Below are positions 1-28,680 of a stretch of 28,680 bases of DNA, piece after piece. Position 1 is the first letter of the stretch, and each line of letters begins with the position of its first letter. The translations under genes were made by a program, and so were the position numbers. The notes below the pieces were generated by a model. That model was given only the letters and a program-made list of their open reading frames with translations, was not told the DNA's origin and searched no databases. This DNA is from a virus: the IMG/VR virus record IMGVR_UViG_3300027714_000084, positions 1 through 28,680 of that record, one strand, 5' to 3'.

Positions 1-1489
1 CTGTTATTGAGGGTGAAGAAGCAATAGTACCAGCGAATGTTGCCTGTTGCGATTCATTAATAGTTAAGGCTGTAGTTATTGCTGTGCCATTATTTGTAGC
101 AAGTCTTAAAGTTCCTTTATCATCACCACTCGTAGCATTTGATTTTATACCAGCAACAACTCCAAATATTGAAGTCGCACTAACACCATCATCTATCACT
201 CCACCAAGTTCAACAACCGACCCTTTAGAAGCTCCTTGACCTCCCCTGTATAGTAGTTGAAGCCTACTACTTGCTGTTGCAATATCTTGGACAACTGCAT
301 CAGGTGTTACAACACTTGGAGTAATATAAGAACCTGACTTTATTACTTTTATAATTCCACTTGAAACTACTATATCACCTGCACCAGTAATTCTCATTTT
401 TTCAGAAGCAGTATTACTATTTTCCGTTACAAAAGCTAACGCAGATGTTTGTGAGGCTTCTCGAATACCTACAATTCTAGCAACTCCTCTTCCACTAGAA
501 GCACTTACTTGAAAATTTAATTGTGCAAAAGTATTAGCTCCTGTATTGTTGTTAGCTATTGTTATAGTTGAGCCAACAGTAGCTTGACCATCATCCGTAG
601 CCCCATTAAATGCCGTAGCTTGGTCTCTTGCTATAAATAAAGCAGAAGGTATATCTGTAGCTCCGATGCCAATATTTCCCACACCATTAATGACTAATTG
701 TCCAGTACCTGTCCCAGCAGAACCAACTCCAATAGCAATTCTTTGAGAAGAAGCTCCAACTGCACTATCAAAATATCCTATAAAAGCGTTTTGGGTTGTC
801 CCTGAAAACCTAATAGAAGCTACGTTACCATTACCAGATTGTGCATTTACTAGATTTACCAAAGCTCCTGCAGTTAATGTTGTAGCTGCAGCGTCTTTCT
901 TAATAACTAATCTTTGTGTATGTGATGATAAATCGTGACCGATACCGACACTACCAACATCATTAATAGTCATTTTGGTAGTAAGTGAACTTCCATTTTT
1001 TGTATTAAATGAAAGACTTCCATCTGATGCTGCACTCCCATTAAATCGTCCACCAACGATTGATGAAACAACTCCTGAACCACTTCTAGTATTAATAAAC
1101 TCTAATGCTCCTAAAGTGTCGGTGCTACTCGAGCCTCTACCTATAATTTGCACACTAGCTAATTTATCAGATGAATCTTGATTCTCACCTACGCTTAAAG
1201 TTTGGGATGTAGTAATAGCATCAGAATAACTAACAATAGCCGAACCTATTCCAACGTGTGAATTAGTAGTATCAACAGTAAAAACATCTGTCCCATCTGC
1301 CTTTTCTATCAAGAAAGCTGATGTATTGGTGACTTTTATAGTGGAAGTACCTTGAATAATTTCGTCAAATGATAGTGAACCACCGCCATCAACCTGGAGA
1401 TCTCCATTAATGACAATATCTCCTGTGATGGTTCCACCTGAAGAAATTTGAGCAGATGTATTACTAATTAAATTTTTAAATGATGCCAT
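1..1489 (-). CDS. Tail fibre-like structural protein, C-terminus off window
   Basis: The open frame begins at ATG 1489, behind GGAGC, and runs without a stop to the left edge, so about 496 residues are visible and the C-terminus is missing. The translation starts MASFKNLISNTSAQISSGG. It is rich in Ser, Thr, Gly and Asn, with repeated short beta-strand units such as TKMTINDVGSVGIGHDLSSH and QLVINGVGNIGIGATDIPSA. This SVGIG-type repeat is the pattern of phage fibre or appendage proteins that often end in an intramolecular chaperone domain, but the end cannot be seen here. It is the last visible gene of the head operon, 10 nt after a small structural gene. A role in host attachment is inferred from composition; a capsid-bound fibre is also possible because the gene follows the capsid block. 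Confidence 0.7.
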   Translation of the reverse strand, partial: MASFKNLISNTSAQISSGGTITGDIVINGDLQVDGGGSLSFDEIIQGTSTIKVTNTSAFLIEKADGTDVFTVDTTNSHVGIGSAIVSYSDAITTSQTLSVGENQDSSDKLASVQIIGRGSSSTDTLGALEFINTRSGSGVVSSIVGGRFNGSAASDGSLSFNTKNGSSLTTKMTINDVGSVGIGHDLSSHTQRLVIKKDAAATTLTAGALVNLVNAQSGNGNVASIRFSGTTQNAFIGYFDSAVGASSQRIAIGVGSAGTGTGQLVINGVGNIGIGATDIPSALFIARDQATAFNGATDDGQATVGSTITIANNNTGANTFAQLNFQVSASSGRGVARIVGIREASQTSALAFVTENSNTASEKMRITGAGDIVVSSGIIKVIKSGSYITPSVVTPDAVVQDIATASSRLQLLYRGGQGASKGSVVELGGVIDDGVSATSIFGVVAGIKSNATSGDDKGTLRLATNNGTAITTALTINESQQATFAGTIASSPSIT

Positions 1490-1499
1490 GATAAGCTCC

Positions 1500-1832
1500 T
1501 TACGCTAAAACGATGCGAACTACTGAAGTTGCACCTTTGCCAAGTAAATGTAAATAGACAGTGCTACCAATACCTTGTGGCACATTTAATTCATAAATTG
1601 TGTTCCCGCCTGATAAGTATAAACTATTAGATGCACTTATCATGTCACTTGCAGATGCGCTAAAACCATAATAAACATCCACACTAGGTTGTAATATGAT
1701 ACTGTGGACAGGCGTTACATTTAAATTATATTCTGTGCCAGTGGCTACGCTTTGTGCGGATTGCACGGAATGAGTTGCAGAACTAGACATATTCAGTGAT
1801 TCAACTACTGAATGTTTAGAAAGATCAGCCAT
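1500..1832 (-). CDS. Small beta-rich putative structural protein
   Basis: This is a 110-residue protein with a good ribosome site (AGGAGAAACAAG before ATG). It has no recognisable catalytic motif, signal peptide or membrane segment. The sequence is Ser/Val-rich with alternating hydrophobics (VHSIILQPSVDVYYGF, TVYLHLLGKGATSVVRIVLA), which suggests a compact beta fold. It lies between the capsid block and the fibre-like gene in the same operon, so a minor virion component such as a head decoration or fibre-base protein is plausible. I do not recognise the family, and the assignment rests on composition and position only. Confidence 0.6.
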   Translation of the reverse strand: MADLSKHSVVESLNMSSSATHSVQSAQSVATGTEYNLNVTPVHSIILQPSVDVYYGFSASASDMISASNSLYLSGGNTIYELNVPQGIGSTVYLHLLGKGATSVVRIVLA

Positions 1833-1891
1833 CTTGTTTCTCCTTTGAATGCCTTACCGAGCTTGACTATTCTCATGGGCATTTCGGTTAT

Positions 1892-2077
1892 TTAATCTAC
1901 AACACCTTCATCTCGTAAACTAGAATCAGATATTGATTTACTATGTATTATTGGACTTGCTATTAGTTTACGCACTTTTTTGCATTTACACTTAGGACAC
2001 GCTATTGTCTCATTTTTAGACCATACCATTTCCCATATATACCTACATGGATGACAAAAAAAATCGTTTGTCCTCAT
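1892..2077 (-). CDS. Zinc-ribbon miniprotein
   Basis: A 61-residue protein with two cysteine knuckles: C8 and C11 (FFCHPC) near the start and a CPKCKCKK cluster around residues 28-35. This is the layout of an FmdB-like single zinc ribbon. Its ATG overlaps the stop of the preceding 54-residue gene as ATGA, so the two are probably translationally coupled. The C-terminal third is polar and probably unstructured. Such proteins often bind nucleic acid or help assembly, but nothing here fixes a role. Confidence 0.65.
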   Translation of the reverse strand: MRTNDFFCHPCRYIWEMVWSKNETIACPKCKCKKVRKLIASPIIHSKSISDSSLRDEGVVD

Positions 2078-2238
2078 TTCTTTTTCTTCAAAACAAGTGC
2101 TTTTTTAGGTTTGGCAACTGTACCTTTCTTATCACAACGCTCATAACCTTTTTTTAAAAAACCACTGATCATGTCCTTGTTAATACTATCTAACTTTCCA
2201 AATACAGATCCATCTTTTCTTTTAAAATATAACATCAT
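2074..2238 (-). CDS. Short basic hypothetical protein (54 aa)
   Basis: A 54-residue frame starts MMLYFKRKDGSVFGKLDSIN and ends in a Lys-rich tail (ALVLKKKK). AGGAATA precedes tandem ATG codons at 2238 and 2235. Its stop overlaps the next ATG as ATGA. It is the first gene after the major capsid gene, beyond a stable stem-loop. I do not recognise the family. The overlap, ribosome site and non-random composition support a real gene. Confidence 0.6.
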   Translation of the reverse strand: MMLYFKRKDGSVFGKLDSINKDMISGFLKKGYERCDKKGTVAKPKKALVLKKKK

Positions 2239-2253
2239 TATTCCTTTTATAGC

Positions 2254-2279
2254 GAGCGGACCTAATGAAAGGTCCGCTC
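2254..2279 (-). terminator. Stem-loop downstream of the capsid gene
   Basis: GAGCGGACCT and AGGTCCGCTC form a perfect 10-bp stem with a 6-nt loop, 18 nt after the end of the major capsid gene. On the minus strand no U-run follows (GCTATAAAAGG), so it is not a classical intrinsic terminator. A partial terminator, RNase processing site or mRNA-stabilising hairpin that keeps capsid mRNA in excess fits the position. The structure is seen directly; the function is inferred. Confidence 0.5.
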
Positions 2280-2297
2280 ATTTAAACTACTAACCTA

Positions 2298-3170
2298 TTA
2301 AGATGGGTTAGCGAAGTTTACAACTCCAAGTGAAGTGCTATTAGCAGCGTGTGATAAGGATGCGCCAAATAAAATATCGGCAACCACCGAAGTGGCTAAA
2401 TGATCCAAATCATAGCTTGACTGCACACGAGGTGCTATTTGCATCGCCATGTATACCGACTCTTTTTTGAAGATAGTCGCAGTTTCATCACCTGTACCAC
2501 CATCATCATCCCAATCTGTCGAGATATACGTTGGCATCCCATAAATCATTCCAGTAGATCCTGAAACATTAGGATTTTGACCATCACCTCTACGTCCTGC
2601 ATCATAAAAGTCTTGAAGACCTAATAGACCCATATACGCAGAAGGCGAAGCATAAAGAAAGGTTTCACCATCAGCATAATCGTGTCCTGCTGCAAGTAAT
2701 TTCTTTAAGCCATCGCGCAAGAATGCGGTTGTCATCACATTATCGGTTGCTAACGTAATATCATTGCCAGTTGCAGCTTGTAGAACACTTACTGCTAAGT
2801 AGTTTTCTACTTTCTTTGCAAGAGCGTATCCCATCGACTGAGCATATGCCCCAAAGAGATTTGCTGACTCTTGTACACGTACAATATCGTCAATTCTCTT
2901 CGCTTCGTAATGATGTTGATCGACAGCAATAGTGACTTCGCCATCTGTGTTATTTGTGTATGTTACCGCAGTTCCTGCCGTTTTTCCTGCAGCAGTTTCC
3001 TCTGTAACCTTTGGGATATGTAAAGTATCTCCCGCTGGTAATTCAGAAGAAAAATCCATTACCTGATCACGCAGTTGGAACTTACGCTCCGCGTAATCTA
3101 GTATAGCATCTCGCCATAATTCAGGTATGAATTTCGCAGCGGTTGTTGGTGTTACGTTTCCATCAGCCAT
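2298..3170 (-). CDS. Major capsid protein
   Basis: A 290-residue protein with a clear ribosome site (AGGAAG, then ATG). The start resembles the N-terminal region of phage coat proteins: FIPELWRDAILDYAERKFQL followed by GDTLHIPKV. It is Ala/Gly-rich, has no signal peptide, and ends in a beta-rich region (GVVNFANPS). Length, composition and place directly after a scaffold-like gene and downstream of portal and minor head genes match an HK97-fold major capsid protein. No separate protease is seen, so maturation cleavage cannot be argued. A stem-loop follows the gene. The fold is inferred from sequence style and synteny. Confidence 0.85.
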   Translation of the reverse strand: MADGNVTPTTAAKFIPELWRDAILDYAERKFQLRDQVMDFSSELPAGDTLHIPKVTEETAAGKTAGTAVTYTNNTDGEVTIAVDQHHYEAKRIDDIVRVQESANLFGAYAQSMGYALAKKVENYLAVSVLQAATGNDITLATDNVMTTAFLRDGLKKLLAAGHDYADGETFLYASPSAYMGLLGLQDFYDAGRRGDGQNPNVSGSTGMIYGMPTYISTDWDDDGGTGDETATIFKKESVYMAMQIAPRVQSSYDLDHLATSVVADILFGASLSHAANSTSLGVVNFANPS

Positions 3171-3182
3171 TTTAAACTTCCT

Positions 3183-3722
3183 TTAACTTTTGCGTTTATA
3201 CGATTCCAATATATTACCCCAATTCATATGCCTGTCTGAATCTTTAATTTTGCCCAATTGGACATTATTGTCATTCATTGGCGCAGATGGAGCATTGGAA
3301 ACCGCAACGCGTTGTATTTTTAATTTACTTACCACAGCACGAAGTGCATTTAAAGGTAATTCTCCAAATGTTTCATGCTCATCTTTTGGTATTTCACTAA
3401 GAAGTTCTGCGCGCAGATCAGCTTCCTGGGCGTGCGCAGCAGTTACAATAGGTTCAAGTTCTGCAAGCTTTGCAGCTCGCTCCTCGGCAAGAGATTTCCA
3501 TTGCTCCTGTTCTTCTAATTGAGAAATACGTGTTATCTCGATTTCTTTGCGAATCTTAGCAAGTTCCGTTTCAGCCAATTGCGCTCTTCCACGATACTTT
3601 TTAGATTCAGCGATCAGTGTTCCAACTTCGAGTGGTTGGGTCTGCTCTTTTGATTCTGGCACTTCAGATTCAACTGATTGTGCTGGCACTTCCTGTGCAA
3701 CTTGATTTTGTTCTTCGGACAT
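3183..3722 (-). CDS. Capsid scaffolding protein
   Basis: A 179-residue, very hydrophilic protein with a strong ribosome site (AGGAGGACAG before ATG). Residues 1-45 are Gln/Glu/Pro-rich and look disordered. Residues 45-105 form a long charged helix or coiled coil (AELAKIRKE, EEQEQWKSLAEERAAKLAEL). The C-terminus is basic (ILESYKRKS), like the capsid-binding ends of scaffold proteins. It ends 12 nt upstream of the major capsid gene, the classic scaffold position. No protease motif is visible, so it is probably a scaffold only. Confidence 0.8.
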   Translation of the reverse strand: MSEEQNQVAQEVPAQSVESEVPESKEQTQPLEVGTLIAESKKYRGRAQLAETELAKIRKEIEITRISQLEEQEQWKSLAEERAAKLAELEPIVTAAHAQEADLRAELLSEIPKDEHETFGELPLNALRAVVSKLKIQRVAVSNAPSAPMNDNNVQLGKIKDSDRHMNWGNILESYKRKS

Positions 3723-3730
3723 CTGTCCTC

Positions 3731-4192
3731 CTATGTGTTTATTGTAACGTGTGTCTTGCTCATACGTGATAGGTTCTTGCCAATAATATTGGCGAAGTCT
3801 TTGACGATGCCATTCTCTACTTCATCGCCTAATTCTTGTTCCTCTGCAATAGAACGTTTTTTCATTCCCTCTTTCCCTTCATTATGATTAAACAACTTCG
3901 TTCCTTGCTTGTTTTTCTTAATACCATATAAAAATTGTATTTCTTGATTTTTTTTTACTGAAGTTTTCTGGACATCAAACGCATCTAGCATTTTACCAGT
4001 ATCTCTTAATGTAACAGGTTGTTTTTGACCACCTTTCTTGCGATTTGCATAGCTAGTAGAATAGTCTCGGAATGCACTATTATTAAAACCTTTTCCTTTA
4101 GCAATTTGTTTTTTATGATTTTCAACAACATTCTTTGCCATCTTTTTAACATCCGAGTTACTAAATTTTAATATGTTTGGTAGATTAAACAT
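3731..4192 (-). CDS. gpG-like virion morphogenesis protein
   Basis: A 153-residue basic protein. The central segment (residues about 45-70) has YANRKKGGQKQPVTLRDTGKMLDAF. The R-K-x(n)-L-R-D-T-G-x-M pattern is typical of the phage virion morphogenesis family related to Mu gpG. These proteins work at head completion or head-tail joining. The start overlaps the end of the Mu-F-like gene by 8 nt, and Mu F and G are also neighbours. No enzymatic motif is expected. The family call is from motif memory, so a generic minor head protein is the fallback. Confidence 0.6.
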   Translation of the reverse strand: MFNLPNILKFSNSDVKKMAKNVVENHKKQIAKGKGFNNSAFRDYSTSYANRKKGGQKQPVTLRDTGKMLDAFDVQKTSVKKNQEIQFLYGIKKNKQGTKLFNHNEGKEGMKKRSIAEEQELGDEVENGIVKDFANIIGKNLSRMSKTHVTINT

Positions 4193-4856
4193 TTACTGGA
4201 TACCAATAGTGTCTACATCGGACTCCACCGCCATGTTCAAAGCCATCTTCTTTAATAGCGCGTATTTCTTCGCGAGTAAACGGATCATTTGATAAAAAAG
4301 TCCTGCATACTTTCCGATTCTTTTCGTCATCTGGACCAACATAGTCATATAAAGTGTCTTCAGGTAAGTCTGTTGCCATTGTCGCAACAATAGATCTTCT
4401 ATAATCACCAAGTAAAGTTCCAATAACATTTTCTACACGTGGTATATTTGTTTTAATAGATGCTCGGATTACATTTTTTAACTGTTCACCTTTTAATCCA
4501 CCAGAAATACCTGAAATCATTGCGTTCTGCATTGTATTTGCCACGGAACGAGTCACGCCTACAATTCCCTGTCTTTGTAAATTCTGTAAAGCCAAGAGTT
4601 GGACTTCGGATGTAGACCCAAAAAACGGCAAATCTCTAAGAATATCTTCCGTTGTAGCCATAAAGGTGTTAATCGAGGTAGAGAAACGTAACTCCTCAAC
4701 AAAATAGGACGTAAAGTCAATCGCAGCGATAATACCCAGGATCTCTGCTGTTGATAAGCCTTCTTCTTCCAACTCTTCAATATCTTGTTGAAATTCAGCA
4801 ATTGCGCTTTCAATACCGCTTTCATAACTATTAATTGACTGGTCTATCGTTGCCAT
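4185..4856 (-). CDS. Mu gpF / SPP1 gp7-like minor head protein
   Basis: A 223-residue protein. The N-terminal 50 residues are acidic and helical. The C-terminal part carries the hallmark of the gpF/gp7 family: VCRTFLSNDPFTREEI around residues 186-201 and a Cys/His end, HGGGVRCRHYWYPVNV. In this family these residues close a small domain that sits inside the head near the portal and helps DNA ejection or head assembly. The gene overlaps the portal gene by 26 nt and the gpG-like gene by 8 nt. The motif and context agree. Confidence 0.75.
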   Translation of the reverse strand: MATIDQSINSYESGIESAIAEFQQDIEELEEEGLSTAEILGIIAAIDFTSYFVEELRFSTSINTFMATTEDILRDLPFFGSTSEVQLLALQNLQRQGIVGVTRSVANTMQNAMISGISGGLKGEQLKNVIRASIKTNIPRVENVIGTLLGDYRRSIVATMATDLPEDTLYDYVGPDDEKNRKVCRTFLSNDPFTREEIRAIKEDGFEHGGGVRCRHYWYPVNV

Positions 4857-6201
4857 TAGAAGATAAAATATTTAATAAACGATTTTGCTTTGGATCTGGC
4901 TTATCTGCTTCTACTTGCTGTTCTTCAAAACGAGCTAAGTCCTCTGGTGAAGCATCTGGATTATGATATGAAAACCAATCCAGAGGTGTTGCTAAATTAC
5001 GTGAAAAACGCCAATCCCATAGCATAATCTCTGCTTCAGGTGTTAATGCGTAATTTGGCTCTAGGAAATCAACACTGTACTCGTCACCTACGTTACGATT
5101 TGTCTCTACAGCAATAATACGCTTATCTACTTCAAATCTTTGATGTTCCCAGGGTCTCCACGTATCTTCGGTCATTGCAGCACGCTCGTCCATGTTCTCC
5201 ATTTCCAATATAGAAAGTGAGCTTGCACTTGGCGCATTACCTGAGTCATCACGCGCATATTTTGCGCGAATGTGGTTGTTATTTAGTGTTGTCTCGACTA
5301 AAAATCGAGTTGCATCAATAATTTGATTTAGGTTACCACCACTAGAAGTGACACCAAAAGTTGCTTGCTCTGGTAAATATAAAATTTTATCTGTACCAAT
5401 AGAAATTCGTGATGGGTCATCCACTCCACTAATATATTTAATGCCTAAACACCCATATCTGATAGCTAATCCCAATTCCAATAATGCAACATTTACTGCA
5501 AGATCTGTTTGAACAACATCCATTGCGTTTCCTACATGATAGTCGCGAACAGGTGGATAGCGATGGCAAAACGTCACTGGCAATACTGAATATGGATTAA
5601 TGTCTGATTCGTTCACACTAACAACCTTGCCTTCTCCATCTACTAAGAAATGCCTTCCTGGAACACCATAACGCTCTTCTGTCCACACAGCATACATAAC
5701 TTGCTCTACGCGTGCGTTGCCTTGGTTCTCGATAGGATACATAACGCCAAATGGCTTATCTCTTGAGTCACCTGCTAAAAATAATGGTGTAAAATGAGAC
5801 AGTATTTCATATTCTACTTTTTGACTAACTTCATTCCATTTGCTACGAAAAGCCATGTTGCCTAATAAAAATGTAAGCTTTTCTAGCATTCTACGCTGCG
5901 CATTTAAACTATATTTATCAATCATAGCCATATACTCATCGCTAGTACGCATCCGAGGTGGTCTTTTGTACGTCATTGCACGTAAAGAACAAACCCGCCT
6001 CGTTAAATTATTTTGAGGAGTCACAGTTTGACGAAGTGTCTCTGAACCAAAAAAATCACCAACATAGTGATCAATATTGATTCCCTCGTAAAAGTCTAGA
6101 AGGTAATCGCGCTCGCGAGTACGCTCATCTTCAACGTATTTTAAATGTTCTTTCAGTGCGCCTAATATCGCACCTTCTGATTGATCTTGTATTGTAAGCA
6201 T
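4831..6201 (-). CDS. Portal protein
   Basis: A 456-residue protein of usual portal length, behind an AAAGG ribosome site. It starts with an acidic helical region (RTRERDYLLDFYEGINIDHY), has a long mixed alpha/beta middle (HFTPLFLAGDS, VMYAVWTEERYG), and ends in a polar tail (QQVEADKPDPKQNRLLNIL), the shape of SPP1/HK97-type portals. It sits 9 nt after the large terminase gene and before the Mu-F-like head gene, the canonical order. It forms the dodecameric ring through which DNA is packaged and ejected. No single signature residue defines it; the call is from length, composition and synteny. Confidence 0.85.
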   Translation of the reverse strand: MLTIQDQSEGAILGALKEHLKYVEDERTRERDYLLDFYEGINIDHYVGDFFGSETLRQTVTPQNNLTRRVCSLRAMTYKRPPRMRTSDEYMAMIDKYSLNAQRRMLEKLTFLLGNMAFRSKWNEVSQKVEYEILSHFTPLFLAGDSRDKPFGVMYPIENQGNARVEQVMYAVWTEERYGVPGRHFLVDGEGKVVSVNESDINPYSVLPVTFCHRYPPVRDYHVGNAMDVVQTDLAVNVALLELGLAIRYGCLGIKYISGVDDPSRISIGTDKILYLPEQATFGVTSSGGNLNQIIDATRFLVETTLNNNHIRAKYARDDSGNAPSASSLSILEMENMDERAAMTEDTWRPWEHQRFEVDKRIIAVETNRNVGDEYSVDFLEPNYALTPEAEIMLWDWRFSRNLATPLDWFSYHNPDASPEDLARFEEQQVEADKPDPKQNRLLNILSSNGNDRPVN

Positions 6202-6210
6202 ATTCTACCT

Positions 6211-7569
6211 TTAAAAGAAATCGATGACACCAGCGTGTCTATTTTTCATTGGAAATAAGTTTGTTAACAAAAATCTAAGGGCATCGCAATGGTGGTCAAA
6301 CTTACCATCTTTTTTAGGTTCATGGCGTAGTGTTTGATCTTCTCGATGCTCTGGGTAATGATAATTCTCGTACGATTCAATGCTTTTTTTGCATTTAGGA
6401 TTAATAAAGAAGTGTGGCTGTCCATTTGCATCTTCAAACCATCTACGCACATGGGATACACCAGAGACTACGTTTCTAGTGACTGCATCACGCTTTATGC
6501 TCACTCGTAGGTTGTGGTTAGCAAACACCTGCAAATCACTAATTCCTGACTGCAAATTAGTACCTGACCCCGCAGGGTCTCCCCATATACCAGTGTATTC
6601 GTATCCAAGTGAGTTAAGTTTTTGTGCAAACTCTTCTGTTCGCGTGTTTTGCAGGTCCACCTCGTCAATTTGATGTATCTCAGCAAAATTCTTTTCACGA
6701 TTGTGAATTTGAACGATAATTCCAGCACTATGCCTGTATCCAAAATCTAAGCCACAGTATACTGGTTTCGATGGATCGTACTTCACATCATCGCGGATTT
6801 GGGTTTCTCTGTTTAATGGGTATACTTTCCCTGAGTAGGATTGAAATTCGCACAATATCTCTTGCAAGTATGTCTCTTTTGTTAAGGTCCGCTTTAGTTC
6901 TTCATGGTCATCTTTAAAATATGGAGATAGTGTACTAGGAAATCTCCACGAAGACCAATCTGGATGCTCTGGATTATTCCCAAACTCGTAGAGACGATGT
7001 AGGTAGTTAAATCCGCGAGGCGTGGATGTAAACAAACACCACCCTTGCCTATCCGCTAAAGTAGGTCTAAGGTACATTTCAAACGTACTACGTGGGATGA
7101 GAGCTGCTTCATCAATGATAAGATAATCGACACCAAAGTATTATGATTGACCTCTCGGTCAACCATCTCCAATGAGCGATTCTTTATTTTCTGCTGACTT
7201 CACAGATAACTCAGAATTAAGTCCAGCTAACTTCATGTAATACAAGTCACCCGAAATCTCTTTCTTTGACTCTAAAGGTAAACGCAATTGCGTCATTATC
7301 ACGTGCTTTACCTCACGAGCAATCTTGTTCGCAAGAGCATAGTTTGGACCAACAATCCAACCACGAGTATTCGGGGTTAGTAACCAGGGCAGTATCTCAT
7401 GCGCTGCCATAAAACTTTTTCCAGAGCGTCTGCCCATCAAGCAAACACGAAAACGAGATTTGCTGCTATGCACTTCCAACTGCTGTGGAGTCGGATTGTA
7501 ACCCAAAATCTTCCATAGCTTTTTCTTGTTTATTATTTTCTTTATCAAGTGGGTTCTCCTCAAAACCAC
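6211..7569 (-). CDS. terL: Terminase large subunit, interrupted by a putative bypass element
   Basis: This is the packaging ATPase-nuclease, in two frame-matched parts. The first (7159-7569) has an adenine-binding Q motif (PTPQQ, residues 26-30) and Walker A (GRRSGKS, 46-52), and ends ...ESLIGDG before TGA. The second resumes at 7131 with VDYLIIDEAALIP (Walker B) and carries the RNase-H-like nuclease residues: CGLDFGY, WGDPAGSG and a C-terminal DHHCDALRF. Together they give about 442 residues, normal for TerL. The parts are separated by 30 nt with in-frame TGA and TAA. No other damage is visible. Translation may begin at GTG 7569 or at TTG 7548, which has AGGAG at good spacing; the start overlaps the small terminase gene out of frame. 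If the gap is not bypassed, a 288-residue product from ATG 7077 would lack both Walker motifs. Confidence 0.85.
7132..7164 (-). other. Candidate translational bypass site in terL
   Basis: On the coding strand, GGU (7164-7162) is followed at once by UGA. A second GGU (7134-7132) is followed by GUC, the next expected codon. The 30 nt from UGA through the second GGU are in register but contain UGA and UAA. The take-off GGU and UGA form the 5' arm of a hairpin, GGUUGACC-GAGA-GGUCAAUC: 8 bp with one G-U pair, capped by a C(GAGA)G GNRA tetraloop. Known bypassing in T4 gene 60 uses matched GGA codons, a stop directly after take-off, a capped hairpin and a 50-nt gap. The similarity is structural; bypassing here is inferred. 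Confidence 0.6.
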
Positions 7570-7894
7570 ATTCCTGTAACACGGATTGTAAGTTTGTAGT
7601 CATGTCAACGGCAGTTTTATCACTCATACCTAAATAATTCTTTGCCATGAAGATCTGCATCGCAATAGAATTATTCTCCATTGCAGATGTCCACATAGCT
7701 CTTCGTAGCTTGAATTTCATGTCTTCACGGCCAGATTCATACTGTTCCTTGAAGTCTTTACGTATGTATGCTTCTCCGACTTCGAAATATTTACCAATAT
7801 CGATATATTTACACCCAAATGATGCGAGCATCCTTACTTTGTCTGGATCAACGTTCTTTTTCTTCATCAATACTAGTCTTTTCGATGACATCAC
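7466..7894 (-). CDS. terS: Terminase small subunit
   Basis: A 142-residue protein directly upstream of terL. Residues about 15-50 look like a DNA-binding HTH (DPDKVRMLASFG, YIDIGKYFEVGEAYIRKDF). A helical middle (KLRRAMWTSAMENNSIAMQIFMAKN) follows and resembles the oligomerisation part of small terminases (the family pattern being a helix ending in KNYLGM). The C-terminal tail is low-complexity and overlaps terL by about 100 nt in another frame. The annotated start overlaps the upstream gene by 47 nt; ATG at 7867 (MKKKNVDPDK) is a possible alternative, and neither has a strong ribosome site. It should recognise the packaging site and load TerL. Confidence 0.8.
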   Translation of the reverse strand: MMSSKRLVLMKKKNVDPDKVRMLASFGCKYIDIGKYFEVGEAYIRKDFKEQYESGREDMKFKLRRAMWTSAMENNSIAMQIFMAKNYLGMSDKTAVDMTTNLQSVLQECGFEENPLDKENNKQEKAMEDFGLQSDSTAVGSA

Positions 7895-8255
7895 CGATTT
7901 TCTTTAAAGTTCTGCGCCAGTACTCCTTAACGCTTGATTCTGTTATCTCCATCTCCACTGCAATGTCTACAAATGTATGACCTAAAGTGCGTTTCTTGAA
8001 TACACGCAATTCTTGTGGTGACAGGAGATCATAAAACTTGTGTGCAGCTAATTGGAGTTGACGAAGTTCAGGTTCAACCATACCACTACGAAATACTAGC
8101 AACTTGAGATGATACCGATCTGCGCGGTCAATTGCATGCAACCACCTGTCTGTATTTTCGTCTGTTAGGTTAGACCAAACTTCTTCCATAGCATAAGTTA
8201 AGCACACGTGTTGACATAAAAGAAGAGAAAAAATTTGAGATGCGGTAAGTCGCAC
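7848..8255 (-). CDS. HTH protein resembling sigma-70 region 4 / ArpU-type regulator
   Basis: Up to 135 residues. The C-terminal half (LSPQELRVFKKRTLGHTFVDIAVEMEITESSVKEYWRRTLKKI, residues about 78-120, shown here as a positional guide only by its ends LSPQE and LKKI) is a sigma-region-4/LuxR-type helix-turn-helix. The frame opens at GTG 8255, but the first 22 residues look unlike a protein start; ATG 8189 (MEEVWSNLTDE) is a better-looking beginning. Neither has a convincing ribosome site. It is the first gene of the packaging/head operon and overlaps terS, so it could control late transcription or be a DNA-binding packaging accessory. The conserved minus-strand -10 element lies just upstream. 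Confidence 0.6.
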   Translation of the reverse strand: MRLTASQIFSLLLCQHVCLTYAMEEVWSNLTDENTDRWLHAIDRADRYHLKLLVFRSGMVEPELRQLQLAAHKFYDLLSPQELRVFKKRTLGHTFVDIAVEMEITESSVKEYWRRTLKKIGDVIEKTSIDEEKER

Positions 8256-8284
8256 AAATCGAGTTCTGCCTTGGTTTATCCGAT

Positions 8285-8313
8285 TCTATTATACATAATA
8301 CATGTTATGCGCA
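8285..8313 (-). promoter_or_regulatory. Conserved promoter-like element, copy 1
   Basis: On the minus strand the block reads TGCGCATAA, four variable bases, then TATTATGTATAATAGA. It contains a perfect TATAAT (8293-8288) about 30 nt upstream of GTG 8255 and about 100 nt upstream of ATG 8189. No good -35 box is present; the TGCGCATAA block lies near that position and may be a regulator site. TTATGCGCATAA here is a perfect 12-nt palindrome. The same 16-nt and 9-nt blocks recur at 10081-10109. Likely the promoter of the packaging/head operon. Confidence 0.55.
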
Positions 8314-8429
8314 TAAATATTTGCCTCTAAGTGTCGTAATATAAAGACTTAATTTTTTACGTTTGTAATTTAGAAAAAAACATTGACTAAATTAATTGTA
8401 CGTTCAATCCCTTTTTAGTTTTGATTAGA

Positions 8430-8446
8430 TAGATAAATTTTATCTA
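8430..8446. promoter_or_regulatory. Possible operator palindrome
   Basis: TAGATAA-ATT-TTATCTA is a perfect 7-bp inverted repeat with a 3-nt centre. It sits 8 nt upstream of the -35 box of the plus-strand promoter. The position suits an activator or repressor site, but AT-rich DNA makes chance palindromes common. Confidence 0.35.
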
Positions 8447-8454
8447 GTTAGGCG

Positions 8455-8483
8455 TTGACAAGGTTTTTTTAATTCATTACATT
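8455..8483 (+). promoter_or_regulatory. Sigma-70-type promoter for the plus-strand operon
   Basis: TTGACA (8455-8460), a 17-nt spacer, then TACATT (8478-8483) give a perfect -35 and a 4/6 -10. The first plus-strand gene starts at 8530, leaving a leader of about 40 nt with GAGAGG before ATG. This is the best-looking host-type promoter in the window, which suggests early expression of the plus operon. Confidence 0.6.
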
Positions 8484-8529
8484 CAGACGCGATTGGAGAG
8501 ATCGTATACACTAAAGAGAGAGGTTTAAC

Positions 8530-8709
8530 ATGAGAGACAATCTAAAATTTTTACTTGCTAGTCAATTAATATTTATGATTGGCATTAAATTAAATTCAAA
8601 TAGCTTCGATAATATTTCAATAATTGGGTTAAATATATTTTTTATATTATTTTTATCGATTATAGATCATGCCAAAAAACAAGAGAAACTAAAGAGAGGT
8701 AATAAATGA
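8530..8709 (+). CDS. Two-TM miniprotein (59 aa)
   Basis: A 59-residue frame with a good ribosome site (AGAGAGGTTTAAC before ATG). Two hydrophobic stretches (about residues 7-20, FLLASQLIFMIG, and 30-45, IIGLNIFFILFLSIID) predict two short membrane helices separated by a polar Asn/Ser loop, with a Lys-rich C-terminus. The stop overlaps the next ATG as ATGA. As first gene of an early-looking operon it could act on the host membrane, for example as an inhibitor or exclusion factor. I do not recognise a family. Confidence 0.6.
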   Translation: MRDNLKFLLASQLIFMIGIKLNSNSFDNISIIGLNIFFILFLSIIDHAKKQEKLKRGNK

Positions 8710-9395
8710 AACTATTAACACAACCAACTGGAAACACTAAAACCAATAAGTCATTAGCTTTAGGATATGCTACCTATATAATGCATTTATCACCATCAAA
8801 AAAAAGCGGTAATAATGTATGTCCGGCGGCAACGCCTGGTTGCATTGCAAGCTGCTTAGATGAGAGCGGGCGCGGTCAATGGGTGTACGATAAAAAAGGA
8901 AACTTTAATCCAATCCATAAAGCGCGCTTAAATAGAACGAATTTTTTTTTTAATGATAGAAGCGCGTTTTTGGACCAACTAAAAAAAGAGATGGAGAGCG
9001 CAATCAAATCAGCATTAAAAAAAGGTTTTAAACCCGCTTTCCGATTGAATGGAACCTCAGACATACGTTGGGAAAATTACGGAATTATTGAAACTTTCTC
9101 AGATCATACATTTTATGATTACACAAAAATATATAATAGAAAAAATATACCATCTAATTATAATCTCACTTTCTCACGTGCTGAGAGTAATCACAAGGAA
9201 ACCCAAAGCGCGCTTGTCAATGGATTAAACATTGCTGCTGTTTTTAGAAATGAATTACCTAAAACATTTTTAAACACTAGAGTAATTAATGGAGACAAAC
9301 ACGATCTAAGATTTTTAGATCCCAAAAATAGTATTGTTGGTTTAATTGCCAAAGGTAAAGCGAAAAAAGATACAAGCGGGTTTGTAATTAATTAA
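8706..9395 (+). CDS. GP88-family protein
   Basis: A 229-residue protein matching, as I remember it, the phage GP88 family (named for a mycobacteriophage gene product). It has an early Cys cluster VCPAATPGCIASCLDESGRG (about residues 38-57), then NPIHKARLNRT and a FLDQLKKEM segment, then FRLNGTSDIRWENYG, and a C-terminal VINGDKHDLRFLDPK. The conserved Cys, Asp and His residues suggest metal or cofactor binding; the Cys spacing recalls iron-sulfur or zinc proteins, but no function is established to my knowledge. Ribosome site: AGAGAGGTAATAA before ATG. It is the main gene of the only plus-strand operon. Confidence 0.75.
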   Translation: MKLLTQPTGNTKTNKSLALGYATYIMHLSPSKKSGNNVCPAATPGCIASCLDESGRGQWVYDKKGNFNPIHKARLNRTNFFFNDRSAFLDQLKKEMESAIKSALKKGFKPAFRLNGTSDIRWENYGIIETFSDHTFYDYTKIYNRKNIPSNYNLTFSRAESNHKETQSALVNGLNIAAVFRNELPKTFLNTRVINGDKHDLRFLDPKNSIVGLIAKGKAKKDTSGFVIN

Positions 9396-9418
9396 TGATA
9401 ACAGAGAGAGGTAATACA

Positions 9419-9724
9419 ATGATAAAAATAAAAAACGCAATGCAAAAAAAACATGATCATATGAAATTGAATGAAGCTGCGCACGAATGCGCGATAGAAT
9501 TAGTTAATTTTATTAATGAGATTGAAGAGGTACAGTTTGATGTAAAATATATATACTTACATACATTAAACAAAATGCAAGAATCAAAAAATAATTATGA
9601 ATTTGCTAAACGTAAATTAAAAGAAAAATATACGTATAGTCATTGGGCTAAAGATTCTCATTCAGATATGGATCAACAATTAAAGCGCATTAATAACGCA
9701 ACAAATCTAAATGAATATGAATAG
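9419..9724 (+). CDS. Small helical hypothetical protein
   Basis: The frame is open from ATG 9395, but ATG 9419 (MIKIKNAMQKKHDHMKLNEA) has a proper GAGAGG ribosome site, so I prefer it, giving 101 residues. The protein is charged and almost entirely helical, with heptad-like hydrophobics (CAIELVNFINEIEEVQF, YIYLHTLNKMQES). There is no membrane segment, Cys pair or catalytic motif. It is the last clear gene of the plus operon and probably co-expressed with the GP88-family protein. Confidence 0.6.
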   Translation: MIKIKNAMQKKHDHMKLNEAAHECAIELVNFINEIEEVQFDVKYIYLHTLNKMQESKNNYEFAKRKLKEKYTYSHWAKDSHSDMDQQLKRINNATNLNEYE

Positions 9725-9787
9725 GATTATCAGATTCTTGGATTACTACCTTGTAATATCATTTATGGTTTTGTTGGTCCGGTTCAT

Positions 9788-9847
9788 ATGGAATTAGTTT
9801 TTTATTTCATTATTGCTTTAATTGTAATATTTGCAATAGATGAATAA
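9788..9847 (+). CDS. Possible single-TM micropeptide (19 aa)
   Basis: The frame MELVFYFIIALIVIFAIDE is almost one ideal membrane helix with an acidic end, directly before the operon terminator. The ribosome site is weak (GGTCCGGTTC). A 26-residue frame at 9717-9797 (MNRIIRFLDYYLVISFMVLL...) overlaps both the preceding stop and this start and is also hydrophobic. Either could be a toxin- or holin-like micropeptide, or AT-rich chance. Confidence 0.3.
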   Translation: MELVFYFIIALIVIFAIDE

Positions 9848-9874
9848 TTAAAACCCATAAATGCCACTAAAAAG

Positions 9875-9900
9875 ACCCGTAGAAATGCGGGTTTTTTTTT
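9875..9900 (+). terminator. Intrinsic terminator, probably bidirectional
   Basis: ACCCGTA-GAAA-TGCGGGT forms a 7-bp stem (one G-U) with a GAAA loop, followed by nine T residues on the plus strand. It ends the plus-strand operon. On the minus strand the same stem is followed by CTTTTT, so it can also stop transcripts coming from the right. Confidence 0.85.
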
Positions 9901-9929
9901 GTTCGAATCCTAACAAGGTAAAACATTTT

Positions 9930-9995
9930 GGCAAGCGTTAACGGCTAATTTAGAAGCTTTAAAACTATAAAGAGCTTTACACGTTAATGCTTGCC
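9930..9995. repeat. Long inverted repeat in control region
   Basis: Two 14-nt arms pair with a single imperfect position across a 38-nt loop that holds a second, smaller inverted repeat. CGTTAA-like words recur nearby (10026-10039 and 10236). The site could be an origin-type cruciform, a regulator site, or the structured core of the candidate small RNA. Confidence 0.5.
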
Positions 9996-10080
9996 TAACT
10001 TATGCAAAAATTAGAAACATTGACTAATTAACGTTAATTTTTTCATGTGTTTTTGGCCTCTTTTTTAATGTTTTTTGAAG

Positions 10081-10109
10081 TCTATTATACATAATAAAAA
10101 TTATGCGCA
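10081..10109 (-). promoter_or_regulatory. Conserved promoter-like element, copy 2
   Basis: The 16-nt block at 10081-10096 and the 9-nt block at 10101-10109 are identical to the copy at 8285-8313, in the same orientation, and only the four bases between them differ. On the minus strand it again presents TATAAT. No protein gene lies downstream on that strand before the terminator, which favours a noncoding RNA or a regulator-binding role. Confidence 0.5.
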
Positions 10110-10180
10110 ATTTTTTAAAAAAGATATATTTATTCATTTTTTTGGTGTTTTTTGCATGTATTATGGTAACAATACTCAGT

Positions 10181-10272
10181 TTATTATATTATATGGTCAG
10201 CGTTATTTTTTTTTATTTATTATTGTTGAAACTAACGTTATTATATTATCTGGCCAGCGTTATTTTTTTTTT
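10181..10272. repeat. Two 34-nt direct repeats, 57 nt apart
   Basis: Copies begin at 10181 and 10238 and share TTATTATATTAT, then a/c, TGG, t/c, then CAGCGTTATTTTTTTTT. The right copy contains the last codons of the minus-strand Cys-rich gene, and the left copy repeats that end outside the gene. A tandem duplication of the gene's 3' end is the simplest reading. The A-rich tract on the minus strand could also act in termination or protein binding. Confidence 0.7.
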
Positions 10273-10473
10273 CTTCTTAATCATTCTATTTCTCCAAGCT
10301 AACTTATCTCGACTCATCATTCGTATCCAGCATCGATCTAAATTGCAAACTCGTGTGTCTTCATACCACTCAATCACCATGCCACAGCGCAGTCCATCAC
10401 TAGCCATTAATGCCCATTCGCAGGATTTATCCTTTTTCTCCGATAATGGACATTTTTCAGCGTAAATCACCAA
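10246..10473 (-). CDS. Small Cys/Trp-rich protein
   Basis: A 75-residue frame that starts at GTG 10473 behind AGGATCATTG. The core has five cysteines and three tryptophans (EKCPLSEKKDKSCEWALM, LRCGMVIEWYEDTRVCNL, DRCWIRMM) and ends in a Lys run. The spacing resembles a small zinc or disulfide fold. It is the last gene of the replication operon, about 145 nt after the primase-helicase, across a repeat-rich gap. The composition is far from random for AT-rich DNA, so I favour a real gene of unknown function. Confidence 0.5.
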   Translation of the reverse strand: MVIYAEKCPLSEKKDKSCEWALMASDGLRCGMVIEWYEDTRVCNLDRCWIRMMSRDKLAWRNRMIKKKKKITLAR

Positions 10474-10484
10474 TGATCCTAGGA

Positions 10485-10611
10485 TGGAGAATATAGAGAA
10501 TATGGAGAATATCTCTCTCTCTTATATATACAAGCACGTTTTATTTTCTCCTCGCAAAACACCAAGGAGAATATCATATTCTTCATTTTCTCCATATTCT
10601 CCTTCTCCACA
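10485..10611. repeat. GGAGAATAT repeat cluster with inverted copies
   Basis: On the plus strand, variants of GGAGAATAT occur at about 10485-10511 (three in a row) and again at 10565. The complement occurs at 10588-10607. GAGAATATGGAGAA (10496-10509) and TTCTCCATATTCTC (10588-10601) are perfect inverted copies able to form a long stem. A CT run lies between them. It sits between the primase-helicase and the last gene of the operon. A 62-residue frame across it is low-complexity and I do not call it. Confidence 0.6.
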
Positions 10612-10617
10612 CAACGA

Positions 10618-12468
10618 CTATTCCTGGAATCCATCCAATTCACTCTCAAGTTTTCTATAGTTTCCATGAGAAACCTTCATAATTAAACCTTGATTTTCCA
10701 TTCTTTCTAGCCAATTATATACTGCTTTATTACTGTTGAGTCCAGCCACCGATTCCAGCGCAGAAGCAAACGCATTGCTACTAAAATTATGACCATCTGT
10801 CATAACTGCATTGAGAACTTTTTCTTCAATCGACTCATGCGGATCTGTGTACCAAAACATTTCATTCTTGGGTAGTGGCTTCATATACTCGAAGTATAGC
10901 GGACCTTCACTCACATTATGCAACTTGATTCCAACTGGCACTCCATGCAGATCGTTTTGGCTACGCACCTTCGTAATCTTCATTACCTTAAGTCCAGGCA
11001 TACGGCTACTGCTTGCAAGCTGTACGATGCCATCCAGGTGATTCGTATACGCGCTACCACCTAACATATGGCTTACGTCCAAAGGACTCGCTTCACCAAG
11101 CTTTTTATGGTGACTCACAATGACAATCGCCACATTGTGTTTGTTCTTCAGATTAACCATCCTACGAAGCAAATCCATTACATCCTGGTTCTTGCTTACA
11201 TTCTTATTGGTACTCGTATATAGATTGTCTACGACCAACACATCACGTGGCTCAAAGGTTAGGTTGCTATCGATCTGATCCCACTTGTCTGTAAAGACAT
11301 CGATCTGCCCACTACTTAAAATGCTACAATTCTCCTCAAATCTCTTTGCTTCTACTGGGTACTGCTCCAGTATATGTCCTGCGGTCCGCTCAATCAGCAC
11401 ACGAAAGCTCTCATCTTTCAACTCAAACTGCACATGCATCACCTTCCGTGGCTTTGGAATACGGAAGTTCATAAACGGCACTCCCATAGCAAGGCACGCG
11501 GACAGCTGCATACTCATCACAGACTTACCCACATTTGTCCCACCTGCTAACCCCATAAGATCCTTCTCAAACAATAGGTTCTCAATGATCGGTTCTGGCA
11601 TTTTATGAAACGTCTTGGCAAATTCACTAGGACTAAACCTGCGCATTCCACCGAGATCTTCAGGCTTATCGCCAAATCGCACACAAGATCCAATTAGCTC
11701 TTCCATTGTATGGCCATCATTAAACCAATCTGTTACATCGTACCTATCTGATTTATCCACCCACTTAATAATGTGCAATTCAATACCAGTATCAAAAAGC
11801 CTTTTAGCTAGTTTCTTTGCACCTTCCTCGCCTTTTTCATCGTTATCGTACACAATGTATACCTTATTATATTGAGGCGGTAAGGTTAATGTAGCAGGCA
11901 GCGCACCCGCACCAGACGTAAACGTTAGCGCAGGTACGCCATTACAGTAAGCGGTGATAACATCTTTCTCACCTTCGCAGATGAGTAGGTACTTATTTAA
12001 GAGATGCGGAGTCCCAAATACCTTACATTTTGCATCACCGAACTGCGATCCTTTATGATATTTGACATGGTTATCATTGATTTGGAATACTAATTGTGGT
12101 TGTTTCTTCTCATCTCTGCGTATTCCAATTGGCATATCTAAGCATTTTTTATTCCAGGGCAGGTCCAACTCGTCTACTACTTGAACCCAATGCTGTATAA
12201 ATTTTTCTCGCGCCTCAATGTAACCACTCTTTTCTACTTCCTTACTGGTTACTTTGGGAGTGGTATTCTCTAATTTATATTCTACCTTTGCCGTTCGATC
12301 TACTTCTCCAAGAAAATCCCAATGGCCTAGACATTTATGACAGAATGCATATTCTGTATTAATCTGTATCGTACCTTGAATGCGCTCTTCTTTCTTATCG
12401 CATTTAGGGCAGTAAGCTCGTGTTCCATTGTTTGTTATCTTAGAAAATACATCGCTAGGACGTGTCAC
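10618..12468 (-). CDS. DNA primase-helicase (Zn finger, TOPRIM, RecA-like ATPase)
   Basis: A 616-residue replication enzyme. Residues 20-46 hold a zinc ribbon (C20-C23 and C43-C46). Residues about 158-235 are a TOPRIM domain with the catalytic Glu in LLICEGEKD (E165/E167) and the acidic pair in VYIVYDNDEKG (208-210). Residues about 300-500 are a RecA-like ATPase of the RepA/AAA_25 style, with Walker A GGTNVGKS (309-316), a hydrophobic Walker B in VLVVDNLYTS and a VIVSHHKK sensor segment. The last 60 residues look like a winged helix (NKAVYNWLERMENQGLIMKV). It should prime and unwind DNA at the phage fork. Its start overlaps the end of the RecB-like nuclease gene by 4 nt. Confidence 0.9.
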   Translation of the reverse strand: MTRPSDVFSKITNNGTRAYCPKCDKKEERIQGTIQINTEYAFCHKCLGHWDFLGEVDRTAKVEYKLENTTPKVTSKEVEKSGYIEAREKFIQHWVQVVDELDLPWNKKCLDMPIGIRRDEKKQPQLVFQINDNHVKYHKGSQFGDAKCKVFGTPHLLNKYLLICEGEKDVITAYCNGVPALTFTSGAGALPATLTLPPQYNKVYIVYDNDEKGEEGAKKLAKRLFDTGIELHIIKWVDKSDRYDVTDWFNDGHTMEELIGSCVRFGDKPEDLGGMRRFSPSEFAKTFHKMPEPIIENLLFEKDLMGLAGGTNVGKSVMSMQLSACLAMGVPFMNFRIPKPRKVMHVQFELKDESFRVLIERTAGHILEQYPVEAKRFEENCSILSSGQIDVFTDKWDQIDSNLTFEPRDVLVVDNLYTSTNKNVSKNQDVMDLLRRMVNLKNKHNVAIVIVSHHKKLGEASPLDVSHMLGGSAYTNHLDGIVQLASSSRMPGLKVMKITKVRSQNDLHGVPVGIKLHNVSEGPLYFEYMKPLPKNEMFWYTDPHESIEEKVLNAVMTDGHNFSSNAFASALESVAGLNSNKAVYNWLERMENQGLIMKVSHGNYRKLESELDGFQE

Positions 12469-13121
12469 AGTTGCCTACGCAATGAATACAAGGCACAACA
12501 ATGCCTAAATACTTGCGCGCCAACGTCTAGCTTTTCACGGCTAATAACATGCTTATGGAACTTCCCATCTTCTTTACCAAACCTCATAATAACGCCATAT
12601 GCAACCTTTGCTTTAGGCTGTGCAGCTTCAAACATCATAGTATATGCACCTAATTGCACTATCATTTCTGGGTATGGTCCACCTTTACTCGTCTTCCAAT
12701 CAACTAAAACTAAATCATCTTCAATTTTGCCAATGCAGTCTACTGTACCACCTGCCCGCAATTCCTCATTAACTAAGGCAAATTCATTTTTCAGTGCTTT
12801 AAAATTAGTTTTATCGTACCAATTCCTAAATCCTACAAATGCTTTTAGTGCCTGCTCTTCCTGGTTTGGTGAATAATCACGTGTATCCACATCAAAACCA
12901 TCCAAATAACCTTGAATCATTAGATGACACAATGTCCCTATGTGACCCGCTTCACGCATGACCTCGTCCGCATCATCTCCTTGAGCGGTGATCCGCTTTG
13001 CCCAAGATATTAATGTGTTTTTATTCCATCCGAGCTGATTATTTATAATTGTAGTGACACTAGCGGCTCGTTTTCCATCTTTCAATACATAGTTTTGACC
13101 ATGTAGCTTTGTTCTACTCAT
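12465..13121 (-). CDS. RecB/Cas4-like PD-(D/E)XK exonuclease
   Basis: A 218-residue protein with a full RecB-nuclease signature: H66 in GTLCHLMIQ, E113, D128 in GGTVDCIGKI, D141-x-K143 in LVLVDWKTSKG, and Q156-x(3)-Y160 in QLGAY. These residues bind the metals and cleave DNA in the RecB/lambda-exonuclease group. Ribosome site: AAGGAGAGAAG before ATG. It lies between the SSB/nuclease block and the primase-helicase, so a role in recombination, replication-end processing or host DNA degradation is likely. No Fe-S cysteine set of Cas4 is visible. Confidence 0.85.
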   Translation of the reverse strand: MSRTKLHGQNYVLKDGKRAASVTTIINNQLGWNKNTLISWAKRITAQGDDADEVMREAGHIGTLCHLMIQGYLDGFDVDTRDYSPNQEEQALKAFVGFRNWYDKTNFKALKNEFALVNEELRAGGTVDCIGKIEDDLVLVDWKTSKGGPYPEMIVQLGAYTMMFEAAQPKAKVAYGVIMRFGKEDGKFHKHVISREKLDVGAQVFRHCCALYSLRRQL

Positions 13122-13173
13122 CTTCTCTCCTTGTTTGTCTTTTTGTTTTGTCTGTTCTTGATAAAATCCCTGT

Positions 13174-13320
13174 TTATTGACTCCTGTTATTCACTAGTAA
13201 ACCAATCCTTTCTGCAACTGCCTGCGCAAATCCTTTATGAAATCCACCAATCCCACTAAATAGATCAAGCATACGAACGCCTGACACGGCTGTGTCCACC
13301 AGGGCCAACCTAGGTTTCAT
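13174..13320 (-). pseudogene. N-terminal remnant of a C5-cytosine DNA methyltransferase
   Basis: The frame contains MLDLFSGIGGFHKGFAQAVA. LDLFSGIGGF is motif I, the S-adenosylmethionine-binding loop at the start of Dcm-type methyltransferases. ATG 13272 behind AGGCG is the likely original start; ATG 13320 also opens the frame. The protein stops after about 32 (or 48) residues, where a normal enzyme has 250-400. No catalytic PC motif or target-recognition part is nearby in any frame. A short hairpin (GACAC-AGCC-GTGTC) lies just upstream. It is most simply a deletion remnant. Confidence 0.7.
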
Positions 13321-13564
13321 CCTTAAGTTTCACATTTTTGTCAGGCGTACATCTTAAGCATATTTTTCTTTTCTTCTTATAACTTGGAAAATTATCATAA
13401 TATCTAATGCTATCGTCCCACCTAGTCTTTGTTTTTTCCCAACATCGTTTACAGGTCAGACAATAGAAAATATATTTATCAGCCAATGCAGCATCTAAAT
13501 TCTTTTTAGTTTTAGTAATTACGTCATTATCAGCCGAAGTAGACTTTATAAAATAATCAAGCAC
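13310..13564 (-). CDS. Small zinc-binding hypothetical protein
   Basis: An 84-residue protein with two CxxC knuckles: C35 and C38 in YCLTCKRCW (with a third Cys at 41) and C69 and C72 in ICLRCTP. The spacing of about 31 residues between the pairs fits a treble-clef or zinc-ribbon fold. The linker is rich in Lys and Tyr. No HNH catalytic His is obvious. It overlaps the upstream gene by 8 nt and the methyltransferase remnant by 11 nt. Nucleic-acid binding is likely, but the role is unknown. Confidence 0.6.
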   Translation of the reverse strand: MLDYFIKSTSADNDVITKTKKNLDAALADKYIFYCLTCKRCWEKTKTRWDDSIRYYDNFPSYKKKRKICLRCTPDKNVKLKDET

Positions 13565-13784
13565 AATCGGCTTTTACTTTAGAAGTTATATCACGCTCTG
13601 TATGGTTTTGACCTGAATACTTTGCTGCGAAAAACACATTACTATTCTTCCGTTTTTTCATGTGTTTTTTCATATCGTATATAAAATCTTTATAATTGTT
13701 ACCCCAAATAATATCGTCAGTCCACTCACCATCGTCATCGTCATAATCAATACTACCTGCATACTTTATTTTTAATTCATTCAT
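13557..13784 (-). CDS. Acidic/basic hypothetical protein
   Basis: A 75-residue protein with an acidic stretch (YDDDDGEWTDD, residues about 14-24) followed by a basic helix (MKKHMKKRK). It overlaps both neighbours by 1-8 nt, so it is part of the replication operon. No family is recognised. Such charge-split miniproteins are common in phages as binding partners of host enzymes, but nothing here identifies one. Confidence 0.5.
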   Translation of the reverse strand: MNELKIKYAGSIDYDDDDGEWTDDIIWGNNYKDFIYDMKKHMKKRKNSNVFFAAKYSGQNHTERDITSKVKADCA

Positions 13785-14170
13785 TAGCTAAACTCAGGAA
13801 AGTATTCGTATGAATAAAACCACTTCCTGCCTTTTGTTTGATTGTTTTTACCTGTACTCAACGCTAAACTAATTGCATGCGTATTCTCGTATGGTACATA
13901 GGCAATTATATTCTTTGGCTCAAAGTATATCGCCACTACATCTACACGCTTTGTATCTTTATACTTTGTCGTATCTACCTCAATTGCTGTACCTCTTCGT
14001 AACTTAGTCACACACTTAATCTGCACTCTTCTTATTGAAAAACTTGCTGTCTCTACAATCATATCTACCTGTGTTACATCTACTTCTGGTAAGTATACAT
14101 TATATCCTTTAGATAGTAAATCTTGACGTATGGCCAGCTCACCAATTTTACCTTTCGTCATACTATGCAT
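13784..14170 (-). CDS. PD-(D/E)XK nuclease-like protein (resolvase/PDDEXK_5 style)
   Basis: A 128-residue protein of minimal nuclease size. The motif order is E11 in KGKIGELAIRQDLL, D36 in VDMIVE, and Q50-x-K52 in RVQIKCVT, followed by VDVVAIYF. This is the E...D...QxK core of archaeal Holliday-junction-resolvase-like and group-I-intron-like endonucleases. ATG 14161 (MTKGKIGEL) is an alternative start three codons in. It overlaps the next PD-(D/E)XK gene upstream by 8 nt, and two such folds side by side suggest branched-DNA processing or a heteromeric nuclease. Confidence 0.7.
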   Translation of the reverse strand: MHSMTKGKIGELAIRQDLLSKGYNVYLPEVDVTQVDMIVETASFSIRRVQIKCVTKLRRGTAIEVDTTKYKDTKRVDVVAIYFEPKNIIAYVPYENTHAISLALSTGKNNQTKGRKWFYSYEYFPEFS

Positions 14171-14636
14171 CTTTAAGGAATTCCTGCATTGGTCGTAGCT
14201 GATCTACTACTAATGTGTATTTATCACCATAACCTGTATTTTGAATATTTTCTTTGGTAAGCAGTTCTACAGATCTTATCCATCCTAACAGCGTAAAACG
14301 TGGACTATCATCGTGAACTAATATAAATACATCACAATCATTTACATTTTTTTTAAGTTTAGCCTGCAAGTATCCATTATAATACTTAGTTGTTTTGACA
14401 TCTATTTTTATCTTATTCACTACTAAATCATAACCACTATAATGTGGTCCAACTATAAAATCTGGATAGACGTTATATTTCTTACAGACTGCTAATTCAC
14501 CACTAACACCTCGTAAATCTATTTCTAAACTACGTGTTCCGCTTGAGATCATTCCATTGGCCTGGTTCTGATCCATTTTTGCTTGCGCTAATATCTTTGC
14601 TGCTTGAATCTCTACTTGGTTCAATATTATTTGCAT
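14163..14636 (-). CDS. PD-(D/E)XK restriction-endonuclease-like protein
   Basis: A 157-residue protein with E47 in GVSGELAVCKKY, D70 in SGYDLVV, and D79-x-K81 in IKIDVKTTKY, the core of a restriction-endonuclease-like fold. A beta strand CDVFILVHDD and a WIRSVELL tail, typical of this fold's later part, follow. ATG 14636 has AGGATAATCCAA in front and overlaps the upstream gene by 107 nt in a different frame. Residues 1-36 are therefore encoded in an overprinted stretch; ATG 14576 would shorten the overlap but lacks a ribosome site. Confidence 0.65.
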   Translation of the reverse strand: MQIILNQVEIQAAKILAQAKMDQNQANGMISSGTRSLEIDLRGVSGELAVCKKYNVYPDFIVGPHYSGYDLVVNKIKIDVKTTKYYNGYLQAKLKKNVNDCDVFILVHDDSPRFTLLGWIRSVELLTKENIQNTGYGDKYTLVVDQLRPMQEFLKDA

Positions 14637-14943
14637 TTGGATTATCCTTTTCCATCGCAGCGTACAAAACCATATAATTCATTACATCTAAACATCGTTG
14701 GTATGTGGTTTCATCGCTATGAGTTTTACCTGTTTTTGCATCGTTACAAATCGCATCGATATGTTTTAAAACATATACTATTAATGCCTGCTTTGCTGAA
14801 ATTCCAAGCCGCTCCGCAACATGCTTAAAATTATAAAACTTATCTTCGTTGCTAATAGTGTATTCAATGCTTTTGCTATCACTAATCTGGGATGCTTTTA
14901 CAAAGAATTCCTTTCTAAATGCATTATATTCTTCGTATTTCAT
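14530..14943 (-). CDS. DUF1599/Nmad1-like (MazG-related) protein
   Basis: A 137-residue protein. Residues 34-97 show the pattern of the DUF1599/nucleotide-modification-associated family: EDKFYNFKHVAERLG, then VLKHIDAICN, then the acidic helix QRCLDVMNYMVLYAAM. The conserved D..NF, KH.DAI and D..NY residues suggest a metal-dependent nucleotide pyrophosphohydrolase-like fold. The last 40 residues are Ser/Asn-rich and overprint the start of the next gene. The family call is from memory of the motif. A role in nucleotide-pool control next to replication genes fits. Confidence 0.6.
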   Translation of the reverse strand: MKYEEYNAFRKEFFVKASQISDSKSIEYTISNEDKFYNFKHVAERLGISAKQALIVYVLKHIDAICNDAKTGKTHSDETTYQRCLDVMNYMVLYAAMEKDNPNANNIEPSRDSSSKDISASKNGSEPGQWNDLKRNT

Positions 14944-15137
14944 TCGCTATCCCAGTTTATTAGCTCTTGTAAACATTCAACTGTGGTTGTTAAACTAGCG
15001 ATTTCAGCATCTAAAGTAACTATAGCATTTTCTAGTGTAATATATTTTTTTATATTACGCTTAAGAATATCTTGCTGATATGCATTCCAGCAGAACTCTT
15101 CACTCTGAACTTCTTCTATGTTATTAAATAAACTCAT
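14940..15137 (-). CDS. Helical hypothetical protein
   Basis: A 65-residue, acidic, helix-rich protein (MSLFNNIEEVQSEEFCWNAY, then a heptad stretch ENAIVTLDAEIASLTTTVEC). It overlaps the next gene's ATG by 4 nt and begins at the stop of the preceding 50-residue gene (TAATG). A short coiled coil is likely. No function is recognised. Confidence 0.55.
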   Translation of the reverse strand: MSLFNNIEEVQSEEFCWNAYQQDILKRNIKKYITLENAIVTLDAEIASLTTTVECLQELINWDSE

Positions 15138-15289
15138 TATTCCTCTCTTTTTTTATCATCAAATTGTGGATGAAGACTTTGAATTAAATAACTTAACTCT
15201 TCATCCGTTATTTCTTGCTCGTCACAATGTTCTAAACAATTAGTACATATATCTGTCCATTTAATAGGCGCAATACAACATAAACTCAT
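15137..15289 (-). CDS. Cys-rich miniprotein (50 aa)
   Basis: A 50-residue frame behind GGAGAGAAATA. It starts MSLCCIAPIKWTDICTNCLE and carries six Cys in the first 22 residues, including a CxxC, then an acidic helix (EITDEELSYLIQSLHP). TAATG junctions join it to both neighbours. A small zinc finger is likely. The operon context and ribosome site support it as a real gene. Confidence 0.6.
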   Translation of the reverse strand: MSLCCIAPIKWTDICTNCLEHCDEQEITDEELSYLIQSLHPQFDDKKREE

Positions 15290-15459
15290 TATTTCTCTCC
15301 TTTTTTATCTATTTCTCGCAAGACCTCATCGCATACTTCTATGGCAATGTCCATTCTCAAATCTTCATTAGATAGCGTTTTTCTTAACACCTTCTCTATA
15401 CAATCACCTACTACTTCAACTAAGGATGCTCTTAAATTTGGTTTCATGGGATGTGGCAT
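15289..15459 (-). CDS. Helical miniprotein (56 aa)
   Basis: A 56-residue frame behind AAGGAGAGAGA. The sequence begins MPHPMKPNLRASLVEVVGD and continues as one amphipathic helix region (DMAIEVCDEVLREI-like end, residues 36-50). It abuts its neighbours with TAATG and a 9-nt gap. I do not recognise it. Confidence 0.55.
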   Translation of the reverse strand: MPHPMKPNLRASLVEVVGDCIEKVLRKTLSNEDLRMDIAIEVCDEVLREIDKKGEK

Positions 15460-15468
15460 TCTCTCTCC

Positions 15469-15849
15469 TTATAATAGTTCAGCGGGATCACGACTATCAC
15501 GATCTTTAGACACGCCATTTTCGGGTTTATGGGTTTCTACGATCCCGCTTTTAAATAATTTCTTCATCCATTCATGCTTTACAATCCACAACCAAGGTTT
15601 ACGATCTTGACGGACCATGACTATATCTGCATTCCTAAATGACAAAAAATCTGCAATCTTTTTCCTTCTCTTTACCTGCACTAAAATTGTTAGGTCACCT
15701 TTGGTAGCCTTAACATCTATATCACTCTTTTCGCCAAAACTACGACCATCACTACCCCAGGATCTGTCGGCAATGAAGCCGAGTTCACGGAGCAATTCCA
15801 CGACCTCGACTTCACCTTGATAACCTTTACGTGATGCTTTAGAAGGCAT
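15469..15849 (-). CDS. PD-(D/E)XK Holliday-junction-resolvase-like nuclease
   Basis: A 126-residue basic protein. The N-terminus SRKGYQGEVEVVELLRELGF carries E13, followed by D43 and D45 in KSDIDVKATKG and Q58-x-K60 in LVQVKRRKK. This is the E...D...QxK layout of Hjc-like resolvases, including the common K-G-x-x-x-E-x-E start. The C-terminus (PWLWIVKHEWMKKL) is typical of a closing strand. It follows the SSB gene directly (TAATG overlap), so resolution of branched replication intermediates before packaging is a good guess. Confidence 0.75.
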   Translation of the reverse strand: MPSKASRKGYQGEVEVVELLRELGFIADRSWGSDGRSFGEKSDIDVKATKGDLTILVQVKRRKKIADFLSFRNADIVMVRQDRKPWLWIVKHEWMKKLFKSGIVETHKPENGVSKDRDSRDPAELL

Positions 15850-16349
15850 TAAAAAGGCAACTCATCATCAGCTTCCGCAGTTGGAGTAGCCTCAAATACT
15901 TTTTCTGCATCATACGTCTTTTTAAAAGCCGCATAAGACTCTTCTGCTTCCTTGTTTAATGGTACTTTTGGACATGGTGTTACTGTATAAGTAGTCTCCA
16001 TTCCATCACCATTTTTAGTGACAATCACATCATAGTCTTTAAGGTTACCCCACTCACTATTGCGATCTAACTCTGTAAGTTGCTTCTGGACTGTACTTTG
16101 AGTAATGTCGAGAACCTTGACTGAATTAGCACTATAAACTGGAATCTGCCAAAAATGCTTTGGTTTTTCACCCGCTGGCGCATCTCCTGCATTCTTCATC
16201 CTAACTGGCGTTTTATCATCTTGCCAAAACTGATAACCTAATACTGGCTTATCAAGAATACGAAATCTATTCTCACCTTTAAGAAATTTCATAAAACTAC
16301 TTTCGCCTGCACTTGGCACGCTGTAAGTCGCTTCTAATAATCCACTCAT
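15849..16349 (-). CDS. ssb: Single-stranded DNA-binding protein
   Basis: A 166-residue protein with a beta-rich core (FMKFLKGENRFRILDKPVLG, KPKHFWQIPVYS, YDVIVTKNGDGMETTYTV) and an acidic tail ending DDELPF. That tail matches the acidic-hydrophobic tip by which SSBs recruit partner enzymes. The FLKGEN-RFRIL start resembles phage SSB-like proteins of marine viruses. It is followed by a resolvase-like nuclease and, further on, the primase-helicase. Confidence 0.75.
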   Translation of the reverse strand: MSGLLEATYSVPSAGESSFMKFLKGENRFRILDKPVLGYQFWQDDKTPVRMKNAGDAPAGEKPKHFWQIPVYSANSVKVLDITQSTVQKQLTELDRNSEWGNLKDYDVIVTKNGDGMETTYTVTPCPKVPLNKEAEESYAAFKKTYDAEKVFEATPTAEADDELPF

Positions 16350-16351
16350 CT

Positions 16352-16570
16352 TTACTCCTTTTGTGTATTGTAGCTATATCCCTGTCGATCAATGAGTGCA
16401 ATTAAAGACGTATATGTCTTATGGTCTATAGTTGCTTTAACACCAATATCTGATTTCCAGACTTTTCGCGATCCAGGGATGTAAGTTTGGGATTCACCCA
16501 AAATTTTTATGACTTCTTGTGCGAATTGAACTCTATCTTTTTTATCTTTAATGTGGATAGTTAAAAACAT
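16352..16570 (-). CDS. Small hypothetical protein
   Basis: A 72-residue basic protein (MFLTIHIKDKKDRVQFAQEV, ending in GYSYNTQKE). No motif or family is recognised; an alpha/beta sandwich is plausible. The ATG coincides with one arm of a 10-bp inverted repeat and the ribosome site is weak (TTAGGAACTGCCC before ATG), so translation may be structure-controlled. It is the first gene after the regulator and directly upstream of the SSB gene. Confidence 0.55.
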   Translation of the reverse strand: MFLTIHIKDKKDRVQFAQEVIKILGESQTYIPGSRKVWKSDIGVKATIDHKTYTSLIALIDRQGYSYNTQKE

Positions 16571-16644
16571 GGGCAGTTCCTAATAGCGCAAAAGAGAGAG
16601 AGAGAGAGTAGGTATATAAACGCTACTTCAATCAGAACTGCCCA
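16570..16644 (-). promoter_or_regulatory. Leader hairpin and GA tract before the SSB block
   Basis: TGGGCAGTTC (16570-16579) and GAACTGCCCA (16635-16644) are perfect 10-bp inverted copies, 55 nt apart. The left copy includes the A of the start codon at 16570 and its ribosome site. Between them lies a (GA)-type dinucleotide run on the plus strand, 16591-16608. A palindrome ATTATATATAAT (about 16648-16659) with TATAAT on the minus strand lies just upstream. Folding would hide the start codon, so a regulated leader is likely. Confidence 0.5.
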
Positions 16645-16658
16645 AAGATTATATATAA

Positions 16659-16847
16659 TTAATAAGGCCATTTGATGAAATCTATCTTTAGGCCTAATAC
16701 GCGAGAAATACGAACTTTATGTTCATGTCGAAACTTTCTTTTACCACGCATCATAAGAGAAAGCATAGACTTATCTAATGCAATTTCACGTGCTAATTGG
16801 TTTTGACTAAACCCAGTTGCTTGCATATGTTCTAATAAAGTCTTCAT
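16659..16847 (-). CDS. Cro/CI-family HTH repressor
   Basis: A 62-residue protein with one helix-turn-helix of the Cro/CI (HTH_3) type: GFSQNQLAREIALDKSMLSL (residues 12-31) followed by MMRGKRKF. There is no dimerisation or cleavage domain, so it is Cro-sized. The ATG has no ribosome site. An 8-bp inverted repeat and promoter-like boxes lie immediately upstream, which fits autoregulation. It is the promoter-proximal gene of the replication operon and probably sets its timing. Confidence 0.8.
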   Translation of the reverse strand: MKTLLEHMQATGFSQNQLAREIALDKSMLSLMMRGKRKFRHEHKVRISRVLGLKIDFIKWPY

Positions 16848-16850
16848 AAC

Positions 16851-16881
16851 TGTTGACAGATATTAACATGTGTTGTCAACA
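16851..16881 (-). promoter_or_regulatory. Operator and promoter of the replication operon
   Basis: TGTTGACA (16851-16858) and TGTCAACA (16874-16881) are perfect 8-bp inverted half-sites with a 15-nt centre, 4 nt upstream of the regulator's ATG. On the minus strand, TTGCAT, 17 nt, then TTAATA is a possible -35/-10 pair that overlaps the palindrome. A start site there would leave a leader of under 15 nt, meaning a leaderless or nearly leaderless regulator mRNA. Autorepression is the natural reading. Confidence 0.55.
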
Positions 16882-16903
16882 CTATGCAAGTTTTATTTTT
16901 ACA

Positions 16904-18001
16904 TTAGAATTCTTCTTCGATTTGAGTATTTACAGTATATACATTAGGTGCTACCTGCTGCATATCTAGGCTATTGTGTGCAAATCTAGCAAACAAATGT
17001 TCCGATTCAGCATTTGATCCAACTGATGTATTATCAATGGAGAATATAAATGGTCTAGTCGGACCATCTACAAGATTCCAGGCATCTGAGATAACAGAAT
17101 CATCTGAAAATATATAGGTATGTGCTTCTACTGGTAACAGATCAGTATTTTGCATATAACTAAATGTTAAATTATACGATTGTCTACCACCATAAATATA
17201 TTGAGGACTAGTTGATGTAGATACCTTACCTATAGCAAAAGGACTTTTTGATGTAGTAGTCGCTGTTCTACCAAGATTTGTAGAAGTCGCATATCGCTGC
17301 CCACCTGCTGACTCTGCAACATTTACTTTATCATAGACAATAGATCTAGTCAAACTTAAATCAGGTGAGAATGGAAAATCAAAATATTCACCCATCATAA
17401 TCCCACCTACTCGTAAATCTGTCGATCCCCAAGTTTCATCATTATCAGCACCACTTCCACCATTAGCACCTTCAAATTGGATTGCCCAATGACGAAAACT
17501 TGTTTCAGCAAATGCTAAAATAGTAGTTCCATCCGTGCCTGGCTGAACAACTAAACTTTTATTATTTGCTCCGATAGTGCGAGTATCCGCATTTACTACC
17601 TCTGTAAATGCAATTCCATTCCAAAGTGCATCGCCAGAGTCATCAATAGCTCCAGCGTCTATTACATCTACGTCTGTTGCAAGGTTTCCAGCAAATATTC
17701 TAATTTTGCCAAGTGCAGTATTTAAATTGTGATTTAATATAGCAATGTAATTTTGTTTGTAACTAGCAGTTGAAAAAGTAATATTAATTAAAACATGATC
17801 CGCATTATTTGCAGAGGTGTCAAATGTAACTTGATTTAAGGGTCGCAGATCAAATAGTTCATCCGCACTGCCAGTTTGAACCCCAATAGTATCTACATTA
17901 GCCGTTGTTGGTTTTACCTCGCCAATAGCTGAACCTCTTGCTCGATGATAGCTAATTAAGTCTGGATATATTCTAGGAGTTTTAATAGTTTGATTTGCCA
18001 T
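16904..18001 (-). CDS. Distal tail / baseplate structural protein
   Basis: A 365-residue, Thr/Asn/Ser-rich protein with beta-rich composition. A middle section (HWAIQFEGANGG, STDLRVGGIMMGEYFDFPF, then LTRSIVYDKVNVAESAGGQR) resembles distal tail proteins that sit at the end of the tube. It is the last gene of the tail operon, starting on the stop of the large hub protein (TGATG). It ends 22 nt from the regulator's operator. I infer a tail-tip role from position and composition; no enzyme motif is seen. Confidence 0.65.
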   Translation of the reverse strand: MANQTIKTPRIYPDLISYHRARGSAIGEVKPTTANVDTIGVQTGSADELFDLRPLNQVTFDTSANNADHVLINITFSTASYKQNYIAILNHNLNTALGKIRIFAGNLATDVDVIDAGAIDDSGDALWNGIAFTEVVNADTRTIGANNKSLVVQPGTDGTTILAFAETSFRHWAIQFEGANGGSGADNDETWGSTDLRVGGIMMGEYFDFPFSPDLSLTRSIVYDKVNVAESAGGQRYATSTNLGRTATTTSKSPFAIGKVSTSTSPQYIYGGRQSYNLTFSYMQNTDLLPVEAHTYIFSDDSVISDAWNLVDGPTRPFIFSIDNTSVGSNAESEHLFARFAHNSLDMQQVAPNVYTVNTQIEEEF

Positions 18002-20853
18002 CAGCCAACCTCTCTTGCTGTTATACTAACCTTGCCAGGCGAGCGTTTTGTTTCAATAATCATAAAATATTTACTAGTGCTAAAATCTATACCAAACATT
18101 TCTACTGGCAACTCTGTAAATGTTACTATATCCCCAGTTTCTAGGATGCAACCTTTTGCTGGATTTAGTATATCGCATTGTACTAATATTTTTATTTCAC
18201 CAATGATATTATTATAGTAGCTAAACCAATCTGCATTACAATCTGCATTCGCAGACGTAGGAATTACTCCAACATTCATATCTAAATTTTGCTGTTTAAT
18301 CCCTTCTTTATCACCTAAGTTATATTTTACTCTTGTAGTAGCATTGGTTGCAGTAACGGATTGATAATACCGATTGCTTTTTGCTGGATGTAAATGATTA
18401 GATATTTCCATCTTGGTTGTAACTTCACTTAATCCAGTTGTACTAACATTAATATTGTTTATATCATTTTTTGTAAGATTTAATGTAGCAGATAATTCAC
18501 TAGATTTTTTAACATGTATGTACTTTAGTAAACCAGTTGGATCAATTTTATAGCAAAATCCAAATTCATAAGCTAACTGATCCAATTTATCTTTTAACGA
18601 AGTTGGTTCTAGTTGCCAGTAACGTATTTTCCAATTATCAATAGCTCGATCAGTATTCAACGATGCATAATTCGTTGGTGTATCACTAGATAAACCACCA
18701 AATCTCATTAATAAATCTCTGTGCGCATCATGTCCATGTGCAATTGCACCATCATCCCAAGATGCATTTAAACCATTACCGCCAACATAAAAATAATTTA
18801 AATTTTCTAAAGTTGATAAATCTCTGTCATCATCATATAAGTAAATAGATGCTTTAACCTCAACACCATAAATTTTTAACGTATGAGCAGTAAAACTTTG
18901 GCCACCACCAGAGGAGAGAGCAGTCCATCTTGATTGGATTTCGCTAGTTGCTTGAAAATTTGTTGTATCTTTTTGTATAGTAGTACCGCTATCACCAGTA
19001 GTTGCTAACTGTTGATTAGTAAAATTGCCAATACGATTTCCTGAAAGTGTACTTCCATTTTTAAATATTTCCAATTTATATGGCATTGTACCTGAATGAC
19101 TACTAGATGGATCTGCTTTCACTCTAAAATCAATCTGAAGAATAGCACTATTATCAAAAATTTTATTTAAACTTGTAAATTGCAAAAATGCAATATCGTT
19201 AACATCATCCATTGTTGATTCAGCAAAAGTTGTAAAATTAATTCTACCTTCCAATGTTCTTTCAAATGGGTTTTCATCATTTGTCATCATAGTAACACCA
19301 AACTGATTTGTTCCTAACTTTGGAACATACACACCAGTAGCTCTAAATTTACTAGGTGTTTTCAATATATGAACATCATTTTGAAAAATAGTTGCTTCTG
19401 CTTCTGTATTATTGTCGTGGTCCTGCGTGCATTTAAAAAAATAATCATCAACATGTAAATGTATAAAATTATTATCTCCCGATGAAAATGATTTTGGTAA
19501 TATACAAGATATTGAACCACTACCAATTGTACTAGAGCCTGATGCATTATTTTCTGTTGATAATCCTTGCGTAATATCTATGATTGGGACTGGATACAAA
19601 CCACCATAAGCGCTATCCTCTAGAGTACTATAAAGAAATGAACCATAAACTGTTTGTTCATAAATATGCTTAATACTATGTTTTTTTTGTGGAAATGAGA
19701 TTTTATCCCAAGGTCTATGAGAATGTATTTGTAATGAAAGTTCTTGATTTTGATTGATTTGAACATCAACTAATCTGCCAGTAAAAATACGTTGACAATC
19801 ACTAAGTGAAGTAGCTCCATTGAACTGAGCATAGACATGCACTTCTTTGTTTAAATAATTATTAGTTCCGTTAAAAATTCTTTTATATATGTCTATTCCA
19901 TTGAAAGGAACATTAGCTAGGTTTAAGCTTATATTACTTGACGTTGATTGACCCGAAGTTATATTAATAGAATCGCGAAGGCTTACGTTATTATTTAATA
20001 CTGCTCCTGGATAAAAATTATCGTCAATAACAGTATCACTCGTAGCCACACCAAAAGAGTGTATGAACTCTGTAAACTGACCTATTGCCCATACTTTTGC
20101 ATCACCAGGTCCAGTATCTTTATTATCGTGTAACACAGTACCATTATTACTATTCGAACTCGAGTCAAAGACTGTATCTCCATTGCCCTCATCTAATTTC
20201 CAATAGGCTACTAATCCGCTTGCAGTGCTATCAACAGTGCGATTATAAAAATGTAGTATTTCATCATCTTTTCGAGCCACTTCCCATATTCGAATATGCG
20301 CCATTTTCCCATTAAAAAAATTTCCGCTACTATAATTTTGATTTCTCCCAACTAATAATTCTACATCTGTAGAAGTTCCACCTGCGGGATCAGTCAGCGC
20401 ACTAGATGTATGCTGTAATACTCCATTTAAATAAATACGTACTTTATCGTCCGCATTATCTCTTGTTGCTGCGATATGATGCCAATTATTCAGACTTAAC
20501 GCAATATCATCGTCTAATGTATTAGCGGCTGTACCATCACCATGCTCGTAATTAAGAGCTATGTCAACTGCACTAGATGCAGCAGAAGTGCTTAAGACAA
20601 ATACGGCATTCGTTGCTTCTGCTTCATCGCTACTATCATTATGCCCTAGAGAAAGAATAGGCATACTATCACCTACATCTGCCCACATCCACAGCTCAAT
20701 AGTAAAACTATTATATTTTTCTAGTATATCGCCAAAATTTAAATAATTAGAATCTCCATTGCTAAATTCCATGCAGTTTTTATTATCAGCGGTAAATTCA
20801 AATGCCCAGTTCTCAGTAATGTTAGACTCTGTAGGTGCATTGGATAACGCCAT
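18001..20853 (-). CDS. Large tail hub protein with N-terminal LamG lectin domain
   Basis: A 950-residue protein. Residues about 25-225 form a concanavalin-A/LamG-type domain: FSNGDSNYLNFGDI, FTIELWMWADVG, NNWHHIAATRDNADDKVRIY and KMAHIRIWEVARKDDEI are its typical strands. Residues about 265-400 and 720-950 resemble tail-hub (Tal/gp27-like) regions: QRIFTGRLVDVQINQ, then DKLDQLAYEFGFCYKIDP, then GDIVTFTELP near the end. The LamG part may bind host polysaccharide. It is adjacent to the tape-measure stop and upstream of the distal tail gene. Confidence 0.75.
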   Translation of the reverse strand: MALSNAPTESNITENWAFEFTADNKNCMEFSNGDSNYLNFGDILEKYNSFTIELWMWADVGDSMPILSLGHNDSSDEAEATNAVFVLSTSAASSAVDIALNYEHGDGTAANTLDDDIALSLNNWHHIAATRDNADDKVRIYLNGVLQHTSSALTDPAGGTSTDVELLVGRNQNYSSGNFFNGKMAHIRIWEVARKDDEILHFYNRTVDSTASGLVAYWKLDEGNGDTVFDSSSNSNNGTVLHDNKDTGPGDAKVWAIGQFTEFIHSFGVATSDTVIDDNFYPGAVLNNNVSLRDSINITSGQSTSSNISLNLANVPFNGIDIYKRIFNGTNNYLNKEVHVYAQFNGATSLSDCQRIFTGRLVDVQINQNQELSLQIHSHRPWDKISFPQKKHSIKHIYEQTVYGSFLYSTLEDSAYGGLYPVPIIDITQGLSTENNASGSSTIGSGSISCILPKSFSSGDNNFIHLHVDDYFFKCTQDHDNNTEAEATIFQNDVHILKTPSKFRATGVYVPKLGTNQFGVTMMTNDENPFERTLEGRINFTTFAESTMDDVNDIAFLQFTSLNKIFDNSAILQIDFRVKADPSSSHSGTMPYKLEIFKNGSTLSGNRIGNFTNQQLATTGDSGTTIQKDTTNFQATSEIQSRWTALSSGGGQSFTAHTLKIYGVEVKASIYLYDDDRDLSTLENLNYFYVGGNGLNASWDDGAIAHGHDAHRDLLMRFGGLSSDTPTNYASLNTDRAIDNWKIRYWQLEPTSLKDKLDQLAYEFGFCYKIDPTGLLKYIHVKKSSELSATLNLTKNDINNINVSTTGLSEVTTKMEISNHLHPAKSNRYYQSVTATNATTRVKYNLGDKEGIKQQNLDMNVGVIPTSANADCNADWFSYYNNIIGEIKILVQCDILNPAKGCILETGDIVTFTELPVEMFGIDFSTSKYFMIIETKRSPGKVSITAREVG

Positions 20854-22818
20854 CTATGCAAGACCTTGATTACTAACTTTTTGTATTTCTGGAATTAAGT
20901 TATCTCTCACAAACTCATCATTCCCAATCATATTACCTGATATATTAATTGTCACTCCACCACCGCTACCACTTCTATTCATGTTTGCTAAGTTTTGAAC
21001 TCCAATATTTTGTACTGCGGATTTTTTCATTATAAATTCACCTGCTTGCGCCATGATAGGAACATTATCCTGTCCTTGCACCTGTCCACCTTGCGCAAAT
21101 CTTTGAATACTATTATTTTTTATTAAACCACCAGTGTGACCAACCAACATTCCTACTGATTGTACAATAGCACCAGGTACTTGACCACCTGGTACTAACA
21201 TCATAAGTTTACCTACCATTTGAAATATTTGACCTTTAGTCATTTCAGATTCACCACGCAGCATAGCCATTGCGCTTGCAGCCGCTAAAATACTATTAGC
21301 AAATTGATTAGCACTAGCAGCACTGTCTTTAATGCTCTTTGCTACGCCTTTCCCAGCTTCTTTATTTAAATCATCTAATTCGTCTTTTGCTTTTTTAAAT
21401 GTCTCCTGTCTTTGTTCTTCTAAAAACGCTTCTTCGTCTAATTCAGCTTGCATCTCATCTAATTCTTGTTGAGCCTTACTTTTTGTTAGCTTATCTAATT
21501 CTTTTTCTGCTGCAATTCTTTTATTTATACGATCAGTTATAATTTCTACTTGGTTAATTGCTATTTCCATGTTAATGCTCGTTTTTCCAGAATTTCTTAT
21601 ACGCTCTTGCTCTACTAAACTAAGACCATTGAGTGCAGCTTCTTGCGCTAATAAACCTGCAACTTGATCTCTATAACCTTCCACTAATGAATCAATAGTT
21701 TTCTGTGTTGTGGCATTTCGTGTAGCCATTGTATCTACTGCTATGGAGACTTGACCAAGTGTTTTTAAATATTCTGCGTACTGTTCGTTTTGATTTTCCA
21801 AAGCGCCTGTCGAATCATCTACACTTGTTTTCAAATGATCAAATGTGCCTAGTAATTGAAACAGTTTATCTACACCAAGTACAGTCGCAGTTAAGGCAAT
21901 AGCCTTTGCTATTTTCATAAATCCACCAAATGCTGCGGTTGTTAATAGTGCTTGTATTCTTAGAATACCAAACGCACTACCCAAAACACCAATACTTGTT
22001 GCAATTTCCGCAGTTCTTTTTGGATCTAAAGATCTAAAAAAAGTTTCTGCCCCTTGCGCTACTGCTGTTAATGGACCTAAAAGATTTTCTCCAATCTGCG
22101 CAGCAAAACGTAGCATAGCATCTTGCATGTTGGTCACTGCACCTGAAAAAGTTTTAGATAGTCGATCTGCACTACCTGAAATACGACCATCTGGATCGGT
22201 CATTGCCTGAAGTAAAGCTACTCTAAACTCTGGTAATGTTATTTTTGATAAATCAGTAATGCCTTGAGAGTCTTTAATTAACTGCAATATTCCACGCTCT
22301 CTGAGTATATCAGCCGCGCCAGCTCCACCAGCAAACGCACGACCTAGTGAACTAGCTGCTTCAGTTGCAGTCGTTCCCATAAAGGCTGCCAAATCTGTTG
22401 TAGCTCGTAAGGTTAGTTTAGCGTCTAAGCCAAACGCTTGCAATTGCGCACCTGCATTGACCACATCTTGCAATTGAAATGGAGTAGTAGCGGCTACCTG
22501 ATTAAATGCTTTAAATGCTATCTCGGCTTCCTTAACACTGCCAGTTAAACCAACTAACCTTGTTTTTACATCTTGAAAACCAGATGATGCTTGAACAAAT
22601 TTATTCATTATTGCAACTGCGCCACCAAGAGCAAAACTATACACTAAAATTTTATTTCTTAAACTACCAATTGATCCAATTAAACCCGAAGTCTGACCAC
22701 GCATATTATTAGCAGTTTTATTATAACTCTTGGTCTTGGTATCTAAACTTTTTATGTCTTTGGTTGCACGTGAAAAACCTTTAGTACGAACCTCGATGAT
22801 AAACTTTTTTTCAGCCAT
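20854..22818 (-). CDS. Tail tape-measure protein
   Basis: A 654-residue protein with a long helical N-terminal half (FSRATKDIKSLDTKTKSYNK), an Ala/Gly-rich hydrophobic section (LGGAVAIMNKFVQASSGFQD) and a charged coiled-coil (QQELDEMQAELDEEAFLEEQ). The C-terminus is Gly/Gln-rich (GGLIKNNSIQRFAQGGQVQG, then AQAGEFIMKKSAVQ), typical of tape measures. Its length predicts a tail of roughly 100 nm by the usual 0.15 nm per residue. It follows the frameshifted chaperone genes by an 8-nt overlap, the canonical place. Confidence 0.9.
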   Translation of the reverse strand: MAEKKFIIEVRTKGFSRATKDIKSLDTKTKSYNKTANNMRGQTSGLIGSIGSLRNKILVYSFALGGAVAIMNKFVQASSGFQDVKTRLVGLTGSVKEAEIAFKAFNQVAATTPFQLQDVVNAGAQLQAFGLDAKLTLRATTDLAAFMGTTATEAASSLGRAFAGGAGAADILRERGILQLIKDSQGITDLSKITLPEFRVALLQAMTDPDGRISGSADRLSKTFSGAVTNMQDAMLRFAAQIGENLLGPLTAVAQGAETFFRSLDPKRTAEIATSIGVLGSAFGILRIQALLTTAAFGGFMKIAKAIALTATVLGVDKLFQLLGTFDHLKTSVDDSTGALENQNEQYAEYLKTLGQVSIAVDTMATRNATTQKTIDSLVEGYRDQVAGLLAQEAALNGLSLVEQERIRNSGKTSINMEIAINQVEIITDRINKRIAAEKELDKLTKSKAQQELDEMQAELDEEAFLEEQRQETFKKAKDELDDLNKEAGKGVAKSIKDSAASANQFANSILAAASAMAMLRGESEMTKGQIFQMVGKLMMLVPGGQVPGAIVQSVGMLVGHTGGLIKNNSIQRFAQGGQVQGQDNVPIMAQAGEFIMKKSAVQNIGVQNLANMNRSGSGGGVTINISGNMIGNDEFVRDNLIPEIQKVSNQGLA

Positions 22819-23209
22819 TATTTTTCTTCATATCTTCTTTTTGCAATGCATTAAATTCTTCATCTATAGCTGAAAAGATGACTAAGCGATGATAATCTGC
22901 ATTATCTATCGTTGTAGCCAATGGTAAATTGAACCTTTTCATAGCCATGTACTCTTCAAGCGCAAATATAGCTTCAGGTGTGTGAAAGTACGATGAGTCA
23001 GCGCAGAATACCAATGAGTAATATAACGTAGCACCAAGCGTAAATTTCCCATCATGGTCACTATCTATAATCCGATCAATCTCTGCCCATAGCTCTTCTT
23101 CCGTATAGGTAATGTTTTTTTTAAGAGTCGGAGACTGCGCAATGTATGGAAATGATAAGTTGCGTGTGGGTTGTTGTTTATAGCTCATCCACACAGCAAC
23201 TCGGTGCAT
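22811..23209 (-). CDS. Tail assembly chaperone, T-like part
   Basis: A 132-residue frame that lies in the -1 frame relative to the preceding chaperone gene. It is probably made mainly as the second half of a fusion through the frameshift site. It contains an acidic helical middle (EEELWAEIDRIIDSDHDGK) and LEEYMAMKRFNLPL. The start MHRVAVWMSYKQQ could also initiate independently, but no ribosome site is clear. In lambda the GT product bridges tape measure and tube protein; the position here is the same. Confidence 0.7.
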   Translation of the reverse strand: MHRVAVWMSYKQQPTRNLSFPYIAQSPTLKKNITYTEEELWAEIDRIIDSDHDGKFTLGATLYYSLVFCADSSYFHTPEAIFALEEYMAMKRFNLPLATTIDNADYHRLVIFSAIDEEFNALQKEDMKKNNG

Positions 23210-23223
23210 TATTACTTTTTTTT
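23158..23223 (-). promoter_or_regulatory. Programmed -1 frameshift signal
   Basis: On the coding strand, eight A residues run into AAG, giving the slippery heptamer A-AAA-AAG (23221-23215) directly before TAA. A hairpin follows after about 13 nt: AGTTGC(T)GTGTGG at 23201-23189 pairs with CCACACGCAACT at 23169-23158, 12 bp with one bulged base. A -1 slip reads KKK-VI-MHRVAVW, joining the two chaperone frames into about 221 residues. Confidence 0.75.
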
Positions 23224-23475
23224 GTTTGGCTGTTTATACGCGTTATAAATTGCCATTAAGACTTCATCAATTTCATTATCATCTAGCGCACCCAAATCTT
23301 TTTCTGGATTGGTAAATGAGTAATTAAGTATCCAGTCTAGTACACTTAAAAAGTTTGATGTATTAATAGATCCTTTAACTGTTACAGCACCTACTTCTAG
23401 CTTGTGCAACTCTCTGCGTGATTTAAAACTAATGTCAGGTACATCAAATGTACCATGTTCTGTTTTTACTTTCAT
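23212..23475 (-). CDS. Tail assembly chaperone, G-like protein
   Basis: An 87-residue protein (MKVKTEHGTFDVPDISFKSR ... AIYNAYKQPNKKK). It has a short beta N-terminus, a helix (FLSVLDWILNYSF) and an acidic helical end, like small tail-assembly chaperones made in excess. It stops right after a slippery A run. It lies between the tail tube gene and the tape measure, as lambda G does. A minority of ribosomes should continue into the next frame to give the longer form. Confidence 0.8.
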   Translation of the reverse strand: MKVKTEHGTFDVPDISFKSRRELHKLEVGAVTVKGSINTSNFLSVLDWILNYSFTNPEKDLGALDDNEIDEVLMAIYNAYKQPNKKK

Positions 23476-23504
23476 GTTTCATCCTACGATGAAAATAGCG
23501 TGTA

Positions 23505-24485
23505 TTACGTGATCGTGATTGAAATTATTGAAGCTGTCTCGTTTGCAGCAAAAGCTCTAAAAGGTATACTTTGAAGCATAAAATTACCATTTTCTACAGT
23601 AGAATTATCAATCATTACATCTGGAAGCGTTAAAATAAAATCGTCACCTGAAGTAATAGAGATTCCAATGCCTGTGCTATCTCCTTTTAGGTGATCGGCT
23701 ATATCTTCAAGGGCATCATCTCTTTTTGCGACTAATGTTCCAGTTACTTCATATGGTCCTGGTTGGACATAACCAAATGGATTAAAATTAGATGTATCAA
23801 TATGATGAACTCTTTCTAAAGGTCTTGTAATATTAATTTCCCAAGAGCTTAATATTAATGCAACAGAATCTAATGTCGTAGTTGTAAGTGAGAAAATGTT
23901 TTTTACTCCGCCAGTATCTAGAACCTCAGAAGACGCAGCCAATGTATTTTCTATTGGTCTATATCCAGTAACAAATGTGGATTCTACAACCATTTCACCA
24001 CCATTAGAGTCTACTGCTTCTCGTAGAGTCATTGACGTGCAAAAACAACCTATCATTACTGAACTTATATTGCTTACATCTGAACCACCATTTTTAAATA
24101 ATAAAGTGACTGCATCTGTGGTATTAACACCATGCTTCATTACTCCTGTACTAGAAACAGGTGTTAGCGATGCTGCACTGGATCCTTCACTAAATAAAGA
24201 TAAACAAGATTTTAATACTGCGGTTGCCGTTCCACGCATCGTAAGTGTGACTTCATACATCATTGTATCTGGACGATGATGTCCTTGGCTTTGTAATTGA
24301 CCATATATACCATTTTTATTAGGACCTACATCTATTGTAGCACCTACATGTTGAATATTAAAATCTGTTACTTGTAAAAAATTCCAAGTGTCACTATTTG
24401 CATGAGCCGTTCCTAACCCAACATTGCTTGATGAACTACCAATAGCAACAGATATGTCTGTACGTGATTGAAAATTTGTAGCCAT
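23505..24485 (-). CDS. Major tail tube protein
   Basis: A 326-residue beta-rich protein with composition typical of tube proteins (MATNFQSRTDISVAIGSS, DVGPNKNGIYGQLQSQGHHR, YEVTLTMRGTATAVLK). It precedes the chaperone pair and tape measure, the standard place. At 326 residues it is longer than a bare tube subunit (about 150-250), and the C-terminal 120 residues (VHHIDTSNFNPFG onward) may be a second, Ig-like or tube-like domain. The short spacer to the next gene suggests one late operon. Confidence 0.8.
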   Translation of the reverse strand: MATNFQSRTDISVAIGSSSSNVGLGTAHANSDTWNFLQVTDFNIQHVGATIDVGPNKNGIYGQLQSQGHHRPDTMMYEVTLTMRGTATAVLKSCLSLFSEGSSAASLTPVSSTGVMKHGVNTTDAVTLLFKNGGSDVSNISSVMIGCFCTSMTLREAVDSNGGEMVVESTFVTGYRPIENTLAASSEVLDTGGVKNIFSLTTTTLDSVALILSSWEINITRPLERVHHIDTSNFNPFGYVQPGPYEVTGTLVAKRDDALEDIADHLKGDSTGIGISITSGDDFILTLPDVMIDNSTVENGNFMLQSIPFRAFAANETASIISITIT

Positions 24486-24673
24486 TACTTACCTTCCTTT
24501 GATTTCTTTTTTATATCTATCTTTTCAAGATGTTGTTTTAATTCTTTTGGCACAGATGTGATATCCACAGCAAGACCTTTCATTAAAAGTATATGCTTAT
24601 TATTGCTCCAATGAGCTTTAAAGTTTTCACTATCTTTCAAGTCAAAATATGATTTCTTTGCCTTATACATCAT
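24485..24673 (-). CDS. Small hypothetical tail protein
   Basis: A 62-residue basic protein (MMYKAKKSYFDLKDSENFKA, ending KKKSKEGK). It overlaps the tube gene's ATG by 1 nt and the tail-terminator gene by 4 nt. Small genes between tail completion and tube genes often encode tail-assembly helpers, but no family is recognised. Confidence 0.5.
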   Translation of the reverse strand: MMYKAKKSYFDLKDSENFKAHWSNNKHILLMKGLAVDITSVPKELKQHLEKIDIKKKSKEGK

Positions 24674-25101
24674 CCTATTATCTCCATTGCTGACACTACA
24701 GCAGTCATATTCGCGCGTAACAAGTCTGTATTGTCTTCATCACGCTCATATATAGTGTTTTCAATGACAGCATTATAAAATTGTCTTGTCCCTGATACAC
24801 TATAATTTCTGTTATTATAAATAAGTCTTTTCATTCTTTCCGCTACTAGTGAAATCTGTCGAAAACTTTCTTTTGTATAATTACCTGCGAAATCCACTTG
24901 GTAACTAATAAGGATTGTATAATTGCGTACCATTCCTGTATGAATTTCTTCGTTAAGATCATCCGATATAGGCTGTAATAAAAAACTTTGATTAGATTGA
25001 TGCTCATCATAAAAAATCTGTATACCAAATTCATTAGCAATAAGACTATGTAAATTATCAATAACTCGATCATAGATAACATTATTAAATGTAATGGGCA
25101 T
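24670..25101 (-). CDS. Tail terminator / tail completion protein
   Basis: A 143-residue protein with the alpha/beta layout of tail terminators (helix VIDNLHSLIANEFGIQIFYD, strand YTILISYQVDF, helix ISLVAERMKRLIYNN, strand FYNAVIENTIYERD). Its place between the head-tail connector and the tube gene is the standard one for gpU-like proteins that cap the tube. The family is inferred from synteny and secondary-structure pattern; no unique motif. Confidence 0.6.
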   Translation of the reverse strand: MPITFNNVIYDRVIDNLHSLIANEFGIQIFYDEHQSNQSFLLQPISDDLNEEIHTGMVRNYTILISYQVDFAGNYTKESFRQISLVAERMKRLIYNNRNYSVSGTRQFYNAVIENTIYERDEDNTDLLRANMTAVVSAMEIIG

Positions 25102-26072
25102 TATCTATATATCTGCCCACTGCGTACAGTTCCTATTTGTATTTCATCAGATTGGAAGGTAACAGACCACTCATCTGAAACAGTATATACGCCTGCTTGA
25201 AATCGTATAGATGCGCCATATGCAAGTGACTGGTAATCACCATTCATCGTTTCTGCATCCACTGACTTGTGACGTTTTAATCCTGTATCATTTTTTGTGA
25301 AGACATCGTATTTAACTGTAGAAGCAGTTCCAGGTGCAAAAGTACCTGCACTACTAATAATAACGCGCACTTCATCATAATCAGTGCTTGGTGGTCCATC
25401 CATTTTTACGTCTTCAATATAACCAGTGCTATTTGCATTCACACTCACTTCTCTAATAACGCCAGACTCAGATCTAAAACTAGTCTCATTCCACATCACG
25501 TACTCACGCGATTTTAATTTAGTTAGCATACCATCATCACCTAATACTTGCTCTTCAAGTAGAAGTGATTGTTGCATATCCTGACTGCGCACTAAATCAG
25601 CGCAGGCTAATAGTGCATTGCATCGTATGATAATAAAGTCATATGGCCTACCTGATGCTCCTTGATAATTACTATTACCACGTTTGTAGACAGGTCTATT
25701 TAAATAACTGCGCATATGATCGGCTTGCTCTTTTACAACTCGTGTTTTTAAATCTTCCCAATCTTGTCCTGCTTCACATACACTAGAATTAAATGCGCTA
25801 ATAGAACTAGAAGCTAAAAAGACATCTACAAAATCAGATGCTTCATTGTATTTAAATTCATTGTCTGCATTTGGTGTGTCAGAAACTTTGGTTAATTCTA
25901 AGCCATCTTTATATAGATTTTCAATGTAACCAGTATTATGTAATCGATATAAATTGCTTGATGGAACTGTCCAGTTTGAAATTAATACACGTTTACGATC
26001 ATAGCGATCTATATCACTAACAATTGCTTGTAAATCGGTTGTTATATTACAGAATGCGGTTAAGTAACTCAT
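25101..26072 (-). CDS. Head-tail connector protein
   Basis: A 323-residue protein. The first 160 residues are helical and resemble gp36/DUF1320-type connector subunits: MSYLTAFCNITTDLQAIVSD, then EASDFVDVFLASSSISAFNS, then PYDFIIIRCNALLACADLVR. The remainder is beta-rich (REVSVNANSTGYIEDVK, DEVRVIISSAGTF) and may be an added domain reaching outwards. It lies one nt from the tail-terminator gene. The DUF1320 likeness is from memory of the pattern, so I keep moderate confidence. Confidence 0.6.
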   Translation of the reverse strand: MSYLTAFCNITTDLQAIVSDIDRYDRKRVLISNWTVPSSNLYRLHNTGYIENLYKDGLELTKVSDTPNADNEFKYNEASDFVDVFLASSSISAFNSSVCEAGQDWEDLKTRVVKEQADHMRSYLNRPVYKRGNSNYQGASGRPYDFIIIRCNALLACADLVRSQDMQQSLLLEEQVLGDDGMLTKLKSREYVMWNETSFRSESGVIREVSVNANSTGYIEDVKMDGPPSTDYDEVRVIISSAGTFAPGTASTVKYDVFTKNDTGLKRHKSVDAETMNGDYQSLAYGASIRFQAGVYTVSDEWSVTFQSDEIQIGTVRSGQIYR

Positions 26073-26266
26073 GCTTTTGCTATCTCATTAGTTATACTAC
26101 TAGTAGGTAAAATGGTTACATCAGGAACATCTGCGCATATAATTAACGCAATTATCGCTCCTAAAACCATATCTATGTCTGTGCGAGGATCTTCTAATTT
26201 TTTAGATAATTCTTTTAATTCATGCATTAAATTAATGAGGTTTTCTATTTTTTCAGAATCATCCAT
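26069..26266 (-). CDS. Small helical hypothetical protein
   Basis: A 65-residue protein with an acidic N-terminal coiled coil (MDDSEKIENLINLMHELKEL) and a hydrophobic stretch MVLGAIIALIICADVPDV (residues about 33-50) that might be a membrane segment. It overlaps the lysozyme gene by 8 nt and the connector gene by 4 nt. Lying next to the lysozyme it could be a holin-like accessory or a virion protein. Confidence 0.5.
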   Translation of the reverse strand: MDDSEKIENLINLMHELKELSKKLEDPRTDIDMVLGAIIALIICADVPDVTILPTSSITNEIAKA

Positions 26267-26735
26267 ATTTTTGTACTATCTCACAATATTTTTCTGGAGT
26301 ACCAGCACCTTTTGCGGTATTGTAATATTGCTTCCATTGTTTGGATTGATCTTCTAATGTTCTAGGTAGTTTTTTTGGTATTCTACGTAAATGCAATCTG
26401 CAAAACACTATTTGAGCTGCAAGATTAGTTGTTAAAATATATTCCCAATCTTTTTCTACTGGAGCAGTAAAATGTGACCAATCTAAGTAACAAGCCTTAG
26501 CAACTTTTTTCATTAAATCTTCTCGATACTGCAAATAATTTTGGATAATGTCTACACCAACCCAAGGTTCACACTGATATACTCCGCGTGCAGGTCCTTT
26601 AATTTGTTTTAAGTAAATATATTTTGATTCTACTAAGCCAATATTATACACAAACTCTGCCGCTTCAGGAGAATATAAATCTATCTTCTGTAAAACACGT
26701 TTAATCAGGCCTTGCATTTGTTCTTGATGTATCAT
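26259..26735 (-). CDS. Endolysin / SLT-type lysozyme-like protein
   Basis: A 158-residue protein. VESKYIYLKQIKGPARGVYQ (residues 35-54) followed by CEPW is a lysozyme/transglycosylase-type active-site region, with E36 as candidate catalytic Glu and the Q-x-E-P segment near the cleft. The C-terminal part (LTTNLAAQIVFCRLHLRRIP, then WKQYYNTAKGAGTPEKYCEI) is typical of the small marine-phage lysozymes I know. It cleaves peptidoglycan at lysis. No signal peptide, so it needs a holin. It starts on the stop of a 27-residue basic peptide. Confidence 0.75.
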   Translation of the reverse strand: MIHQEQMQGLIKRVLQKIDLYSPEAAEFVYNIGLVESKYIYLKQIKGPARGVYQCEPWVGVDIIQNYLQYREDLMKKVAKACYLDWSHFTAPVEKDWEYILTTNLAAQIVFCRLHLRRIPKKLPRTLEDQSKQWKQYYNTAKGAGTPEKYCEIVQKYG

Positions 26736-26815
26736 TTTCTTTTCATCTTACGACTAACTTTTTTCTTCTTTACTTTAACTTTTTTAGATTTATTTTTTCC
26801 GTAGTTATATGGCAT
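26732..26815 (-). CDS. Lys-rich micropeptide (27 aa)
   Basis: The frame MPYNYGKNKSKKVKVKKKKV followed by SRKMKRK is 27 residues with over half Lys or Arg. It has a strong ribosome site (AGGAGATCATA before ATG), and its stop overlaps the lysozyme ATG as ATGA. Similar tiny basic peptides occur in structural regions of marine phages. DNA or RNA binding inside the head, or simply coupling the lysozyme's translation, are both possible. Confidence 0.6.
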   Translation of the reverse strand: MPYNYGKNKSKKVKVKKKKVSRKMKRK

Positions 26816-26867
26816 TATGATCTCCTAATTTGGTTAAATATTGTTGTTTTGAAACTAGCACTTTTAT

Positions 26868-27047
26868 TTATTTTCCCACTTTTTTTATTGCGTTGGAATG
26901 AGACTGACTAAAAGTTTTTCCATTCCGCATAGCACTGACCATAGAACGTAAATGCTTTGCAGTGTGATGCCGAGCGTGTTTACGCATTGCGCTGACTTGC
27001 CGTTTACTAATACCTGTAATACTGATACCTTTGACTTTCATTACCAT
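26868..27047 (-). CDS. Small basic hypothetical protein (59 aa)
   Basis: A 59-residue frame starting MVMKVKGISITGISKRQVSA, rich in Lys, Arg and His, with KHARHHTAKHLRS in the middle. AAGG lies just before ATG 27047; ATG 27041, on the stop of the previous gene, is the other option. The Ser/Lys/His helix resembles a short DNA-binding or structural peptide. I do not recognise a family. Confidence 0.6.
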   Translation of the reverse strand: MVMKVKGISITGISKRQVSAMRKHARHHTAKHLRSMVSAMRNGKTFSQSHSNAIKKVGK

Positions 27048-27325
27048 TTTACCTTATTAGACCAAAATTTAGCTGAAAATTTATTTGTAGTTCTACCATG
27101 TCGCGCATAATACGCAGTTCTTCTTGCTCTTTGTGACTTGCTTTTAGGACTCTTACCTGCGCCACGTACACCTTGTTGCCCAAACCTAACTACTTTGTAT
27201 TGACCACTCCTGGAAGCCATAACAACATGGCTTTTTGTTTTATGACTTGGTGTGCGCTTTGGTCTATTTACTCCACGTAGACCTAGTCTGCGCATTGTAG
27301 ATTGAACTCGTACAGGTACTGCCAT
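27041..27325 (-). CDS. Basic RFGQQGV/VKW-motif protein (DUF6321-like)
   Basis: A 94-residue, strongly basic protein. After MAVPVRVQSTMRRLGLRGVN comes a Ser/His/Lys-rich section, then KVVRFGQQGVRGAGKSPKSK (44-63), then AYYARHGRTTNKFSAKFWSN and the C-terminal VKW. The FGQQGV...ARHG...AxxW...VKW pattern is, as I recall, an unnamed-function domain widespread in marine phages. It is probably a DNA-associated virion protein, a guess from its charge. It overlaps both neighbours by 1-7 nt. Confidence 0.65.
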   Translation of the reverse strand: MAVPVRVQSTMRRLGLRGVNRPKRTPSHKTKSHVVMASRSGQYKVVRFGQQGVRGAGKSPKSKSQRARRTAYYARHGRTTNKFSAKFWSNKVKW

Positions 27326-27555
27326 TACTTTTTACTTTTTATTAAACCTGTTACCATAGATTGCATTATTCCAATTATTGAAAGAAAGAACGCACCTTCT
27401 TTTTCTTCTCTGACAAAAGGAATATCATACTTGTCATTTAGTTTTTGAGCAAGGTCTTCAGCAAAAGCTTCTGACTCAATTTTATTCATGACTTCTTTTT
27501 CTATTTTGTCTGCTTGTTCCTCTGCTAGTTTAACTAACATTCCTTTAATATTCAT
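27325..27555 (-). CDS. Amphipathic hypothetical protein
   Basis: A 76-residue protein with an acidic helical N-terminus (EEQADKIEKEVMNKIESEAF) and a hydrophobic C-terminal stretch (GAFFLSIIGIMQSMVTGLIK, residues about 54-73). It may be a membrane-binding or holin-associated protein, as the genes directly upstream are also membrane proteins. Not recognised as any family. Confidence 0.5.
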   Translation of the reverse strand: MNIKGMLVKLAEEQADKIEKEVMNKIESEAFAEDLAQKLNDKYDIPFVREEKEGAFFLSIIGIMQSMVTGLIKSKK

Positions 27556-27702
27556 TTATGATTCCTTTGTTTTTTTAATTTTATGATACAAGTAAACAAT
27601 GTTCATTAAAGCTATAATGATACCTAACGTATAAGGAAGTAAATCCATAAACACTATTGCCATTGAACCAAAACTACTTGTTGAAACTTTTAAACTATCC
27701 AC
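27556..27702 (-). CDS. Single-TM miniprotein, holin candidate
   Basis: A 48-residue frame from GTG 27702 behind GGAGGTAGTC, the best ribosome site in this cassette. A long hydrophobic segment, MAIVFMDLLPYTLGIIIALM (about 14-33) continuing NIVYLY, is followed by KIKKTKES. The start overlaps the end of the upstream gene by 8 nt, and its stop abuts the next ATG. Size, membrane segment and charged C-terminus fit a small holin or pinholin; a phage membrane protein of other use is possible. Confidence 0.55.
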   Translation of the reverse strand: MDSLKVSTSSFGSMAIVFMDLLPYTLGIIIALMNIVYLYHKIKKTKES

Positions 27703-28009
27703 GACTACCTCCATTAATTCTACCAGAAAGGTAGCTTATCTTGTCTGACATGTCGTTAACTTCCTTCATTAAATCTTCATTCCTTCTATCTCTTGTCTCA
27801 TCTGATTTGTTCCACCTATCAACAAGTTTAATTAAAATACCTTCCATGTTCTCTAGAGTTTCCGATTGCCCTTTGTTTTCTATTTCTAAATCTTTTAATG
27901 TCTCTTGTTGCTTAGTAGACTTCTGACTTAGAGTTATTACCAGATACACAAACATAACCCCTACAACACCTATCATTCCAGCTTCTGCGTATACAGCTAA
28001 AAAATCCAT
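27695..28009 (-). CDS. TM plus coiled-coil protein, holin/lysis candidate
   Basis: A 104-residue protein. Residues about 8-28 (AEAGMIGVVGVMFVYLVITL) form a membrane helix. The rest is a charged coiled coil (QQETLKDLEIENKGQSETLE, KEVNDMSDKISYLSGRI). This layout recalls BhlA/XhlA-type holin-associated proteins. Its start overlaps the preceding gene's stop by 1 nt. Confidence 0.6.
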   Translation of the reverse strand: MDFLAVYAEAGMIGVVGVMFVYLVITLSQKSTKQQETLKDLEIENKGQSETLENMEGILIKLVDRWNKSDETRDRRNEDLMKEVNDMSDKISYLSGRINGGSRG

Positions 28010-28326
28010 TACTTCTTTCTCCGCTTACCCCAACTCATCGGGTTTAGATTAATCTCCTTTTCATAAAACTTTACTTTCTCTGCCAACTCTTCTCGTTCAG
28101 ACCGTTCTTCCACGATGTGTTTATCAAGTAGACTCCCAATGTTGTCATTAGCAGCAAGAACTTTATCTTCAAGGCTTCTAATCCTTGATTCAATTTGCCA
28201 GTAACCATAAACAATTCCTCCAGTTAAAACGCATAGTTGCATAAGCCATTTAAAATTAATAGTAATAGCCATGCTATCACCAACAACTTCACTCTTATAA
28301 CTCCTAGCTCCATTATTCTCACTCAT
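28009..28326 (-). CDS. TM plus coiled-coil protein, spanin-like candidate
   Basis: I choose ATG 28326 (MSENNGARSYKSEVV) because AGGAAGAA precedes it and its ATGA overlaps the previous stop; a longer frame opens at 28347. The 105-residue product has one hydrophobic segment (WLMQLCVLTGGIVYGYW, about residues 27-43) and a periplasmic-type coiled coil (QIESRIRSLEDKVLAANDNI, then EERSEREELAEKVKFYEKEI). Next to a small lipoprotein gene it could be the inner-membrane part of a spanin pair, although the usual gene order is the reverse. Confidence 0.5.
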   Translation of the reverse strand: MSENNGARSYKSEVVGDSMAITINFKWLMQLCVLTGGIVYGYWQIESRIRSLEDKVLAANDNIGSLLDKHIVEERSEREELAEKVKFYEKEINLNPMSWGKRRKK

Positions 28327-28550
28327 TTCTTCCTTACAATTTCCCATTGTCTATGGTCTACACACCAAGAATTTTCTTCTAAGTAAGCAGGTTTTTCGTA
28401 ATGATGTATTGTAGAGTCTTGGTCTACGACAACCATAAAGGAAGTGTCTTCAGGAGTAAGTTGTAGGTTACCTACGCTCCACCCTTGAGAACAATTACTT
28501 AGAATAAGTGTAGTAAACATTAAGATTATAACTTGTGCTAACATTTTCAT
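28323..28550 (-). CDS. Small lipoprotein
   Basis: A 75-residue protein with a typical lipoprotein signal: MKMLAQVIILMFTTLILSNC, where the lipobox is L-S-N-C20. The mature part (SQGWSVGNLQLTPEDTSFMV) is short and soluble. Together with the TM/coiled-coil gene that follows through an ATGA overlap, it could act as an outer-membrane spanin or as a superinfection-exclusion lipoprotein. No ribosome site is near the ATG. A 33-residue basic frame at 28495-28596 (MKYKKLKLKKAIKKQ) overlaps the start in another frame and may couple translation. Confidence 0.55.
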   Translation of the reverse strand: MKMLAQVIILMFTTLILSNCSQGWSVGNLQLTPEDTSFMVVVDQDSTIHHYEKPAYLEENSWCVDHRQWEIVRKK

Positions 28551-28592
28551 TTTGTTTTTTTATTGCCTTTTTTAATTTTAGTTTTTTATATT

Positions 28593-28680
28593 TCATAGTA
28601 CCATCCATAGAGCCATCCCAGTTTCTACCACAATGTCAGCCATAGTATTGTAAGCCCACTTCTTCTTAGTACCATAAGGC
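28593..28680 (-). CDS. Partial hypothetical protein, N-terminus off window
   Basis: An open frame enters from the right edge and ends at TGA 28593. The visible 28 residues are PYGTKKKWAYNTMADIVVET followed by GMALWMVL. The hydrophobic end could be a membrane segment. The stop overlaps an ATG (ATGA) that opens a 33-residue basic frame. Little can be said without the missing part. Confidence 0.45.
   Translation of the reverse strand, partial: PYGTKKKWAYNTMADIVVETGMALWMVL

Follow-up and report, generated by a model that had tools for sequence, protein, structure and literature searches.

A UGA-hairpin gap in phage terL resembles a ribosome-bypass element and recurs in related phages

The gene for the terminase large subunit (terL) of a marine phage is broken by a gap that opens with a UGA hairpin directly after a take-off codon and ends in a triplet matching that codon; omission of the gap restores TerL. 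We consider it likely, with a probability of roughly 0.86, that this insert is a programmed ribosome-bypass (hop) element like that of T4 gene 60, a reading inferred from sequence alone, without protein, RNA or ribosome data. The window, that is, the whole stretch of DNA analysed, is the phage record of 28,680 bases, in which terL lies on the minus strand from about 7569 to 6211 (Table 1). The terL frame halts at UGA (7161-7159) right after ...SLIGDG, and the same frame picks up 30 nt further on as VDYLIIDEAA. Read 5' to 3' on the minus strand, the junction is GGA GAT GGT (7164-7162) TGA CCG AGA GGT CAA TCA TAA TAC TTT GGT (7134-7132) GTC GAT TAT. The two halves align to complementary regions of PHROG 2 (terminase large subunit), and the 3' half also matches Pfam PF17289. 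Homology joins GDG to VDY exactly once the gap is left out, a join for which there are no protein data. An earlier note on this record had described the coordinates, hairpin, stops and bordering GGU triplets, all of which held when the sequence was re-read. Its claim that the halves share one frame and that deleting 30 nt joins SLIGDG to VDYLIIDEAA like intact terminases also held, as intact relatives lack the gap.

Table 1. Features of the interrupted terL gene in the window, and site classes of elements in related loci
Feature	Position or loci	Strand	Basis
5' terL part, GTG-started ORF, 136 aa ending GDG, Walker A GRRSGKS	7162..7569	-	ORF call, PHROG 2, motif check
Putative take-off codon GGU (Gly)	7162..7164	-	sequence; position conserved in relatives
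30-nt gap, predicted untranslated (putative bypass element)	7132..7161	-	missing from intact relatives; 35 alleles overall
UGA stop, A site at take-off	7159..7161	-	sequence; UGA in all short alleles
Take-off hairpin, 8 bp, GAGA (GNRA) tetraloop	7145..7164	-	folding; arms vary with compensation between alleles
Second in-frame stop, UAA, inside gap	7141..7143	-	sequence
Putative landing codon GGU, 13 nt past UGA-based stem	7132..7134	-	sequence
3' terL part, 306 aa + stop, from VDYLIIDEAA (Walker B), RNase H-like nuclease domain	6211..7131	-	Pfam PF17289, PHROG 2
Element site one codon later than window site	L193, L199, L211, L212, L218		scan 3
Element site four codons later	L203, L210		scan 3
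Element site two codons earlier	L227, L230		scan 3
Long-stem 50-51 nt elements, original site	L170, L173, L183, L190, L216, L217		scan 3

The hairpin of the window consists of arms GGUUGACC and GGUCAAUC around the GAGA loop (7164-7145). Take-off codon and gap together fold at -12.2 kcal/mol, a value matched by none of 500 base-shuffled gaps. When the element was folded in a 101-nt context, z was only -1.6, which is not significant. Since the fold of this single sequence was unconvincing by itself, comparison with relatives had to decide. Elsewhere in the window, two small ORFs upstream of terL (7466-7894 and 7848-8255, minus strand) are candidates for the small terminase subunit, the second containing a helix-turn-helix of the LuxR/sigma-70 region 4 type, and a short 21-bp tandem repeat (2.2 copies) lies at 26740-26785. 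A GP88 / Gp37-Gp68-like gene (8706-9395, plus strand) is ~45-51% identical to Pelagibacter and uncultured marine phage genes. Hints of a host are limited to this gene, which is akin to those of Pelagibacter and other alphaproteobacterial phages, and the host was not identified.

A query of IMG/VR with the 3' half of terL took no account of the insert and returned 70 terL genes in which the junction could be read (scan 1). Fourteen of the 70 carry an insert at exactly the window site; the remaining relatives run G-[DE]-G straight into the DY/DW/DF segment without an insert. Scan 2 used the pattern VKSA[DE]..[DE].LIG[DE]G followed by a stop (TAA, TAG or TGA) or TGG and did not require a hairpin. 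It returned 40 contigs, and in all 39 that were readable past the gap the stop is UGA and opens a stem-loop, with a landing triplet and resumption of TerL 24-35 nt later. With more distant TerL proteins as queries (scan 3), 23 of 80 loci were found to contain an element, including new site and architecture classes. The combined set comprises 150 related terL genes, 54 with an insert in this segment and 96 without; the proportion is not a prevalence, since scan 2 selected for inserts and some contigs are redundant. At least 35 distinct alleles of the element are now known in this terL segment of phages. Identical alleles recur in contigs from different samples, which excludes both chance and an assembly artefact, the latter one of the objections that the earlier note had foreseen. 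Its suggestion to compare close relatives was borne out by exact presence and absence of the insert, including near-identical pairs with and without it, while its implication of a single case must be qualified, as the element belongs to a recurrent terL family.

No convincing element of this type was found outside terL in the collected loci (1.9 Mb, both strands counted), and hairpin-specific scans of collections returned terL only, plus matches judged to be chance. The latter include GGYTGACCGARAGGTC hairpin matches outside terL; at 12803-12820 of a 50-kb contig (L079), a small unrelated gene (...VLIG-UGA) has its stop codon and 3' flank in the same 18-nt hairpin, probably by chance. Among cultured phages there was no terL of >60% identity and no match to the 51-nt element. 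The single match in a genome collection, a distant Deltaproteobacteria MAG, is without the element, and a double annotation in Thermus phage TSP4 reflects overlapping ORFs on opposite strands, not a split gene.

Allele gaps measure 24-35 or 46-51 nt, and their lengths modulo 3 are spread over remainders 0, 1 and 2 (13, 10 and 12 of the 35 alleles). In the window and in 30 of 30 short alleles, UGA lies directly 3' of the take-off codon and starts the 5' arm of the hairpin, whereas the five long alleles have AGA, AGG or AGU instead of a stop at that position. Stems of the short alleles, counted from UGA, are 5-8 bp long and are frequently lengthened by pairing of the take-off codon. The arms vary yet stay paired: position 4 is C-G or A-U, position 5 is C-G or U-A, and position 6 shows five pair types. 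Paired arm variants are TGACC/GGTCA, TGACCC/GGGTCA, TGAACGC/GCGTTCA, TGAATGGG/CCCATTCA and TGAATAGG/CCTATTCA. GNRA or UNCG loops cap 26 of the 30 short alleles (19 GNRA: GAAA 11, GAGA 3, GCAA 3, GGAA 1 and GUGA 1; 7 UNCG: UUCG 4 and UGCG 3), and the other loops are UUU (2), UAGC (1) and GAAG (1). The distance from stem to landing is 12-13 nt in 18 of the 30 and 5-15 nt otherwise. Beyond UGA and the landing triplet, no sequence is common to all hairpin families. The peptide upstream of the take-off is conserved, ordinary TerL sequence with or without the element.

Long-stem elements are 51 nt (L170, L216, L217), 50 nt (L173, L183, L190) or 46 nt (L227, L230) in length and combine an A-site triplet AGA, AGG or AGU with a stem of ~14-20 bp and a landing triplet GGA, CGC or GGC. 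Should these prove to be real hops, a hop can do without the stop codon. An explanation of AGA and AGG as rare codons was rejected: in these phages AGA is not rare and AGG is moderately so.

The resume point was fixed by protein homology, independently of the landing triplet, and a full match was defined as allowing third-position wobble. Of the 35 alleles, 26 show a full match between the take-off codon and the triplet that precedes the resume point; in the other nine, with landings AGC, TGC or CGC, the two match at two positions only. At offsets -6 to -1 and +1 to +3, not one full match to the take-off occurred in the 35 alleles. When landing triplets were permuted among alleles, 26 matches were never reached in 20,000 draws (maximum 22). 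These statistics overstate independence, however, as several hairpin families are related. The landing tracks the take-off when the codon changes (GGT/GGT, GGC/GGC, GGA/GGA, CTT/CTT, TTA/TTA, ATT/ATC). Such tracking corresponds, at the level of coding, to a compensatory change in a stem, and it suggests that one tRNA re-pairs. Landing on partly matched triplets is plausible, because a paper cited in PMC3014915 states in its title that minimal conventional pairing can suffice and because mitochondrial byps include imperfect take-off/landing pairs (PMC5009743). The 3-bp repeat could also be an insertion scar, and the elements may have arisen together with a 3-nt repeat; the target duplication proposed in the earlier note could still account for how the repeat arose. 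L153 and L154 are compatible with duplication of GGC, while the triplets in L211/L213 are instead ATT and ATC.

Pairwise pN/pS of interrupted terL was 0.155 for the 5' part, 0.109 for the 18 codons that separate the resume point from the first ATG, and 0.182 for the 3' part; the same segments of uninterrupted terL gave 0.118, 0.106 and 0.110. Both halves of the interrupted gene are under purifying selection. No second terL was found in the eight element-bearing records tested, the window included, so the possibility raised earlier that another terL serves the phage found no support. The low pN/pS together with the single terL indicate that interrupted terL is in use and that translation of the codons right after the gap follows the restored frame.

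According to the hop model, the ribosome would arrive at the Gly codon and hold UGA in its A site; the hairpin would fold in or at this site and hinder the release factor. The peptidyl-tRNA-Gly would detach, the ribosome would slide ~30 nt, and the tRNA would re-pair with the landing codon, so that decoding would restart at GUC-GAU and yield full-length TerL. The window allele would be expected to give the tryptic junction peptide ESLIGDGVDYLIIDEAALIPR, without gap residues. This mechanism is inferred from the resemblance to the layout of T4 gene 60, in which an A-site stem-loop hinders release and peptidyl-tRNA re-pairs (PMC3014915, PMC11194080). T4 sliding remains processive up to 56 nt (PMC11194080), and all allele gap lengths fall inside that range. 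The bypass interpretation of the earlier note, with its T4 precedent, is supported by comparison, although bypass itself is undemonstrated.

We weighed the hop against other ways in which TerL might be made. Decoding of the gap by stop readthrough or by hairpin-stimulated +1/-1 frameshifting, adding ~10 residues, finds some support in four in-frame alleles that contain a single UGA, in a +1 frame open in 4 of 10 mod-1 alleles and in a -1 frame open in 9 of 12 mod-2 alleles. However, the frame needed for reading through the gap contains stops in 22 of 35 alleles and is open in the other 13, a rate no higher than that of irrelevant frames (38 of 70). The peptides encoded by the gaps would be unconserved and would lie at Walker B, and the landing triplet would be left unexplained. 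In the window both UGA and UAA would have to be passed, so the earlier claim that simple readthrough fails held. Because gap lengths take all values modulo 3, readthrough cannot explain the alleles, and we regard this whole class of explanation as very unlikely. The same grade applies to removal of the gap at the RNA level, by a very small intron or other excision before translation. Exact excision would restore the ORF, and the elements come and go precisely, as mobile introns do. Nevertheless, no self-splicing intron is known to be anywhere near as small as 24-51 nt, the hairpin families share nothing but UGA and the landing triplet, and the match of take-off and landing respects codon register at either end, something for which splicing has no need. 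Nor does the layout fit a bulge-helix-bulge, since in short alleles the 3' boundary is found 5-15 nt past the stem. An Rfam search of the window gave no match at gathering score, which, with a gap of only 30 nt, also speaks against a group I or II intron. An intein was rejected as well, 30 nt with two stops not being an in-frame protein-coding insert.

It is likewise very improbable that terL is a pseudogene or makes two separate proteins. Phage genes split after endonuclease insertions are known, as in T4 genes 39 and 60 (PMC3014915), but here both halves are under purifying selection and no second terL was found. In addition, 21 of 35 alleles lack an in-frame ATG, GTG or TTG in the stretch from the last stop of the gap to Walker B, which makes a separate start of the 3' part unlikely for most alleles, and Walker B of the window is upstream of the first in-frame ATG. 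A DNA-level switch, in which some phages of a population lose the element by deletion between its short repeats and TerL comes from these genomes alone, was judged without read-level data and also appears very unlikely. Slippage deletion can be favoured by a hairpin flanked by short direct repeats, and an element-free twin exists (L153/L154). Against this, several alleles have no exact 3-base repeat (AGC, TGC and CGC landings), and elements are kept while the flanking coding sequence diverges under selection. The programmed hop thus remains our preferred reading.

A DNA tree of 94 terL genes requires at least 13 changes of element state, 10 of them forced by well-supported branches. A protein tree of 150 terL genes (54 with, 96 without the element) requires at least 25, with 18 forced; this tree rests on a short search and includes some redundant contigs and the scan 2 genes selected for inserts. 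Near-identical contigs occur with and without the element (L154/L153, L211/L213). The terL of L153 is 99.5% identical to that of L132/L142, from which it differs by exactly the 33 nt of the element, and L213 and L211 encode identical TerL and differ by exactly the 28 nt of theirs. In L145 and L138 (95% identical) one site is occupied by unrelated elements, and an identical 51-nt element occurs in L170 and L216 despite TerL only 62% identical. The elements recur in one terL segment and, by inference from these patterns, appear to move between phages. When L027, L032 and L037 are compared with empty relatives, upstream differences are concentrated in the last ~20 nt before the site, resembling the co-conversion tracts that homing elements leave (PMC2988022). 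We also observed that, in these three loci and L145 relative to empty or differently occupied relatives, differences crowd into the 20-30 nt just upstream, as if flank and element had been swapped in as a cassette. No element-linked neighbour such as a homing endonuclease was found among clustered neighbouring ORFs. We infer that homologous recombination into a single hot segment of terL carries the elements from phage to phage, possibly because they disrupt an endonuclease target there. Persistence through such disruption, which has been proposed for the T4 gene 60 insert (PMC5009743), is hypothesis only for the terL elements.

A bolder reading, towards which we lean only slightly, is that a widespread family of portable ribosome-hop cassettes, comprising at least five classes of site and architecture, colonises phage terL at its Walker B segment. 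Such cassettes would spread horizontally without an ORF of their own, with co-conversion of ~20 nt of flanking coding sequence, and would need only a take-off hairpin and a landing codon, not the other stimulators of T4; some would use a long stem and a sense codon (AGA/AGG/AGU) in place of the stop. The minimal needs of a hop and the spread of hop elements have been difficult to study, with bypassing proven in one phage gene and mass-reported in the mitochondria of one yeast group. The 35 natural alleles vary in stem, loop, gap length, codon and A-site triplet within an essential gene, and near-identical element-free contigs are natural controls, making minimal requirements and mobility directly testable. 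For annotation, they are a warning that 'broken' terL genes may be functional.

T4 gene 60 has take-off GGA, an immediate stop, a stem-loop with a stabilising tetraloop and landing GGA (PMC3014915, PMC11194080). The terL elements share with it a phage gene as setting, Gly take-off, an immediate stop, a tetraloop-capped take-off stem-loop and a matched landing; allele L134 even has the same GGA/GGA pair. They differ in using UGA rather than UAG (PMC11194080) and in gaps of mostly 24-35 nt rather than 50 nt, and they occur as many alleles in many phages, some without a take-off stop, with no sequence relation shown. The 5' stem-loop, KKYK peptide signal and GAG before the landing of gene 60 are not evident in terL: the 60 nt upstream of the element were not more structured than in insert-free genes (mean z -0.94 versus -0.69), and GAG before the landing was not consistent across gaps. 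The T4 5' stem-loop acts as a stimulator and is not the event itself.

In Magnusiomyces capitatus mitochondria, 81 byps in 12 genes appear to be independent of mRNA context, with an unused codon in the A site (PMC5009743). Like the terL elements, these are multiple short inserts skipped in decoding whose take-off/landing match is sometimes imperfect (PMC5009743); unlike them, they occupy many genes of a yeast mitochondrial genome, not a single gene segment in phage mRNA. Mycobacteriophage TerL inteins colonise the ATPase domain, one site being Walker B, and include endonuclease-active members (PMC5050341). They share the domain with our elements but are protein-coding and removed from the protein, whereas the elements have no ORF. 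A likely short bypass has been suggested for the terminase of Streptomyces phage Hau3 and prophage Strep C.1 (PMC5009743). That proposal has terminase function and bypass in common with terL elements, but involves a UUA codon, a much shorter gap and an upstream Shine-Dalgarno, and is not described there as a stop-hairpin element (PMC5009743). The earlier view that bypass in a packaging ATPase would be new therefore held only in part. Our search of the open-access literature for bypass and terminase found no description of the present elements, although a report may have escaped us, and putative hop elements of this type in terL are probably undescribed. Bypassing itself is known: T4 gene 60 is the proven case, Magnusiomyces mitochondria show it on a massive scale, and suggestive cases include the Hau3 terminase.
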